A stretch of DNA of 64,000 bases from NCBI RefSeq assembly GCF_001458195.1, contig NZ_CYPU01000071.1, forward strand, positions 186,001 to 250,000, in the 5' to 3' direction. A program made the translations under genes and the position numbers. Position 1 is the stretch's first letter. Each line of letters starts with the position of its first letter. Below the pieces are notes generated by a model. It ran no database searches, was not told the DNA's origin, and was given only the letters and a program-made list of their open reading frames with translations. The stretch is from Ruegeria atlantica. Its GTDB lineage: Bacteria > Pseudomonadota > Alphaproteobacteria > Rhodobacterales > Rhodobacteraceae. Of this stretch, positions 1-64,000 are shown one piece after another.

Positions 1-556
1 ACCGGCAGGACAAACCGGTTAGGTCGGGCTGTGCACCAGGTTTGGCAGGCGGCACCATAAAGGTACCAGCCTTCATCTGCGCCTCAGCCCAGGCCAACCC
101 GCCACCCGAGAACATGGCGTAATCCACCCCATCAGACGGCGCATAACGCGCGACCCGCAGGTCCTTTCCGGCCTTACGAATTTCGGCAACCGGAACCAAC
201 GCCGCGCGCAGCGAGATCGAGAATTCTTCGTCCGCCCAGCGCCTGAGGTCTGCCAATACCGCTTTGGCGGTGTCGATCTCACTTGCGGGCACGGCGAATC
301 CGGCTCCGTCGCCGCCAAAAACATAAGGAAACTCCTTGCCGTGCAGCGCGTTGATCATTGCCGAGATCACCGCCGCGCCGACCATATTCACCGTCTTGTA
401 TCGCCCTTTTGCAATCTCACCGGTGGAGTCGACGATATCTGCCACGCCCAACGCCCAATCGCCCGGAACAGCAGAGAAACGCGCCGGATCCACCAAACCG
501 GTAAAGTCCCGCAACAGGGGAAGACTGTCATAGAACGCGGCCTGGGCGTCTTTCAT
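1..556 (-). CDS. DUF3095 family protein, partial (C-terminus beyond left edge)
   Basis: The reading frame is open to the window edge, so only the N-terminal 185 or so residues are present. The start is the ATG at 556. The translation opens MKDAQAAFYDSLPLLRDF and carries the family hallmarks GDWALGVADIVDSTGEIAKG, RYKTVNMVGAA and YVFGGDGAG. These match the DUF3095 family, whose full length is near 380 residues. The D-x-x-D-S-T and F-G-G-D-G-A elements resemble the metal-binding loops of class III nucleotidyl cyclases and GGDEF enzymes, so nucleotide binding is plausible, but I know of no demonstrated function. The gene is divergent from the MFS transporter at 696. Confidence 0.85.
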   Translation of the reverse strand, partial: MKDAQAAFYDSLPLLRDFTGLVDPARFSAVPGDWALGVADIVDSTGEIAKGRYKTVNMVGAAVISAMINALHGKEFPYVFGGDGAGFAVPASEIDTAKAVLADLRRWADEEFSISLRAALVPVAEIRKAGKDLRVARYAPSDGVDYAMFSGGGLAWAEAQMKAGTFMVPPAKPGAQPDLTGLSCR

Positions 557-695
557 TGGCACCTCGGATATTCGGTAAGGACAAGGATAGCCCGAATGCG
601 ATCACTGTCCGGCAAAATCAGTATAGCACACGCGCTTGTGTGTGGCACCGTGACGTGCCAAGCATTTCTTCGCCGGTTTGGGGGAGAGGGTTTTC

Positions 696-1868
696 ATGAA
701 GGCAGGTCTGGTGGTGTTGTGCCTGGGCTATGTGCTCAGCCAGTTCTTTCGCGCCTTTCTCGCGGTTCTCAGTGTTGATCTGGGGCGCGATATCGGGGCC
801 ACACCCGAGGATCTGGCCTTTGCGTCAGGTCTTTGGTTTCTGATCTTTGCCGCCATGCAGTTGCCCGTAGGCTGGGCACTGGACCGAGTTGGACCGCGCC
901 TGACGGCGGCGGTCTTGCTGCTGGTCGGTGGTGCCGGCGGAGCGGCATTGTTTGCCCTATCCAGCTCCCCTTTTCACATCGCCATCGCCATGGGGTTGAT
1001 CGGGGTCGGCTGCTCACCGGTGTTGATGGCATCTTACTATATCTTCGCCCGCGAATTCCCATCTGCCCGCTTCGCCACTTTGGCGGCTGTCATGCTGGGC
1101 GTTGGATCGGTCGGCAATCTGGTTGCCTCGTACCCTACTGCGCTGGCGGTTGAGCTGATGGGATGGCGCGCCACGATGGGAATGCTGGCCGTTTTTTCCG
1201 CCGCGATCGCGTTGGGCATCTGGTTCAGCGTGCATGATCCCAAACGTGTCGAGACCGAACACAGGGGATCGGTGCTGGACCTGCTGAAAGAACCCGCGCT
1301 GTGGGCGATCCTGCCGCTGATGCTGGTGGCCTATGCCCCGTCGGCGGCAACGCGCGGCCTTTGGGCCGGGCCATACCTCAGCGATATCTTCGGCCTTAGC
1401 ACCACCCAGATCGGGACAGCGACCCTGATCATGGGGGCGGCGATGATTGCAGGTACCTTTGCGTATGGGCCGCTCGATCGAATGCTGGGCACGCGAAAAT
1501 GGGTGATCTTTGGCGGCAACGCGCTGGGCACAGTGGGGCTGGTTCTGATGTGCCTTTGGGTCGACAACGCAGTTTGGCTGGCGGTTGTCCTGATGGCAGC
1601 GATCGGGTTTCTGGGGGCAAGCTTCCCGGTCATCATGGCTCATGGCCGGGCCTTTGTGCCGCCGCATCTGGTTGGGCGCGGCATGACCCTGCTGAACCTC
1701 TTCGGCATTGGCGGTGTAGGACTGGCGCAATTCGTCACCGGCCGCATCCATGCCGCCACGGTGGACATCAGCCCGACCGCGCCCTACACAGCGATATTCG
1801 GCTTTTTTGCGGTCACGCTGGCCATCGGCTGCGTGATCTATTTGTTCAGCGGCGACAGCGTCGACTAA
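696..1868 (+). CDS. MFS transporter
   Basis: A 390-residue inner-membrane protein of the major facilitator superfamily with about twelve hydrophobic segments. The loop after TM2 reads GWALDRVGPR, the usual MFS motif A region (G-x-x-x-D-R-x-G-x-R). The start is the ATG at 696, because a purine-rich ribosome site (GGGAGAGGG) lies just upstream; an in-frame TTG at 678 falls before or within that site. The substrate cannot be read from the sequence. It is followed after 23 bases by a glycosyltransferase, so the two probably share a transcript. Confidence 0.85.
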   Translation: MKAGLVVLCLGYVLSQFFRAFLAVLSVDLGRDIGATPEDLAFASGLWFLIFAAMQLPVGWALDRVGPRLTAAVLLLVGGAGGAALFALSSSPFHIAIAMGLIGVGCSPVLMASYYIFAREFPSARFATLAAVMLGVGSVGNLVASYPTALAVELMGWRATMGMLAVFSAAIALGIWFSVHDPKRVETEHRGSVLDLLKEPALWAILPLMLVAYAPSAATRGLWAGPYLSDIFGLSTTQIGTATLIMGAAMIAGTFAYGPLDRMLGTRKWVIFGGNALGTVGLVLMCLWVDNAVWLAVVLMAAIGFLGASFPVIMAHGRAFVPPHLVGRGMTLLNLFGIGGVGLAQFVTGRIHAATVDISPTAPYTAIFGFFAVTLAIGCVIYLFSGDSVD

Positions 1869-1891
1869 CGCTGGAACTGCCAGGAGTGTCC

Positions 1892-2926
1892 ATGTCCGAC
1901 CCGCGCGTCATTGCCCCCAACCTCAAACGCAGACTTTCGGGTGTGACCGCCACGATTGCCCGGTTGGTGCCGCTGCAAGTGCAATGGATCGACATCGCGG
2001 CCACCGGGCCGGGTCTGCCGGATGACATCCCACATATCCCGCTGGGCCGCCTGCCCTTTTTGTCGCGCGAAACACTGCGCGTCTGGCACGCGCGCCGCAA
2101 TACCGAGATGCTGCTGGGCCTGATCCTGCGCAATGTGCTGCGGCTGCGATTGAAGCTGCTGTTCACCAGCGCCTCGCAACGCGCGCATAGCGGCTACACC
2201 AAATGGCTGATCGACAAAATGGACGCGGTCGTCGCAACTTCTCGCAAAACCGCCGGGTATCTGGAGAGGGATGCGCAAGTCATCATGCATGGCATCAACT
2301 TGCAGGATTTCACACCGCCCGAAGACAAAGCTGCAGTTCGGGCGCGACTGGGTTTGCCAGATGGTCTATTGCTGGGCTGCTACGGCCGCATTCGTCACCA
2401 GAAGGGCACCGATGCTTTCGTCGATGCAATGATCGAACTGTGCGGCCGCTTTGACGACGTCCATGGCATCGTCATGGGCCGCGCCACGGAAAAGCACACC
2501 AGCTTCCTGACCGAACTGAAAGACAAGGTCGCCGAGGCGGGCCTGTCCGACCGCATTCTGTTCATGCCCGAGGTGACCGTCGATCAGATCGCCGAATGGT
2601 ATCAGGTGCTGGACCTGTTCATCGCCCCGCAACGGTGGGAAGGGTTCGGCCTGACGCCGCTGGAAGCAATGGCCTGCGGCGTGCCGGTTGTTGCGACCGA
2701 TGTCGGCGCGTTCTCCGAGATCGTCACCGACCCGTCGCTGGGCCGAGTGGTCGAACCTGGTGATATCCCCGCGCTGGCCGAAGCCGCCGCCGAGATGTTG
2801 TCCGACCGCGAATCCCTTGCCCATTCCGGTATCGCAGCCCGCACCCATGTCGAGCAGAATTTCGACATCAGTGGTGAGGCAAAGACGCTTGTCGCGCTCT
2901 ATGAACGCCTTTTGACCGACACCTGA
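1892..2926 (+). CDS. GT4 glycosyltransferase (LpcC-like, LPS core type)
   Basis: A 344-residue GT-B fold glycosyltransferase of family GT4. The C-terminal half holds the typical nucleotide-sugar site EGFGLTPLEAMACGVPVVAT (the E-x7-E motif) and an earlier GRIRHQKGTDAFVDA glycosyltransferase signature. The N-terminal half (residues 1-130) resembles the acceptor-binding half of LpcC-type mannosyltransferases that build the inner LPS core in Rhizobiales and Rhodobacterales. The frame is open further upstream to 1499, but that part overlaps the MFS gene. ATG 1892, preceded by CAGGAG, is the credible start. Mannosyl transfer to LPS core is inferred from family resemblance. Confidence 0.82.
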   Translation: MSDPRVIAPNLKRRLSGVTATIARLVPLQVQWIDIAATGPGLPDDIPHIPLGRLPFLSRETLRVWHARRNTEMLLGLILRNVLRLRLKLLFTSASQRAHSGYTKWLIDKMDAVVATSRKTAGYLERDAQVIMHGINLQDFTPPEDKAAVRARLGLPDGLLLGCYGRIRHQKGTDAFVDAMIELCGRFDDVHGIVMGRATEKHTSFLTELKDKVAEAGLSDRILFMPEVTVDQIAEWYQVLDLFIAPQRWEGFGLTPLEAMACGVPVVATDVGAFSEIVTDPSLGRVVEPGDIPALAEAAAEMLSDRESLAHSGIAARTHVEQNFDISGEAKTLVALYERLLTDT

Positions 2927-3037
2927 GGCGATGCGCCACGTCAAATCGGTGCCATTGCGCGAAATAAACCCCGAAAACTCTTTTTTATTTGCTGCAACGC
3001 GGCTATGAACGCGCGTCCTTAACATTGGAGACATGAA

Positions 3038-4060
3038 ATGGGCTATCGCGTCGTAGTCGTCGGCGCCACGGGTAACGTGGGCCGCGAAATGCTGAACATT
3101 CTGGCTGAACGCCAGTTCCCCGTTGATGAACTTGCTGTTTTGGCAAGCCGTCGTTCGCTGGGCACCGAAGTAAGCTTTGGCGACACGACACTCACTACCA
3201 AGGATCTGGACACGTTCGATTTCACCGGCTGGGACATGGCGCTGTTTGCCGTAGGGTCCGAGGCGACCAAGGTCTACGCCCCCAAGGCGGCCAAAGCTGG
3301 CTGCGTGGTGATCGATAACTCGTCGCTCTATCGTTATGACCCGGACATTCCGCTGATCGTACCGGAATGTAACCCGCAGGCGATCCACGACTACAAAAAC
3401 AAGAACATCATCGCGAACCCCAACTGCTCGACCGCGCAGATGGTTGTCGCGCTGAAGCCGCTGCATGACCGCGCGCGCATCAAGCGCGTTGTCGTGTCGA
3501 CCTATCAGTCGGTGTCTGGCGCCGGTAAGGAAGGCATGGACGAGCTGTGGGATCAGACCAAAGCGATCTATAATCCCACTACGGACGTGCCACCAAACAA
3601 GTTCCAGAAGCAGATCGCCTTCAACGTCATTCCCCAGATCGACGCCTTCATGGAAGACGGCTCGACCAAGGAAGAGTGGAAGATGGTTGTGGAAACCAAA
3701 AAGATCGTCGATCCGTCGATCAAGCTCACAGCCACCTGCGTCCGCGTTCCAGTCTTTGTTGGCCATTCTGAGGCCGTTAACATCGAGTTCGAGGAATTCC
3801 TGGACGAAGACGAAGCCCGCGACATCCTGCGCGAAGCTCCGGGCATCATGGTGATCGACAAGCGCGAACCCGGCGGCTACGTCTCGCCGATCGAATGCGC
3901 GGGCGATTTTGCCACGTTCATCAGCCGTATCCGTCAGGACTCGACCGTGGAAAATGGTATCAACCTGTGGTGCGTTTCAGACAACCTGCGCAAAGGTGCA
4001 GCGCTGAATGCAGTGCAGATTGCGGAACTTCTGGGCCGTGAGGTTCTGAAGAAGGGCTGA
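3038..4060 (+). CDS. asd: Aspartate-semialdehyde dehydrogenase
   Basis: Reduces aspartyl phosphate to aspartate semialdehyde with NADPH, the branch point to lysine/diaminopimelate, threonine and methionine. The 340-residue protein begins with the nucleotide-binding loop VVVGATGNVGREML. The catalytic cysteine sits in ANPNCSTAQM (about residue 132), and the substrate-binding stretch STYQSVSGAGKEGMDEL follows. Length and motifs are typical of the Gram-negative enzyme. A ribosome site (GGAG) lies 6 to 10 bases before ATG 3038, and a strong terminator follows the stop codon. It appears to be a single-gene transcript. Confidence 0.96.
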   Translation: MGYRVVVVGATGNVGREMLNILAERQFPVDELAVLASRRSLGTEVSFGDTTLTTKDLDTFDFTGWDMALFAVGSEATKVYAPKAAKAGCVVIDNSSLYRYDPDIPLIVPECNPQAIHDYKNKNIIANPNCSTAQMVVALKPLHDRARIKRVVVSTYQSVSGAGKEGMDELWDQTKAIYNPTTDVPPNKFQKQIAFNVIPQIDAFMEDGSTKEEWKMVVETKKIVDPSIKLTATCVRVPVFVGHSEAVNIEFEEFLDEDEARDILREAPGIMVIDKREPGGYVSPIECAGDFATFISRIRQDSTVENGINLWCVSDNLRKGAALNAVQIAELLGREVLKKG

Positions 4061-4089
4061 TCATACACTCCAAAGTCGTTATGTCAGAA

Positions 4090-4118
4090 GAACCCGCCGA
4101 CACGGCGGGTTCTTTTTT
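4090..4118 (+). terminator. Rho-independent terminator of asd
   Basis: Perfect 9-bp stem GAACCCGCC / GGCGGGTTC with loop GACAC, followed by six T residues. It lies 29 bases after the asd stop codon and before the convergent M24-fold gene. Confidence 0.92.
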
Positions 4119-4207
4119 GCGTATAGCCAATTCACGGCCACCAGCTTCGGACAAAGGGATGGAAGACGGCGGGCGTTTTGAACCTGTGAAGAATACGATC
4201 AAAGTCT

Positions 4208-5353
4208 TCAGAGAATGACAGCATCCAACGACTTTGGATGTTTGGTTACAGCTTCCCAGCCATCTTCCGTAACAATGAAACTGTCGCCTACCTGCGCACG
4301 AAACGTATCCGCTGTTACCGACCCATCTACGGCAAAAATCATTCCAGGCTGCAAGACGGTCGTGTCGCCAGTAACCAACTGCGGTTTCTCTAGATAGCTA
4401 AATCCCGTCGCACGTCCACATCGAAACGGATACTCATACCCCGCGCCCTGAATGGCTTCTGCATAGGCAGCATGTACGCTTTCGGCGGTCACGCCCGGAC
4501 GCAGAGCATCTAACGCTGCCGCTTGGCTGGCAACAGCAACTTCGTAGATGCGTTCTTGTTGCTTATCCACGATCTCGCCGATCCAGAAAGTGCGGTCGAA
4601 GCCCAGTTTGAAACGGTGGAAATTGGTCATTCCGCAGAAACAAAGAAATACCGGCTCGCCTCGTCTCATGATCCGGGTGGTCGCGCGATGATGGGTTTTG
4701 GTGATGGTGTCTCCCGAGGCCATGATTTGCAGAAAATGAGTGTTGGGAGACATATCTGCCGCATCGTAATGCGCAGCTAGAAGCTCTGCAGCCTTTCGTG
4801 TGCCCGCCTGAGACGTCGCGAGCGCGACTTCAAATTCCGGTACTCCATCTCCAATGGTATTGCGTCCGGCCTCCATCATCGCCATGGCCACCTGCCCCGC
4901 ATGGCGGGCCAACTTGAGTTCATCGACGGACTTAATCATGCGCATCTCAGCGAGTATTGGCGTGACGCTGACCATCCGGTCTAAAGGAACAAGTTTTTCC
5001 ACAAAGGCGCGAACAACCGGTGGCATAAGATCGGGTTCAACCCCGACACTTAACGCGCCCTTTACTGCGGTGGGAAGTTCGGCTCTCCACTCGCCGCCCA
5101 TTCCGTCGTTCCACGCGGCGATACGCCCGACTTTTGCCAAAGAGAGGGCTGCGTTCAGATCAATGGTGGGCGTTATCAACAGGCATTCCCCATCGCTGTG
5201 CACGACCAGGATCGTTGGTCTGCCGAACTCCATGTGAAGGTAGTCGTAGTAACCGGTCAAATAGTAGACGTTGTCGTCGTCCGTAACGAGGGCAACGTCG
5301 ATTCCGGATTCACACATATGGCTCTGGAACTTTTGCATCCTCTTAGCAAACAT
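4208..5353 (-). CDS. M24-fold (Xaa-Pro peptidase/creatinase-like) protein lacking canonical metal ligands
   Basis: A 381-residue protein with the two-domain layout of the M24 family: a creatinase-type N-terminal domain (residues 1-130, with VYYLTGYYDY) and a pita-bread C-terminal domain (140-370). The His pair in THHR near residue 221 is kept. Of the five metal ligands expected in methionine aminopeptidase/prolidase only one Asp (FDRTF, residue 253) is obvious. The first Asp position reads Cys-Gly, the GH motif reads CGRATG, and the last two Glu positions read AVDG and QVGD. Creatinase and ectoine hydrolase (DoeA) are known non-metal relatives, so an amidinohydrolase or amidohydrolase role is more likely than peptidase. 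Start is ATG 5353 with AGGAGG nine bases upstream; a TTG at 5356 is the alternative. Confidence 0.75.
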   Translation of the reverse strand: MFAKRMQKFQSHMCESGIDVALVTDDDNVYYLTGYYDYLHMEFGRPTILVVHSDGECLLITPTIDLNAALSLAKVGRIAAWNDGMGGEWRAELPTAVKGALSVGVEPDLMPPVVRAFVEKLVPLDRMVSVTPILAEMRMIKSVDELKLARHAGQVAMAMMEAGRNTIGDGVPEFEVALATSQAGTRKAAELLAAHYDAADMSPNTHFLQIMASGDTITKTHHRATTRIMRRGEPVFLCFCGMTNFHRFKLGFDRTFWIGEIVDKQQERIYEVAVASQAAALDALRPGVTAESVHAAYAEAIQGAGYEYPFRCGRATGFSYLEKPQLVTGDTTVLQPGMIFAVDGSVTADTFRAQVGDSFIVTEDGWEAVTKHPKSLDAVIL

Positions 5354-5413
5354 CAACGGCTGCCTCCTGAGTCTTTACGGTGAGCATTTTATGAGACTTC
5401 GGGCTTTTGCCGC

Positions 5414-5950
5414 TCACCCCTTCTGCTCAACCAATGCTTTGAGGTTTGTCAGACCGCGCTCGTAATCTCCGCCGACCCATTTATCCATCATCAGTCCCAT
5501 CCAGCGTGACATGGGGTTCATGCCTAGATCGGATTCGAACCCCCAGGTAACCTGAGTCTGTTCACCCTCGGGCGTCAGATCGAAGGAGGCCGATGCGGAC
5601 CCCATCGGACCGAAATCAAGCGCCGTTATGACGGTTTGATCCGGAACGCTTTCGACGATTTCCTGTGACCCAGTACCAACCTGCGGGTGTTCAGATGCCC
5701 AATTCAAGGTGTTGCCGACGCCCGCCTCAGGGCCGCTGTAGGACAGCTGGGTTTCGGGATCGCGCGTCAACCAAGGTGACCATTTTTCAGTTTCCTGCAT
5801 CGAATTCACGTAAGGAAAGATCGCGCCGGCGGGTGCGTTGATCGTGATGCTGCGGGACAGTACGGCCTTGCCCGGCAAAAGGTAAGACACACCAACCAGA
5901 ACCAGAATAAGAACAAGCAGAGTGATGAAAATACGTTTAATGAATCGCAT
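5414..5950 (-). CDS. SRPBCC family protein (polyketide cyclase/START-like), membrane anchored
   Basis: A 178-residue protein with one N-terminal membrane segment (IFITLLVLILVLVGVSYLL) and a START/Bet v1-like domain from about residue 30 (SRSITINAPAGAIFPYVNSM, WSPWLTRDP, GNTLNWAS). This is the usual form of the SRPBCC proteins annotated as polyketide cyclase/dehydrase. The fold has a hydrophobic ligand cavity, but the ligand is unknown. The start has AGGAG eight bases upstream. It is followed after a 60-base gap by the M24-fold gene on the same strand and may be cotranscribed with it. Confidence 0.82.
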   Translation of the reverse strand: MRFIKRIFITLLVLILVLVGVSYLLPGKAVLSRSITINAPAGAIFPYVNSMQETEKWSPWLTRDPETQLSYSGPEAGVGNTLNWASEHPQVGTGSQEIVESVPDQTVITALDFGPMGSASASFDLTPEGEQTQVTWGFESDLGMNPMSRWMGLMMDKWVGGDYERGLTNLKALVEQKG

Positions 5951-5989
5951 GACGCGCTCCTGATCGAAAGAGTGTGGTTTCGATCATAG

Positions 5990-6029
5990 CAAAAAATGGC
6001 GCGAAATCAGAGACCTGATCCGCGCCATT
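5990..6029 (-). terminator. Rho-independent terminator of the carbonic anhydrase gene
   Basis: Read on the minus strand: arms AATGGCGCG (6029-6021) and CGCGCCATT (6003-5995) enclose an inner helix ATCAG/CTGAT, and a run of six T follows. It lies 26 bases after the carbonic anhydrase stop and insulates it from the SRPBCC gene. Confidence 0.9.
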
Positions 6030-6054
6030 CGAAAACTCTCAGATGTCAGCCCGT

Positions 6055-6711
6055 TTAGACAACCACGAATTTCTTCTCGGCCGGGTCATAACATTGCAAG
6101 CCACCTTCACCGATGTCGGTCCACAGCCCATGCAAGCTCAGCGAGCCGTCATTTACCGCAGAGGAAACGAAGGGAAAGGTCATCAGGTTCTCCAGCGATG
6201 CCACGACTGCCTGCCGTTCAAACTGCCGTGCCTGATCGACGCTGTCTTCAACATCGGCAACCAGGTCATATTTCGGTTTCAGGATATCCATCCAGCGGCC
6301 AACAAAGCTTTCTTTCGCCTCCAGTTGCGGGGCTTTTCCCTTGCACATGTCGATGCAGCCCTGAACACCTCCGCATTGCGAGTGGCCTAGAACGATCAGG
6401 TGCGCGACTTTCAGTGCCGTGACCGCATATTCGATTGCTGCACTGGTGCCGTGGTGATCGCCATCCGGCGCATAAGGTGGCACAAGGTTGGCGATGTTGC
6501 GGTGAATAAAGAACTCGCCCTGATCGGCACCGAAGATCGATGTCACGTGGACCCGGCTGTCACAGCACGAAATCACCATCGCACGCGGGCGCTGCCCTTC
6601 AGTGGCCAGGCGGCGATACCAAACCTGGTTTTCCGAATAGGTGGTGGCTTTCCACCCGTGGTACCGCTTGACCAGATAGGTCGGCAGAGGTTTGGCTAAG
6701 TCCATTCTCAT
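6055..6711 (-). CDS. Beta-class carbonic anhydrase
   Basis: Interconverts CO2 and bicarbonate in the cytoplasm. The zinc-binding set of beta-carbonic anhydrases is present: SCCDSRV (Cys and the Asp-Arg dyad) and, downstream, LGHSQCGGV (His-x-x-Cys). At 218 residues from ATG 6711 it has the family length. An upstream in-frame start at 6798 would add 29 residues that do not look like family sequence. ATG 6705, two codons later and better spaced from GGGGAC, is also possible. It has its own terminator and looks monocistronic. Confidence 0.93.
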   Translation of the reverse strand: MRMDLAKPLPTYLVKRYHGWKATTYSENQVWYRRLATEGQRPRAMVISCCDSRVHVTSIFGADQGEFFIHRNIANLVPPYAPDGDHHGTSAAIEYAVTALKVAHLIVLGHSQCGGVQGCIDMCKGKAPQLEAKESFVGRWMDILKPKYDLVADVEDSVDQARQFERQAVVASLENLMTFPFVSSAVNDGSLSLHGLWTDIGEGGLQCYDPAEKKFVVV

Positions 6712-6855
6712 GTCCCCGTTCTTTTGTCTGTCGGCTGCTGTAACCTGAATTCGCAGAAAATTCGACCCATTTTCCAGCATCGACGCAAGGTTTTGCAAAG
6801 GATTCTACCGTCAATGTCCAGCTATGCCGTGGGGGCGTAGAGAATTGGGGTAGAT

Positions 6856-7239
6856 GTGGTGGATAAAATAGTCACGCTTGAACAAAAGGAAACCGTTCGG
6901 CTGGATACGGACCGCTTGAACGGGCTGTATCACCAATTGGGCGACAAGAACGCATTGGATGTTTTGTGCCGTACCGTCGAGGAATTGGCCGTGCGCCTGT
7001 CAAACTGCGAGCGATTTTGGCGTCAGCGCGACTGGGCCGGGCTGCGCAAATGCGCCCGGTCATTGGTGGCCATCGCCGAACAGATTGGCATGACCGCGCT
7101 GGCCCGAGTCGCCGGTGATGTGGCGCAATCTGTGGATGTTGGGGATGCGGTCGCGACGGGGGCCACCCTGTCGCGCCTGATCCGTGTAGGTGAGAAATCG
7201 CTGACCGTGATCTGGGATCAGCAGGATCTTTCCCTCTGA
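6856..7239 (+). CDS. Hpt-like helical protein without the phosphoacceptor histidine
   Basis: A 127-residue, nearly all-helical protein. Residues 58-90 (RDWAGLRKCARSLVAIAEQI and the following GMTALARVAGDV) match the Hpt pattern A-H-x-L-K-G-x-x-x-x-I-G-x-x-x-L-A, but the phosphorylated His is Arg68 and the Lys-Gly pair is Val-Ala. It therefore looks like a phosphorelay-fold protein that cannot be phosphorylated in the usual way, perhaps a regulator or dimerisation partner. The start is the GTG at 6856, with GGGG and TAGA upstream. It is divergent from carbonic anhydrase and precedes the aminopeptidase gene by 63 bases. The fold assignment is by eye and moderate in confidence. Confidence 0.6.
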   Translation: MVDKIVTLEQKETVRLDTDRLNGLYHQLGDKNALDVLCRTVEELAVRLSNCERFWRQRDWAGLRKCARSLVAIAEQIGMTALARVAGDVAQSVDVGDAVATGATLSRLIRVGEKSLTVIWDQQDLSL

Positions 7240-7302
7240 CGGGGCTTGCGGACGGATCGTGGGCGGCTAGGCTGAGCGTAATTCGAACCAGCCGAGATAC
7301 AC

Positions 7303-8685
7303 ATGACCCTGTCCTTCGCTTCGCCGTCCGAACCCTCTGTTCCGCTGCATGTCATTTCGCAACCCGATCTCGACAATTGGCTGCAAGACCAGCCAAGCCA
7401 CATCGCATCGTGGGTCGAGGCCAATGGATTCACCGGGGCCATGGGGCAGGCACTGCTGATCCCGCAATCAGATGGTGCGCCCGAAATGGCCTTGGCCGGT
7501 TACGGAAATAGCAACAAGCGCGCGCGCAAACGGTTCCCGTTGGCAGCGGCGGCCGAAGCCTTGCGGAAGGGAACCTATCACATCGCATCAGGTGTGCCCG
7601 CTGATGCGATAAGCAACGAGTGCCTTGGTTGGTTGCTCACAGGATATGCCTTTAACCGTTACGCCAATCAATCACCCGCCAAGGCGCGACTCATCGCACC
7701 GGAAGACGTCGATGCCGCGCGAATTGAGGCGCTGGCCAATGCCGAGGCGCTGACCCGCGATTTGGTCAACACACCGGCCTCGGACATGGGACCGGATCAG
7801 CTGCAGGCCGCAGCCGAGGATTTGGCGCAGGAATTCGGCGCGTCCTGTTCGGTAATCAAAGGCGACGACCTGTTGGATCAAAATTTCCCGCTGATTCACA
7901 CTGTCGGACGCGCCGCCGCGCAAGCTCCGCGCTTGATCGAGATGACATGGGGCAACACCGGGCCCAAACTGACCCTTGTCGGCAAGGGTGTGTGCTTTGA
8001 CACTGGCGGGCTGAATCTGAAACCAGGAAATTCGATGTCCCTGATGAAAAAGGATATGGGCGGTGCGGCCAATGTGCTGGGTTTGGCGCGGATGATCATG
8101 GCAACAAAGCTGCCTGTGCAACTGCGCGTGCTGATCCCAGCGGTTGAGAATTCGGTCGCGGGGAATGCCTTCCGTCCGGGGGATATCCTGACGTCGCGCA
8201 AAGGTCTGACGGTGGAGATTAACAACACCGACGCCGAAGGGCGGCTGGTTCTGGCTGACGCATTGGCGCTGGCGGATGAGGGTGAACCTGACCTGATCAT
8301 CTCGATGGCGACGCTGACCGGTGCCGCGCGCGTCGCGGTTGGCCCCGATCTGGCGCCCTTTTACACCGATGACGATGGCGCTGCAGACGCGCTGGCCAAC
8401 GCTGGTCGGCAATCGGCCGACCCTGTCTGGCGGATGCCTTTCCATGAACCCTATGAGTCGATGATCGAACCCGGCATTGCTGATTTGGACAATGCTCCAT
8501 TAGGTGGGTTCGCAGGCTCGATCACCGCGGCCCTGTTCTTGCGCCGCTTTGTGGGTGACAGCCGCTATATGCATTTCGACATCTATTCCTGGCAGCCCAG
8601 CAAGGCCCCCGGACGCAGCAAAGGCGGTCTGGGCCAAGGGCCGCGTGCCTTGCTGACCGCCCTGCCCGAGATTCTGAACCTATGA
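7303..8685 (+). CDS. Leucyl aminopeptidase family (M17) peptidase
   Basis: A cytosolic dinuclear-metal aminopeptidase. The C-terminal catalytic domain holds GKGVCFDTGGLNLKP (the metal-binding Lys and Asp), the M17 signature NTDAEGRLVLADAL, and the catalytic Arg within it. The N-terminal 150 residues are the divergent regulatory domain. At 460 residues it is slightly shorter than PepA, closer to the PepB-like M17 enzymes of alphaproteobacteria. It overlaps the NlpC/P60 gene by four bases (ATGA at 8682), so the two are translationally coupled. This suggests a joint role in recycling peptides, possibly from the cell wall. Confidence 0.92.
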   Translation: MTLSFASPSEPSVPLHVISQPDLDNWLQDQPSHIASWVEANGFTGAMGQALLIPQSDGAPEMALAGYGNSNKRARKRFPLAAAAEALRKGTYHIASGVPADAISNECLGWLLTGYAFNRYANQSPAKARLIAPEDVDAARIEALANAEALTRDLVNTPASDMGPDQLQAAAEDLAQEFGASCSVIKGDDLLDQNFPLIHTVGRAAAQAPRLIEMTWGNTGPKLTLVGKGVCFDTGGLNLKPGNSMSLMKKDMGGAANVLGLARMIMATKLPVQLRVLIPAVENSVAGNAFRPGDILTSRKGLTVEINNTDAEGRLVLADALALADEGEPDLIISMATLTGAARVAVGPDLAPFYTDDDGAADALANAGRQSADPVWRMPFHEPYESMIEPGIADLDNAPLGGFAGSITAALFLRRFVGDSRYMHFDIYSWQPSKAPGRSKGGLGQGPRALLTALPEILNL

Positions 8686-9419
8686 CCCGCCTGCGCGTCA
8701 TACAGCCGGTTGTTGATTTGTTGCGCAGCCCGAATGGCCCCAGGGACCGGCAGCTGTTGTTTGGTGACCCGGTAGATGTTGTTGACAAAACCGATGGGTG
8801 GAGCCGGATCACCTCGGACAAGGACGGTTATCCCGGTTGGGTCAGGTCCGATCAGTTGGGACCTGAGGCGCAACAGACCCACTGGGTCACCGCGCCCGCG
8901 ACACATGCCTATAAACAGCCCGACATGAAAAGCCAGGACCGCGTATCGCTGAGTTTCGGCAGCAAATTATGCGTGCTGTCGGAACAGAATAGGTTTCTGG
9001 AAACAGAACTGGGGTTCATTCCGGCGATTCACGCCAAACTCAGCGCAACTCACCTGACCGATCCCGTAGCGGTGGCCGAGCTGTTTCTGGGCACACCCTA
9101 TCTTTGGGGGGGAAACAGTCGCTTCGGTATTGATTGTTCCGGGTTGGTTCAGGCCGGTTTGCTGGCCTGCGGCATACCCTGCCCCGGTGATAGCAGCGAT
9201 CAGGAACGCGAACTGGGTATGGCGCTGCCTACCGGGACTGAACCAAAGCGCGGGGATCTGTTGTTCTGGAAAGGCCACGTGGCATGGGTCTATGGCGAGA
9301 ACATGCTGCTTCATGCCAACGCCTACCACATGGACGTGACGTTCGAGCCGATGGATCAAGCAATCACACGGATTCTGGAGCAGGGCGACGGGTCTGTAAC
9401 AGCCCACAAAAGGCTCTAA
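8682..9419 (+). CDS. NlpC/P60 family (C40) peptidase with SH3-like N-terminal domain
   Basis: A 245-residue cysteine peptidase. Residues 1-130 contain SH3-type segments (DRQLLFGDPVDVVDKTDGWS, DGYPGWVRSDQLG). The C-terminal domain carries the catalytic Cys in RFGIDCSGLVQ, the His in KGHVAWVYG, and a following His in LLHANAYH. The family cleaves gamma-D-glutamyl-diaminopimelate bonds in murein peptides. No signal peptide is evident, so a cytosolic role on recycled muropeptides, fitting the coupled M17 aminopeptidase, is likely. Its stop codon is interleaved with that of the convergent DUF2794 gene (CTAA at 9416-9419). Confidence 0.9.
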   Translation: MTRLRVIQPVVDLLRSPNGPRDRQLLFGDPVDVVDKTDGWSRITSDKDGYPGWVRSDQLGPEAQQTHWVTAPATHAYKQPDMKSQDRVSLSFGSKLCVLSEQNRFLETELGFIPAIHAKLSATHLTDPVAVAELFLGTPYLWGGNSRFGIDCSGLVQAGLLACGIPCPGDSSDQERELGMALPTGTEPKRGDLLFWKGHVAWVYGENMLLHANAYHMDVTFEPMDQAITRILEQGDGSVTAHKRL

Positions 9420-9766
9420 TCAAGGTCAACCGACCGGATCAGCTTGCGTTCCAACACGCGCAGCACGGTGCGCAGGTCATGGCCTCGCTTCAAGATACGC
9501 CCGTCCATGCCGATCACCGAATACATCCCCTGTTTGGACCGCAGACGAGGGTGTTTTTCGACCCGGTAGATCGGATGCTCTGCCGTGCGTCTGAAAATGG
9601 AAAAAACTGCCATATCGCGCAGGTTGGAAATGCCATAGTCACGCCATTCTCCGGCGGCGACCATCTTGCCATAGACAGACAGTATATGTGACATCTCGCG
9701 CCGGTCGAACGCGACGGGCATCTGGGCCGAGTTTGCAGAAAACCGGCTGGGAGGCTGCATGTTCAT
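9416..9766 (-). CDS. DUF2794 domain-containing protein
   Basis: A small conserved alphaproteobacterial protein of unknown function, 116 residues from ATG 9766. Recognised by VAFDRREMSHILSVYGKMVA, EWRDYGISNLRDMAVFSIFR and LRTVLRVLERKLI. A GAGGG motif lies just upstream and is better spaced for the ATG at 9760. The frame extends to 9856, but that would run into the preceding permease gene and adds unconserved-looking sequence. It follows the permease on the same strand and could be cotranscribed with it. The 3' end overlaps the convergent NlpC/P60 gene by four bases. Confidence 0.85.
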   Translation of the reverse strand: MNMQPPSRFSANSAQMPVAFDRREMSHILSVYGKMVAAGEWRDYGISNLRDMAVFSIFRRTAEHPIYRVEKHPRLRSKQGMYSVIGMDGRILKRGHDLRTVLRVLERKLIRSVDLD

Positions 9767-9842
9767 ACCCTCAGCCTTGCCGGAAAACGCATTTGAATCA
9801 AGTCCGGTGCCAACAGGTGTGGTAAATTTGAATCGTTTCGTC

Positions 9843-11507
9843 CTACCGCCGCCCAACTTGCCGACAGATCAGAATCACCGGCAAAAGCCCAACTGCCAGG
9901 ATCACAAGCGAGGGAACCGCTGCGCCCTCCAACCGCTCGTCTGAGGCCAGACGATAGGCCTGGACCGCAAGCGTATCAAAGTTGAATGGGCGCATGATCA
10001 AGGTCGCGGGCAGCTCTTTCATCACATCCACAAATACGATCAGCAAGGCTGTCAGCAGCGAGGGTGTCAGTATTGGTAGATGCACACGGCGCAAGGTGCC
10101 CAGCGGCGATTGGCCCAAAGATCGGGACGCGGCATCCATATTGGCGTGCACAGTACTCTGCCCGCCTTCATACGCGCTGAGCGCTGCCGCAAGAAAGCGC
10201 ACCATGTAAGCTGCAACCAGCAACCAGATCGACCCGGTCACCAGCAGACCCGTCGAGACGTCGAACGTCTGGCGCATCCACGAATCCAGCGCGTTGTCGA
10301 ATCTGGCGAAGGGTACCATCAGGCCAACGGCGATCACGCCTCCAGGCACCGCATAGCCCAACCGCGCCAGATAGCCTGTGGTCGATGATCCCCGACCCGG
10401 GCGAAGGCGCTGAAAGAACCCAACGCAGATCGCGGCGCAAACCGTGACCACGGCGGCCACTCCTGCAAGTGTCAGCGAGTTTTGAATGAACCCGAGATAT
10501 CGCCGCGACAGTAGGTTTTGTTCCGAGGTCAGGCCCATCTGGATCAAGATAAATACCGGCAGCAAGAACCCCAGCACCACGGGAATAGCGCACAAGGTTA
10601 TGGCAGCTGCGGATTGCCAGCCCTTAAGTTGCGCCGAAGGCAGCGAGGCATGGCTTTTGCCTGCCTGATAGTACTTTGCCTTGCCGCGCTGCGTCCGCTC
10701 GGCCACGGCCATGACCAGCGCAAAGCCCAGCAGGCACAAGGCCAACTGCGCCGCACCCGCCCGGTCGCCGATCGAGAACCAGCTTGTGTAGATGCCCGTA
10801 GCAAAGGTCTGAACGCCAAAATAGGCGACGGTTCCAAAATCGGCGATGGTTTCCATGATGGCCAGCAGGACACCACCGGCAATGGCCGGGCGGGCCATCG
10901 GCAAAGACACGTGCCAGAACGCCAACCACGGGCTTTTGCCCAGTGCACGGGCGGCCAGAAAAGCGGTGGCGCTCTGTTGCAGAAACGCGGCCCGCGCCAG
11001 CAGATAGACATAAGGGTAGAGCACTAGGATCAGCATCACCGCCGCGCCCTCGGTCGAGCGGATTTCCGGGAACCAATAGTCGCGCGGCCCCCAACCCGTC
11101 ACGTCGCGCAGCGTGGTCTGCACGATACCGGGGTGATCCAGAATGAACGTATAGGCATATGCCAGAACATAGGCCGGAAAAGCCAGCGGCAGGACCAGCG
11201 CAATCTCCAGAAAGCGCACACCGGGAAAGCGTGTCATCGTCACCAGCCACGCCGCGCCCACCCCGATAGAGAACGTGCCCATAGCCACCAAAACGACAAG
11301 GATCACGGTTGTCAGTGCATACCCGGGTAAAACCGTCTCGAACAGATGCGAGACCGTTTCCGTACCCCCCGTCACCGCCGCCAGAACAACCGCGACCATC
11401 GGCAGAAGACAAGCCGCTGCCACCATATAGGCCACAGTGGCCACCAACCGGGTGCCCAGCGCGCCGCGATTGCGTTTTCCGTGTTCTGAATAGTCGATTT
11501 CGGCCAT
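9843..11507 (-). CDS. Ferric-iron type ABC transporter permease (FbpB/SfuB-like, fused two-domain)
   Basis: A 554-residue membrane protein with about twelve helices, made of two homologous permease halves. Each half has an EAA loop contacting the ATPase: AARALGKSPWLAFWHVSLPM (about residue 185) and AASRSLGQSPLGTLRRVHLP (about residue 465). This duplicated layout is characteristic of the ferric-iron permeases FbpB, SfuB and HitB. No binding protein or ATPase lies next to it, so its partners must be encoded elsewhere. The ATG at 11507 has AGG five bases upstream. Iron as substrate is inferred from family; other Fe3+/thiamine/2-aminoethylphosphonate relatives share this architecture. Confidence 0.85.
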   Translation of the reverse strand: MAEIDYSEHGKRNRGALGTRLVATVAYMVAAACLLPMVAVVLAAVTGGTETVSHLFETVLPGYALTTVILVVLVAMGTFSIGVGAAWLVTMTRFPGVRFLEIALVLPLAFPAYVLAYAYTFILDHPGIVQTTLRDVTGWGPRDYWFPEIRSTEGAAVMLILVLYPYVYLLARAAFLQQSATAFLAARALGKSPWLAFWHVSLPMARPAIAGGVLLAIMETIADFGTVAYFGVQTFATGIYTSWFSIGDRAGAAQLALCLLGFALVMAVAERTQRGKAKYYQAGKSHASLPSAQLKGWQSAAAITLCAIPVVLGFLLPVFILIQMGLTSEQNLLSRRYLGFIQNSLTLAGVAAVVTVCAAICVGFFQRLRPGRGSSTTGYLARLGYAVPGGVIAVGLMVPFARFDNALDSWMRQTFDVSTGLLVTGSIWLLVAAYMVRFLAAALSAYEGGQSTVHANMDAASRSLGQSPLGTLRRVHLPILTPSLLTALLIVFVDVMKELPATLIMRPFNFDTLAVQAYRLASDERLEGAAVPSLVILAVGLLPVILICRQVGRR

Positions 11508-11580
11508 GGACCTGGATTGTAACTGGCGTTGGCTATTGATCAGCCTTTAATCGACCAAAATGCTAAGAAACACCAGTGCA

Positions 11581-11613
11581 GGAAAAACAAAACTGCGGCA
11601 CGTACTGCCGCAG
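11581..11613 (-). terminator. Rho-independent terminator of the Liv-type/acyl-CoA ligase operon
   Basis: Minus-strand stem CTGCGGCA/TGCCGCAG (8 bp, loop GTACG) followed by TTTTGTTTTT. It begins 14 bases after the stop of the PaaK-like gene and closes the eight-gene leftward operon. Confidence 0.92.
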
Positions 11614-11626
11614 ACATGGCTCGGGG

Positions 11627-12844
11627 TTATTCGTAAACGCGTTGATCCTCGATCACCAACCCGTCCTTCGGCAGTGATCCGGGGGTTACGACCTCGATTG
11701 CGCCTTTCAGTTTCAGAACTTCGACCACGGATTTGGCATAGGCCATATCGTCGCCTCCCGCGCTTTCGATCTGAACGGTCATCGTGTCCATCTCTCCCTG
11801 ACGGGCGGCGATGACCCGGGCTTTGACGATTTCCTCGTGCTTATCGACCAATGCTGCCACCTGTTCAGGGCGCACAAACATGCCCTTGATCTTGGTGGTC
11901 TGATCTGCGCGACCCATCCAGCCTTTAATACGCAGATTGGTCCGCCCACAGGGCGACACGCCCGGCATGATCGCGGACAGATCACCCGTGGCAAAGCGGA
12001 TCAGCGGGTAATCAGGGTTCAGAGAGGTCACCACAACCTCACCCACCTCACCCGGCTCTACTGGTGTTCCGGTGCCAGGGGTGACGACCTCGATAATGAC
12101 ATGTTCGTCGATGATCATCCCTTCCATCGCGGCGCTCTCGTAGGCGATGTTGCCCAGATCGGCCGTGGCATAGCATTGCAGGCAGGAAATACCCCGATCA
12201 GCATAGTCCTGACGCAAAGATGGGAACAGCGCGCCGCCGCCCACAACAGCCTTCGAGAAGTTCAGGGCCACGCCCATCTCATCTGCCTTGTCCAGAATGA
12301 CCTTCAGATAATCCGGCGTGCCCGCATAAGACGTGCAGCCCACATCACGCGCCGCGGTCACCTGCAATTCGGTCTGGCCGGTACCCGCTGGCAGCACAGC
12401 GGCCCCTACCGCGCGCGCGCCGCTTTCAAAAATCATACCAGCTGGCGTGAGGTGATAGCCGAAACAGTTTTGCACGATATCTCCGGGACCGACGCCGGCG
12501 GCGTTCAGGAAACGCCCCATGCGCCACCAATCATGATCCGTGCTGCCGGGCTCATAAATCGGACCGGGCGACTGAAACACATGATGGAAGTGCCGCGCCG
12601 GCTTGGCCGTGAATCCGCCAAATGGCGGGCGGGACGCCTGTGCTTGCGCCAGATCGGATTTTCGCAATACCGGCAGTTTCACCAGATCGTCGGCTGAAAT
12701 CACCGCGCTGGTATCCGCATCCGCCAGATGCGCAGCGAAGCCTGGTGAGGACAGGGCGCGGTCAATCTGAGTACGCAGCGCCTGCGCCTGATCAGCGGAG
12801 CGTTCATCGGCTGATCGGGTTTCGAGAGCATCGTAGTAGGTCAT
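11627..12844 (-). CDS. Phenylacetate-CoA ligase-like (PaaK family) protein with degenerate P-loop
   Basis: A 405-residue protein with the overall layout of PaaK-type adenylate-forming enzymes: GVGPGDIVQNCFGYHLTPAG, ARDVGCTSYAGTPDYL, VVGGGALFPSLRQDY, YPLIRFATGDLS and KIKGMFVRPEQV. The phosphate-binding loop, normally S-S-G-T-T-G-K-P, reads QSPGPIYEPG, so the Gly-Lys signature is lost. Activity may be altered, or the protein may be a non-canonical ligase. ATG 12844 with GGAGGA upstream is preferred over an upstream in-frame start at 12904 that would run into the LivF-like gene. Last gene of an operon encoding a Liv-type ABC transporter and an acyl-CoA ligase, so it probably acts on the transported acid. 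Confidence 0.8.
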   Translation of the reverse strand: MTYYDALETRSADERSADQAQALRTQIDRALSSPGFAAHLADADTSAVISADDLVKLPVLRKSDLAQAQASRPPFGGFTAKPARHFHHVFQSPGPIYEPGSTDHDWWRMGRFLNAAGVGPGDIVQNCFGYHLTPAGMIFESGARAVGAAVLPAGTGQTELQVTAARDVGCTSYAGTPDYLKVILDKADEMGVALNFSKAVVGGGALFPSLRQDYADRGISCLQCYATADLGNIAYESAAMEGMIIDEHVIIEVVTPGTGTPVEPGEVGEVVVTSLNPDYPLIRFATGDLSAIMPGVSPCGRTNLRIKGWMGRADQTTKIKGMFVRPEQVAALVDKHEEIVKARVIAARQGEMDTMTVQIESAGGDDMAYAKSVVEVLKLKGAIEVVTPGSLPKDGLVIEDQRVYE

Positions 12845-12863
12845 CGCCAGATCCTCCATTCGC

Positions 12864-13697
12864 TTACAACCACCTCTTGCGGCGGCGGTAAGATCGCACG
12901 TCACGGAAGCTTTTGCGGCCTTCGTCGGACATGCCTAGATAGAACTCTTTCACGTCTGGGTTTTCGCGCAAATCTGCTGCCGGACCATCCATCACGACGC
13001 GCCCGGATTCCAGAATATAGCCGTAATGCGCAAACCTTAGAGCCACATTTGTGTTCTGTTCGGCCAGCAAGAAGGACACACCTTCTTTCTCGTTCAGGTC
13101 CTTCACGATACCGAAAATCTCTTCGACCAACTGCGGCGCAAGACCCATCGAGGGTTCGTCCAGCAGGATCGTTTCGGGTCGCGACATCAACGCCCGACCC
13201 ATTGCAACCATCTGTTGCTCACCACCCGAAGTGTAGCCTGCCTGCGACCGACGGCGTTCCTTGAGGCGTGGGAAATACGTGTAGACCAGTTCAAGGTCCT
13301 GCTGGATCGCTGCCTTGCCATCCTTGCGGGTATAGGCGCCCGTCAGCAGGTTTTCTTCAACCGTCAGGTGTTCAAAACAATGGCGGCCTTCCATCACCTG
13401 GATGACGCCCTTTTCCACCAGATCGGCGGGATCGCTTTCATGCACGCTGGTGCCGCGATACTCGATCGTACCCTTGGTGACCTCACCGCGTTCCGAATGC
13501 AGCAGGTTCGACACCGCCTTGAGCGTAGTCGTCTTGCCCGCGCCGTTACCGCCCAGCAGGGCCGTGATACCGCCCTTGGGCACAGTCAGGCTGACGCCTT
13601 TCAGGACGAGGATCACGTGATTATAGATCACCTCGATATTGTTGACCTCAAGCAGGGTTTCCGACTTGGTGTCAGTGGTTTGTGCCGCATCCAGCAT
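12864..13697 (-). CDS. ABC transporter ATP-binding protein, LivF-like
   Basis: A 277-residue ATPase of the branched-chain amino-acid (HAAT) transporter family. It carries Walker A GGNGAGKTTTLKAVS, the ABC signature (YTSGGEQQMVAMGRALM), Walker B ETILLDEPSMGLAP and the LivF-type tail. It is somewhat longer than E. coli LivF (237 residues), with extra residues at both ends. It works with the LivG-like ATPase at 17486 and the two permeases between them. The position next to two adenylate-forming enzymes suggests an acid rather than a branched-chain amino acid as substrate. Confidence 0.92.
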   Translation of the reverse strand: MLDAAQTTDTKSETLLEVNNIEVIYNHVILVLKGVSLTVPKGGITALLGGNGAGKTTTLKAVSNLLHSERGEVTKGTIEYRGTSVHESDPADLVEKGVIQVMEGRHCFEHLTVEENLLTGAYTRKDGKAAIQQDLELVYTYFPRLKERRRSQAGYTSGGEQQMVAMGRALMSRPETILLDEPSMGLAPQLVEEIFGIVKDLNEKEGVSFLLAEQNTNVALRFAHYGYILESGRVVMDGPAADLRENPDVKEFYLGMSDEGRKSFRDVRSYRRRKRWL

Positions 13698-13772
13698 CTG
13701 CGCGTGTCCTTAAGCGAGTGTGGGGTTCGGGACGGCGGTCTGCCGCCGCCCCGGGTTGTTCAAAGCGCTATA

Positions 13773-15053
13773 TCAGCAACGCCCTTCAATGTTGTTTTCT
13801 GCTGCATAGGCCGCAGAATCTTCATCGATCAGCGCGCCGATCACTTCACCATCGGTCTGCTTGAAGTCCGAGATCAGCGTCCAGGTCTTGTTCGCTGCAT
13901 CCCACTGCGTCACACCCACAAGGGCGTCACCGCCGTGGTTTTCGCATGAGACCGAGAAGGTAGGACCAAAGTTCGCCAGGCCCAGTTCGGCCATCTTCTC
14001 TTCTGTCATCTCCAGTGCTTCCATACCGGCACGCATCTCAGACGGGGTGATTTCCGCATTGCCCGAGATTTCCTGGGCTTTCTTGATGGCTTCGGCAGCC
14101 AGAACAGCCGCATAGAGACCACGGTTATACAGAACCGTGCCAACCTGATCACCCGCGCCTGCAGCCTTACCTGCATCGACAACGTGTTTCTGCAGATCGT
14201 CAAAGACCGGGAAGTCCGTGCCAACGTTGTGGAAGGTTAGTGCTTTGTACCCATTGGCAGCTTCGCCCGCTGGCAGCACGTCGTTTTCAGAACCGGACCA
14301 CCAGATGCCGATGAAGTTTTCCATCGGGAACCGGATGTTGGCGGCCTCTTGCACGGCAACCTGGTTCATAACCCCCCAGCCCCACATCAGGACATAGTCG
14401 GGACGATCACGGCGGATTTGCAGCCACTGCGACTTCTGTTCCTGACCCGGATGATCGACCGGCAGGGCGACCAGTTCAAAGCCGTGCTTTTTTGACAGCT
14501 CTTCCAGAGTGCGGATCGGTTCCTTACCATAGGCCGAGTTGTGGTAGACCAGCGCGATTTTCTTGCCGCTCAGGTCATCACCATTTTCCTCAAGCAGGTA
14601 ATTGACCGCGCCCGAGGCCCCGTCCCAGTAGTTGGCTGGATAGTTGAAGGTATGGCTGAACACGTCGCCATTCTTGGCCGAGGTCCGGCCATAACCCATC
14701 GTGTGCAGCGGAATGTCGTCTGCGGTGACTTTTGGGATCAGCTGATAGGTGATGCCAGTCGACAGCGGTTGATACACCAAAGCGCCTTCGCCCTTGGTGG
14801 CTTCATAGCATTCCACACCTTTTTCGGTGTTGTAGCCGGTTTCGCATTCGACCATCCGGATCGGAACACCGCCGATGCCGCCATCGCGCTCGTTCAGCAG
14901 GGTGAAATAGTCGTTATAGCCATCCGAGAACGGAATGCCGCCAGCGGCGTAAGGCCCGGTACGATAGCTCAGATCGGGGATCACAAGATCCGCCAGAGCG
15001 GGTCCTGCAGCCATCAGGGCGCTCAGCGCCGCGGTTGCCAGTTTCAATTTCAT
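13773..15053 (-). CDS. ABC transporter substrate-binding protein (Leu/Ile/Val-type)
   Basis: A 426-residue periplasmic binding protein (Peripla_BP_6 type) with a signal peptide (MKLKLATAALSALMAAGPALA, cleaved after ALA). The mature part shows PYAAGGIPFSDGYNDYFTLL, CETGYNTEKGVECYEATK and KIALVYHNSAYGKEP, typical of the HAAT family. The family includes carriers for aromatic acids and amides besides amino acids. The start is ATG 15053 with GGAGGAG upstream; an in-frame start at 15116 would spoil the signal peptide. It lies between the LivM-like and LivF-like genes. The ligand is unknown. Confidence 0.93.
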   Translation of the reverse strand: MKLKLATAALSALMAAGPALADLVIPDLSYRTGPYAAGGIPFSDGYNDYFTLLNERDGGIGGVPIRMVECETGYNTEKGVECYEATKGEGALVYQPLSTGITYQLIPKVTADDIPLHTMGYGRTSAKNGDVFSHTFNYPANYWDGASGAVNYLLEENGDDLSGKKIALVYHNSAYGKEPIRTLEELSKKHGFELVALPVDHPGQEQKSQWLQIRRDRPDYVLMWGWGVMNQVAVQEAANIRFPMENFIGIWWSGSENDVLPAGEAANGYKALTFHNVGTDFPVFDDLQKHVVDAGKAAGAGDQVGTVLYNRGLYAAVLAAEAIKKAQEISGNAEITPSEMRAGMEALEMTEEKMAELGLANFGPTFSVSCENHGGDALVGVTQWDAANKTWTLISDFKQTDGEVIGALIDEDSAAYAAENNIEGRC

Positions 15054-15128
15054 CGGGTGTCTCCTCCCTTGGTTAGTCCGATGTTGCGTTCGGGCTTGTG
15101 CCGCCCGTTTTTTCATTGGGCCGACCCC

Positions 15129-16205
15129 TTAGTGCGGGAACGGCCATAGTCTGAGTTTCTCTTTCGCCACGCGCCACAGTTGTGCCAGCCCGTGCGGTTC
15201 CAAGATCAGGAACATGATGATCAGCGCGCCGACGATCACTAACTGCAGATGCGCCACGATATCCGTGGGCCAGCCTAGAACGTCGACGCCCACCACTTTC
15301 AGGACCACCGGCAACAAAACAAGGAAAGCTGCACCGGCGAACGATCCGAAAATAGACCCTAACCCGCCGATAATGATCATGAACAGCACCAGAAACGATT
15401 TCTGGATACCAAAGACTTCGCCAACCTCGACCGCGCCCAGATAGACTGCAAAGAACAGCGCTCCTGCGATGCCGATGAAGAACGAGCTGACGGCAAAGGC
15501 GCTCATCTTGGCCTTCAGTGGGTTCACCCCGATGATCTCGGCCGCGATGTCCATGTCACGGATCGCCATCCATGTCCGGCCCGTCGTGCCGCGCGTCAAG
15601 TTGCGCGCGATAAGGGCGCTGACGGCCAAGAAAATCAGGCAGAAGATATAGGTGGCCCATGCCGGTGCATTCGGACCGGTGATGATGATGCCAAACACAT
15701 CCCGTTCCGGCGCATTGATCTGACCCGAAGCCGAATAGTTGTAGAACCACGGCACCCGGTTAAAGAGCCACACAAGGAAGAACTGCGCCGCCAGCGTGGC
15801 CACCGCCAGATAAAACCCCTTGATCCGCAGACTTGGCAGGCCGAACAGCACACCGACAATGGCCGTTATGCCGCCAGCCAGAATGACATGGATGAACATG
15901 CTGACATCCGGGAATGAGGTCATCAGCTTGTAGCAGGCATAGGCACCCACAGCCATGAAGCCACCGGTACCCAAGGATACCTGCCCGCAGTACCCCACAA
16001 GGATGTTCAACCCGATCGCCGCAATGGCATAAATCAAAAAGGGCAGTAACAGCGCATTGGCCCAGTAGTCATTGATAACAAACGGGATGATCCCGAAAGC
16101 CACCGCCAGAACCACATAATACCGATACCGGTCGAACTTGATCGGAAAGGTCTGGCTGTCATCTGTGTAGGAGGTTTTGAAATCCCCGGCCTCACGATAA
16201 AACAT
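15129..16205 (-). CDS. ABC transporter permease, LivM-like
   Basis: A 358-residue inner-membrane permease with about nine hydrophobic helices. It holds the LivM hallmarks IYAIAAIGLNILVGYCGQVS and the cytoplasmic coupling loop (MAIRDMDIAAEIIGVNPLKA with K-x-x-A-F-A-V-S-S-F after it). It pairs with the LivH-like permease at 16470. Three bases separate its start from the stop of the small membrane protein gene. Confidence 0.93.
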   Translation of the reverse strand: MFYREAGDFKTSYTDDSQTFPIKFDRYRYYVVLAVAFGIIPFVINDYWANALLLPFLIYAIAAIGLNILVGYCGQVSLGTGGFMAVGAYACYKLMTSFPDVSMFIHVILAGGITAIVGVLFGLPSLRIKGFYLAVATLAAQFFLVWLFNRVPWFYNYSASGQINAPERDVFGIIITGPNAPAWATYIFCLIFLAVSALIARNLTRGTTGRTWMAIRDMDIAAEIIGVNPLKAKMSAFAVSSFFIGIAGALFFAVYLGAVEVGEVFGIQKSFLVLFMIIIGGLGSIFGSFAGAAFLVLLPVVLKVVGVDVLGWPTDIVAHLQLVIVGALIIMFLILEPHGLAQLWRVAKEKLRLWPFPH

Positions 16206-16208
16206 GTC

Positions 16209-16466
16209 TTACTTTCCCCATTCTTCCTGCGCCCGGTTGCGGGCCTCGGCGTTCAGCTGCTTGGAGCCTTTTGCATATCCGCTCGCCTCTGAGGCGCGCA
16301 CAAGTTTCATGTAAGCCAGGATGCCCATGGCGAGCCCGGCAAAAGCCAGAATTGCTGCAATCACCAACTGGCCTTCGGTCAAATCGTCCGAAGTGAGCGC
16401 GATGTAGCCAAAAGCCCAGAACCCGGCCCACGCGATCACGTTGATGATGGCGATCAGCTTGGTCAC
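16209..16466 (-). CDS. Small membrane protein of the Liv-type operon
   Basis: An 85-residue protein with two hydrophobic segments (LIAIINVIAWAGFWAFGYIAL and QLVIAAILAFAGLAMGILAYM) and a charged C-terminal tail (KGSKQLNAEARNRAQEEWGK). It sits three bases from both flanking permease genes, so it is clearly part of the operon and translated. I do not recognise a named family. A small accessory subunit of the permease complex is the simplest reading, inferred only from position and size. Confidence 0.8.
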   Translation of the reverse strand: MTKLIAIINVIAWAGFWAFGYIALTSDDLTEGQLVIAAILAFAGLAMGILAYMKLVRASEASGYAKGSKQLNAEARNRAQEEWGK

Positions 16467-16469
16467 GTC

Positions 16470-17456
16470 CTACACCCTCTCAATGATCTTTTCACCGAAC
16501 AGGCCCTGCGGCCGGAACACGAGGAAGATCAGCGCCAGAACATAGGCGAACCAGTTCTCGGTCGCACCGCCGACCAGTGGGCCGATGGCAAACTCGAACA
16601 GTTTCTCACCGACACCGATGATCAGTCCGCCGACGATGGCACCGGGGATTGAGGTGAACCCGCCCAACATCAGCACCGGCAGCGCCTTGAGCGCGATCAG
16701 CGACAGTGAGAACTGTACGCCCGACTTGGTACCCCACATGATGCCCGCAACAAGCGCGACAAAACCCGCAACCGACCACACCATGATCCAGATGAAGTTC
16801 AGCGAGATGCCAACCGACAGAGCCGCCTGGTGGTCATCCGCCACGGCGCGCATCGCCCGGCCCTGCTTGGTGTATTGGCTGAACGCGACCAGTGCGGTCA
16901 CCAGCAGCGCGGCTATCACCGTCGCCACAAGGTCCAGATTGTCGATAAAGAAGCCGTAGCCAAAAATGTTGAACGTGGTCTCATCGATCCACAAGTTGAT
17001 ACCCTGCGGCAGGCCGACATCCAATGTCTTGATCTCGGATCCCCACATCAGGTCAGCCACGCCCTCAAGGAAATAGGCCAGGCCGATGGTCGCCATGAAC
17101 AGGATGATTGGCTCTTGCCCGACCAGATGCCGCATCACAAAGCGCTGTACCGCCCAGGCCAGCAGAACCATGACACCCATCGTCAGGATAATCGCCACAA
17201 ACGCAGGTACATTCCATCCGAACTTGTGGATATGCGTCCCGAAAGTCGCGTTGATCAAGTGGGCAAACGGTACCTGCCCGTTCATGATCCCGACCAGCGT
17301 CATGGCGGCAAACAGGGCCATAACCCCTTGAGCATAGTTGAAGATTCCAGACGCTTTGTAGATCAATACAAAGCCCAGCGCGACCAGAGCGTACAGCACA
17401 CCGGCCATAAGACCGTTGAGGAAAACCTCCATCGCGAAAATCAGCTGATCAGGCAT
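16470..17456 (-). CDS. ABC transporter permease, LivH-like
   Basis: A 328-residue membrane permease with the LivH signatures NGLMAGVLYALVALGFVLIY, KASGIFNYAQGVMALFAAM, the coupling segment GRAMRAVADDHQAALSVGI and the closing VVGGLIIGVGEKL with FRPQGLFGEK at the end. Ribosome site GAGAGGGGG precedes ATG 17456. It forms the membrane channel with the LivM-like protein. Confidence 0.93.
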   Translation of the reverse strand: MPDQLIFAMEVFLNGLMAGVLYALVALGFVLIYKASGIFNYAQGVMALFAAMTLVGIMNGQVPFAHLINATFGTHIHKFGWNVPAFVAIILTMGVMVLLAWAVQRFVMRHLVGQEPIILFMATIGLAYFLEGVADLMWGSEIKTLDVGLPQGINLWIDETTFNIFGYGFFIDNLDLVATVIAALLVTALVAFSQYTKQGRAMRAVADDHQAALSVGISLNFIWIMVWSVAGFVALVAGIMWGTKSGVQFSLSLIALKALPVLMLGGFTSIPGAIVGGLIIGVGEKLFEFAIGPLVGGATENWFAYVLALIFLVFRPQGLFGEKIIERV

Positions 17457-17485
17457 GTGTGCCCCCTCTCATGTCTGTCAGTTGC

Positions 17486-18304
17486 TCAGTCATGGCTCAC
17501 CCCCAGATAGGCGTCGATGACTTCCTGATTGCTGCGCACCTCGTCCGGGGTGCCGTCGCCGATCTTTTTGCCGTAATCCATCACGACCACGCGGTCGCTC
17601 AGGTCCATCACAACGCCCATGTCATGCTCGATCAGGGCGATGGTGGTGCCAAACTCGTCATTCACGTCGAGAATAAAGCGGCTCATGTCCTCTTTCTCTT
17701 CAACATTCATGCCGGCCATTGGTTCGTCCAGCAGCAACAGCTTAGGCTCGGCCGCCAAAGCGCGGGCTAACTCGACCCGCTTTTTCAACCCGTAAGGCAG
17801 GCGGGAAACCGGCGTCTTGCGGATGTGCTGAATTTCGAGAAAGTCGATGATTTTCTCGACCGCTTCGCGGTTTTCAACCTCTTCCGCCTCAGCCTTGCCC
17901 TTCCACATGGCCTGCTGAAAGAGGTTGGTTTTCATATAGTTCAGCCGCCCGGTCATGACGTTATCCAGCACGCTCATGCCTTCGAAAAGGGCAATGTTCT
18001 GGAACGTCCTAGCAATACCTTGCCGCGCAACTTCATAAGGGCGCATCTGCGGACGCTTTGCCCCATGGAACCAGACCTCGCCCTCCTGCGGGATGTAGAA
18101 CCCCGAAATCACGTTCAGCATCGAGGATTTACCGGCGCCGTTCGGACCGATGATGGCGCGGATCTCGCCTTCACGAATGTCGAATGAGATATCCTTGATC
18201 GCCACCACACCGCCAAAACGCAGGGTGATGTTCTTCATCTCCATCACCACGCCGCCGATCTTGCGGCCGTCTTCGGTGACATATCCTTCGGAGTTATCCA
18301 GCAT
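17486..18304 (-). CDS. ABC transporter ATP-binding protein, LivG-like
   Basis: A 272-residue ATPase with Walker A GPNGAGKSSMLNVISG, a LivG-type FQNIALFEGMSVLDNVMTGR segment, signature LPYGLKKRVELARALA, Walker B LLLLDEPMAGMN and the switch His in ALIEHDMGVVM. The ABC signature departs from LSGGQ (LPYGLKK), which is common in this subfamily. Ribosome site GGGAG precedes ATG 18304. It is the partner of the LivF-like ATPase at the other end of the operon. Confidence 0.93.
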   Translation of the reverse strand: MLDNSEGYVTEDGRKIGGVVMEMKNITLRFGGVVAIKDISFDIREGEIRAIIGPNGAGKSSMLNVISGFYIPQEGEVWFHGAKRPQMRPYEVARQGIARTFQNIALFEGMSVLDNVMTGRLNYMKTNLFQQAMWKGKAEAEEVENREAVEKIIDFLEIQHIRKTPVSRLPYGLKKRVELARALAAEPKLLLLDEPMAGMNVEEKEDMSRFILDVNDEFGTTIALIEHDMGVVMDLSDRVVVMDYGKKIGDGTPDEVRSNQEVIDAYLGVSHD

Positions 18305-18382
18305 CAGTCACTCCCTGACTTGCGGAAAAACGGGACGGTGGGCGGGGCGATGACCACAGGTCGAGCGGCGCATGACCGGCCC

Positions 18383-20374
18383 TCATTCCGCCGCCACCTT
18401 GTGCTGAGCAACCGGCACGACCGGTACATCGATAATCTCAAGCGTGGCACTGATCGAACCCTTTCGCCCGTCCTCATAAGTCACTTCGGTCGTGGTTGAG
18501 ACCTGCTTGGACCCGTCATAAAGCGCATCGATGATGTCACTGAACTTGTCCTCGACAAATCCGCGGCGCACCTTCCGCGTACGGGTCATCTCACCGTCAT
18601 CCGCGTCCAGTTCCTTGTGCAGCACCACAAAGCGATGCACCTGGCAGCCCGACAACATTTCGTCAGCGGCCACAGACTTGTTCACCTCTTCCACGTGGCT
18701 CCGAATCGTCTCTAACACACGGGGATTTGCCGTCAGTTCCTGATATGACGCATAGGCCACGTTGTTGCGTTCCGCCCAGTTGCCCACAGCTGTCAGGTCG
18801 ATGTTGATAAAGGCCACGCAGCGGTCCTTGCCGTTTCCGAACAAAACAACCTCAAGGATATCGGGATAGAATTTCAGCTTGTTCTCGACGTATTTCGGCG
18901 CAAACATCGACCCATCGGCCATCTTGCCCACATCCTTTGCGCGATCGATGATCCGCAGATGCCCCGAACTTTCCTCGATGAACCCCGCATCCCCAGTGGC
19001 CACCCAGCCTTCGGCATCTTTGGTCGAGGCCGTGGAATCCGGGTTGTTGTAATACTCAACGAACACACCGGGTGAGCGGTAGTGGATCTCACCCTTGTCG
19101 TCGATCTTCAGTTCGACATCCGGGGCAGGCACACCAACGGTGTCGGCGCGCACTTCACCATCCGGCTGAACCGTGATGAAAACTGTCGCTTCGGTCTGAC
19201 CATAGAGCTGTTTCAGGTTGATGCCGAGCGAGCGGTAGAAATCAAATATCTCCGGCCCGATTGCTTCACCTGCAGTATAACCTACGCGGAAGCGGCTATA
19301 ACCCAGCGTATCCTTGAGTGGCCCGTAAACCAGCAGATTGCCCAGCGCGTATTTCACACGGTCGCCGAACCCAACCGGCTTACCGTCCAGCAACAGGCCA
19401 CCCACTTTCTTGGCATGCGCCATGAAGTGGTGGAACATCCGTTGCTTCAGTTTCCCAGCGTCCTCCATCCGGATCATCACATTGGTCAGCTGAGTCTCAA
19501 AAACCCGCGGCGGAGCGAAGAAATAAGTCGGCCCGATTTCGCGCAGATCGGTCATCATCGTGTCGGCGCTTTCGGGGCAGTTTACGCAAAAGCCACACCA
19601 ATAGGCCTGACCGATGGAAAAGATGAAATCGCCTACCCAAGCCATCGGCAGGTAAGACAGGATGTCTTCGTTCCGGTTCAAATGATCGAACTCGGCGGAG
19701 TTCTTGGCGCTTTCGATCACGTTGCGGTTCGACAGCACCACGCCCTTGGGTTTACCCGTGGTGCCCGACGTATACAGCATGACGCAGGTGCCGTCGTATT
19801 CGATTTCGGCAATCCGACGATCCAGTTCCTCGTCAAACCGCGCGTGCCCGGCACTGCCCTCAGCCATCAGGTCGTCCAGCGCGTTCATCTGGCTGTGATC
19901 GTATTTCCGCATCCCCCGTTTGTCGGTGTAGAGGATGTGTTTGACCTGATGCAGGTTCTCCTGAATCTCGATGACCTTGTCGACCTGCTCCTGATCACCA
20001 CAGACGACGTATTTTGCGCCGCAATGATCCAGCACATAGGCCATCTCTTCGGCGACTGCGTCCTGATAAAGCGGCACCGGCACGGCACCCACCATCTGAG
20101 CCGCAACCATCGACCAGTAATGCGCCGGACGATTGCGCCCGATCACTGCAATATGGTCGCCTTTTTCAACGCCAAGTTCCAGAAAGCCCAGGGCAATCGC
20201 ACGGATTTCCCTGGCCGTTTCGGCCCAGGTCCAGCATTGCCAGATTCCGAATTCCTTTTCCCGGTAGGCCGGGGCGTCCCCGAACTGGGTCGCATTGCGG
20301 TGTAGCAGCGCCGGAAGAGAGTGCATCCCTTCAGCGCCCGACTGCGTCTGAGCCAATCTCTTTCTCCTCCCCAT
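18383..20374 (-). CDS. AMP-dependent acyl-CoA synthetase (long-chain fatty acid/aromatic acid type)
   Basis: A 663-residue adenylate-forming enzyme that activates a carboxylic acid to its CoA thioester. Motifs: the P-loop MLYTSGTTGKPKGVVLS (near residue 205), YFFAPPRVFE, the adenine-binding LYGQTEAT, GWVATGDAGF and the hinge/DRAKD segment IIDRAKDVGKM. Size and layout are those of FAA1/FadD15-type long-chain enzymes. It is first in the operon with a Liv-type transporter, so vectorial activation of the imported acid is likely. Start is ATG 20374 with GGAGG nine bases upstream; a TTG at 20356 with an equally spaced GGAGG is an alternative. The substrate is not readable from sequence. Confidence 0.9.
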   Translation of the reverse strand: MGRRKRLAQTQSGAEGMHSLPALLHRNATQFGDAPAYREKEFGIWQCWTWAETAREIRAIALGFLELGVEKGDHIAVIGRNRPAHYWSMVAAQMVGAVPVPLYQDAVAEEMAYVLDHCGAKYVVCGDQEQVDKVIEIQENLHQVKHILYTDKRGMRKYDHSQMNALDDLMAEGSAGHARFDEELDRRIAEIEYDGTCVMLYTSGTTGKPKGVVLSNRNVIESAKNSAEFDHLNRNEDILSYLPMAWVGDFIFSIGQAYWCGFCVNCPESADTMMTDLREIGPTYFFAPPRVFETQLTNVMIRMEDAGKLKQRMFHHFMAHAKKVGGLLLDGKPVGFGDRVKYALGNLLVYGPLKDTLGYSRFRVGYTAGEAIGPEIFDFYRSLGINLKQLYGQTEATVFITVQPDGEVRADTVGVPAPDVELKIDDKGEIHYRSPGVFVEYYNNPDSTASTKDAEGWVATGDAGFIEESSGHLRIIDRAKDVGKMADGSMFAPKYVENKLKFYPDILEVVLFGNGKDRCVAFINIDLTAVGNWAERNNVAYASYQELTANPRVLETIRSHVEEVNKSVAADEMLSGCQVHRFVVLHKELDADDGEMTRTRKVRRGFVEDKFSDIIDALYDGSKQVSTTTEVTYEDGRKGSISATLEIIDVPVVPVAQHKVAAE

Positions 20375-20436
20375 CCGACCCTTCCTCCGGGCCGGAAACG
20401 GCGGACCCGAGGACAACCCCGGACGCCAACGCCCCG

Positions 20437-20466
20437 ATTAAGGGACGCCTGCACGATCAGCGTCAA
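20437..20466 (-). promoter_or_regulatory. Candidate sigma-70 type promoter of the acyl-CoA ligase operon
   Basis: On the minus strand, -35 TTGACG (20466-20461) and -10 CTTAAT (20442-20437) are separated by 18 bases and lie about 60 bases upstream of ATG 20374. The -35 matches 5 of 6 consensus bases and the -10 four of 6. Position and orientation fit; no transcript data. Confidence 0.45.
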
Positions 20467-20485
20467 CTTTTTCCTGATGTTTTCT

Positions 20486-20505
20486 CAATTCTTACGAATT
20501 GTAAC
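20486..20505. promoter_or_regulatory. Candidate operator: overlapping inverted repeats upstream of the acyl-CoA ligase operon
   Basis: A perfect inverted repeat CAATTC-ttac-GAATTG (20486-20501) overlaps a second one, TTAC-gaatt-GTAA (20493-20505). Size and symmetry suit a dimeric repressor such as a TetR- or GntR-family protein. It lies some 20 bases upstream of the best -35 box. No regulator gene is adjacent. Function is inferred. Confidence 0.4.
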
Positions 20506-20680
20506 AGTGGGGGCGCGGTCAACCTCAGCAGACTAAAAAACATACAAATCGCATTGAATGAAAATTGGATACTGCAATTTCAAGAAACGCCTAGTCGCCT
20601 CGGAAGGCTGTCTCGAGGAGATCGGTTTTTTGGTTTTTTGGTTCAATGCGTCAGTAGCGGAGTTTAGGGTCTAAAATTTC

Positions 20681-20848
20681 TTAGAAGATAAAAGGTTGAT
20701 GAACGCCCACGACAACAAATGTCGATACCGCAATGACCATCGCAGAGGCGAAATACCTGAAACTATACTGTTTCTTTTCAGGCTTCATTGTCCAGGTCGC
20801 CCACTTTTTCTGCAGGTCATCGTCAGTGGAACTTGAATCACTTTTCAT
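20681..20848 (-). CDS. Possible small membrane protein
   Basis: A 55-codon frame from ATG 20848: an acidic N-terminus (MKSDSSSTDDDLQKKW), a basic stretch (MKPEKKQYSFRYF), then a single hydrophobic helix (ASAMVIAVSTFVVVGV) and a short tail. The charge pattern fits an N-in single-pass protein. The ribosome site is weak (GGTGAT). The frame is open up to 20938, but the added 30 residues do not look protein-like. I do not recognise a family. Its real status is uncertain. Confidence 0.4.
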   Translation of the reverse strand: MKSDSSSTDDDLQKKWATWTMKPEKKQYSFRYFASAMVIAVSTFVVVGVHQPFIF

Positions 20849-21215
20849 AACATCACCATTCCAGTCAGTGCCATCTTTCAACGCAACCGTATCTGATCTT
20901 TGGGCAATTTTGCATATCTCTCTCAAGCAGGCACACAAACGTCTTTTCTACTCGCCATGAGTAGATTGAGATTGCACTATTAACGATTAATACAGAAGCA
21001 ACATATCGTTCACGCTACATTCACATTCTCTTGGGCGAGGCGATGAACAAGTTCGTTCCTGCGTCAGATCTGGCATTCGGCTTGGCAGTGAGAACTCAGC
21101 TAAAAATGATCTACACGGTGAGTAGCTTGTGACTAGGGGCCTTACGCAATGTAAGATGATGCGAGCTAGTCAGGCCTTTAAAAGCTTGACAGCAACAATC
21201 AATAGGCTGGCCGAA

Positions 21216-21614
21216 TTACAACCAATCCCGCAAAATCGGGATCAGCGGTACATCCGCCGCAGGCATCGGGTAGTTCCGCAACTCATTCGCACGGGCCCAT
21301 TTCAGCGCCTGACCTTCCTTGGATTGGGGGATGCCCTCCCACTTTCGGCAGGCAAACAGCGGCATTAACAGATGGAAATCGTCATAGCTGTGGCTGGCAA
21401 AGGTCAGCGGGGCGAGGCATGAGGCCCAGGTGTCGATGCCCAGTTCCTCGTGCAATTCGCGGATCAGGGCAGCCTCGGGGGTTTCGCCGGGTTCGATTTT
21501 GCCACCGGGGAACTCCCAGAGACCGGCCATGGATTTGCCCTCGGGTCGTTGGGCCAGTAGCACCCGGCCCTCAATGTCGATCAGGGCGACAGCAGACACC
21601 AGTAAGGTCTTCAC
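21216..21614 (-). CDS. mutT: 8-oxo-dGTP diphosphatase MutT (NUDIX)
   Basis: A 132-residue NUDIX hydrolase that removes oxidised dGTP from the nucleotide pool. The NUDIX box GGKIEPGETPEAALIRELHE followed by ELGI is complete, and LLAQRPEGKSMAGLWEFPGG is typical of MutT. Start is the GTG at 21614, which overlaps the argJ stop codon (GTGA), so translation is coupled. The frame reaches upstream to 21668, but that part lies inside argJ. Last gene of ppiC-argJ-mutT, an order I take to be common in this family of bacteria. Confidence 0.92.
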   Translation of the reverse strand: MKTLLVSAVALIDIEGRVLLAQRPEGKSMAGLWEFPGGKIEPGETPEAALIRELHEELGIDTWASCLAPLTFASHSYDDFHLLMPLFACRKWEGIPQSKEGQALKWARANELRNYPMPAADVPLIPILRDWL

Positions 21615-22837
21615 GAGCGATAATCCGCGTTGATCTCGATATAGCCGTGGGTCAGATCGCAGGTCCAAACGGTGGATTTGCCTTCGCCCAGTCCCAGATC
21701 GACCGCAATCACCAGATCCTGACCTTTCATATAGGCGGCGGCGTCATCTTCACGGTAATCCGGGCTGACCCAGCCCTTTTCGGCAACCAGAATGTCACCG
21801 AAGGAAATACTCAGCAGGTCGCGGTCGGCGGCGGCACCAGATTTGCCGATGGCCATGACGATCCGGCCCCAGTTCGGGTCTTCACCAGCAATGGCGGTTT
21901 TCACTAAGGGTGAGTTGGCAATCGCCAGCCCATGCACTTTGGCATCCGCGTCCGAGGCGGCGCCGGTCACACGGATTTCCACAAATTTGGTCGCGCCTTC
22001 GCCGTCGCGTACAACTTGCTGTGCCAGATCCAGCATCACGCTTTCCAGCGCTTCGGCAAATGCCGCGTTGTTGGTGGCATCTACGCCAGACGCACCTGTT
22101 GCACACAACAACAGGCTGTCCGAGGTCGAGGTGTCACTGTCCACGGTAATACAATTGAATGTCCGGTCGGATTGGGCGCTCAGCATCGCCTGCAGGGCGG
22201 ACTGTTCGAACTGTGCATCGGTAAAGATGTAGACCAGCATCGTCGCCATATCCGGCGCGATCATGCCTGACCCCTTGGCAATCCCTGCAATAGAGACTGT
22301 TTTTCCGTCAATCTCGACCTTTGCGCTGGCCCCTTTGGGGAACGTATCCGTGGTCATTATCGCCCGCGCCGCATCCTCGATGGCATGACGGCTGAGGCCC
22401 ATCTTCAACGCCTCAAGCTGTGCTACGATGCGGTCATGCGGCAGCGGCTCACCAATCACTCCGGTTGATGAGGTAAAGACCCGCTCTACCGCGACACCGG
22501 TGGCTTTGGAGACGGCCTGCGTCACCTCAGCCACTGAAGTCTGGCCATAGTGACCGGTAAAGGCATTGGCATTGCCCGAATTCACCAAAATCGCCGCGGG
22601 CCCATCGCTGGACCCGCCGATCTTGTCCTGACAGTCCAGCACGGGGGCTGCGCGTGTGGCCGATCGGGTAAACACCCCAGCCACAGATGTGCCCGGATCC
22701 AGAACCGCCAACATCACGTCGGTACGGCCCTGATAACGCACGCCAGCTTCGACGGTGGCAAAACGCACACCGTCAATCGCAGGCAGTTCGGGGAAGGCCG
22801 CTGGAGCCAGCGGCGAAACCTTGGTGATCGCGGCCAC
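21611..22837 (-). CDS. argJ: Bifunctional glutamate N-acetyltransferase/amino-acid acetyltransferase ArgJ
   Basis: Transfers the acetyl group from N-acetylornithine to glutamate in the cyclic arginine pathway. The 408-residue precursor self-cleaves before the Thr in KGSGMIAPDMATMLVYIFTD (about residue 185), which is present. Other signatures: LVNSGNANAFTG, FTSSTGVIGEPLP and GEDPNWGRIV. The start is a GTG at 22837 with AGGAGT eight bases upstream, embedded in the end of ppiC. Coupled to mutT downstream. Confidence 0.96.
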   Translation of the reverse strand: MAAITKVSPLAPAAFPELPAIDGVRFATVEAGVRYQGRTDVMLAVLDPGTSVAGVFTRSATRAAPVLDCQDKIGGSSDGPAAILVNSGNANAFTGHYGQTSVAEVTQAVSKATGVAVERVFTSSTGVIGEPLPHDRIVAQLEALKMGLSRHAIEDAARAIMTTDTFPKGASAKVEIDGKTVSIAGIAKGSGMIAPDMATMLVYIFTDAQFEQSALQAMLSAQSDRTFNCITVDSDTSTSDSLLLCATGASGVDATNNAAFAEALESVMLDLAQQVVRDGEGATKFVEIRVTGAASDADAKVHGLAIANSPLVKTAIAGEDPNWGRIVMAIGKSGAAADRDLLSISFGDILVAEKGWVSPDYREDDAAAYMKGQDLVIAVDLGLGEGKSTVWTCDLTHGYIEINADYRS

Positions 22838-22842
22838 TGGAG

Positions 22843-23691
22843 TTACTCCTGAATCAGGTCGATCTGACGGATGACCTCGGGGCCAACACCGTCCAAAGCG
22901 GGACGTTCGATCTGCGACTGCTGCGTCAGCTCGTCGATCTTGGCTTGAATCGTGTCTTGCTGAAGGGACTGGGTCAGCTGTTCACGTACGGCATCAAGCC
23001 CCGGCGCTTCGGATTTTCGCGTGTCGTTGAGAATGATCAGGTGCCAGCCGAACTGTGTTTGCACCGGATCCGAAATCTGACCCTTTTCCAACGCAACAAC
23101 GGCGTTTTCGAATTCCGGCACCATCTGGCCCTTGCCAAACCATCCCAATGACCCGCCATTCGGACCCGATGGGCCGGTCGACTTTTCCTTGGCCGTTTCG
23201 GCAAAATCGCCGCCGTCATCCAGCAGAGTTTTAATTTCCTTGGCTTCTTCTTCGGTGGCTACAAGAATATGGCTGGCGTCGAACTCATCTTCGCCTTCGA
23301 AGTTGCCGAATTCCGCGTCATAGGCTGCCTGAATTGACTCTTCGTTTACGACGTCGCCCAGCAACGCATTTACCGTCTGCACCGCCCGCATGGACCGGCC
23401 TTCGTTTTCCAATCCCAACTGGTTCAGCCGGTTCAGATCGTCCTGCTGTTGCGCCAGCAATTGCTGCTGGATCAATTGCTCGATGACGAATTCGTACAGA
23501 ACATCATCTTCGATTTCGGCGTAATTCGGCGGCAGGGCTGCAACGGATGCGATAACGTGACCCAATGTGATTTCATCCCCGTTCACATTGGCGACAACCG
23601 TATCCGCGTCCGGCTTGGTTTCGGCGGCAAGCGGCATCGCCATCACGGCAGCCAGAGCCAGCGATGGCAGAAAAGTGAGGCCTTTGGGCAT
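22843..23691 (-). CDS. Periplasmic parvulin-type peptidyl-prolyl isomerase
   Basis: A 282-residue exported protein with a signal peptide (LTFLPSLALAAVMAMPLAAE). It has a SurA-like N-terminal helical segment (residues 30-125) and one parvulin domain (about 130-230) with FDASHILVATEEEAKEI, GGSLGWFGKGQMVPEFE and TQFGWHLIILND. The architecture is PrsA/PpiC-like. It probably assists folding of secreted and outer-membrane proteins. It lies head to head with secA, which agrees with a shared role in secretion. Confidence 0.9.
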   Translation of the reverse strand: MPKGLTFLPSLALAAVMAMPLAAETKPDADTVVANVNGDEITLGHVIASVAALPPNYAEIEDDVLYEFVIEQLIQQQLLAQQQDDLNRLNQLGLENEGRSMRAVQTVNALLGDVVNEESIQAAYDAEFGNFEGEDEFDASHILVATEEEAKEIKTLLDDGGDFAETAKEKSTGPSGPNGGSLGWFGKGQMVPEFENAVVALEKGQISDPVQTQFGWHLIILNDTRKSEAPGLDAVREQLTQSLQQDTIQAKIDELTQQSQIERPALDGVGPEVIRQIDLIQE

Positions 23692-23867
23692 GGAATCATC
23701 CTATTTCTTTGCCGCGACGGGGCGTGGCGTTGACACTCTGGGACCTGCCGCTTACATCGCTTTGAAGCCTTGGACAGGGCCGCCTTTCATCCCCCGTATC
23801 TATGGGTTGCAAGCAAGGTGGGCAAGCCTGTCGCAACCAAGACAAGAACAGATCCGCTGGAGTGAAC

Positions 23868-26585
<2,718 letters not shown>

Positions 26586-26617
26586 CGTCACCTTGATCAA
26601 AACACATTGAGTCCGTT

Positions 26618-26640
26618 TCACGGCCACATATTGGCCGTGA
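26618..26640 (+). terminator. Hairpin downstream of secA (possible terminator)
   Basis: Perfect 9-bp stem TCACGGCCA/TGGCCGTGA with loop CATAT, 32 bases after the secA stop. No T-run follows, so it may be a weak or factor-dependent terminator or an mRNA-stabilising element. Confidence 0.45.
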
Positions 26641-26685
26641 TTCAACTTCAGGATGCGACTCGCTCCTTCAACTGGGGAGGGTGTT

Positions 26686-27612
26686 TTGTTTGTAATAAAG
26701 AATTACGTGACCACTGGCGGCACCGTCGCTTGTGCCTTAGCCATTGGTTACCTGATGCAAAATGGATCGCCAGCGCAATCGGATGGCGCGCAGGCTCCTG
26801 TAACTGTGGCTGCCGCCAATCAGTCCTCGGTGATTGCCGGGCTGGAAGGAATTGTTCTGACCTCCTCGCTTCCGGCCGCTGATGCAACCACCGACATCAA
26901 GGCATCGCGGCGCGCCCTGCAACCCGCCCGATCGACCCCCTCTGATCAGAAAAGCTGCACTCTCAGTGCCCGCGCAAAATCCGTCCCCGGCGCTGCGGCG
27001 CGCCTGACCGTCAAAGCCCCCTGCCACGGCAATGAACGGATCGAAATCCATCACAGCGGACTAACAGTTACCCAACGAACGGACAAAAACGGCGCTTTGG
27101 ATCTGACGATCCCGGCCCTGTCGGAATATGCGATCTTTCTGATCTCGGTAGATGATCAGACCGGGACCGTAGCCACCACTCACATCCCCGACCTGGCCAA
27201 CTACAACCGCATCGCACTGCAATGGCAGGGTGAGACAGACCTGCAGATCCATGCGCTGGAATTTGGGGCCAGCTATGGAACCGCCGGACATGTATCGTCG
27301 AACCCTGTCGCGAAAGGTGCGGGTAAGGTCGTGCATCTGGGCCAACAGGCGTTCGGCGACGCGCAGAATATCGAAATTTATTCCTTCCCTGCAGGCGAAA
27401 CCAGCCAGACCGGTTCGATCGAACTGACGGTGGAGGCCGAAGTGACCGAGGCAAATTGCGGCCGGGATTTGGCCGTTCAATCACTCGAGCTGCGTGGCGA
27501 TCGCCGCCTGCGGTCGCGCGATTTGACGCTGCCCATGCCGGATTGCACGCGGGCCGGTGATTTTCTGGTGTTGAATAATCTGCTCCAAGACCTGACAATC
27601 GCGGCAAATTAA
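26686..27612 (+). CDS. Conserved exported protein of unknown function next to secA
   Basis: A 308-residue protein with an N-terminal hydrophobic segment (GGTVACALAIGYLMQNG), an Ala/Ser-rich linker, and a C-terminal domain from about residue 90 with several Cys (CTLSARAKSVPGAAARLTV, APCHGNERIEIHHSGLTVT). The central part is beta-rich and resembles carbohydrate- or ligand-binding exported domains, but I do not recognise a named family. Such genes next to secA are sometimes called translocase only by neighbourhood. Start is taken as TTG 26686, five bases after GGAGG; ATG 26653 is possible but has no good ribosome site. The PBP-OmpA gene follows after 24 bases, so they probably act together. Confidence 0.7.
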   Translation: MFVIKNYVTTGGTVACALAIGYLMQNGSPAQSDGAQAPVTVAAANQSSVIAGLEGIVLTSSLPAADATTDIKASRRALQPARSTPSDQKSCTLSARAKSVPGAAARLTVKAPCHGNERIEIHHSGLTVTQRTDKNGALDLTIPALSEYAIFLISVDDQTGTVATTHIPDLANYNRIALQWQGETDLQIHALEFGASYGTAGHVSSNPVAKGAGKVVHLGQQAFGDAQNIEIYSFPAGETSQTGSIELTVEAEVTEANCGRDLAVQSLELRGDRRLRSRDLTLPMPDCTRAGDFLVLNNLLQDLTIAAN

Positions 27613-27636
27613 ACCGCAGGCAGGCTCGACTTTCTT

Positions 27637-29193
27637 ATGACATTTTTTCGTGTGGCAGTGGCCACACTGATTTCGGTGACTCTGGCGTCATATGTGCACG
27701 CACAGGATATCACGCTGACCTCGCAAGACGGCAAGGTCGAGGTCACAGGCAATCTTCTGAGCTTTGATGGCGAGTTCTATCGCGTGGATACGCAGTTCGG
27801 TGAGCTGACAGTGGATGGGTCGGGTGTTACCTGCGAAGGACCCGCCTGCCCCAACCTTACGGATTTCGTGGCCGAGGTTCGGTTCTCTGGTTCCTCCGTC
27901 ATGGCGGAAAAGGTACTGCCGGCCCTGATCGTTGGTTTCGCCCAGCAAGAGGGGATGTCGGCGACGCCGCAGCGTTTGGATTCGGGCGCATTCACCTATG
28001 AGCTTCACCAGACCGGGCGCGATGCTCCTTTGGGCCGGTTCTATTTCGCCCCCAACAACACAGGTAGCGGCTTTGCGGATCTGATCGCCGATGAGACCGA
28101 TATCGTCATGGCACTGCGTGAAATTCGCCCATCGGAACAGGAGGCTGCGCAGACCGCTGGTCTGGGTGATCTGGCAGATGCAAGGCGTTCCCGGGTCATC
28201 GCGCTGGACGCGCTGGTCCCAATTGTGGCCCGGGAAAACCCGGCGCGGCAAATTTCGCCCGCGGAACTGATGAGCGTGTTTTCCGGCGAGATCCAAAACT
28301 GGTCTGAATTAGGAGGACCCGATGCGCCCGTTTCCCTGCACTTACCAGACGCCGGTTCAGGTTTGGCGCAAGGGGTTGAGGATCGGTTGCTGGCCCCCGC
28401 TCAATCCACGCTGGCCGAGGGAATCGTCCGTCACACCCGTAGCAGCGATCTGGTTCGCGCTGTTGCTGATGACCCTTTTGCCATCGGTATCGCCAGCCAT
28501 GCCGAGGTCGGGCCTGCCCGGGGCCTGCCTTTGACCGGCGGTTGCGGTCACGCGCTGACCGCCACGCGGCAATCCATCAAGACCGAAGACTATCCGCTGA
28601 CATCGCCGATGTTCCTGTATCTGCCGGAAATCCGCCTGCCCCGCATCGCACGGCAATTCCTGGCCTATTCGCAAAGCGCCGAGGCACAGATGGCGATCCG
28701 CGATGCCGGATTTGTGGATCAAGAACCCGAAACCATGCGGATCGGGTTGCAAGGGGATCGTCTGGCCAACGCAGTGGTTTCAGGTGGTGCCGAGGTCGGG
28801 TTGGAAGAGTTGCAGCGCATGATCGACACGCTGCGCCCGCAATCGCGCCTGTCGCTGTCGTTCCGGTTCGAGGCAGGTTCCTCAAGACCCGATGCGCAGT
28901 CACGCTCAAACATCCGGCAATTGGCCCATGCCCTTGAAACCGGAGCCATCGACGCGCGCAAACTGACCTTTGTCGGTTTCAGTGATGGTGACGGCGCGGC
29001 CTCATCCAATGCCAGAATCGCATTGCTGCGGGCAAAAACCGTGCGCAACGCGGTGCTATCGGCGGTAGAAACAGCCATTCCGGATAGCGTCGAGATCGCC
29101 GTGGACGCATTTGGCGAGGCGATGCCGATGGCCTGTGATGACACGGACTGGGGTCGCAAAGTCAATCGTAGGGTCGAGGTCTGGGTTCAGTAA
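27637..29193 (+). CDS. Periplasmic PstS-like binding protein fused to an OmpA peptidoglycan-binding domain
   Basis: A 518-residue exported protein. Signal peptide at residues 1-22 (ATLISVTLASYVHAQ). Residues about 85-370 form a phosphate-binding-protein-like domain (FSGSSVMAEKVLPALIVGF, DIVMALREIRPSEQE, NPARQISPAELMSVFSGEIQ with NWSELGG). Residues about 400-518 form an OmpA-type domain (LSLSFRFEAGSSRPDAQSRS, LTFVGFSDGDGAASSNARIA, CDDTDWGRKVNRRVEVWVQ). The fusion would tether a ligand-binding module to the cell wall. It lies downstream of the exported protein at 26686. Phosphate as ligand is not certain. Confidence 0.85.
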   Translation: MTFFRVAVATLISVTLASYVHAQDITLTSQDGKVEVTGNLLSFDGEFYRVDTQFGELTVDGSGVTCEGPACPNLTDFVAEVRFSGSSVMAEKVLPALIVGFAQQEGMSATPQRLDSGAFTYELHQTGRDAPLGRFYFAPNNTGSGFADLIADETDIVMALREIRPSEQEAAQTAGLGDLADARRSRVIALDALVPIVARENPARQISPAELMSVFSGEIQNWSELGGPDAPVSLHLPDAGSGLAQGVEDRLLAPAQSTLAEGIVRHTRSSDLVRAVADDPFAIGIASHAEVGPARGLPLTGGCGHALTATRQSIKTEDYPLTSPMFLYLPEIRLPRIARQFLAYSQSAEAQMAIRDAGFVDQEPETMRIGLQGDRLANAVVSGGAEVGLEELQRMIDTLRPQSRLSLSFRFEAGSSRPDAQSRSNIRQLAHALETGAIDARKLTFVGFSDGDGAASSNARIALLRAKTVRNAVLSAVETAIPDSVEIAVDAFGEAMPMACDDTDWGRKVNRRVEVWVQ

Positions 29194-29196
29194 CCC

Positions 29197-29952
29197 TTAC
29201 AAATAGCCCTCGGACCGAAAGCTCAACTCATTCGATTTGCCAATAATCAGATGGTCATGCAGCGTCAGGCCCAGCGCGACGCAGGCATCCTGAATTCGGT
29301 TGGTCATATCGATATCCGATTGCGAAGGTGTCGGATCGCCCGATGGGTGATTGTGTACCAAGATTAGCGCCGAGGCATTCAGCTCCAGCGCGCGTTTGGC
29401 TACCTCACGCGGATAGACGGGAACGTGGTCGATAGTGCCTTTGGCCTGTTCTTCATCCGCGATAAGTACGTTCTTGCGGTCAAGGTAGAACACGCGAAAC
29501 TGCTCAGTCTCGCGATGCGCCATCGTCGTATGGCAATAATCCAGCAGCGCGTCCCAGCCTGATACGACGTGCCGTTGCATGACCCGCGCGCGGGTCATCC
29601 GATGGGCACACGCTTCAAGGATTTTCAGGTCGGTGATCACCGTATCGCCTACGCCTTTGATTTGCCGCAGCCGTTCTTCGGGTGCGGTCAGCACGCGGTT
29701 AAAGTCGCCAAACGTATCCATCAGCGCACGGGCCAGGGGTTTGACATCCTGCCGGGGGATTGAGCGGAACAGGGCAAGTTCCAACAATTCGTAATCCGGC
29801 ATTGCCGCCGACCCACCAGACATGAACCGTTCGCGCAATCGTTTGCGGTGATCTTTGATATACGACGGCAAGCGACCAGACTGCAGCGGTTGCACCGGGG
29901 CTTCGTCGGTTTCAAACAGCATCGGGGCTTCGGCAAAGGCGTCCTGAGTCAT
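29197..29952 (-). CDS. radC: RadC family JAB-domain protein
   Basis: A 251-residue protein with an N-terminal helix-hairpin-helix region (residues 35-110, including LLELALFRSIPRQDVKPLAR and LRQIKGVGDTVITDL) and a C-terminal MPN+/JAB metalloprotease fold with the zinc signature HNHPSGDPTPSQSDID. RadC was named for DNA repair, but the biochemical role is unsettled. Its stop is three bases from that of the PBP-OmpA gene on the other strand. It is the only member of its transcript visible here. Confidence 0.93.
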   Translation of the reverse strand: MTQDAFAEAPMLFETDEAPVQPLQSGRLPSYIKDHRKRLRERFMSGGSAAMPDYELLELALFRSIPRQDVKPLARALMDTFGDFNRVLTAPEERLRQIKGVGDTVITDLKILEACAHRMTRARVMQRHVVSGWDALLDYCHTTMAHRETEQFRVFYLDRKNVLIADEEQAKGTIDHVPVYPREVAKRALELNASALILVHNHPSGDPTPSQSDIDMTNRIQDACVALGLTLHDHLIIGKSNELSFRSEGYL

Positions 29953-29987
29953 TGGACCACCGTGCCGCAGAATCGGTTTCTGAATGG

Positions 29988-30722
29988 TTAACGCATCTCA
30001 CCCGCAATGCCTGCAGTTGCCCGTCGGACAACCATGTCCAACAGGATCGAAAACACCCCCAGAGTCAGCATTGCAGCAAACATCAAATCGGTTTTGGCCC
30101 GCCCATTGGCTAGCAGCATTAGGTACCCCAATCCTTGCGACGACCCGACCCATTCGCCGATCACCGCTCCGATCGGGGCATAGACGGCCGCCAGCCGCAT
30201 GCCCGAAGCCAATGAGGGCAAAGCTGCGGGGATACGAATGTGCCACAACATGGCGCGCCGGCTGGCCTGCATCGTCCGCGCCAGATCAAGGTATCCGGGC
30301 GGCGTGCGCATCAACCCGTCAAAAAAGGAAGAGGTGATCGGGAAATAGATGATCAGCACCGCCATCGCGACCTTGGACCACAGACCATAGCCCAGCCAAA
30401 GCGTCAGCAACGGCGCCAGCGCGAAGACCGGCAACGCCTGCGTGAACACCAGCATCGGCTGCACCAGCACCCGCGCGGCGCGGGAATTCGCCAGTTGCAG
30501 CGCGGTAACGACCCCCAATACCGTCCCGCAGGCCAGGCCGATTATGACCTCAACGGCCGTGACCCATGTGTGTTCAGCAATGATCCAGCGGTTTTGCCAC
30601 CAGGTCTCAGCCACCAAAGCGGGGCCCGGAAGGATGAATTTCGGAAGGCCGGTTGCCGAGACGATTGCCTGCCAGATTGCCAACGCGAACAGAGTGGCGG
30701 CAAGGCCCGACAGCAGTTTCAT
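29988..30722 (-). CDS. thiX: ABC transporter permease for a thiamin pyrimidine precursor (ThiX-like)
   Basis: A 244-residue permease of the nitrate/sulfonate/taurine type with six or so helices. The coupling loop reads ARTMQASRRAMLWHIRIPAALPSL, followed by LASGMRLAAVYAPIGAVIGEW. The ATG overlaps the stop of the ATPase gene by four bases (ATGA). As the last gene of the TPP-riboswitch operon, with tenA and a THI5-like binding protein, it fits the ThiXYZ system that imports formylaminopyrimidine or HMP. Confidence 0.88.
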   Translation of the reverse strand: MKLLSGLAATLFALAIWQAIVSATGLPKFILPGPALVAETWWQNRWIIAEHTWVTAVEVIIGLACGTVLGVVTALQLANSRAARVLVQPMLVFTQALPVFALAPLLTLWLGYGLWSKVAMAVLIIYFPITSSFFDGLMRTPPGYLDLARTMQASRRAMLWHIRIPAALPSLASGMRLAAVYAPIGAVIGEWVGSSQGLGYLMLLANGRAKTDLMFAAMLTLGVFSILLDMVVRRATAGIAGEMR

Positions 30723-31447
30723 GCCGCCTCCTCCCGCAACAGCCGCAGTAGCGCGCCTTGCGTTTCCAGCGTTTCCAGGTCGTCCACCTTGCGCGGGGCC
30801 GTTGCATGTGGGGGCTGGCAGGGCGTTATGCCGTTCTGCGTCATGACCACGATGGATTGACCCAACCGCGCAGCCTCGCCCGGATCATGGGTGACCAGCA
30901 GAACGGTTCGGTCCTGTAACGCTTCGGCCGCAAGGTCCTGCATATCCGCGCGGGTGCGGGCGTCCAGGGCCGAGAACGGCTCGTCCAGTAGAACGATGGG
31001 CCGATCTTCCATCAACGTGCGGGCCAAGGCCACGCGTTGACGTTGCCCACCAGAGAGTTCGCCGGGCTTCTTTGCCATATGATCCTGCAGGCGCATCCGT
31101 TCGATCAGCTGATCACAGCGGCGCAAATCTGGCTTTTCTCCACGCAACCGCGCACCCAGCAGGACGTTCTGCGCCACAGTCGCCCGAGGCAGCAGCAGAT
31201 CGTCCTGCGCCATGTAGGCTACCCGCTCCCGCACAGATTGCCCGTCACTGGCGCGGATCTGTCCAGTGAACTCTGCGCCAGTGTCCAAGCCAGCAATCAG
31301 GCGCAGAATGGTGGTTTTGCCGACCCCCGATCCACCCAGCAGACACGTCCACCGCCCTGCTGCAAGCGTCAGGGTCAACGGCGCGAACAACAACGCGTCG
31401 CCAATCGCAGCCGAACCACGGACGGTCAGATCGGGGGCTGGGGTCAT
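30719..31447 (-). CDS. thiZ: ABC transporter ATP-binding protein (ThiZ-like)
   Basis: A 242-residue ATPase with Walker A GGSGVGKTTILRLIAG, Q-loop YMAQDDLLLP, signature LSGGQRQRVALARTLM, Walker B PIVLLDEPFSALD and the switch VTHDPGEA. ATG 31447 overlaps the tenA stop by four bases (ATGA); the frame open up to 31522 lies within tenA. Energises the ThiX permease and ThiY binding protein. Confidence 0.9.
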   Translation of the reverse strand: MTPAPDLTVRGSAAIGDALLFAPLTLTLAAGRWTCLLGGSGVGKTTILRLIAGLDTGAEFTGQIRASDGQSVRERVAYMAQDDLLLPRATVAQNVLLGARLRGEKPDLRRCDQLIERMRLQDHMAKKPGELSGGQRQRVALARTLMEDRPIVLLDEPFSALDARTRADMQDLAAEALQDRTVLLVTHDPGEAARLGQSIVVMTQNGITPCQPPHATAPRKVDDLETLETQGALLRLLREEAA

Positions 31448-32118
31448 GGGGTCAGGCCCATTTGCCAGAAATTGACCTCTAACTCGGTCGCGGTACGGAA
31501 GGTGTGGCACAGACGAGTCCAACGCGGGGATGCTTCGAAATTCTCACCAATACGCCCCGTTAGAGCCATGTCCAACAATTCACCAACCGCCACGCAGGCA
31601 TCTTGGTAGTCATCGCTGGCATAGGCGGCAATCCAATCGCGATAGGTGTCAGACGTCGCCTCGGCCGCCAGTCTTGTGCCAATCTCACCGTACCCCATCA
31701 CACAAGGCGCAAGCGCCACCAGCAGGTCCAGCAAATCGCCACTGAAACCGGCCTCAAGCACGAACCGCGTATAGGCGAGGTTCTCGGCACGTTCCGGCGT
31801 GACAAACAACTGGTCCTGCGAGATGCCTTCGGCCTCGCAGATCCCGATATGCAGCTTCATCTCTTCGCTGATCAGCCCATTCACGGTGCGCGAGGCAGCC
31901 AACATTTCCGCATGTGTTTCCGATTTCACGACTGCCAGCGCCCAGGCGCGCGAGAAATGAATCAGGAACACATAATCTTGCCGCAAATAATGCAGAAACG
32001 CCGCACGCGGCAGAGTTCCGTCCTTCATCCCTTCGACAAAGGCATGACGGGTGTAATCCCGCCATGGCCCCTGCACCGCATCGCGCATAAGCGCAAATGC
32101 TTTGCCATAGTCGCTCAT
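31444..32118 (-). CDS. tenA: Aminopyrimidine aminohydrolase / thiaminase II TenA
   Basis: A 224-residue TenA that releases HMP from aminomethyl-pyrimidine breakdown products of thiamin. The catalytic Cys lies in ALAPCVMGYGEIG (about residue 137), and the C-terminal catalytic Glu in the helix TATELEVNFWQMGL. The N-terminal helix FVEGMKDGTLPRAAFLHYLR with QDYVFLIHFSRA is typical. It overlaps by ATGA both the upstream thiY and the downstream thiZ gene. The neighbourhood (THI5-like binding protein plus ABC genes) matches the salvage system for degraded thiamin. Confidence 0.95.
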   Translation of the reverse strand: MSDYGKAFALMRDAVQGPWRDYTRHAFVEGMKDGTLPRAAFLHYLRQDYVFLIHFSRAWALAVVKSETHAEMLAASRTVNGLISEEMKLHIGICEAEGISQDQLFVTPERAENLAYTRFVLEAGFSGDLLDLLVALAPCVMGYGEIGTRLAAEATSDTYRDWIAAYASDDYQDACVAVGELLDMALTGRIGENFEASPRWTRLCHTFRTATELEVNFWQMGLTP

Positions 32119-33050
32119 TGCACGGTCACATCTACTGAGATGTCGCTGACTGGATTGATGCTGTCGATCATCCCGCTGTCTTTCAGGAACGCCTCGAAAC
32201 GGGCATAGCGACCTGCATCAAACCCCGCCGGGCGCAGCGCGAAACGGGGCAGTGTATCCACCCATGCACGCGCGTTCAGCTCATCCTGCAATTCGGGTGA
32301 GGTAGCCGCGAAGATTTCCCAGCTTTTTTCCGGGTTGTTGACGATGAACTGGGTCGCCTTTTCGGTCGCCGAAAGGAAACGGGCGACCTTGTCTGCATCC
32401 ATCGTGTTGGGGTTGGCGACATAGATCAACTCATCATAAGACGGCACGCCTTCTTCCTCGATGTAGAAACAGCGGCCCGCGACGCCTTCGATATCCATCT
32501 GGTTCAGTTCAAAGTTCCGGAAGGCCCCGATCACCGCATCCACCTGCCCCGTCATCAGCGGTGGCGACAGCGAGAAGTTGACGTTGACCATCTCAATATC
32601 ATCCAGCGCGACATCATGGGCGTTCAGCATGGCGCCCAGCACGGCCTCTTCCACGCCCGCGACCGAGAAGCCGATTTTTTTGCCCTTCAGATCGGCGAGC
32701 GTTTTGATCAGACCGTCCTGTAGCACCAGCAGGCAGTTCAACGGCGTAGCGACCAAGGTGCCGACGCGCTTCAGCGGCAGGCCCTCATGGATTTGCAGGT
32801 GAAGTTGCGGCTGGTAGGAGACCGCCAGATCAGCTTGCCCGGCGGCAACCAAACGCGGAGGGGCCGATGGATCCGCGGGTGGCACAATCTCAATCTTCAG
32901 CCCCTCGTCGGCAAAGTATCCGTTCTCTTGCGCCACGATGATGGGCCCGTGGTCGGGGTTAACGAACCAATCCAGCAGAACGGTCATCTTGTCTTCGGCC
33001 CAGGCCGGCGCGGCGGCCAGCAGGGCAATTGCTGTCATCAGCTTTTTCAT
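32115..33050 (-). CDS. thiY: ABC transporter substrate-binding protein for a pyrimidine precursor (ThiY, NMT1/THI5-like)
   Basis: A 311-residue periplasmic protein with a signal peptide (MKKLMTAIALLAAAPAWAED). The mature part has VLLDWFVNPDHGPIIVAQEN, EIVPPADPSAPPRLVAAGQA and VGTLVATPLNCLLVLQ, the NMT1/THI5-like pattern of formylaminopyrimidine-binding proteins. ATG 33050 is the start; the frame open to 33167 lies inside the ThiF gene. It overlaps tenA by ATGA. Confidence 0.92.
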   Translation of the reverse strand: MKKLMTAIALLAAAPAWAEDKMTVLLDWFVNPDHGPIIVAQENGYFADEGLKIEIVPPADPSAPPRLVAAGQADLAVSYQPQLHLQIHEGLPLKRVGTLVATPLNCLLVLQDGLIKTLADLKGKKIGFSVAGVEEAVLGAMLNAHDVALDDIEMVNVNFSLSPPLMTGQVDAVIGAFRNFELNQMDIEGVAGRCFYIEEEGVPSYDELIYVANPNTMDADKVARFLSATEKATQFIVNNPEKSWEIFAATSPELQDELNARAWVDTLPRFALRPAGFDAGRYARFEAFLKDSGMIDSINPVSDISVDVTVQ

Positions 33051-33070
33051 ATCTCGCGTATCCTTTTCAT

Positions 33071-34033
33071 TCACGAGGTTGAGGCCGCGACGAGAACGAT
33101 CTCGCCCGGCCAATCCGGTTGCAATTTTTCGGCGGCACGCCACGCACGCAGGCCGGTGGAACAGCAAAATGCCAGTCTTTTGCTTTTGTTAGGCTCTATT
33201 CTTACCAATTCAGTAGGCCCGCGGAGCGCTTTAGGATGAATGGGTTCAGGGGCCTCATCCGGGCTTCGCAACTCGATGATCAGATCATCCGTGGTCAGTT
33301 GGCAGACCGACACAAACGGGAAGTGATGGCTGGGCTCGGGCGCATCGTCAAAGCGGAACGTGCTGCTTCGCATCGTGCGGACATCGAACTGAATCATCTG
33401 CCCGAGTGGCGAAGGGTCCAGCCCGAGAATAACGCTCAGCGCCATTTGCGCTTGCATCGCGCCAATCATTCCGACGACCGGGCCCAACACTCCCGAGGTG
33501 GCACAGCTTTCACCGCTGCCCGGCGCGTCGGGAAAAACCGCCCGCAAAGATGGGGCACCGCCGCAGAAACCGCCGACATAACCCGACAACCCCAGGACCG
33601 AGGCGCTTATCAACGGTTTGCCAAGCGCGCGACACGTGTCCGACAACGAATAGCTTGCAGCATAACTGTCTGCGCAATCTAGAATGACGTCGGCTTGTGA
33701 GACAAAACGTTGCGAATTTAAGCTAGTTAGAGCCTGATTATTCGTGGAGATCGTAATTTCAGAGTTTATGTCCTGACACCGCTTAGCCGCGACTTCGGCT
33801 TTGGGGCGGCCACAGTCCCCTTCAGCAAACAAGGTCTGGCGATGAAGGTTCGACAGGGCGACTTCATCGGAATCCATGATGGTCAAATTTCCGACCCCTG
33901 CACCAGCCAGCAGAGGCAAAACCGGTGCTGCCAGGCCCCCGGCCCCCACCACAAGAACCCGCGCGCCGGACAGGCGGGCCTGTCCACGGGCGCCGACCTC
34001 CGGCAAGATCATCTGACGGGCGTAGCGGCTCAT
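33071..34033 (-). CDS. thiF: ThiF/MoeB-type adenylyltransferase with C-terminal rhodanese-like segment
   Basis: A 320-residue E1-like enzyme that adenylates the C-terminal Gly-Gly of ThiS, the first step of sulfur loading for thiazole synthesis. The ATP-binding motif is VLVVGAGGLAAPVLPLLAGA, then DEVALSNLHRQTLF, the second-Asp region DVILDCADSY, and the GVLGPVVGMIGAMQAQ segment with Cys177 just before it. The Cys-x-x-Cys zinc pairs of MoeB are absent. Residues 247-316 resemble a short rhodanese domain with an active-site-like loop FCCSTGLRA, suggesting a built-in persulfide carrier. ATG 34033 overlaps the thiE stop (ATGA); the longer frame to 34201 lies in thiE. Confidence 0.88.
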   Translation of the reverse strand: MSRYARQMILPEVGARGQARLSGARVLVVGAGGLAAPVLPLLAGAGVGNLTIMDSDEVALSNLHRQTLFAEGDCGRPKAEVAAKRCQDINSEITISTNNQALTSLNSQRFVSQADVILDCADSYAASYSLSDTCRALGKPLISASVLGLSGYVGGFCGGAPSLRAVFPDAPGSGESCATSGVLGPVVGMIGAMQAQMALSVILGLDPSPLGQMIQFDVRTMRSSTFRFDDAPEPSHHFPFVSVCQLTTDDLIIELRSPDEAPEPIHPKALRGPTELVRIEPNKSKRLAFCCSTGLRAWRAAEKLQPDWPGEIVLVAASTS

Positions 34034-34626
34034 CTGGTGGCCTCGATCCACGCACGTACGCGGGCTTCGGGGTCTGCATTCAAGGTGATGTCTGTCACGA
34101 CTGAGACAATGTCCGCCCCGGCCTGCAACACGCCCGGCGCGCGCTCGACGCTCATCCCGCCAATACCGACCAAAGGGACTTCCCCCACGCGCGCTTTCCA
34201 TTCAGTGACACGCGGCAGGCCTTGTTGTTCCCATTTCATCTTTTTCAGGATCGTTGGGTAGACGGGACCAAGCGCGACATAATCGGGGGTCATGGCCAGA
34301 ACACGCTCAAGCTCGTCATCGTCATGGGTCGAGACACCCAGTTTCAGCCCTGCGCGTCGGATCGCCTTCAGATCTGCGTCATCCAGATCCTCTTGTCCCA
34401 AATGAATCCAGTCGCAGCCTGCGTCGATGGCAACCCGCCAATAGTCATTCACCACCAGAACAGCCCCATGCGCACGGCACAGATCCCGCGAAACCGCGAT
34501 CTGTTCGCGTACCACCGTGTCCGGTTGATCCTTGATCCGCAACTGCACCAGCTTCACGCCCAGAGGCAGCATCCGGCGCAGCCAGTCGAAATGGTCGAAG
34601 ATTGGATAAAACCGGTCGAGGGTCAT
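34030..34626 (-). CDS. thiE: Thiamine phosphate synthase ThiE
   Basis: Joins HMP-pyrophosphate and thiazole phosphate to thiamin phosphate. A TIM-barrel protein of 198 residues with LVQLRIKDQ (phosphate/Lys), [20 protein letters not shown] with [18 protein letters not shown] and [23 protein letters not shown] 34626 overlaps the thiG stop by ATGA, and its own stop overlaps thiF. Located between thiG and thiF. Confidence 0.96.
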
Positions 34627-35387
34627 GACAAAAACGCCTTTCCAATAACGGGGGTCGAGGGTTCGGCCATATCGCGCGCTTCGATCGGGTCGGCCTGATA
34701 GGCCAATCGCCCGGCCTCGATGGCCAGCTTCATCGCCTTGGCCATTGCGGCGGGATCGCCGGCCCGTGCCACCGCGGTGTTCAGCAGAACGGCATCATAC
34801 CCAAGCTCCATCGCATGTGCGGCGTGGCTGGGCAGGCCGATACCAGCGTCAATCACCAGTGGTATTTCGGGAAACTCAGCGCGCATTGCGCGCAGGGCGT
34901 ATTCGTTGTTCAGACCGCGGCCCGAACCAATCGGGGCCCCCCAAGGCATCAGAACTTCACACCCTGCCGCCAAAAGGCGCTCACCCACGATCAGGTCGTC
35001 CGTGGTGTACGGAAAAACCTCGAACCCGTCTTCGCTCAGAACGCGCGCGGCCTCGACCAGTTGGAACACGTCGGGCTGCAGGCTGTCGGTATGCCCGATC
35101 AGTTCCAGCTTGATCCATTTGGTGTCAAACACCTCTCGCGCCATATGAGCGGTGGTCACAGCCTCTTTCACCGTATGGCAACCTGCTGTGTTGGGCAGGA
35201 CAAGAACGCTCAGATCGCGGACCATCTGCCAGAAGGTTTGTCCTGCGCCTGCTTCGCGTCGCAAAGATACGGTGGCCACCCCGGCCCCGCTGTCCCGAAA
35301 TGCCTGTTCCAAGATTGCGGGGCTTGGATATTGCGCTGTGCCCAGCATCAACGGGTTCGGCAGTGATGTGCCGTAGCAGGCCTTCAT
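34623..35387 (-). CDS. thiG: Thiazole synthase ThiG
   Basis: Builds the thiazole phosphate from 1-deoxyxylulose 5-phosphate, dehydroglycine and ThiS thiocarboxylate. The 254-residue protein has [20 protein letters not shown] (with the Schiff-base Lys), [35 protein letters not shown] and [19 protein letters not shown]. It begins three bases after the thiS stop, so ThiS and ThiG are made together. Confidence 0.97.
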
Positions 35388-35390
35388 CGC

Positions 35391-35585
35391 TCAGCCCCCC
35401 TGCATCGGGGCGACGACTTCGATCCGATCGCCGTCCTTGATTTTGCGAGCTTTGCGCAGGCTTGAGGGCACAAAACCCTCGTTCACAGCCGTCGCCACCC
35501 GGCCCGAAAACCCACATTCCTGTAATAGGTCGGCAAGAGTTCCGGCCTGCACCTCGCGCATCTCGCCATTAAGTACAATCTTCAT
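35391..35585 (-). CDS. thiS: Sulfur carrier protein ThiS
   Basis: A 64-residue ubiquitin-fold protein ending in Gly-Gly (VVAPMQGG), the end that ThiF adenylates and that then carries the thiocarboxylate sulfur to ThiG. The start MKIVLNGEMREV at 35585 is the family start. The longer frame from 35777 lies in thiO and is a shadow. The gene overlaps the end of thiO by 17 bases. Confidence 0.95.
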   Translation of the reverse strand: MKIVLNGEMREVQAGTLADLLQECGFSGRVATAVNEGFVPSSLRKARKIKDGDRIEVVAPMQGG

Positions 35586-36546
35586 CAACCATCTCCGAAT
35601 GTTTGTTGTCCAACGCCAGGTCAGCCACGCCCTTTGCCAGTGCAGGGGCAAGCAGGTAGCCGTGGCGGTAGAGGCCGTTGGCGTAGATTGTCGGTCCCAG
35701 TCGCCGAATACGCGGCAGGTTGTCGGGGAAAGCGGGACGCAGATCGACGCCGATTTCCAACACTTCAGCCTCACCAAAGGCGGGGTTCAGGGCGTAGGCT
35801 GCGCTCAGCAACTCAAGCATCGAGCGTGCGGTAATTCGGCTGCTGTCCTCGGATTCGATCATTGTTGCGCCCAGCATGTAGACGCCGTCGCCGCGTGGAA
35901 CGATATACAGCGGCACGCGTGGATGAAGCAGTCGTATAGGCCGGGTCAGTGTAACGTCTGGGCACCGGATCACCAGCATCTCACCCTTTACGCCGCGCAA
36001 GTCCTGCAGGTTTTCGCGCGCGTGCAGACCTCGGCAATCAATGGCGTTGTCCAATCCCGTCGGAGCGCGCGCATGATGGAATTCAACACCGTGATCCTGA
36101 AGCTGGTGTGACAGATCCAACAAGGCTCGACGCGGGTTCAAATAGGCCTCGGCATCAAAGTAGAGACCCTTTCCGAAACGGTGAAGATAAGGCTCTAATT
36201 TGGCAATTTCGCCGGTATCAACTTCGGAAAACCCCTCAGTTCTGCGGGCGAAACAACACAGATCCGGCAGGTCCCGTGAGTTAGCAACAACCAGTGTGCC
36301 GCGCCTGTGGACCTGAGTGCGCTTGGCCCACCAGTCGATTGCCAATTGCCCCAGACGCAGGACAGGTTCCTCGGCGTTTTCATACTCGCACCAAGGTGCC
36401 AACATTCCGCCCGCCCACCAGGAGCAACCATGCGGCCCCGGTGCACCGCCGGGATCAAACACCTGAACCTTGGCCCCGCGCGCGACAAGTTCGGACGCGA
36501 CGGCCAACCCGGCCACACCTGCCCCTATGATCGACCAGACGGTCAC
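35569..36546 (-). CDS. thiO: Glycine oxidase ThiO
   Basis: An FAD enzyme that oxidises glycine to the dehydroglycine (iminoacetate) used by ThiG, replacing the radical enzyme ThiH. Dinucleotide-binding motif IIGAGVAGLAVASELVARGA at residue 6, then GGMLAPWCEYENAEEP, and the C-terminal FAD segment DLRPAFPDNLPRIRRLGPTI with YRHGYLLAPALAKGVADL. 325 residues. GTG 36546 overlaps the thiD stop (GTGA); TTG 36555 is the alternative start. Confidence 0.94.
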   Translation of the reverse strand: MTVWSIIGAGVAGLAVASELVARGAKVQVFDPGGAPGPHGCSWWAGGMLAPWCEYENAEEPVLRLGQLAIDWWAKRTQVHRRGTLVVANSRDLPDLCCFARRTEGFSEVDTGEIAKLEPYLHRFGKGLYFDAEAYLNPRRALLDLSHQLQDHGVEFHHARAPTGLDNAIDCRGLHARENLQDLRGVKGEMLVIRCPDVTLTRPIRLLHPRVPLYIVPRGDGVYMLGATMIESEDSSRITARSMLELLSAAYALNPAFGEAEVLEIGVDLRPAFPDNLPRIRRLGPTIYANGLYRHGYLLAPALAKGVADLALDNKHSEMVDEDCT

Positions 36547-37346
36547 GCGGGCCAAACCTGATGGAAATGATGAACAGGCCCGTGACCTTGTCCGATGTCC
36601 AAAGCATCGGCCTGAGCGATGGCGCCCTGCAGATAGTCATGTGCTTGCGCTACGGCCTGGGGCATCGAAAGGCCCTTAGCCAACCCGGCCGCTATGGATG
36701 AGGACAGGGTGCATCCGGTTCCGTGGGTGTTACGTGTTTGTCGGCGCGCCGCTTGAAACTGAGCAATCACGCCGGAGTGTGAAATCAATATGTCATGGCA
36801 GATGTCACCCTTGCCGTGACCACCCTTCATCAGAACCGCGCCAGCGCCAAGTGCACACAGATCTTGCCCTTGTGCGATCATCTGTTCGAGGCTGTCCGCA
36901 GACTCAGAGCCCAGCAGGCAGGCTGCTTCGGGCAGGTTTGGCGTTAACACGGTCGCGCTTGGCAACAATACGTCGCGCAGGGTTTGCACCGCCTCTTCAG
37001 CCAGCAAGGCATCGCCGGATTTCGCAATCATGACCGGATCTAAAACCACAGGCCCGTCAAAATCTGCGATACTGTCTGCGACACAATGAATGATCTTAGG
37101 GGTGGCCAGCATTCCAATCTTGATCGCGCCAACATCCAGGTCGGTCAGAACAGCCTCGATCTGGGCTGCAATGACGTCCAGAGGGATACCATGCACCGCC
37201 GTAACTGCGCGAGTATTCTGCGCCGTCACTGCGGTAATCACACTGGCACCGTAGACGCCAAGCGCCGACATGGCCTTGAGGTCTGCCTGAATTCCGGCCC
37301 CTCCGCCGCTGTCAGATCCTGCAATTGTTAAGGCAATGGGTGCCAT
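36543..37346 (-). CDS. thiD: Hydroxymethylpyrimidine/phosphomethylpyrimidine kinase ThiD
   Basis: Phosphorylates HMP twice to HMP pyrophosphate. The 267-residue ribokinase-fold protein has AGSDSGGGAGIQADLKAMSA, KIGMLATPKIIHCVAD, VLDPVMIAKSGDALL and the anion-hole motif NTHGTGCTLSSSIAAGLA. ATG 37346 has GGAG nine bases upstream; the frame open to 37397 would enter the riboswitch leader. It is the first gene of the thiamin operon, which means that salvaged HMP enters the pathway here. Confidence 0.96.
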   Translation of the reverse strand: MAPIALTIAGSDSGGGAGIQADLKAMSALGVYGASVITAVTAQNTRAVTAVHGIPLDVIAAQIEAVLTDLDVGAIKIGMLATPKIIHCVADSIADFDGPVVLDPVMIAKSGDALLAEEAVQTLRDVLLPSATVLTPNLPEAACLLGSESADSLEQMIAQGQDLCALGAGAVLMKGGHGKGDICHDILISHSGVIAQFQAARRQTRNTHGTGCTLSSSIAAGLAKGLSMPQAVAQAHDYLQGAIAQADALDIGQGHGPVHHFHQVWPA

Positions 37347-37404
37347 GTCGTTGCTCCAGTTCAAAATGGGCAACGGGCATGGAAAACGTCTAAGCACTAT
37401 AAGA

Positions 37405-37491
37405 CCGTTCCCTACGCCGGTATTGCCCGGATCAGGTTCGATGGGTTAGCGCGCTCACGCCTCTCAGCCCCCAAACAGGGCACCCCAACGG
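37405..37491 (-). promoter_or_regulatory. TPP riboswitch aptamer (THI element)
   Basis: On the minus strand the conserved THI-box parts occur in order: GGGGTGCC, GGCTGAGAGG, ACCC, GAACCTGATCCGGGCAATAC and CGGCGTAGGGAA. The closing helix P1 is CCGTT (37491-37487) with AACGG (37409-37405). The aptamer ends 58 bases before thiD ATG 37346. No intrinsic terminator follows; the ribosome site GGAG lies within a possible GTTGC/GCAAC hairpin, which suggests control of translation. Such riboswitches switch thiamin genes off when TPP is bound. Confidence 0.96.
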
Positions 37492-37577
37492 TTGGGGCGA
37501 CACTCTCAGGGGATGGTGGGGGAATCAAGGGCCAATTTTGGTGCAGATTACGGTCAAACTGGACTTATGAAATGCAA

Positions 37578-37601
37578 AAGCCGGCCTCAACGGACCGGCT
37601 T
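37578..37601 (-). terminator. Rho-independent terminator of dnaK-dnaJ
   Basis: Minus-strand stem AAGCCGG/CCGGCTT (7 bp, 10-base loop) followed by TTTT then GCATTT. It starts 26 bases after the dnaJ stop codon and separates the heat-shock operon from the thiamin leader. Confidence 0.75.
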
Positions 37602-37626
37602 CTGTTTGATGTTCATGTGTGCAGGT

Positions 37627-38781
37627 TCAGCCCTTCATACCGTCCCAAAATGACTTGACGGACGAGAAAAAGCTTTTTGATTCCGGGTGGTTGTCTTCGC
37701 CCAGATCGTCGAACTCACGCAGAAGCTCTTTTTGACGGCTGGTCAGATTGACCGGAGTTTCAACGGCCAGTTCAATGAACATATCGCCAACGCCACCGCC
37801 GCGAAGGGCGGGCATGCCTTTGCTGCGCAAGCGCATCTGACGTCCTGACTGGCTGCCAGCTGGAATTTGCACGCGACCACGGCCACCGTCGATGGTGGGC
37901 ACTTCGATCGAACCGCCCAGCGCTGCCTTGGCCATGCTGACCGGAACGCGGCAATACAGGTTTACGCCGTCGCGCTCGAACAGCTTGTGGTCCGAAACTT
38001 CGACAAAAATATACAGGTCGCCCGGGGGGCCACCGCGCATCCCGGCCTCACCTTCGCCCGCAAGCCGGATGCGTGTGCCGGTTTCGACACCAGCCGGAAT
38101 GTTGACCGACAGCGCGCGTTCTTTTTCGACGCGCCCGGCGCCGCCGCATGATTTACAGGGGTTTTTGATAATTTGACCCAGACCCGAACAAGTCGGACAC
38201 GACCGTTCAACTGTGAAAAAGCCCTGTTGCGCCCGCACTTTTCCCATGCCCGAACAGGTCGGGCAGGTTGTGGGCTCAACCCCGCCTTCCGCACCCGAGC
38301 CGTCACAGGCCGAGCAGGCCACGGCAGCAGGCACGTTGATCGTCTTTTGCAGGCCAGAGAATGCTTCTTCCAAGCTTACACGCAGGTTGTAACGCAGGTC
38401 TGACCCGCGCGCGGCCCGTCGACCACCCCCGGTAGCACCGCGCTGACCACCCATAAAATCGCCGAACAGGTCATCGAACACGTCCGAGAAGGCACTGGAG
38501 AAATCGCCCTGTCCGCCAAATCCGCCGCCGGGACGGCCACCGCCGCCCATACCGTTTTCAAACGCGGCATGACCAAAACGGTCATACGCGGCCTTTTTTT
38601 CGGCATCGCGCAAGACGTCGTAAGCTTCGTTCGCTTCTTTGAACTGAGCCTCGGAATCCGGGTTGTCCTTGTTACGGTCGGGATGCAATTCCTTGGCTTT
38701 CGCGCGAAAGCCCTTCTTGATCTCGTCCGCTGATGCGCCCTTGGACACGCCGAGCACATCATAGTAGTCGCGTTTTGACAT
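37627..38781 (-). CDS. dnaJ: Chaperone DnaJ
   Basis: Co-chaperone that delivers substrates to DnaK and stimulates its ATPase. The 384-residue type I J-protein has the J domain with the HPD motif (KELHPDRNK), a Gly/Phe-rich linker ([14 protein letters not shown]), four zinc repeats ([32 protein letters not shown]) and C-terminal beta domains. ATG 38781 with AAGGAA upstream is the start; the GTG-like extension to 38802 is not conserved. It lies 74 bases after dnaK, with a long hairpin in the gap. Confidence 0.98.
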
Positions 38782-38807
38782 CAGTATTTCCTTCTGCCGC
38801 AACGTAA

Positions 38808-38838
38808 TCGGGCCGGCCCGGTGACCGGACCGGCCCGA
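38808..38838 (-). other. Intercistronic hairpin between dnaK and dnaJ
   Basis: Arms TCGGGCCGGCCCGG and CCGGACCGGCCCGA pair over 14 positions with one mismatch around a three-base loop. No T-run follows on either strand, so it is more likely an mRNA-processing, attenuating or stabilising element in the dnaK-dnaJ transcript than a full terminator. Confidence 0.7.
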
Positions 38839-38855
38839 ATTGGCCCGGTTTCCCG

Positions 38856-40766
38856 TTACTTACGCTTTTCGTCGTCAAGATCTTCGAATTCGGCATCGAC
38901 GATATCGTCTTCACCAGCCGGAGCAGCATCCGCCGCCGCAGGCTCATCCTCGGTCTCTTCAGACTGCGCTTTGTAGATGGCTTCACCCAGCTTCATGGCG
39001 GCTTCGGTCACGTTCTGAATGCCTGACTTGATCTTGTCGGCATTCTCGGTTTCCAGCTCGTCCTTCAGCGCGACAATAGCCAGCTCGATGGCTTCGATGG
39101 TGGTCGGGTCGACCTTGTCGGCATGCTCTTCCATCGACTTCTCGGTCGAGTGGATGAGGCTTTCCGCCTGATTCTTCGCCTCGATCAGCTCGCGGCGTTC
39201 CTTGTCCGCCTCGGCGTTCTCTTCGGCGTCCTTGACCATCTTGTCGATATCTTCGTCCGACAGACCACCCGATGCCTGGATGGTGATCTTCTGCTCTTTA
39301 CCGGTGCCTTTGTCCTTGGCCGAAACCGAGACAATGCCGTTGGCGTCGATGTCAAAAGTCACCTCGATCTGAGGCATGCCGCGCGGTGCGGGCGGGATAT
39401 CTTCAAGGTTGAACTGACCCAGGATCTTGTTGTCCGCAGCCATTTCGCGCTCACCCTGGAAACAGCGGATGGTCACAGCGTTCTGGTTGTCTTCGGCGGT
39501 CGAGAAGACCTGAGACTTTTTCGTCGGGATCGTGGTGTTACGGTCGATAAGACGAGTGAACACACCACCAAGCGTCTCGATACCCAGCGAAAGCGGGGTT
39601 ACGTCCAGCAGAACCACGTCTTTGACGTCACCCTGCAGAACACCGGCCTGAATGGCGGCGCCCATGGCAACAACTTCGTCCGGGTTCACACCCTTGTGCG
39701 GTTCTTTACCGAAGAATTTGGTGACCTCTTCGATCACCTTCGGCATGCGGGTCATACCACCGACCAGAACAACCTCATCAATGTCGCCCGCCGACAGACC
39801 TGCGTCTTTCAATGCGGCCTGACAGGGTTTCATCGATTTCTTGATCAGATCGCCGACCAGCGATTCCAGCTTGGCACGGGTCAGTTTCATGACCATGTGC
39901 AGCGGCTGACCGTTGGCGCCCATCGAGATGAACGGCTGGTTGATCTCAGTCTGCGAGGTCGAGGACAGTTCGATCTTGGCTTTTTCCGCGGCTTCTTTCA
40001 GACGCTGCAGGGCCATCTTGTCGCTGGACAGATCGACACCGTGTTCCTTTTTGAACTCACCCGCCAGGTAGTTGACGATGCGCATGTCAAAGTCTTCACC
40101 ACCCAGGAAGGTGTCGCCATTGGTCGATTTGACTTCGAACAGCCCGTCGTCGATTTCGAGAATGGTCACGTCGAACGTACCACCACCAAGGTCATAGACC
40201 GCGATGGTTTGGGTTTCTTCTTTGTCCAGACCATAGGCCAGCGCAGCCGCTGTCGGTTCGTTGATGATCCGCAGCACTTCTAGACCGGCGATTTTGCCTG
40301 CATCTTTGGTGGCCTGACGCTGAGCGTCATTGAAATACGCGGGAACGGTGATGACCGCCTGCGTAACTTCTTCACCCAGATAGCTTTCTGCGGTTTCCTT
40401 CATCTTGCCCAGAGTGAAGGCCGAAATCTGGCTTGGGGAGTATTTTTCACCGCGGGCTTCCACCCACGCGTCACCGTTGCCGCCATCCACGATGGCGTAC
40501 GGCACCATTTTCTTGTCCTTCTGGACTTCTGCATCATCCACACGACGACCGATCAGACGCTTGACGCCAAAGATCGTGTTGTCGGGGTTGGTGACCGCCT
40601 GACGTTTTGCAGGCTGACCGACCAGACGCTCATCTTCGGTGAAGGCGACGATCGAGGGCGTGGTCCGCGCCCCTTCTGCGTTTTCAATGACCTTTGGCTG
40701 AGAGCCGTCCATGATGGCCACACACGAGTTGGTGGTGCCGAGGTCAATACCGATTACTTTTCCCAT
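38856..40766 (-). CDS. dnaK: Molecular chaperone DnaK (Hsp70)
   Basis: A 636-residue Hsp70. ATPase domain signatures: [17 protein letters not shown] at the start, [18 protein letters not shown], and [13 protein letters not shown]. The linker [15 protein letters not shown] leads to the substrate-binding domain, and the C-terminus ends with an acidic lid and tail ([18 protein letters not shown]). First gene of the dnaK-dnaJ operon. A sigma-32 type promoter lies about 110 bases upstream. Confidence 0.99.
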
Positions 40767-40876
40767 ATATTCAATCCCTTTCTCTTCAAGGCGATGTCTC
40801 GAGGTCCGGACCCGTTATGGCATCCGGTCCCGATCTGGTTTGCGCAACAGCACTACACCATCGCGCGTCCCGGCGT

Positions 40877-40905
40877 ATATAAGGGCGAGATCAGAGGCCT
40901 GCAAG
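40877..40905 (-). promoter_or_regulatory. Sigma-32 (RpoH) type promoter of dnaK-dnaJ
   Basis: Minus-strand -35 CTTGCA (40905-40900), a 14-base spacer, and -10 CCCTTATAT (40885-40877). This agrees with the alphaproteobacterial RpoH pattern CTTGnnn ... C-C-T-A-T-A-T. It leaves a leader of about 105 bases to the dnaK ATG. Confidence 0.7.
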
Positions 40906-40979
40906 CGGTGTAAAAGGCTGGTTTTCGGGAATCTGCGGCCTTTTTTGGTAAGGTTTTGGCAAGGATTGGGGAATCTTCA

Positions 40980-41582
40980 ATGGCGCGGCTGCTCTTGCGC
41001 GGGTTTGACATCAGAAAAGCCTATCTGGACGTTGCGGCACAAACGCAACTGATTGAGGCGTTGCGCCCGATTCTGAAATCGGCGCCGCTGTTCCGGCCTG
41101 TCACGCCTTCCGGCAAGGAAATGTCGGTGCGCATGACCTCAGCCGGAGCGTTTGGTTGGGTCACTGACAAAAGGGGGTACCGATATCAGGCGCAGCACCC
41201 TAAAGGAACGGTGTGGCCCGACATTCCTGATACGATACTGGGTATCTGGCGCAAGCTTGCCAGCACCCAACGCGATCCGGATTGCTGTCTGATCAACTAT
41301 TACAGCGAAGGTGCGCGCATGGGGCTGCATCAAGACAAGGACGAGGCCGATTTTTCTTGGCCTGTCCTGTCGATATCCCTGGGCGACGATGCCCTTTTCC
41401 GCATCGGAAACGAAACCCGGGGCGGCAAGACCGAGTCGATCTGGCTGAACTCCGGCGACGTCGTGGTCATGGGCGGCCCCGCCCGCCTGACCTACCATGG
41501 GGTAGACCGCATCCGTTTCGGTTCATCCAAACTGTTGCCCAAAGGCGGACGGATCAACCTGACCTTACGGGTGGCAAACTAG
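40980..41582 (+). CDS. alkB: Alpha-ketoglutarate-dependent dioxygenase AlkB
   Basis: Fe(II)/2-oxoglutarate enzyme that repairs 1-methyladenine and 3-methylcytosine in DNA and RNA by oxidative demethylation. The 200-residue protein has the iron-binding LHQDKDEADFSWPVLSISLG (His-x-Asp), the distal His in RLTYHGVDRI, and the 2-oxoglutarate Arg in GGRINLTLR. NYYSEGARMG is typical of the family. ATG 40980 is preferred, with GGGGA seven bases upstream. The stop codon is interleaved with that of the convergent permease gene (CTAG at 41579-41582). Confidence 0.95.
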   Translation: MARLLLRGFDIRKAYLDVAAQTQLIEALRPILKSAPLFRPVTPSGKEMSVRMTSAGAFGWVTDKRGYRYQAQHPKGTVWPDIPDTILGIWRKLASTQRDPDCCLINYYSEGARMGLHQDKDEADFSWPVLSISLGDDALFRIGNETRGGKTESIWLNSGDVVVMGGPARLTYHGVDRIRFGSSKLLPKGGRINLTLRVAN

Positions 41583-42400
41583 CGGCGTGCGCCCCAACTG
41601 GCCGACACATGCTGGCGGGTGTAAAAAATCCCCAGCAATCCAATTGTCAGCAATGCTAGGCCAACCCAAAGCGCGTATTCCCAACTGGAGTTACGTGGAA
41701 AGTAGTTACGAAAGATAAAACCACGGCATTGGTCAATTATGTGAAACAACGGGTTCCAGGCAAAGAAACTCAGCAAGAAGCCACCCAACGCATTCCCTAC
41801 AACCATTTTGCCCGAAAAAATCATGTTCATGCGTCGATACAAGTTTTTGAGAATTTCAGAAGTCCCGGGGAACCACGGCTTGAGCGCCATGAAAACAACG
41901 CCCACCGCGCATCCCGTAAACCAGGCCAGGATCAGCATATAGAACGCGCCGCCGGGCTCTTGGATCTCCAGCGGCTCAATTATGACGCTGTAGGCGAAGA
42001 GGATCACAAGGATCGAAACCAATTGCGTATAAAGCGATCCGAAGGCAGTCGCCAACAATGCGACCATCATATTCATCGGAGAATGTAGCATCATCGGGTT
42101 GTTTCCTGCAGCCACGCCAGCGACGGTCGAGACGGCTTTGATGTGAGTCAGGAACAGAAAGACACCTGATAAGAGAAACAGGATAAAGTTACCCCGGATC
42201 TTGGCCACACGTGTGCCCAACATCGACAAGATCAGATAAAAAACGGTCACAAGTGCGAGAATTTGCACGATATTGATGATGATCGCGATCACGGCATTCG
42301 CGTGTTTTGATCGTATCCCTTGCACAACCGCATGATAAACAAGCTCAGCAGTCGTGAAAGCGCTGCCCAAAAGCGTCTGTTTTCGCTTAAAATAAAACAC
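41579..42400 (-). CDS. Capsule/polysaccharide-type ABC-2 transporter permease (KpsM-like)
   Basis: A 273-residue inner-membrane protein with six hydrophobic segments and the ABC-2 exporter layout: an amphipathic N-terminal segment (MFYFKRKQTLLGSAFTTAEL), the central GAFYMLILAWFTGCAVGVVF, and the conserved C-terminal SFFAWNPLFHIIDQCRGF in which N-P-L-x-H-x-I-D-x-x-R is the KpsM/RkpT2 signature. The start is GTG 42400. No ATPase gene (KpsT) or other Kps gene is adjacent. It is divergent from cysQ. With KdsB, GalE, glycosyltransferases and a sulfotransferase nearby, export of a capsule-like polymer is likely. Confidence 0.85.
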   Translation of the reverse strand: MFYFKRKQTLLGSAFTTAELVYHAVVQGIRSKHANAVIAIIINIVQILALVTVFYLILSMLGTRVAKIRGNFILFLLSGVFLFLTHIKAVSTVAGVAAGNNPMMLHSPMNMMVALLATAFGSLYTQLVSILVILFAYSVIIEPLEIQEPGGAFYMLILAWFTGCAVGVVFMALKPWFPGTSEILKNLYRRMNMIFSGKMVVGNALGGFLLSFFAWNPLFHIIDQCRGFIFRNYFPRNSSWEYALWVGLALLTIGLLGIFYTRQHVSASWGARR

Positions 42401-42523
42401 TCAGTACACTCTTTCCCGCTGAACTGCCTGCAAACTGCCACGAAATTCTTGCCGTTTCGTAACCGCCGCATCATAAGGCCCACAAGGATTTCGATCAACA
42501 AACTACAGCAACGGAGCATTTTT

Positions 42524-43321
42524 GTGACCTATGACGCCCTTATTCCCGTAATCAGACGTCTGGCGCTGGAAGCCGGGGACACGATCATGCAGATCTACGA
42601 GGCGGATGATTTCGACGTCAAAGTCAAATCCGACGCCAGCCCCGTGACCGAAGCGGACGAGGCCGCCGATGCCCTGATTTCGGCGGGCTTACGTGCTGCA
42701 TTCCCGGAAATTCTGTTGGTGACCGAGGAGCAGGCTGCCTCACATTTGGAAAAAGGGGACACGTTTCTGATCGTCGATCCTCTGGACGGGACCAAGGAAT
42801 TCATCAACCGGCGTGGTGACTTCACGGTGAATATCGCGTTGGTCGAAAACGGTGTTCCAACCCGCGGCGTTGTTTATGCACCGGCCAAAGGGCGCATGTT
42901 CTACACCCAAGCGGACGGTCAATCGGTCGAAGAATCCGGCGCGCTTGACAAGGCGCAAGCTGGCGACGTGACCGTGATATTAGTGTCTGAACCAGACAAT
43001 TCAGCGTTGATGGTCGTCGCCTCAAAATCTCACCGCGATCAGGCGACCGAGGATTACATCAACAAATATCAGGTCAAAGACAGCAAAAGCGCGGGCTCGT
43101 CGCTGAAATTCTGTCTGGTCGCCACTGGCGAGGCGGACCTTTATCCCCGCGTCGGGCGCACGATGGAGTGGGATACAGCCGCTGGTCACGCCGTTTTGGC
43201 CGGTGCCGGTGGCAAGGTTGTTCGCTTCGATGACCACACGCCGCTGACCTATGGCAAGGACGGCTATGCAAACCCGTTCTTTATCGCCTACGCTCCGGGC
43301 GTTGACCTGAAGGAGGCCTGA
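42524..43321 (+). CDS. cysQ: 3'(2'),5'-bisphosphate nucleotidase CysQ
   Basis: Hydrolyses adenosine 3',5'-bisphosphate (PAP) to AMP, relieving product inhibition of PAPS-using enzymes. The 265-residue protein of the inositol monophosphatase fold has metal-binding motifs ASPVTEADEAADALI, VDPLDGTKEFINRRGDFTVN and EWDTAAGHAVLAGAGG. GTG 42524 has GGAG seven bases upstream; the frame open to 42320 overlaps the permease gene. The stop codon overlaps kdsB ATG by one base (TGATG). A sulfotransferase encoded 6 kb downstream would be a source of PAP. Confidence 0.93.
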   Translation: MTYDALIPVIRRLALEAGDTIMQIYEADDFDVKVKSDASPVTEADEAADALISAGLRAAFPEILLVTEEQAASHLEKGDTFLIVDPLDGTKEFINRRGDFTVNIALVENGVPTRGVVYAPAKGRMFYTQADGQSVEESGALDKAQAGDVTVILVSEPDNSALMVVASKSHRDQATEDYINKYQVKDSKSAGSSLKFCLVATGEADLYPRVGRTMEWDTAAGHAVLAGAGGKVVRFDDHTPLTYGKDGYANPFFIAYAPGVDLKEA

Positions 43322-44121
43322 TGTCTGTTCTGATTGCGATCCCTGCACGCTATGCCTCGACCCGTTACCCAGGAAAGCCGCTGGTTCCGCTGACCGGGGC
43401 AAATGGCAATGCGATGACCCTGATAGAACGATCCTGGCGCGCCGCCTGTTCCGTATCGGGTGTAGACAAAGTGGTTGTCGCCACCGATGACGACCGCATT
43501 CGCGACGTGGCCCAAGGGTTCGGGGCCGAAGTGGTGATGACATCCGTGACCTGCGGGAATGGCACAGAACGCTGCGCCGAGTCGCATACTGCGCTGGGCG
43601 CTGGCTATGAGATCGTCGTTAACCTGCAGGGGGACGCCCCGCTAACCCCTCATTGGTTTGTCGAAGACCTAATCGCTGGTCTGCGCGCTGCACCTGAGGC
43701 TGGTGTTGCCACCCCGGTTCTGCGCTGCGACGGCGATGCTCTGAACAGCCTGCTGAACGATCGCAAACATGGGCGCGTTGGAGGCACCACCGCTGTGTTC
43801 GAAGCCGATCACAGCGCGATGTATTTCTCGAAAGAGGTCGTGCCTTTTACCGCAGAAACGTTTTCTGGCGACAAGCCGACCCCGGTGTTCCACCATGTCG
43901 GCGTCTACGCGTATCGCCCCGATGCTCTTGCCGCCTATCCAACATGGCCTGTGGGACCGTTGGAACAGCTGGAAGGGTTGGAACAGCTGCGGTTTATGGA
44001 AAACGGTCGAAAGGTTCTGTGCGTCGAGGTCGAGGCCAGGGGGCGTCAGTTCTGGGAGTTGAACAATCCGCAGGATGTGCCGAAACTCGAAGAGATGATG
44101 GCCGCGATGGGGTTGGATTGA
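43321..44121 (+). CDS. kdsB: 3-deoxy-manno-octulosonate cytidylyltransferase (CMP-Kdo synthetase)
   Basis: Activates Kdo with CTP. The 266-residue protein has the nucleotide-binding loop IPARYASTRYPGKPLVPLTG, VVVATDDDRI, VNLQGDAPLTP, FHHVGVYAYRPDAL and a C-terminal EQLRFMENGRKVLC. The family serves LPS core synthesis and, as KpsU, the Kdo linker of group 2 capsules; this copy may be either. Coupled to cysQ by TGATG. Its pairing with cysQ in front of galE and transferase genes supports a surface-polymer role. Confidence 0.94.
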   Translation: MSVLIAIPARYASTRYPGKPLVPLTGANGNAMTLIERSWRAACSVSGVDKVVVATDDDRIRDVAQGFGAEVVMTSVTCGNGTERCAESHTALGAGYEIVVNLQGDAPLTPHWFVEDLIAGLRAAPEAGVATPVLRCDGDALNSLLNDRKHGRVGGTTAVFEADHSAMYFSKEVVPFTAETFSGDKPTPVFHHVGVYAYRPDALAAYPTWPVGPLEQLEGLEQLRFMENGRKVLCVEVEARGRQFWELNNPQDVPKLEEMMAAMGLD

Positions 44122-44191
44122 ACCTTTTTCCGCTGAAATTTCGTCCAAGACATCATCTACCTGAGCGCGGTACTACAATTCGGAACGAATT

Positions 44192-45175
44192 ATGAAAAAC
44201 ATTCTTGTGACCGGTGGCGCCGGGTACATTGGATCTCATGCATGCAAAGCGCTGTCTCGGGCAGGGTACATACCGGTCACTTTCGACAATCTGGTAACTG
44301 GTTGGCAAGACGCGGTGAAATTCGGGCCCTTTGAACAGGGCGATCTGCTGGATCGCGCCCGGCTGGAGGAAGTGTTCGCCAAGTATGAACCCGTGGCGGT
44401 GATGCACTTTGCAGCCCTCAGCCAGGTGGGCGAGGCGATGTCCGAGCCCGGTAAATACTGGTCGAACAATGTGACTGGTTCGCTGAATTTGATTGAAGCC
44501 GCAGTTGCCGCCGGATGTGAGAACTTTGTCTTCTCGTCCACCTGCGCCACCTATGGCGAGCATGACAATGTGGTACTGGACGAAGACACGCCGCAACTGC
44601 CGCTGAACGCATACGGCGCCTCAAAACGTGCCATCGAAGATATCCTGCGCGATTTCGAGGCCGCGCACGGGCTGAACCACGTGATCTTCCGGTATTTCAA
44701 CGTGGCCGGTGCCGACCCTGATGGCGAGGTGGGCGAGTTCCACCGCCCGGAAACCCACCTTGTGCCGCTGATGCTGGACGCCATCGACGGCAAGCGCGAC
44801 GGGCTGACCGTTTTTGGGACGGACTACGAAACACCAGACGGCACCTGCATCCGCGATTATGTACATGTTTGCGATCTGGTCGATGCCCACGTTTTGGGAT
44901 TGAACTGGTTGGAACAAGGCAAAGACAGCCGCGTCTTCAACCTGGGCACCGGATCGGGGTTTTCGGTGATGGAGGTGATCAGCCACTCCAACGCCGTCAC
45001 CAACCGCGACGTGCCTTATGCAATCGGACCGCGCCGGGCTGGGGATTGCACAAAGTTGGTCTCGGGTTCTGTGCGCGCTGGCGAGGAACTTGGATGGTCG
45101 CCCAAAAGGTCCACATTAGAGACGATGATTGCCGATGCGTGGCGCTGGCATCAGAACGGCCATTACGAAAAATGA
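44192..45175 (+). CDS. galE: UDP-glucose 4-epimerase GalE
   Basis: Interconverts UDP-glucose and UDP-galactose with bound NAD. The 327-residue SDR protein opens VTGGAGYIGSHACKALSRAG, then DNLVTGWQDAVKFG, the catalytic SSTCATYG and YGASKRAIEDIL (Tyr-x3-Lys), and RDYVHVCDLVDAH. It lies 70 bases after kdsB and eight bases before the first GT2-type gene, and so probably supplies UDP-galactose (or UDP-GalNAc) for the transferases downstream. Confidence 0.93.
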   Translation: MKNILVTGGAGYIGSHACKALSRAGYIPVTFDNLVTGWQDAVKFGPFEQGDLLDRARLEEVFAKYEPVAVMHFAALSQVGEAMSEPGKYWSNNVTGSLNLIEAAVAAGCENFVFSSTCATYGEHDNVVLDEDTPQLPLNAYGASKRAIEDILRDFEAAHGLNHVIFRYFNVAGADPDGEVGEFHRPETHLVPLMLDAIDGKRDGLTVFGTDYETPDGTCIRDYVHVCDLVDAHVLGLNWLEQGKDSRVFNLGTGSGFSVMEVISHSNAVTNRDVPYAIGPRRAGDCTKLVSGSVRAGEELGWSPKRSTLETMIADAWRWHQNGHYEK

Positions 45176-45182
45176 GCCTATT

Positions 45183-46241
45183 GTGACTGGTACAGGGGAA
45201 GAAACGCTTCCGCCCATCTCATGGGTGCAAATGTACAAGTTGCGGCTAAAACGGCAGCGATTGTTGTGGCGGTCCTTTCGCAGCCGCCATCAATTGTCCA
45301 GTCTGAGCGACCGCACGGCGAACATCATACCTAGTGGTATTCTGGCCTTCACCACGCTGCGCAATGAAATCACCCGCCTGCCCTGGTTCCTGCGCCATTA
45401 TCGTGCATTGGGGGTTGATCACTTTCTGATCGTCGACAACGACAGCGACGATGGCTCGGTGCCCTTTCTCAGGAAACAGCCGGACGTGTCACTGTGGCAG
45501 ACCCGGGACAGCTATCGCATGTCGCGCTATGGGCTGGATTGGCTGACTTGGTTGCAAATGTGCTATGGGCACCACCACTGGACTCTGATGGTCGATGCGG
45601 ATGAGTTGTTGATTTACCCCAATCATGACACCCGGCCCCTACCGGACCTGACGAAATGGTTAGATGATCAGGGACGTGTAGCGTTTGGCGCGCTGATGCT
45701 GGATCTTTATCCCAATGGCCCGCTGGGGGAACAAGGCTATGATCCTGAAAACGACCCGACCGAGGTGGTGAGTTGGTTTGATGCCGCCCCCTACCGCGCA
45801 CAACGGCAAAGCCCGCTGGGCAACCTTTGGGTGCAGGGCGGCGCGCGCGAGCGTATGTTCTTTGCCGACGCCCCACGCCGATCCCCGACGCTTAACAAAA
45901 TCCCGTTGGTCCGGTGGTCGCGGCGCTACGCCTATGTGAATTCGTGCCATTCCGCATTGCCACGACATCTGAACGCCAGTTACGGAGGGCCCGGCGGCAC
46001 AGCACCATCTGGTGTTTTGTTGCACACCAAATTCCTGCCCGAAGTTGTGGAAAAATCAAAGATCGAGAAAGAGCGCCGGCAACACTTTCACGATCCCGAA
46101 CAGTTTGCAGACTACTATGACGGCATCACGGATCGCCCCGCCATGTGGGCGCCAGAGTCCAAGCGATACACCGGTTGGAACTCATTGCAGCAACTGGGTC
46201 TGATGGGAACAATTGATTGGGAAAGCCACAACTCAAACTAA
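45183..46241 (+). CDS. Glycosyltransferase family 2-type protein (Glyco_tranf_2_4-like), copy 1
   Basis: A 352-residue transferase. The GT-A-type core is seen in GILAFTTLRNEITRLPWFLR, FLIVDNDSDDGSVPFLRKQP and MVDADELLIYPNHDTRPLPD, where D-A-D-E is the metal-binding motif. This arrangement (R-N-E, V-D-N-x-S-x-D-G-S, D-x-D-E) marks the Glyco_tranf_2_4 group. A paralogue of the gene at 46353. The start is taken as GTG 45183; ATG 45231 would give a shorter protein. No membrane helix is evident, so it is probably cytosolic. Donor and acceptor are unknown. Confidence 0.8.
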   Translation: MTGTGEETLPPISWVQMYKLRLKRQRLLWRSFRSRHQLSSLSDRTANIIPSGILAFTTLRNEITRLPWFLRHYRALGVDHFLIVDNDSDDGSVPFLRKQPDVSLWQTRDSYRMSRYGLDWLTWLQMCYGHHHWTLMVDADELLIYPNHDTRPLPDLTKWLDDQGRVAFGALMLDLYPNGPLGEQGYDPENDPTEVVSWFDAAPYRAQRQSPLGNLWVQGGARERMFFADAPRRSPTLNKIPLVRWSRRYAYVNSCHSALPRHLNASYGGPGGTAPSGVLLHTKFLPEVVEKSKIEKERRQHFHDPEQFADYYDGITDRPAMWAPESKRYTGWNSLQQLGLMGTIDWESHNSN

Positions 46242-46352
46242 CGGTTTTTAAAGTCGTTGCTTCGAAAGATGGAAAAATGGCATAAAACGGCAATTGTCCG
46301 GTACCACTCTGGCTTGTAAAGGCTCCGGGCACGCTCGCGTAAATAACAAAGG

Positions 46353-47375
46353 TTGGGCAGTCGCGTGGGCCTATTGGATTCATACCGAATGAGATTGCGG
46401 CGTAAGCGCCGTTTATTGCGTTGCCTTCGAAAGCGGCGCGACCTTGTTCCCGTTTCCGTAAATACAAATTCGATAACACGGAAAGACGTCCTGCTAGTCA
46501 GCGTCATACGGAATGAGAAAATTCGCCTGCCGTATTTTCTGACCTACTACCGGCAGCTGGGCATCAACCATTTTCTGTTCGTTGATAACGCCAGCAATGA
46601 CGGATCACTGGAATATCTGGCGGGTCAACCCGATGTGTCGGTCTGGCGCGCTGATGCAAGCTATAGACGTGCGTCGTTTGGGGTGGACTGGACAAACTAT
46701 CTGTTGCGCAAATATGCGCACCGCCACTGGGTTCTGACCGTCGACCCGGACGAATTCTTCATCTATCCATTCTGCGATACCCGGCCGATCCGCGCCCTGA
46801 CTGACTGGCTGGACGGCTGCGCCGTGCGCAGCTTCAGTGCAATGCTGATCGACATGTATCCCGAAGGGCCGGTCGAAGACGCCATCTATTCCGAGGGGCA
46901 AAACCCGTTCGAAATCGCCAAATGGTTTGATGCAGGAAATTATACGATCACAAAGAACCCGACATACGGAAATCTCTGGATTCAAGGCGGACCCCGCGCG
47001 CGCGTGTTCTTTAAGGACACGCCGAAAAAAGCGCCTGCGCTGAACAAGATTCCGTTGGTGAAATGGGACAAGCGCTATGTCTATGTCAGCTCGACCCATG
47101 CGCTGCTGCCACGCGGGTTGAACAAGGTGTTTGATGAATGGGGTGGCGAAAAAACAAGCGGTGCGTTGTTGCACGCCAAACTCATCAGCACACTGGGCGA
47201 GAAGGCCCAGGAAGAGATGGAGCGCGGCCAGCATTACCGCAGCTCTGGGGAATATCGCGCCTATGCCGAACATTTGGCAGACATGCCCGAGTTCTGGTGC
47301 GACAAGTCCGAAGCTTATATCAACTGGCGACAACTTGAGATTTTAGGCCTCATGTCAAAAGGAAACTGGGCATGA
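46353..47375 (+). CDS. Glycosyltransferase family 2-type protein (Glyco_tranf_2_4-like), copy 2
   Basis: A 340-residue paralogue of the upstream gene. Shared motifs: VIRNEKIRLPYFLTYYRQLG, FLFVDNASNDGSLEYLAGQP, TVDPDEFFIYPFCDTRP (D-P-D-E), NPTYGNLWIQGGPRARVFF and PALNKIPLVKWDKRYVYVSS. The N-terminal Arg-rich segment (RMRLRRKRRLLRCLRKRR) resembles that of copy 1, so tandem duplication is the simplest explanation. The start is uncertain: TTG 46353 or GTG 46365, both with weak ribosome sites. The stop overlaps the next gene by ATGA. Confidence 0.78.
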   Translation: MGSRVGLLDSYRMRLRRKRRLLRCLRKRRDLVPVSVNTNSITRKDVLLVSVIRNEKIRLPYFLTYYRQLGINHFLFVDNASNDGSLEYLAGQPDVSVWRADASYRRASFGVDWTNYLLRKYAHRHWVLTVDPDEFFIYPFCDTRPIRALTDWLDGCAVRSFSAMLIDMYPEGPVEDAIYSEGQNPFEIAKWFDAGNYTITKNPTYGNLWIQGGPRARVFFKDTPKKAPALNKIPLVKWDKRYVYVSSTHALLPRGLNKVFDEWGGEKTSGALLHAKLISTLGEKAQEEMERGQHYRSSGEYRAYAEHLADMPEFWCDKSEAYINWRQLEILGLMSKGNWA

Positions 47376-49072
47376 GCAATCTGGGCATCATTATGCTGGT
47401 TCACACCGCGCTGAACCGTGCCGGGCAAGTGGCCCGCCACTGGACGTCTTCGGGGTGCCCGGTGGTGATCCATGTGGACCGCAAGGTGCCAAACAAGGTC
47501 TATGCGGAATTCGTTGCCGCCTGTGCGAATGACCCGCTGATCCGGTTTTCTGACCGTCATGTCTGCAACTGGGGTGGGTGGGGCATCGTTGCCGCCTCGC
47601 AATCTGCCGCCGCACTGATGCTTGAGACATTTCCCGATGTCCGCCATGTTTTCCTGACTTCGGGGTCCTGTCTTCCTTTGCGGCCAGTGGATGAACTGGT
47701 CAATTACCTCTCGGACAGGCCGCGCGTGGATTTCATTGAAAGCGCCACTACCTCTGATGTGAGCTGGACCATCGGAGGCTTGGATCAGGAACGCTTTACC
47801 CTGAGATTTCCGTTCTCGTGGCGCAAGAACCGCAAACTGTTTGACGCCTATGTGAAACTGCAACGCGCGTTGCGCATTCGACGCCACATACCCGAAGGGC
47901 TTGTGCCGCATATGGGTAGCCAGTGGTGGTGTCTGACCCGCCAAACTCTGTCGGCCATATTGCAGGATCCAAAACGCGAGACCTATGATCGGTATTTTCG
48001 GCGCGTCTGGATACCTGACGAAAGCTACTTCCAGACGCTAGCGCGCCTGTATTCCACCCATATCGAAAGCCGGTCTCTGACACTGTCCAAGTTCGACTAT
48101 CAGGGTCGTCCGCATATTTTCTATGACGATCACCTGCAGCTACTGCGCAGGTCCGACTGTTTTGTTGCCCGCAAAGCCTGGCCTAACGCGGATCGCCTGT
48201 ATCAAGCCTTTCTAACCGATCAGGCCGGCGCCATGAAACCCACAGAGCCCAACCCAAGCAAAATTGACCGGGTGTTTTCCAAAGCGGTCGAACGGCGCAC
48301 ACGTGGGCGTGACGGGTTGTACATGCAAAGCCGGTTTCCACGGCACGGCAACGAAAACGGGCTGACGTCCTCTCCGTATTCGGTTTTTCAGGGCTTTTCC
48401 GAAGTGTTCGAAGATTTTGAACCCTGGTTGAGCAACATCACCGGCGCGCGTATCCACGGGCATCTGTTTCACCCGAAGCGCGCTGAATTCGCTGGAGGAG
48501 AAACCATCGTCAACGGCGGCCTCAGCGATTGCGCAAAGCTGCGGGACTACAACCCAACGGCTTTCCTTTCGAACCTGATCTGGAACACGCGCGGCGAAAA
48601 ACAGTGTTTTCAGTTCGGCCCCGCGGACACGCAAGAAATCAACTGGCTTCTGGCTCGGGACAAGAATGCGCTGATTTCAGTCATAACCGGGGCCTGGGCG
48701 ATTCCGCTGTTTCGATCAAACCTAAACTTTGCCGATATCCGCGCCGAGGCCGCGCGGCTGCAGCAGATCGAAACCAAGCAACTGGAAATCCTGTCTTCTG
48801 TCTGGACCAAGGCGCGGGTTCGCAAGTGGACACTGGCAGAATTCGTTGAATCTCCGGTCGAGCCATTGCAGACCGCGGTCGAGGATACCGGAACCACCCA
48901 AACCAGCCACCTGACCGAAGCACCAAAAATGGTGGATCTGTCAGGGTTCGGACAGTTCCTGCAAAACCTAAAGAACCAGGGGATGCACCCTTATCTGATG
49001 GGCGATTTCCCACCGGATGACAGTTTTGCCGACCGGGTCCGGCCATATCGAAAACCCTATCTGGTGCAGTAA
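47372..49072 (+). CDS. Beta-1,6-N-acetylglucosaminyltransferase-like (GT14/Branch) protein with C-terminal DUF5928-type region
   Basis: A 566-residue protein. The first 260 residues form a GT14 Branch-type domain: IIMLVHTALNRAGQVARHW, PVVIHVDRKVPNKVYAEF, HVFLTSGSCLPLRPVDELVN and QWWCLTRQTLSAIL, where S-G-S-C-L-P-L resembles the S-G-x-D-x-P-L signature of core-2/I-branching and xylosyltransferases. The remaining 300 residues are a separate region I associate with the DUF5928 found fused to such enzymes in Rhodobacteraceae. It is coupled to copy 2 by ATGA and ends six bases before the sulfotransferase gene. Donor specificity is unproven. Confidence 0.75.
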   Translation: MSNLGIIMLVHTALNRAGQVARHWTSSGCPVVIHVDRKVPNKVYAEFVAACANDPLIRFSDRHVCNWGGWGIVAASQSAAALMLETFPDVRHVFLTSGSCLPLRPVDELVNYLSDRPRVDFIESATTSDVSWTIGGLDQERFTLRFPFSWRKNRKLFDAYVKLQRALRIRRHIPEGLVPHMGSQWWCLTRQTLSAILQDPKRETYDRYFRRVWIPDESYFQTLARLYSTHIESRSLTLSKFDYQGRPHIFYDDHLQLLRRSDCFVARKAWPNADRLYQAFLTDQAGAMKPTEPNPSKIDRVFSKAVERRTRGRDGLYMQSRFPRHGNENGLTSSPYSVFQGFSEVFEDFEPWLSNITGARIHGHLFHPKRAEFAGGETIVNGGLSDCAKLRDYNPTAFLSNLIWNTRGEKQCFQFGPADTQEINWLLARDKNALISVITGAWAIPLFRSNLNFADIRAEAARLQQIETKQLEILSSVWTKARVRKWTLAEFVESPVEPLQTAVEDTGTTQTSHLTEAPKMVDLSGFGQFLQNLKNQGMHPYLMGDFPPDDSFADRVRPYRKPYLVQ

Positions 49073-49078
49073 AGATAA

Positions 49079-50524
49079 ATGACGCCCCAATTTGACTATT
49101 TTATCATTCTTGCAGCCATGCGGACCGGTTCCAACCTGCTTGAGGCGAACCTGAACGCCATCGAAGGGGTCACCAGCTATGGCGAGGCGTTCAATCCCCA
49201 TTTCATCGGGCGCTTAAAATCCGACACTCTGCTGGGCATCTCGGTGGAAGAGCGGGATCGTAACCCTTCCACATTGCTTGAGGCAATCCGGCAGGCACCA
49301 GGGGAACTGAACGGGTTTCGCCTTTTTCAGGGACATGATCCACGTGTGTTAGAGCCAGCTTTGGGCGATCCGCGCTGCGCCAAGATCATTCTGACCCGAA
49401 ACCCTCTGGACAGCTTCATCTCGTTGAAGATTGCGCGCGAAACCAAGCAGTGGCAGCTGAAAAATATCAAGCGTCGTCGCGAAGCGCGGGTTGAGTTCGA
49501 TGCCGAAGCGTTCATGAAATACCTGAACCGGCAGCATGAATACCACCTGATGCTGTCGCAGCGTTTGCAGCAAAGCGGCCAGACCCCATTTTACATTGCC
49601 TATGAAGACCTGAACCAGGTGCACCTTCTGAATGGTCTTGCCGCCTGGTTGGGTGTGTCAGGCAGGCTGTCGGCGATCGACGAAACACTCAAACCGCAAA
49701 ACCCCGAGCCGGCGCTGGCGAAAGTGACGAACCCCGATGAGTTGGAGCAGGCGTTGTCACAGATCGACAGCTTCAACCTGCACAGCACTCCGAATTTCGA
49801 ACCACGCCGACGTCCATTGGTTGCGAATTACGTTGCCGCACCAAAGACACCGCTGATGTACATGCCCATCCGCGGGGGAATGGAAAGTCCGGTAACAAGG
49901 TGGATGGCCGCGCTGGACCATGTTGATGTCGAGCAATTGCTGACCAATCAGAACAGGAAACAGACGCGTCAGTGGTTTCTTTCCAATCCCGGGCATCGAA
50001 AGTTCGCCGTGCTGCAACACCCATTGGCGCGCGCGCATCGGGCCTTTTGCAGACATATCCTCAACACAGGTTCCGGCGCCTATCCGAAAATCCGACACGT
50101 CCTGCGCAACCGGTTAAAGATTCCGATCCCCGGACAATTGCGTGATGGCAATTACCCGGTTGAGCAGCATTACGAGGCGTTTTCCGCTTTCCTGACATTC
50201 CTGCGCCAGAATCTTGCCCTACAGACCGCCATACGCGTGGATGCGGCATGGTGCAGTCAGTCGCAGGCCCTTGAGGGGATGGCGCCCTTCGCATTGCCCG
50301 ACCTGATCCTGAGGGAGGATGAGGTCACGACAGCCCTGCCCGACCTGGCGCGCCGGATGGGGCACAGCACACCGCCCCTACCCGAACTCAGTGAACCGGA
50401 TTCCCCGTTCACTCTGGCTGAGATTTATGACGACAAACTGGAAACGCTAGCCGCCCAGGCCTACCAGCGTGACTATATGAAGTTCGGATTTGAGTCTTGG
50501 AAACCGATTAGGGGCGCAGAGTAA
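49079..50524 (+). CDS. Tandem-domain sulfotransferase (Stf0/NodH-like N-domain, sulfotransferase-2-like C-domain)
   Basis: A 481-residue protein. Residues 7-235 form a PAPS-dependent sulfotransferase: the 5'-phosphosulfate loop AAMRTGSNLLEANL at 12-25 and the 3'-phosphate-binding ILTRNPLDSFISLKIARETK at 104-123, as in NodH/Stf0. Residues 258-440 look like a second, divergent sulfotransferase domain (MYMPIRGGMESPVTRWM, then VLQHPLARAHRAFCRHIL), as in the family-2 transferases. It follows the GT14 gene by six bases, so it probably sulfates the same glycan. The 3' end overlaps the convergent L,D-transpeptidase gene by 17 bases. Confidence 0.82.
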   Translation: MTPQFDYFIILAAMRTGSNLLEANLNAIEGVTSYGEAFNPHFIGRLKSDTLLGISVEERDRNPSTLLEAIRQAPGELNGFRLFQGHDPRVLEPALGDPRCAKIILTRNPLDSFISLKIARETKQWQLKNIKRRREARVEFDAEAFMKYLNRQHEYHLMLSQRLQQSGQTPFYIAYEDLNQVHLLNGLAAWLGVSGRLSAIDETLKPQNPEPALAKVTNPDELEQALSQIDSFNLHSTPNFEPRRRPLVANYVAAPKTPLMYMPIRGGMESPVTRWMAALDHVDVEQLLTNQNRKQTRQWFLSNPGHRKFAVLQHPLARAHRAFCRHILNTGSGAYPKIRHVLRNRLKIPIPGQLRDGNYPVEQHYEAFSAFLTFLRQNLALQTAIRVDAAWCSQSQALEGMAPFALPDLILREDEVTTALPDLARRMGHSTPPLPELSEPDSPFTLAEIYDDKLETLAAQAYQRDYMKFGFESWKPIRGAE

Positions 50525-51026
50525 TCAGCGTTCCCCGGTTTACCATTGAATAGATCTCTTCGATCTCGTCATTCTTGACGGCGATGCAACCCGCAGTCCA
50601 ATCTAACGTCTTTTTGGCGCGCTTACGCTCTTTGCGACGGTTCGGTTGTCCGTGGATAAAGATATCGCCGCCGGGATCGACACCCATGGCCTTCGCCTTC
50701 GCGACATCCTCAGAATTCGGGTACGAGATCCCCAGCGACAGATGATAACGGCTATTGGGATTGCGCCGATCGATCAGATAGCTGCCTTCCGGCGTACGCC
50801 CATCACCGCGCTTGGCTTTGGTGCCGTTGGGCGCAAATCCAAGATCAACCTTGTATTCTTTCAGGATCTTATCATTGTGCAGAAGATATAGTTTCCGCGA
50901 GCCCTTGTTGATGACCAGAGAGGTCACTTCGGGTCCGTTGTAAGTTAGAATTCTGGGGTTGGCCGAGGCACAAGCTGAGAGGCTCAGCGTTGCCATTGCA
51001 CCCAATCCAAATGCTCGACGATCCAT
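50508..51026 (-). CDS. L,D-transpeptidase (YkuD) lipoprotein
   Basis: A 172-residue exported enzyme. The N-terminus (MDRRAFGLGAMATLSLSACAS) is a twin-arginine-like or Sec lipoprotein signal with a lipobox LSAC. The YkuD domain (residues 35-172) has the catalytic motif HGQPN ... DWTAGCIAVKN, in which the Cys attacks the donor peptide and H-G/T-x-G-C are conserved. Such enzymes make 3-3 murein cross-links or attach lipoproteins to the wall. Start is ATG 51026, with GCAGG upstream; GTG 51032 is possible. Confidence 0.9.
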   Translation of the reverse strand: MDRRAFGLGAMATLSLSACASANPRILTYNGPEVTSLVINKGSRKLYLLHNDKILKEYKVDLGFAPNGTKAKRGDGRTPEGSYLIDRRNPNSRYHLSLGISYPNSEDVAKAKAMGVDPGGDIFIHGQPNRRKERKRAKKTLDWTAGCIAVKNDEIEEIYSMVNRGTLITLRP

Positions 51027-51083
51027 GTTCACTGCCTGCTGCTCTTTTTTTCTGTATTATGCCAGAAAATGTGAAAACTGAAA

Positions 51084-51869
51084 TCACTTTTTGATGTTTT
51101 GCTGCTCTGTCAGGCGACGTTCGATGCTTTCAAGCCGCTCCAGCACTTCGTCACGATAGGCATCGGTTTTGACTTCGTCTTCGGCATGGTGCGCGTCTTG
51201 CATCGAATTCACGATCAGACCAACCAGCAGGTTTACTACCGCAAAAGTGGTCACCATGATGAATGGCACAAAGAACAGCCAGGCGTAAGGATAGATCTCC
51301 ATCACCGGGCGCACGATCCCCATGGACCAGCTTTCCAGCGTCATGATCTGAAACAGTGTGTAGGCAGACAGGCCCAGATCGCCGAACCAGTCCGGGAAGG
51401 TCTGCGAGAACAGTTTGGTTGAAATCACCGCACCGATGTAAAACAGGATCGCCATAAGAAGGAACACGCTGGCCATGCCAGGCAAGGCCGAAATAAACCC
51501 TTCGACCACGCGGCGCAGGCGTGGCGCGACCGAGATGACACGCAGAACCCGCAAAATCCGCAATGCCCGCAGCACCGACAGACCGGACCCACCCGGTACA
51601 AGAGCAATGCCGACAATCACAAAATCAAAGACATTCCAGCCGTTGGTAAAAAACCTGCGCCCTGTAGCCAGCAGTTTAATCGCAATTTCAACAACGAAAA
51701 TGGTCAGGCAAAGGCTATCCAGTGTTACGATCAATGGACCTGCAATTTCCATAAGGGTGGGTGATGTCTCCGTCCCCAGCAGCACGGCGTTGAAGATGAT
51801 GACACCGGTAATGAACTTCCCGAAAGCTGGTGCTTCGATAAGGGTCAGCAGGCGTTGTGTGATCCCCAT
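51084..51869 (-). CDS. Bacterial voltage-gated sodium channel (NavBac type)
   Basis: A 261-residue single-domain channel with six transmembrane segments. The S4 voltage sensor is LRALRILRVLRVISVAPRLR, with Arg every third residue. The selectivity filter TLESWSM lies between the pore helices and equals that of NavSp1 from Silicibacter (Ruegeria) pomeroyi. The C-terminus ends in a charged coiled-coil-like helix (VLERLESIERRLTEQQNI) that tetramerises the channel. AGGAG lies eight bases before ATG 51869. Probably linked to Na+ homeostasis or motility in a marine organism. Confidence 0.94.
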   Translation of the reverse strand: MGITQRLLTLIEAPAFGKFITGVIIFNAVLLGTETSPTLMEIAGPLIVTLDSLCLTIFVVEIAIKLLATGRRFFTNGWNVFDFVIVGIALVPGGSGLSVLRALRILRVLRVISVAPRLRRVVEGFISALPGMASVFLLMAILFYIGAVISTKLFSQTFPDWFGDLGLSAYTLFQIMTLESWSMGIVRPVMEIYPYAWLFFVPFIMVTTFAVVNLLVGLIVNSMQDAHHAEDEVKTDAYRDEVLERLESIERRLTEQQNIKK

Positions 51870-51890
51870 TCGGGTAGTCTCCTGTAAGTC

Positions 51891-53114
51891 TTAAGGGTTC
51901 AGGGTGAACCGTGCCGCAAGTTCGGTGTGTGACGACCATCGAAATTGGTCAACAACCTGTACCCATTCAAGGGTGTAGCCCGCATTAACAAGAATTTTCG
52001 CATCGCGGGCGAAGGTCACCGGGTTGCAGGACACATAAGCAATCACCGGGCGCAGGGCCTGCGCCAGTTCGGTCACTTGCGCCTCGGCCCCGGCGCGTGG
52101 CGGGTCGATCACCACAGCATCAAAAGACTTTAGCTCATCCGGCATCAGCGGTCGCCGAAACAGGTCCCGTGCCTCGGTCGTTATCCGTTTGAGGCCCTGC
52201 GCCCTGCGCCACCCCTGATCCAGCGCTTGCGTCATCGCTGCTTCGCCCTCAACGGCGTGAACTTCGGCCCCCTCTGCCAGAGGCAAAGAGAATGTGCCGC
52301 TGCCAGCAAACAGATCCACAACGCGCTTGGAACCACCCACAGCTTCGGAAACCGCCTTTAGTAGAGCCTGTTCTCCGTCTTTTGTCGCCTGTAGAAACGC
52401 GCCGGGCGGCGGAACAACATTTGCCTGACCAAAACGCTGAACGGGTGGCTGGCGCATGGCAATTACTTCACCATCCCAGCTGAGCCGGGCAAGACCGTTT
52501 TTCTCGGTCGCTTGTGCCAAAGTCAGCTCTAGCGGGCCGTCCAGCGGTTTGCCGCCTTTGACCGCCACATCAAGCCCGGCTTCGGACAAGGTTAGCGTCA
52601 CCGCCAACACCCCTTTACGGCTGCCACCCAGAACCGCCAGTGCTTCGGCCACCGGAATGGCCGCGATCAGGGCCGGGTCGAGCAAATGGCAATCCGGGAT
52701 CTTGGTGATCGTGTCTGACGCGCGGCCATGGAAACCGGCCAGAGTGCCCTTTTTGGTCCGTCGTACCGCGATCGTCGCGCGACGGCGGGACCGTTCTGGC
52801 GACGTATGGATCGGGCGCATCGACGCCTCCAACCCCTGCGCGGCCAGCGCGGTACGCACCACTTCGACCTTCCAATCCGCAACGAATCCATCTGCCGCGT
52901 GCTGCAACTGGCATCCACCACAGGATTTGTAGTGACGACACGGTGCCTTGACCCGCTGATCCGAGGGCGTCTCGACACGGATATCTGTCAGAAATTGATC
53001 CAGCAGCGTGCCGCTGACGACCTCATCCGGCAAGGTGCGCGGAGCGTAAACGGGGCCATCAGCGATGCCGTCGCCTTGATGACCAAGGCGGGTAATGGTG
53101 TAGGTTTGCGTCAT
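51891..53114 (-). CDS. 23S rRNA (uracil-5-)-methyltransferase, RlmD/RumA-like
   Basis: A 407-residue SAM-dependent m5U methyltransferase. The N-terminal TRAM-like segment (MTQTYTITRLGHQGDGIADG) precedes the iron-sulfur motif CRHYKSCGGCQLQH, then the SAM site VVDLFAGSGTFSLPLAEGAE, the VIDPPRAG motif and the catalytic SCNPVTFARDAKIL. This is the RumA/RlmC/RlmD/TrmA superfamily; position and Fe-S signature fit RlmD-type, but the target uridine cannot be deduced. ATG 53114 gives the family start; the longer frame to 53147 is doubtful. It lies 38 bases after the ABC exporter gene. Confidence 0.88.
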   Translation of the reverse strand: MTQTYTITRLGHQGDGIADGPVYAPRTLPDEVVSGTLLDQFLTDIRVETPSDQRVKAPCRHYKSCGGCQLQHAADGFVADWKVEVVRTALAAQGLEASMRPIHTSPERSRRRATIAVRRTKKGTLAGFHGRASDTITKIPDCHLLDPALIAAIPVAEALAVLGGSRKGVLAVTLTLSEAGLDVAVKGGKPLDGPLELTLAQATEKNGLARLSWDGEVIAMRQPPVQRFGQANVVPPPGAFLQATKDGEQALLKAVSEAVGGSKRVVDLFAGSGTFSLPLAEGAEVHAVEGEAAMTQALDQGWRRAQGLKRITTEARDLFRRPLMPDELKSFDAVVIDPPRAGAEAQVTELAQALRPVIAYVSCNPVTFARDAKILVNAGYTLEWVQVVDQFRWSSHTELAARFTLNP

Positions 53115-53152
53115 GAGGGCCTGATACCGGGGCTTGGCCGGCAACAAAACCC

Positions 53153-54985
53153 TTATTCCGCAGCCTCGGCCTGAATGAACCCGCCTGACTGACGATGCCA
53201 GAACCGGGCATACAGCCCACCCTGGTCCAACAACGCGTCATGTGTGCCGGTTTCCACGATACGCCCTTGGTCCAGGACAATAATCCGGTCCATCTCGCTG
53301 AGTGTGGACAACCGATGCGCGATAGCCAGAACCGTCTTGCCTTGCATCACCCGATGCAAAGCCGTCTGGATCGAGGCCTCAACCTCGGAGTCCAGTGCCG
53401 AGGTTGCCTCATCCAGCACCAATATAGGCGCATCCTTGAGGATGGCGCGCGCCAACGCGATCCGCTGACGCTGACCACCGCTAAGCTTCACTCCGCGCTC
53501 GCCCAGATGTGCTTCATAGCCGGTGCGTCCGTGGGCATCCTGAAGGCTGAGGATGAATTCATGCGCCTCGGCCTTTTTGGCCGCCTCGATCATTTCCTCT
53601 TCCGAGGCGTCAGGGCGGCCGTAAAGAATATTCTCCCGCGCCGACCGATTGAACATCGCGGTTTCCTGCGTGACCATGCCGATCTGACGGCGCAAGCTGT
53701 CCTGCGTTATTCCGGATACGTCCTGACCATCTATCAAGATCGTGCCCTTTTCACCGTCGTACAGGCGCAACAGCAGCGAAACCAAGGTTGATTTCCCTGC
53801 CCCCGAAGCGCCGACAATGCCCAGTTTCTCGCCGGGGTGCACGGTCATGTTCAGGCCTGATACACCGCCAACATCCCGACCGTAGGCAAAGCTGACATGG
53901 TCAAAGGTGATCTGGCCTTCGAGCACGGACAACTCCGCCGCGCCCGTTTGATCCTCAACCCGTTCACGCTTGGCCAGCGTATTCATGCCGTTCTCGATCT
54001 CGCCAACATTGGCGTAAAGACCCATGAGGGTGAAACTGACCCAGCCTGTCATCTGGGCAATTCGGATGGAAATGGCACCTGCGGCCACAATGTCACCGGC
54101 TGTCGCAGACCCCGCTTGCCACAGCCACAGCGTTGCACCTATCAGCAAAACCGGCAGAACCCCGGCCAACAGCATCAAGATAAAGCGGAAACTGGCCGAC
54201 AGGCTTCCGAACGCCAACATCTTTTCTCGCAGATCAACCATGGAATTCCGCGCGGCCTGATCTTCGAAGTCAGAGTGGGCAAACAGTTTAACGGTTTTGA
54301 TATTGGTGATCGTGTCGACGACTTGCCCGGACACCATCGCGCGAGCGCCTGCCCGCGCCGCTGAGCGTTTACGGATGCGCGGCAGATACCAACGGACAAG
54401 CAGGAAATACACAACCAGCCAAGCCGCAAATGGCAGCATAACCAGCGGATGAATAGACCCTAACAAAAGCAATGAGCCCGCCAGCGAGGCCAAGGCAAAC
54501 ACGATCGCACTAATCGTCTCGGATACCACCGACGCCATCGCGTTGGATGTTTGCATCTGCTTCTGCGCGATCCGCCCTGCAAAATCGTCGTCAAAATAGG
54601 TGACCGACTGGCCCAGCGTCCACCGGTTCAGCTTGGCCAGAACCAACGGCGTGATATTGGGCATGACGATATAGTTGTTGGTCAACGACGAAAGCCCGAA
54701 CAGGGCTGGCCGCAGTAGCATGAAAAACGCAACGACCCCAAGGATCATCCAGACGTTGTTGGCGGTCAGAAAGTTCTCGGGTCCGCTTGTGGTTGCTGCG
54801 TCAATGACCAGGCCCAGCATCCACGCAGTGCCCGCCTCCATCGCACCCGCAGTAGCCGAGAAAAACGCCGCGACGAAGATCATTGGCCATGCGCCAGACA
54901 GGCACCAGCGAATGAACGCCCCCAGCGATTGCGGCGGGGGCGTTTCGATGTTTTTGAACGGGTTTATGAGGTCGGCAATCCTCAT
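53153..54985 (-). CDS. ABC transporter ATP-binding/permease protein (heterodimeric exporter, subunit 2)
   Basis: A 610-residue fused exporter half. Residues 30-330 form the six-helix transmembrane domain and residues 345-600 the ATPase, with Walker A GASGAGKSTLVSLLLRLYDG, signature LSGGQRQRIALARAILK, Walker B ILVLDEATSALDSEVEASIQ and the H-loop IAHRLSTLSEM. ATG 54985 overlaps the stop of the upstream gene (ATGA). Together with that gene it forms a heterodimeric MsbA-like exporter. The substrate is unknown. Confidence 0.92.
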   Translation of the reverse strand: MRIADLINPFKNIETPPPQSLGAFIRWCLSGAWPMIFVAAFFSATAGAMEAGTAWMLGLVIDAATTSGPENFLTANNVWMILGVVAFFMLLRPALFGLSSLTNNYIVMPNITPLVLAKLNRWTLGQSVTYFDDDFAGRIAQKQMQTSNAMASVVSETISAIVFALASLAGSLLLLGSIHPLVMLPFAAWLVVYFLLVRWYLPRIRKRSAARAGARAMVSGQVVDTITNIKTVKLFAHSDFEDQAARNSMVDLREKMLAFGSLSASFRFILMLLAGVLPVLLIGATLWLWQAGSATAGDIVAAGAISIRIAQMTGWVSFTLMGLYANVGEIENGMNTLAKRERVEDQTGAAELSVLEGQITFDHVSFAYGRDVGGVSGLNMTVHPGEKLGIVGASGAGKSTLVSLLLRLYDGEKGTILIDGQDVSGITQDSLRRQIGMVTQETAMFNRSARENILYGRPDASEEEMIEAAKKAEAHEFILSLQDAHGRTGYEAHLGERGVKLSGGQRQRIALARAILKDAPILVLDEATSALDSEVEASIQTALHRVMQGKTVLAIAHRLSTLSEMDRIIVLDQGRIVETGTHDALLDQGGLYARFWHRQSGGFIQAEAAE

Positions 54986-56820
54986 TCAGCGGCCTCCGGA
55001 TTCAGGAAGCCCCCAGATTGCCGCGCCCAGAACTGGGCGTAAAGCCCACCTTGCGCCAACAGTTCGGAATGGCCGCCTTCTTCGACGATCCGACCACCAT
55101 CCATGACCAGAATACGGTCCATCTGCGCGATGGTGCTCAGCCGGTGGGCAATGGCGATCACGGTTTTTCCTTGCATCATACCGTAGAGAGTTTCCTGAAT
55201 TGACGCTTCGACCTCGGAATCTAGAGCGGATGTCGCCTCGTCCAACAGCAAAATGGGTGCGTCCTTCAGGATCACCCGCGCCAGCGTCACGCGCTGCCGC
55301 TGACCACCGGACAGTTTCACACCCCGCTCGCCCACATGCGCATCATACCCCGTGCGCCCTTCTGGGTCTTGCAGATCAAGGATGAACTCATGCGCCTCAG
55401 CCTGTTTGGCGGCGGCAATCATCTGTTCTTCGGTGGCATCGGGGCGACCATAGAGGATGTTGTCACGCACCGACCGATGCAACAGGGCGCTGTCCTGCTG
55501 AACCATACCGATATGGCTGCGCAAACTGTCCTGCGTGACCCTGGAAATGTCCTGACCGTCAATCAGGATCGCGCCCTGTTCAACGTCGTAAAACCGCAAA
55601 AGCAACTTAACTAGGGTCGATTTTCCCGCACCGGACCGCCCGATCAGACCGATCTTTTCGCCCGGATTGAGGGTCAGATTGATGTGATCCAGCCCGCCGG
55701 TCTTGCGACCGTAATGGTGTGACAGATCACGGATGTCGATCTGACCCTTGCTCAACTGCAAGGGCTTGGCATTCGGCACATCCAACAGGTCAACGGGCTG
55801 GGCAATGGTCTGCATGCCTTCGGCCACGACACCAAGCTGACGGAAGAAGCTGGTCAGCGCCCACATGATCCATCCGGTCATCGCGTTCAGTCGCAGGGTC
55901 AAAGCAGTCGCCGCCGCAACGACACCCACAGATGCACTCCCTTGCATCCACAGAGAAATGGCCCAACCAACCACGCCGACGATCAGCAAACCGTTCAGAG
56001 CGACCAGTACCGCATCCATTATGGTGAAAATCCGCATTTCGACCTGAAAGGTACGACGCGTTTCTTCAATGGCTTCGCGGGCATAGTCCAACTCTTGTTC
56101 GTTATGGGCGAACATCTTGACCGAATGGATGTTGGTATAGCTGTCCACCACCCGACCCGTCACAGCCGAGCGCGCATCGGACGCAGCCTGCGAAGCCGGA
56201 CCCACCCTTTTCACCGTCCAGCGCACCAGTATGGCGTAAAGCGCAAACCAGATCAGCAGTGGCAACAGCAACCGTGGATCCGCCGCCATCAACAGGATCG
56301 CAGCGCCAATCAGATAGGCAATCGAAAATGAGATGGCGTCAAACACCTGAAACACGGCCTCGCCTGCGGCAGGCGGCGTTTGCATGATCCGATTGGCAAT
56401 GCGACCGGCAAAATCATTCTCGAACCAACCGACGGATTGGCGCAGAACGTGTTTGTGGGCACGCCAGCGGATCAGGGTGCCAAAGTTCGGTAGGATCGTG
56501 TTGTTTAACAACAGCACATCCACGACATGCAGCATCGGGCGCAGCAGCAGCACAAACGCCGCGACCAGGATAAACTCGGTGCCGTGGTTCTGCCAGACCT
56601 CGGCCGGAGGGCCCGACAGCAGGTCAACCACCCGGCCCATGTAGTAAATCAGGCCAACTTCAACTGCCGCAACAACGACAGAGATTAAACCAGCCCAGAA
56701 GAACACCCGCATGAACGGTTGCGAGTAATCCAGCATGAACGGCCACAACCGCGTCGGCGGCGTGTCGGTTTCCTTGTAGGCAACAAAAGGGTCAACGAGG
56801 TTTTCGAAATAGCGAAACAT
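54982..56820 (-). CDS. ABC transporter ATP-binding/permease protein (heterodimeric exporter, subunit 1)
   Basis: A 612-residue fused exporter half, a paralogue of the next gene. The N-terminal transmembrane domain spans residues 25-335; the ATPase has Walker A GRSGAGKSTLVKLLLRFYD, signature LSGGQRQRVTLARVILK, Walker B ILLLDEATSALDSEVEASIQ and IAHRLSTIAQM. GGAG precedes ATG 56820. Translational coupling suggests a heterodimer with the 53153 protein. Lipid-A-like or drug export is possible; the sequence does not decide. Confidence 0.92.
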   Translation of the reverse strand: MFRYFENLVDPFVAYKETDTPPTRLWPFMLDYSQPFMRVFFWAGLISVVVAAVEVGLIYYMGRVVDLLSGPPAEVWQNHGTEFILVAAFVLLLRPMLHVVDVLLLNNTILPNFGTLIRWRAHKHVLRQSVGWFENDFAGRIANRIMQTPPAAGEAVFQVFDAISFSIAYLIGAAILLMAADPRLLLPLLIWFALYAILVRWTVKRVGPASQAASDARSAVTGRVVDSYTNIHSVKMFAHNEQELDYAREAIEETRRTFQVEMRIFTIMDAVLVALNGLLIVGVVGWAISLWMQGSASVGVVAAATALTLRLNAMTGWIMWALTSFFRQLGVVAEGMQTIAQPVDLLDVPNAKPLQLSKGQIDIRDLSHHYGRKTGGLDHINLTLNPGEKIGLIGRSGAGKSTLVKLLLRFYDVEQGAILIDGQDISRVTQDSLRSHIGMVQQDSALLHRSVRDNILYGRPDATEEQMIAAAKQAEAHEFILDLQDPEGRTGYDAHVGERGVKLSGGQRQRVTLARVILKDAPILLLDEATSALDSEVEASIQETLYGMMQGKTVIAIAHRLSTIAQMDRILVMDGGRIVEEGGHSELLAQGGLYAQFWARQSGGFLNPEAAE

Positions 56821-57010
56821 GGAGAGTGCTCCGGTTGAGCAGAAAATTAGTCATGCGAAGAAAGATGGCGTCAGAACACCACCCTTACGGGTCAAAGTGT
56901 TCCAGCCTTAGCTGTCCCAGATCCCGTAATACATTCGCATCCCTCCATTCATGTGACAGGGGCAAATAATCATAAACTCTTTTACTTGTCATCCCCTTTT
57001 GAGACTTCCT

Positions 57011-58165
57011 TTATCCGCCAAGCAGATCTTCGCGGCCCAGTGTGAACCCCGAAGCGATCCACTTCGCCTCAAGATCGGCCAGTTTCTTGCCCAGCGCAGG
57101 GCCGGTGAACTCGGGGATCAGATCAGTTGCCCTGATCGGGAAGGTCGCGCCCGCACCAACGTTGAGATCGTGCTTTATCGAGTCTAACCAAGGCTGTTCC
57201 AAAAAGGCACACCGCAATAGCGCTTCATGAAGCCCGTCCGTTTCACCGTACCGAAATCCCAATTCGGCAAAGCTGACCGGGCTGGACGCCTCATCCCGCA
57301 TTCGTGTCAGGCGCTGCAATTGCGCGCGGCTCAGGCGCAGGGTTTGCGCGATCTCGGACGGCGCAATCGCCGCCAGTCGCCGCACCGGTTCCGGATCAGC
57401 GCCTGCCTGCTGTTCCAATGCAATCAACGGGGCCAATGCACGATCATCAGCACCCGGCAATAGTTGCACCAGTACTCCGGCGCTGCGCATTGCGGCGACG
57501 GATGGCGCGGGGTCTGGTGCGCCCAGAAGCTTTAAAAGTTCAGCACCCACGCGTTCGCGGGACAAGCCGGCCAGACCGTCCAGGTTGGACGCAATGGCGG
57601 CCAGAGCGTCGGGATCGAACCCTGCCTCGACATCGCCATACCAGGCGTGAAACCGGAAATAGCGCAGCGAACGCAGATAATCCTCGCGAATGCGGTTCGC
57701 GGCAGTGCCGATGAACCGGACGCGGCGCGCTTGCAGGTCTGGCAAACCGTTCAGAGGGTCCAAAATTGTCCCGTCGGGCCGTGCATATATCGCGTTCATC
57801 GTGAAATCGCGACGCGCGGCATCCTCTTCGACCTTGTCGGAAAAAGCGACAACGGCGCGGCGGCCATCAGTTTCCACGTCACGACGAAAGGTAGTGATCT
57901 CATGCGGGATGCCTTGGCTAACCACAGTGATTGTGCCGTGATCGATCCCGGTGGGTATGGCCTTGAGCCCAGCTTGCTGTGCCAGCTCGACCACTTTGTC
58001 GGGCCGCGCATCTGTGGCGATGTCAATATCCGATACCGGAGCGCCCAACAGCGCGTTGCGCACACATCCACCCACAAACAAGGCTTGGTACCCGGCATCG
58101 GTCAGGGCAGCGCAGACCTGTTGCGTTGCCGATTCCGACACCCAGTCTTCTTTGATTTGCGTCAT
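57011..58165 (-). CDS. CCA tRNA nucleotidyltransferase (class II polymerase-beta fold)
   Basis: A 384-residue enzyme that adds or repairs the 3'-CCA end of tRNA. The catalytic head has FVGGCVRNALLGAPVSDIDI with AT (the GG and D-x-D motifs), EITTFRRDVETDGRRA, DAARRDFTMNAIYARPDG and RIREDYLRSLRYFRFHAWYG. The 3'-end-specific C-terminal helices follow. In some bacteria related proteins are poly(A) polymerases, so CCA addition is family inference. ATG 58165 overlaps the stop of the NUDIX gene by ATGA. Confidence 0.9.
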   Translation of the reverse strand: MTQIKEDWVSESATQQVCAALTDAGYQALFVGGCVRNALLGAPVSDIDIATDARPDKVVELAQQAGLKAIPTGIDHGTITVVSQGIPHEITTFRRDVETDGRRAVVAFSDKVEEDAARRDFTMNAIYARPDGTILDPLNGLPDLQARRVRFIGTAANRIREDYLRSLRYFRFHAWYGDVEAGFDPDALAAIASNLDGLAGLSRERVGAELLKLLGAPDPAPSVAAMRSAGVLVQLLPGADDRALAPLIALEQQAGADPEPVRRLAAIAPSEIAQTLRLSRAQLQRLTRMRDEASSPVSFAELGFRYGETDGLHEALLRCAFLEQPWLDSIKHDLNVGAGATFPIRATDLIPEFTGPALGKKLADLEAKWIASGFTLGREDLLGG

Positions 58166-58767
58166 TCGTTGATCCGTGCTGCCAATCCCCGCAGAATTCG
58201 GGCTGTTGCGCCCCAGATGTAATAAGGGCCGAAAGGTACCGTGTAGTAATACCGCCTTTGTCCCCGCCAGTGGCGCGATTCAACGATATAATTCGCAGGG
58301 TTGAGCACATGTGCAAGTGGAACTGAAAACACCTCGGCCACTTCGCCCAGTTCAGGCACTGGATGGAAAGGTTTCCGCAGGATCGCCACCACAGGTGTGA
58401 CGGTGAATGAGGTCACTGTTTCATGCGTAGGTAGGTGGCCAAGAATTTCCGGCATTTCTTGCGGCAGTCCGATCTCTTCGCGCGCCTCACGCAATGCAGT
58501 GGCAGTCACGTCCGCATCGCCGTTATCCTGCTTGCCGCCTGGAAACGCTATCTGCCCCGGGTGATGCTTAAGCGCCGAGGATCGCTTGGTCAAAATCAAG
58601 CGCGGGGCGCCATCTGCGACTGAAATCGCAACCAAAACACCGGCAGGGCGCAGTTTGCGACCCTCAGGCAGGGCAAAATCGGGATTCAGGTCAAAATCAC
58701 TGGACCCGTTACCGGGGCGGCGCAAGACCGCCCGCAGCTGATCTGTTGGATCAGGCGTTGTCAGCAT
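58162..58767 (-). CDS. CoA pyrophosphatase (NUDIX hydrolase, NudL/CoAse type)
   Basis: A 201-residue NUDIX enzyme that splits CoA and oxidised CoA to phosphopantetheine and 3',5'-ADP. The CoA-specific segment LTKRSSALKHHPGQIAFPGG runs directly into the NUDIX box GGKQDNGDADVTATALREAR with EEIGL, the usual CoAse arrangement. ATG 58767 overlaps the end of the Hsp33 gene by 17 bases; the longer frame to 58806 lies within it. Coupled to the CCA enzyme downstream. Confidence 0.9.
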   Translation of the reverse strand: MLTTPDPTDQLRAVLRRPGNGSSDFDLNPDFALPEGRKLRPAGVLVAISVADGAPRLILTKRSSALKHHPGQIAFPGGKQDNGDADVTATALREAREEIGLPQEMPEILGHLPTHETVTSFTVTPVVAILRKPFHPVPELGEVAEVFSVPLAHVLNPANYIVESRHWRGQRRYYYTVPFGPYYIWGATARILRGLAARINE

Positions 58768-59728
58768 CAAATCCGACCGTGGCAGGATCCAGCACATAAT
58801 GTGCACCGCAGAACTGACAATCAGCCGTCACGTCGCCTTCGGGCGTGGTCATCTTTTCGATGTCCTTGGCCGAATAGATCGACAGGCTCTGACGAACACG
58901 GTCTTCTGAACAGGTACACCCGAATTGCACTGATTGCGCATCGTACACGCGCGGCTGTTCCTCATGAAACAGCCGGACCAACAGATCCGTAGGTGCAATC
59001 GACGGGCCGATCAGTTCCAAATCGTCGACCGTATCCAGCAGGATGTTGACGCGACCCCAGTTTTCACCTTCTTCACCATCGACAAGGTCATCTGCAGTCA
59101 GGATGTTCCCTTCGCCCTCGCCTGATGCCACGAAGGGTGAAGCCTTGGGCATGTGCTGCAGCATGACGCCACCCGCGCGCCAATGTTCTCCAACGCCCGG
59201 TTCGGTCGATTTGCCAAAGCTCAGCGAAAACCGGGTCGGCAATTGTTCCGACTGGGCGAAATACGCCTCAGCACAGGCACTCAGCGACCCACCCGCCAAA
59301 GGGGTGATTCCCTGATACGGCTGGGTCCCCTCACCCTGGTCGATCATGATGGCAAAATACCCCTCGCCCACCTGATCGAAAGGCACACCATCAGTCAGAC
59401 GGTCGCGGTCAAAGCTGGCATAGGCGCGAATGCGGGCCGGCTCCCCCTCTTGCTGAGGCGCATAATAGTCGGTCGCAATCATGCGCACCGGACCTTTAGA
59501 CTGAACCTGCAGGGACAGCTTCCAGCGCAGCGCAACTGTCTGGCCGATCAATGCGGTCAGCAGGGCCATCTCGGCCACCAGAGCCTCGACCTTTTCTGGA
59601 TAGTCATGCTGGCTCAGGATGCCATCAAGCACACCATCCAGACGGGCCACGCGGCCGCGCATATCCGATACATCAAGTTGAAAGGGCAGGACGGTGTCGT
59701 CCCACGCGATTTTTGTTCCAAGAGACAT
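58751..59728 (-). CDS. hslO: Redox-regulated chaperone Hsp33
   Basis: A 325-residue holdase that is activated by oxidation. The zinc switch is visible as FGCTCSEDRVRQSL (C-x-C) and ADCQFCGAHYVLDP (C-x-x-C) some 30 residues later. The N-terminal domain has LVAEMALLTALIGQTVALRW and YQGITPLAGGSLSACAEAYF. AAGGAA precedes ATG 59728. A sigma-32 type promoter is found about 40 bases upstream, in the gap to the divergent NUDIX gene. Confidence 0.94.
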   Translation of the reverse strand: MSLGTKIAWDDTVLPFQLDVSDMRGRVARLDGVLDGILSQHDYPEKVEALVAEMALLTALIGQTVALRWKLSLQVQSKGPVRMIATDYYAPQQEGEPARIRAYASFDRDRLTDGVPFDQVGEGYFAIMIDQGEGTQPYQGITPLAGGSLSACAEAYFAQSEQLPTRFSLSFGKSTEPGVGEHWRAGGVMLQHMPKASPFVASGEGEGNILTADDLVDGEEGENWGRVNILLDTVDDLELIGPSIAPTDLLVRLFHEEQPRVYDAQSVQFGCTCSEDRVRQSLSIYSAKDIEKMTTPEGDVTADCQFCGAHYVLDPATVGFDADNA

Positions 59729-59767
59729 GGGGTTTCCTTACACGCCACAGGTTGGCATACCGCCAGC

Positions 59768-59795
59768 ATATAGGTCGAACTATTCGGGTTTTAAG
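59768..59795 (-). promoter_or_regulatory. Candidate sigma-32 type promoter of hslO
   Basis: Minus-strand -35 CTTAAA (59795-59790), a 15-base spacer and -10 CCTATAT (59774-59768). The -35 overlaps the ribosome site AAGGGG of the divergent NUDIX gene. It matches the alphaproteobacterial RpoH pattern; experimental support is lacking. Confidence 0.5.
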
Positions 59796-59804
59796 GGGCC
59801 ATAC

Positions 59805-60248
59805 ATGATCAGACGGTTTGGTGAAACCCCTCAGGCCGGGCGAACATATACACGCCGGGTGGGTGTTTATGCATTGCTGCCCCGAGGCCGCAGCCTTTTG
59901 CTGACCTGTCAGACAGAACCCGGACCCGATCTGCAATTGCCCGGCGGCGGAATTGATCCGGGCGAATCGCCCATCACTGCCCTGCACCGAGAAGTGTTCG
60001 AAGAAACCGGCTGGTTGATCGCGTCGCCCCGCCGCATCGGTGCTTTTCGTCGGTTCACTTATATGCCCGAATACGATTTGTGGGCCGAAAAGCTGTGCCA
60101 TATCTATCGCGCGCGTCCCATCCAGCGCATGGGTCCACCGTCTGAGCCGTTCCATGAAGCCATATGGATGGACACCGCCGATGCGGTCCAATTGCTGGGC
60201 AATGACGGAGATCGCCACTTTGCCGCGCTGCATGAACAGCGGCTTTAG
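59805..60248 (+). CDS. NUDIX hydrolase
   Basis: A 147-residue NUDIX enzyme with the complete box GGGIDPGESPITALHREVFE and ETGW. The segment GRTYTRRVGVYALLPRGRSL and the LCHIYRARPIQRMGPPSEP region are typical of small NTP- or sugar-nucleotide-cleaving NUDIX proteins. ATG 59805 has AAGGGG six bases upstream; the frame open to 59694 runs antisense over hslO. The stop codon is interleaved with that of the convergent phosphatase fragment (TTAG at 60245-60248). Substrate unknown. Confidence 0.88.
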   Translation: MIRRFGETPQAGRTYTRRVGVYALLPRGRSLLLTCQTEPGPDLQLPGGGIDPGESPITALHREVFEETGWLIASPRRIGAFRRFTYMPEYDLWAEKLCHIYRARPIQRMGPPSEPFHEAIWMDTADAVQLLGNDGDRHFAALHEQRL

Positions 60249-60481
60249 TGTCCGTTGTATTCAAAGAAAACAGCCGAAACATCATCATCCATACCTCGGC
60301 CAGGTGCCATCGCTTGCGTCAGCCGCCAGAACATATCGTCCAGGAACTCCGTTCCGTTTCGGTCCGGCCCGCAATCCAGCGCCATCTGTCGCAAGCCATC
60401 CTCGTCCAGCAGGCCACCGTCGGCGAGGCTGCATTCTGTGAACCCATCGAAATACAGCAATAGCCTGTCGCCGGGTTGCAT
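60245..60481 (-). pseudogene. C-terminal fragment of the PP2C-type phosphatase, cut off by a premature stop
   Basis: In frame with, and directly after, the response-regulator phosphatase at 60482: the sequence runs CAG CGG ACC GAG TTC TAA ATG CAA CCC GGC. The 78-residue stretch MQPGDRLLLYFDGFTECSLA ... GMDDDVSAVFFEY contains the last strands and the metal-binding DD of the SpoIIE/RsbU phosphatase fold. In relatives this part is continuous with the preceding domain. It might be reinitiated from the ATG that follows the TAA. A read error would be another explanation. Confidence 0.7.
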
Positions 60482-61516
60482 TTAGAACTCGGTCCGCTGA
60501 AACGTGACGTCCGGCAGCAATCCAATAGGCAACCCGCCCTCGCCCAGAAATTCCGTTCTGCCGTCCTGACATAACAACAGCGGATGAGGGTGCCCGGCCT
60601 GCACCATTTTCACATACCTGTTGCGCAGATCTACGATGGCATAGACCATCGTGAAATACTCTTCGATCCCCGTATCCGCCATCAGTCGCGAGTTCAGGGT
60701 TTCGGCAACTTCTTCCGGCGGTAGCAGAGCATAAAATTTGTCGAACCGCCGCGCCATCGCCACGTTCTGGTCGAAATGATTGCTGGACAGATAGCCCCCA
60801 AAGCGTGCAGTCATAATCGCAGACGTGATGCCATGCCCGGACACATCGATACTGTAGAACCCAAGCCTGTTCACACCCGGAGAGAACATCCCCACCAGAT
60901 CGCCGCCGATATGACCGCAGGGTTTCAGCAACATGCTGACCCTAGACTTACCGAATTCGCGCGTCAGCTCGGGTACCAGCGATTCCTGTATCTTGCGCGC
61001 CTGGATCAAGTCCCTGTCGATCGCGTCATGGGCGACGCGCAGTTCCTCAAGCGCGGTTTCGATCATCTGATTTTTCTTGGACAATTCGCGCTGCATATCC
61101 AGAATGCGCGCACCGGCTGATATACGCACGCGCAGCTCATCCGCCTCAAGCGGTTTGATCAGAAAATCATCCGCACCGGTATCCAGACCGCGCGCCACCT
61201 CTTGCTTTTCGCTTTTGGAAGTCAGCAGGATGAAGTAGCTGTATTGCTTGTTGTCCAAGGCGCGGATCGCCTTGCAGAAATCCAGCCCGCTCATCCCCGG
61301 CATCACCCAATCGCTGAGGACAAGATCCGGCGGGTCCGCTGCGCACATTTCAATCGCAACATCACCGCTATCGGCCTCAAGCACGTCAAATCCCCATTTT
61401 TTGAGCGAGGCGACCAGAATACGCCGCTGCAGGCGGCTGTCATCAACGACAAGCACCTTTTGGATCACACCAAAATCCAGATCTGATCCACTTTCTGCCT
61501 GACTGACCCTTGTCAC
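60482..61516 (-). CDS. Response regulator with PP2C (SpoIIE/RsbU-type) phosphatase domain, truncated by in-frame TAA
   Basis: A 344-residue protein. Residues 18-135 are a receiver domain with the acidic pair (VLVVDDS), the phosphoacceptor Asp69 in DLVLSDWVMP, and Lys in DDFLIKPLEADE. A coiled-coil linker (MQRELSKKNQMIETALEEL) leads to a PP2C-type domain with KPCGHIGGDLVGMFSPGVN and FYSIDVSGHGITSAIMTAR. The protein stops at QRTEF, and the rest of the domain, including the final DD, is on the following fragment. Intact relatives dephosphorylate anti-sigma-factor antagonists, giving a partner-switch control of a general stress response. The divergent Hpt protein at 61668 is a plausible phosphodonor. 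Confidence 0.85.
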   Translation of the reverse strand: MTRVSQAESGSDLDFGVIQKVLVVDDSRLQRRILVASLKKWGFDVLEADSGDVAIEMCAADPPDLVLSDWVMPGMSGLDFCKAIRALDNKQYSYFILLTSKSEKQEVARGLDTGADDFLIKPLEADELRVRISAGARILDMQRELSKKNQMIETALEELRVAHDAIDRDLIQARKIQESLVPELTREFGKSRVSMLLKPCGHIGGDLVGMFSPGVNRLGFYSIDVSGHGITSAIMTARFGGYLSSNHFDQNVAMARRFDKFYALLPPEEVAETLNSRLMADTGIEEYFTMVYAIVDLRNRYVKMVQAGHPHPLLLCQDGRTEFLGEGGLPIGLLPDVTFQRTEF

Positions 61517-61667
61517 CTTAACCCTCTGCCCAGCGGCGCTTATCAGAATGGGAAGACCCTATCGCGCCGCAGTTTAACAATGGGTGAAAGCCGAAGTTCA
61601 TTCCGCTTAACCTGCTCTTTACCGGTTCTGCGGTACCAAATCTCCTGGCAGATAAAGCGAGGATGGC

Positions 61668-61991
61668 ATGATCAACTGGTCCAGGGTCCGGCAACTAAGG
61701 GACGAGGTTGGCGCCAGTGAGTTTGATGAGGTGGTGCAGATCTTCCTTGATGAGGTGAACGAAGCCCTTACCCTGCTTCGGAACGACACCGCCCGCACCG
61801 AGTTTGAACAAAACCTGCATTTCGTAAAAGGTAGCGCGCTGAGCCTTGGGTTCGAAACTTTGGCCAAGCTGTGTCAGGACGGGGAACGACAATCGGCACA
61901 AGGGGACAGCCAGGCGGTCGACTTTGCCAATATCCTCAGCATTTTTGAACGCTCAACCGCCGAATTCAAGGCGGGATTATGCAGTTTTTAG
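61668..61991 (+). CDS. Hpt domain-containing protein
   Basis: A 107-residue histidine phosphotransfer protein. The phosphoacceptor His51 lies in NLHFVKGSALSLGFETLAKL, with the conserved Lys54-Gly55. The fold is a four-helix bundle. ATG 61668 has GAGG upstream. It is divergent from the response regulator-phosphatase, a layout in which the Hpt could phosphorylate the receiver domain; the kinase is not in this window. Start and length are typical of stand-alone Hpt proteins. Confidence 0.9.
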   Translation: MINWSRVRQLRDEVGASEFDEVVQIFLDEVNEALTLLRNDTARTEFEQNLHFVKGSALSLGFETLAKLCQDGERQSAQGDSQAVDFANILSIFERSTAEFKAGLCSF

Positions 61992-62100
61992 CGAATGTCA
62001 GCGCGGCTTCTTCCTGTTCGCGACGCTACATTTCCCGGCAATTCCAGAAACCGAAATGAAGATTGAACAGGCCGGAGAGACACACAAATTGATCGTGGCT

Positions 62101-63327
62101 TCAGATCACGAACTGCGCCAGCGTTTCGTCTTCGGTGATGTCGGTATAGGTAAAACCCGCATCATCAAGATGCGCAAACAGGCGCACAAAATTCTCAGGC
62201 TTTCGCGTTTCGATACCGATCAGCACCGACCCGAAATTGCGCGCCGACTTTTTCATGTATTCAAAACGTGCAATATCGTCCTCGGGGCCCAGGATGCCCA
62301 GAAACTCTTTTAATGCACCCGGACGTTGTGGCAGGCGCAGGATGAAGTATTTCTTGACGCCGGAATACCTCTGCGCTCGTTCCTTGACCTCAGGCAATCG
62401 TTCGAAATCAAAGTTGCCGCCTGAGGTGACGCACACCACGGTCTTACCCCGGATAAAGCTTTGCACGTCGCCCACAGCCTCAACCGCCAGAGCCCCCGCT
62501 GGTTCCAGTACGATGCCTTCGACGTTCAACATTTCGATCATGGTGGTACAGATACGATCTTCGGACAGAACCAAGACGTCGGACAAATGGCGGGATTTCA
62601 ACAGCTCAAACGGCTTTTCACCGATCCGGCCCACTGCCGCACCGTCGACAAATGTATCTACGTGATCCAGAGCCACCGGATGGCCCGCCGCCAAAGCCGC
62701 GCGCAGACAGGCGCCACCCGCCGGCTCCACGAACAGACAATGCGTCCGATCCCCGAACCATGTGGCCACGCCAGACGACATGCCACCACCACCCACTGGC
62801 AAGATGACATGATCGGGAACCCGTCCAAGCTGTTCCTCAATCTCAACCGCTAAGGACGCCTGACCTTCGATCACGTCCTCATCATCAAAGGGCGACAGAA
62901 AGTACCCACCTTGCTGGGCGCACCAGTCTTGCGCGGCGGCCAGCGTGTCGTCGAAATAGTCTCCGGTCAGGTGGATCTCGATATTGTCGCCGCCGAAAAT
63001 CCGGGTCTTCTGGATTTTCTGCTGCGGCGTGGTCACAGGCATGAAAATGACACCGCGTACGTTCAGGTGTTTGCACATATAAGCAACACCCTGCGCATGA
63101 TTGCCCGCACTGGCGCAGACGAACAGATCCTGCCCTTGCTGCTTTCGCATGGCATTGAACGCGCCGCGGATCTTGTAAGACCGCACCGGGCTGAGATCCT
63201 CACGCTTAAGCCAGATATCGGCGCCATAGTGGTCGGACAGGTGGGCATTCCGTTGCAACGGCGTTGCCGGAAAAACAGAACGCATCACTTGTTCGGCGGC
63301 GCGGGCGCGGGTCATGAAATCGGTCAT
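62101..63327 (-). CDS. ilvA: Threonine ammonia-lyase (threonine deaminase)
   Basis: Deaminates threonine to 2-oxobutanoate, the first step of isoleucine synthesis. The 408-residue PLP enzyme has the Schiff-base Lys in VRSYKIRGAFNAM, the phosphate loop VGGGGMSSG, FVCASAGNHAQGVAYMCKHL and TSGGNFDFERLPEVKERAQR. A single ACT-like domain occupies the last 85 residues (YFILRLPQRPGALKEFLGIL), so it may be regulated by isoleucine or valine. This single-ACT length is common in alphaproteobacteria. ATG 63327 is preferred; ATG 63315 is possible. It lies 109 bases after the Hpt gene, convergent to it. Confidence 0.94.
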   Translation of the reverse strand: MTDFMTRARAAEQVMRSVFPATPLQRNAHLSDHYGADIWLKREDLSPVRSYKIRGAFNAMRKQQGQDLFVCASAGNHAQGVAYMCKHLNVRGVIFMPVTTPQQKIQKTRIFGGDNIEIHLTGDYFDDTLAAAQDWCAQQGGYFLSPFDDEDVIEGQASLAVEIEEQLGRVPDHVILPVGGGGMSSGVATWFGDRTHCLFVEPAGGACLRAALAAGHPVALDHVDTFVDGAAVGRIGEKPFELLKSRHLSDVLVLSEDRICTTMIEMLNVEGIVLEPAGALAVEAVGDVQSFIRGKTVVCVTSGGNFDFERLPEVKERAQRYSGVKKYFILRLPQRPGALKEFLGILGPEDDIARFEYMKKSARNFGSVLIGIETRKPENFVRLFAHLDDAGFTYTDITEDETLAQFVI

Positions 63328-63388
63328 GAACGCTTCACTCGCTTATCCCGACTAAAAGGGCAAGGAATACATATGTGTACGGGCGCGG

Positions 63389-64000
63389 TCAGGTGAGTTC
63401 CCGCTTTTCGATGAAGATTCCGTACATGGTTGTCAGGATGCTAACGTTGATCATCGGCAGAACCAAAGTCCCAAAAAACACCGTCAACAAGATTCCCAGC
63501 ACCGGAATGATTGCCAGAGCCGTAAAAACAAGCTGCACAAGAAATTGGAACAGGAACGAAACAACGAGCAGCACCAATACCGAGCCTGCGATACCCTGCG
63601 TTTTGGTCCATGCTTCGCCGAGTGTGATGGGGTCCCCAATGGCGGCTGCAGGCAGGATAATCGACAGCCGGTAAAAGCACACCAACAAAAAGACCACGTA
63701 AACCAAAAACAGGATGATCGACAAACCCGCGAGGCTTTCCCCAAGCAATGCAAAGACCAGCCCCATTGGCATCCACGCGACTACCATCAGTATTCCCAAC
63801 ATCAAGGCGCGTCCTAAATAGGCGAGAATTCTATCGAACCGAAAGGTTGGGAAGATACCAGTGGGATATTCTTCGAGCAGGATATAGCGGTGCCAAGAAA
63901 CCGCGATCCAGAAGATTGTGACAAGAAGCACGGCGATCAGGCCAATAACGAATAGAAAAATACCGCCTACTGAAGCTCCCGGTGGCAATTCTCCTGCGCC
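63389..64000 (-). CDS. Multi-pass membrane protein, partial (N-terminus beyond right edge)
   Basis: The frame reads through the right edge of the window without a convincing start, so the 5' end is missing. Around 200 residues are visible, with about six hydrophobic segments: VGGIFLFVIGLIAVLLVTIF, ALMLGILMVVAWMPMGLVF, LSIILFLVYVVFLLVCFYRL, ISGLPLAAAIGDPIT-like loops and LIIPVLGILLTVFFGTLVLP near the end. The motif WHRYILLEEYPTGIFPTFRF and FYRLSIILPAAAIG resemble small alphaproteobacterial membrane proteins of unknown function. No function is proposed. Confidence 0.65.
   Translation of the reverse strand, partial: GAGELPPGASVGGIFLFVIGLIAVLLVTIFWIAVSWHRYILLEEYPTGIFPTFRFDRILAYLGRALMLGILMVVAWMPMGLVFALLGESLAGLSIILFLVYVVFLLVCFYRLSIILPAAAIGDPITLGEAWTKTQGIAGSVLVLLVVSFLFQFLVQLVFTALAIIPVLGILLTVFFGTLVLPMINVSILTTMYGIFIEKRELT

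Follow-up and report, generated by a model that had tools for sequence, protein, structure and literature searches.

A conserved glycosyltransferase and sulfotransferase block of Rhodobacteraceae and its possible role in a dispersed Kps-type glycan pathway

Gene content of the block

The gene content of one block was analyzed in the window, i.e. the whole stretch of 64,000 nucleotides taken from Ruegeria atlantica; the block lies on contig C71 of a 4.8 Mb genome. The sequence-only reading had listed here a permease, CysQ, KdsB, GalE, two GT2 transferases, a GT14 enzyme and a sulfotransferase. All eight genes are in place between positions 41579 and 50524 and are backed by models or homologues:

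41579..42400, minus strand: KpsM-like ABC-2 permease, 273 aa (NCBIfam KpsM 31.9 bits for a cut-off of 300; VexB 30.0 bits, far under cut-off)
42524..43321, plus strand: cysQ, 3'(2'),5'-bisphosphate nucleotidase (TIGR01331 270 bits, over cut-off; Pfam Inositol_P)
43321..44121, plus strand: kdsB, CMP-Kdo synthetase (NF003950 346.6 bits, over cut-off; Pfam CTP_transf_3)
44192..45175, plus strand: galE, UDP-glucose 4-epimerase (TIGR01179 415 bits, over cut-off; Pfam Epimerase)
45231..46241, plus strand: gt2A, Glyco_tranf_2_4 transferase, variable slot (PF13704)
46365..47375, plus strand: gt2B, Glyco_tranf_2_4 transferase, constant slot (PF13704)
47372..49072, plus strand: gt14, GT14 domain (Branch, residues 32-242) fused to DUF5927 (residues 267-566) (Pfam Branch and DUF5927, the latter 510 bits)
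49079..50524, plus strand: sulT, tandem sulfotransferase with a NodH/Stf0-like N domain and a putative Sulfotransfer_2-like C domain (Pfam Sulfotransfer matches, below cut-off)

The permease matches no Pfam family and is, judging by its sequence, a distant KpsM relative. For kdsB the KdsB subfamily model is above its cut-off and a second NCBIfam model, TIGR00466, just below. The likely starts read from the sequence are GTG at 42524 for cysQ, ATG at 45231 for gt2A and GTG at 46365 for gt2B; cysQ and kdsB overlap by 1 base, gt2B and gt14 by 4 bases. A scan returned 5 promoter-like sites for 4.9 expected and 5 terminator-like sites for 11.4 expected. The closest named relatives of the GT14 protein belong to Ruegeria sp. 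Alg231-54 and A3M17 (98 % identity). By structure modelling the Branch domain of this protein has a GT14 fold; the DUF5927 region is modelled with low confidence, and its reading as an extra sulfotransferase or glycosyltransferase domain was rejected (no profile match, no PDB sequence match).

The identification of the last gene as a sulfotransferase is borne out by the modelled fold, which is seen for the N domain and comes with conserved PAPS-binding motifs: R15-T-G-S-N19, R107 and S115 are identical across 37 of 37 orthologues. The nearest solved relative of this domain carries the name LPS sulfotransferase NodH. Compared with NodH and Stf0, sulT has a second, putatively Sulfotransfer_2-type domain and is longer (about 463-500 aa among orthologues vs 264 aa for 9vki). 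PF03567 is found in the C half of 31 of the 37 orthologues, the window's own copy not being among them, and this half has no sequence match in the PDB. A duplication at the origin of the two halves finds no support, the probability of their profile comparison being 3.9 %. A sulfotransferase of an alga-associated roseobacter is named in a passage of PMC3230580.

Conservation of the block in the family

Profile searches found PF19349 (DUF5927), nearly always as a single copy, in 283 of 292 genomes and 106 of 112 genera of a draw made from the order, all of whose listed members fall within the window's own family; it was found in none of 14 control genomes. A model of the whole sulT protein (A3, E <= 1e-40) recovered 278 of the 292 genomes and 105 of the 112 genera. 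A class-wide search of 289 genomes (E <= 1e-20), for which 264 matchless entries are not itemized, gave full-length sulT in four, all of the same family, and in none of the other 285; in one further genome the N domain by itself was matched, with 76 bits.

Conservation of the gene order, which the sequence-only reading had proposed to look for, was found. All 60 one-per-genus loci and all 80 named loci contain gt2B, gt14 and sulT as a group, so that the block is not a chance assembly. Both sets are biased towards well-conserved members: the named loci are the best 80 of at least 582, and the one-per-genus loci, some of them cut or rearranged, were hand-picked among the best-scoring DUF5927 matches listed, so that divergent genera are under-represented. 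In a set of 3.9-kb loci sulT is missing from 2 of 30. The other genes are less constant across the 60 one-per-genus loci (cysQ 56, KpsM-like 54, kdsB 40, galE 39, gt2A 27), and the gt2A slot holds a GT4-type gene, according to Pfam, in 31 of them.

Among relatives the usual order is KpsM-like (minus strand) / cysQ, kdsB, (GT2), galU, galE, (GT4 or GT2_4), GT2_4, GT14-DUF5927, sulT. In most of them the facing genes are ptsN, hpf, lptB, lptA, lptC, kdsD and rnd, a naming that was verified by models for a single locus (L047). In the group to which the window belongs (23 of the 80 named loci), ykuD and an ion channel gene replace the lpt side, and galU is not found at the block.

Genetic distances partly track those of neighbour genes: 19 of 30 Mantel comparisons give p <= 0.05 (for instance r 0.45 for gt14 vs hpf and 0.59 for kpsM vs hpf). 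kdsB is significant in 1 of 5 distance comparisons, and those with dnaK rest on just 7-9 loci. The picture for inheritance of the block with the chromosome is mixed. A plasmid search with the GT14 protein gave 17 records; identity stayed below 60 % in every one, and coverage did not reach 80 % in any. In the open-licence PMC literature no description of the block was found, judged by titles and the start of abstracts, and no mention of 'DUF5927'.

Two genomes (G221 and G239) have lost sulT, with ptsN about 40 bases behind gt14, and have kept kpsM, cysQ, kdsB, galU and the transferases. Loss of sulT with retention of the rest fits sulfation as a late decoration. The same two genomes speak against CysQ as a part dedicated to sulfation, as had been supposed from the sequence, since cysQ persists there without sulT; it is probably a housekeeping gene. 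PAPS synthesis, which had seemed to be missing, is represented in the window genome by an APS kinase. This kinase is present in 40 of 40 genomes, including those negative for DUF5927, and PAPS supply is therefore uninformative as evidence.

Kps genes elsewhere in the genome and Kdo supply

The genes kpsC, kpsS, kpsT, kpsE and kpsD, noted earlier as absent from the block, were all found elsewhere in the window genome. kpsS, a KpsD/Wza-like gene and kpsC lie side by side on contig C31, between ribE-type and ribD genes, and the same trio is seen in 20 of 20 genomes read, in regions selected through their PF05159 matches. KpsC/KpsS-type proteins (PF05159) occur in 39 of 39 DUF5927-positive genomes searched. 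In the window genome both predicted proteins are over the PF05159 cut-off (KpsC with 241 bits); KpsS reaches 225 bits with NCBIfam for a cut-off of 600, and KpsC has no match to an NCBIfam model of that name. The KpsD-like protein is over the Pfam cut-off for Poly_export (60 bits), its best NCBIfam score being 122.6 for a cut-off of 333.

All 20 genomes searched have a KpsE-like protein, in no case over the curated cut-off (TIGR01010 170 bits for 437.5 in the window genome). One site was read per genome, that of the longer KpsE in genomes with two; in all 20 kpsT either overlaps kpsE or lies directly next to it, and kdsA stands beside them in 12. The best model for KpsT is VexC (96 bits, cut-off 313); the neighbouring KdsA is over its cut-off. 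No relative of the window KpsM was found by tblastn and profile in the 20 kpsS-kpsD-kpsC and 20 kpsT-kpsE loci, vs 54 of 60 block loci. The window permease or its orthologue is the sole KpsM-model match in 5 of 20 genomes (G000, which is the window genome, G033, G162, G182 and G030). Another 14 have a further match of varying strength, in many cases next to a second KpsE, and G189 has none with the weak KpsM model, though the locus comparison finds the gene there. On sequence grounds, predicted counterparts of the group 2/3 capsule parts KpsM, KpsT, KpsE, KpsD, KpsS and KpsC are thus all present, most with scores below the curated cut-offs.

These genes and the block occupy three separate places. 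The CapsuleFinder models, as outlined in a section of PMC5542703, ask for all genes at one locus and make exceptions for 'loner' genes. This rule belongs to the tool and is not a biochemical one, and a system dispersed in this manner would probably be missed.

The link to a capsule suggested earlier gains from the distribution of these genes across genomes. Ten genomes were taken as DUF5927-negative, nine without PF19349 and one (G075) with a weak match (E 1e-8). The KpsM-like permease (model A2) scores above 280 bits in 11 of 11 DUF5927-positive genomes and does not exceed 45 bits in any of the 10 negative ones (Fisher p 2.8e-6, shared ancestry ignored). KpsC/S above 100 bits is found in 49 of 49 distinct positives (39 and 10) vs 3 of 10 negatives (Fisher p 3.5e-7, shared ancestry ignored); among the remaining negatives, four have nothing and three have weak matches. 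The three negatives with strong KpsC/S (G110, G227 and G141) indicate that KpsC/S can serve other capsules. sulT is absent in all ten negatives and in four positives (G059, G198, G221 and G239), and never occurs without DUF5927 in the 292 genomes. Contrasts within genera (G060 vs G058 and G065 in g36, G094 vs G263 in g51, G075 vs G031 in g23) suggest separate losses.

This joint absence, a comparison that covers KpsM-like, KpsC/S, DUF5927 and sulT, bears on an explanation by shared descent, according to which cysQ, kdsB and galE would be housekeeping neighbours, and the transferases and the sulfotransferase would make an unrelated, non-Kps glycan or glycolipid. Such an explanation agrees with the widespread gene order and the Mantel results, with the retention of cysQ where sulT is lost, and with the fact that kdsB lies elsewhere in 14 of the 48 informative one-per-genus loci; it does not account for KpsM-like, strong KpsC/S, DUF5927 and sulT being missing together in several genera, and we regard it as improbable.

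The sequence-only reading had also seen in kdsB a capsule-dedicated, KpsU-like gene. This found no support: the window genome has a single match, and each of 39 genomes has one copy over the cut-off (in G123 a second KdsB, at 200.6 bits, is below the cut-off of 234). WaaA-type proteins are present in 39 of 39 genomes. With a single-copy kdsB and a universal WaaA-type protein, KdsB probably serves LPS too, feeding it as well as the KpsS/C primer. A sole kdsB that serves LPS had been named beforehand as telling against the capsule idea; half of this is found.

A role in LPS is made possible by the one kdsB, the universal WaaA-type protein and the lptBAC and kdsD neighbours of most relatives, named by model. 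The block would then make a sulfated part of the LPS core or O-chain within an LPS region, its permease exporting the O-chain or something unrelated; the name LPS sulfotransferase NodH, borne by the solved protein closest to the N domain of sulT, goes in the same direction. Under this explanation one would not expect the 10 genomes that lack the block to be all without the KpsM-like permease and, in 7 cases, without strong KpsC/S. Nor does it sit well with the 48 informative one-per-genus loci: in 32 the block has both kdsB and kdsD beside it, in 3 it has one of the two, and in 13 the block stays with both genes elsewhere. We therefore consider it unlikely. That kdsB and kdsD move together is clear in the one-per-genus loci and is not retained as a rule, since the 40 informative named loci give 19 with both, 7 with neither and 14 with kdsB without kdsD. 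The idea that Kdo synthesis had been lost where neither gene is at the block was rejected: the whole-genome search recovered kdsB from all 39 genomes, among them the 13 in question.

A possible pathway and comparison with known capsules

In our opinion the block is probably the assembly part of a system that makes a single sulfated glycan with a Kdo anchor and exports it through a dispersed ABC capsule machinery. The pathway would be ABC-transporter-dependent and group 2/3-like, with its genes distributed among three conserved sites in the genome. KdsD, KdsA and KdsB would supply CMP-Kdo, and KpsS and KpsC would build a beta-Kdo primer on a lipid. The GT2_4 enzymes and the GT14-DUF5927 enzyme would extend the primer with sugars, GalE (with the adjacent GalU in most relatives) providing UDP-sugars. 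The two-domain sulT would sulfate the glycan with PAPS as donor, and the KpsM-like protein of the window, as inner-membrane permease, would act with KpsT, KpsE and KpsD in export. A scheme that runs through KpsS, KpsC, transition transferases, a polymerase and export is given in a passage of PMC11666461. No polymerase was identified here, and the product could be a short oligosaccharide. Of the sulfated, Kdo-linked capsule proposed earlier, the ABC-exported, Kdo-linked and sulfated glycan is well supported as a prediction, and the dedicated KdsB and CysQ are not supported.

More tentatively, and with some doubt on our part, the Rhodobacteraceae might share a near-invariant, doubly sulfated and Kdo-anchored coat, made by a three-place capsule machine that is invisible to one-locus tools and includes a new synthase, GT14-DUF5927, and a sulfotransferase with two domains and two functions. 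If so, a widespread bacterial family (about 100 genera of the sample) would carry a common sulfated coat. This would bear on phage and gene-transfer-agent receptors, algal attachment and marine sulfur chemistry, and one-locus surveys would undercount ABC capsules.

As a rule, the genes for a capsule sit in a compact locus that varies between strains. In E. coli the group 2 capsule genes comprise KpsSC, KpsMT, KpsDE and KpsU/KpsF. By homology the export and Kdo-primer gene set is the same here, with scores mostly below the model cut-offs; unlike in E. coli, no dedicated KpsU was found, the genes are dispersed, and the set is near-constant where that of group 2 varies with serotype. Part of the E. 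coli gene list also appears in a section of PMC5542703. A capsule of a related bacterium, Rhodobacter capsulatus, binds the gene transfer agent and uses a different export route (wzc, wzb and wza in table 1 of PMC10218006); it was rejected as the same system because of these export genes.

The opinion that no such system had been described finds no support. According to parts of PMC11766843, Cobetia marina KMM 1449 has a sulfated group 3 capsule determined by chemistry, and a single locus contains its kpsETMD, kpsSC and cysN/C-D-Q genes together with those for sulfotransferases. KpsE/T/M/D, KpsS/C, PAPS genes with cysQ, and sulfotransferases are common to both systems. In Cobetia, from the same parts of that source, they belong to a single cluster of about 70 genes, which also includes genes for rhamnose and mannose and has a strain-variable assembly region, whereas here three conserved places, a GT14-DUF5927 enzyme, a tandem sulfotransferase and a near-universal presence in the family are found. 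Vibrio sp. KMM 8419 also has a chemically determined sulfated capsule; in the portion of PMC11641403 that describes it, a single cluster combines sulfotransferase genes with Kps and PAPS genes, and there is no kpsC. Relative to the known sulfated Kps capsules, what is new in Rhodobacteraceae is the scatter of the genes, their near-invariance, and the enzymes, i.e. the tandem sulfotransferase and GT14-DUF5927.

Loss and variation of the sulfotransferase

Two loci, L246 and L247, lack the gene of the two-domain sulfotransferase, sulT, and retain the remaining block apart from galE, which was likewise not found there. They constitute a natural experiment on sulfation. Where sulT is present, its C-domain motif (residues 313-317, window 50015-50029) reads RHP in 35 of 37 orthologues. 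The only exceptions are the window copy, which carries QHP instead, and that of locus L098; this sublineage may therefore have a weaker second sulfotransferase domain.

Position of kdsB and kdsD

The position of these two genes, which are spaced by about 10 kb, was compared over the one-per-genus loci (L034-L093, 48 informative) and the named loci (L094-L173, 40 informative). Both genes lie outside the block region in 13/48 of the former; kdsD alone is missing from the region in 14/40 of the latter. At L167, a named locus, the rnd-lptC-lptA-lptB-hpf-ptsN block behind sulT is in reversed orientation.

Transport genes and a glycosyltransferase relative

Downstream of the block, the window contains:
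53153-56820, two neighbouring genes for ABC-exporter-like proteins of 610 aa and 612 aa

On visual inspection, each looks like a fused permease and ATPase. Some genomes contain a second KpsE and KpsM pair (e.g. contigs G233:C27, G066:C14 and G021:C16), probably an accessory capsule. On the Paracoccus plasmids NZ_CP102356.1 and NZ_CP102353.1, a GT14-like protein bears the annotation DUF5928 and may represent a sister group to the DUF5927 type.
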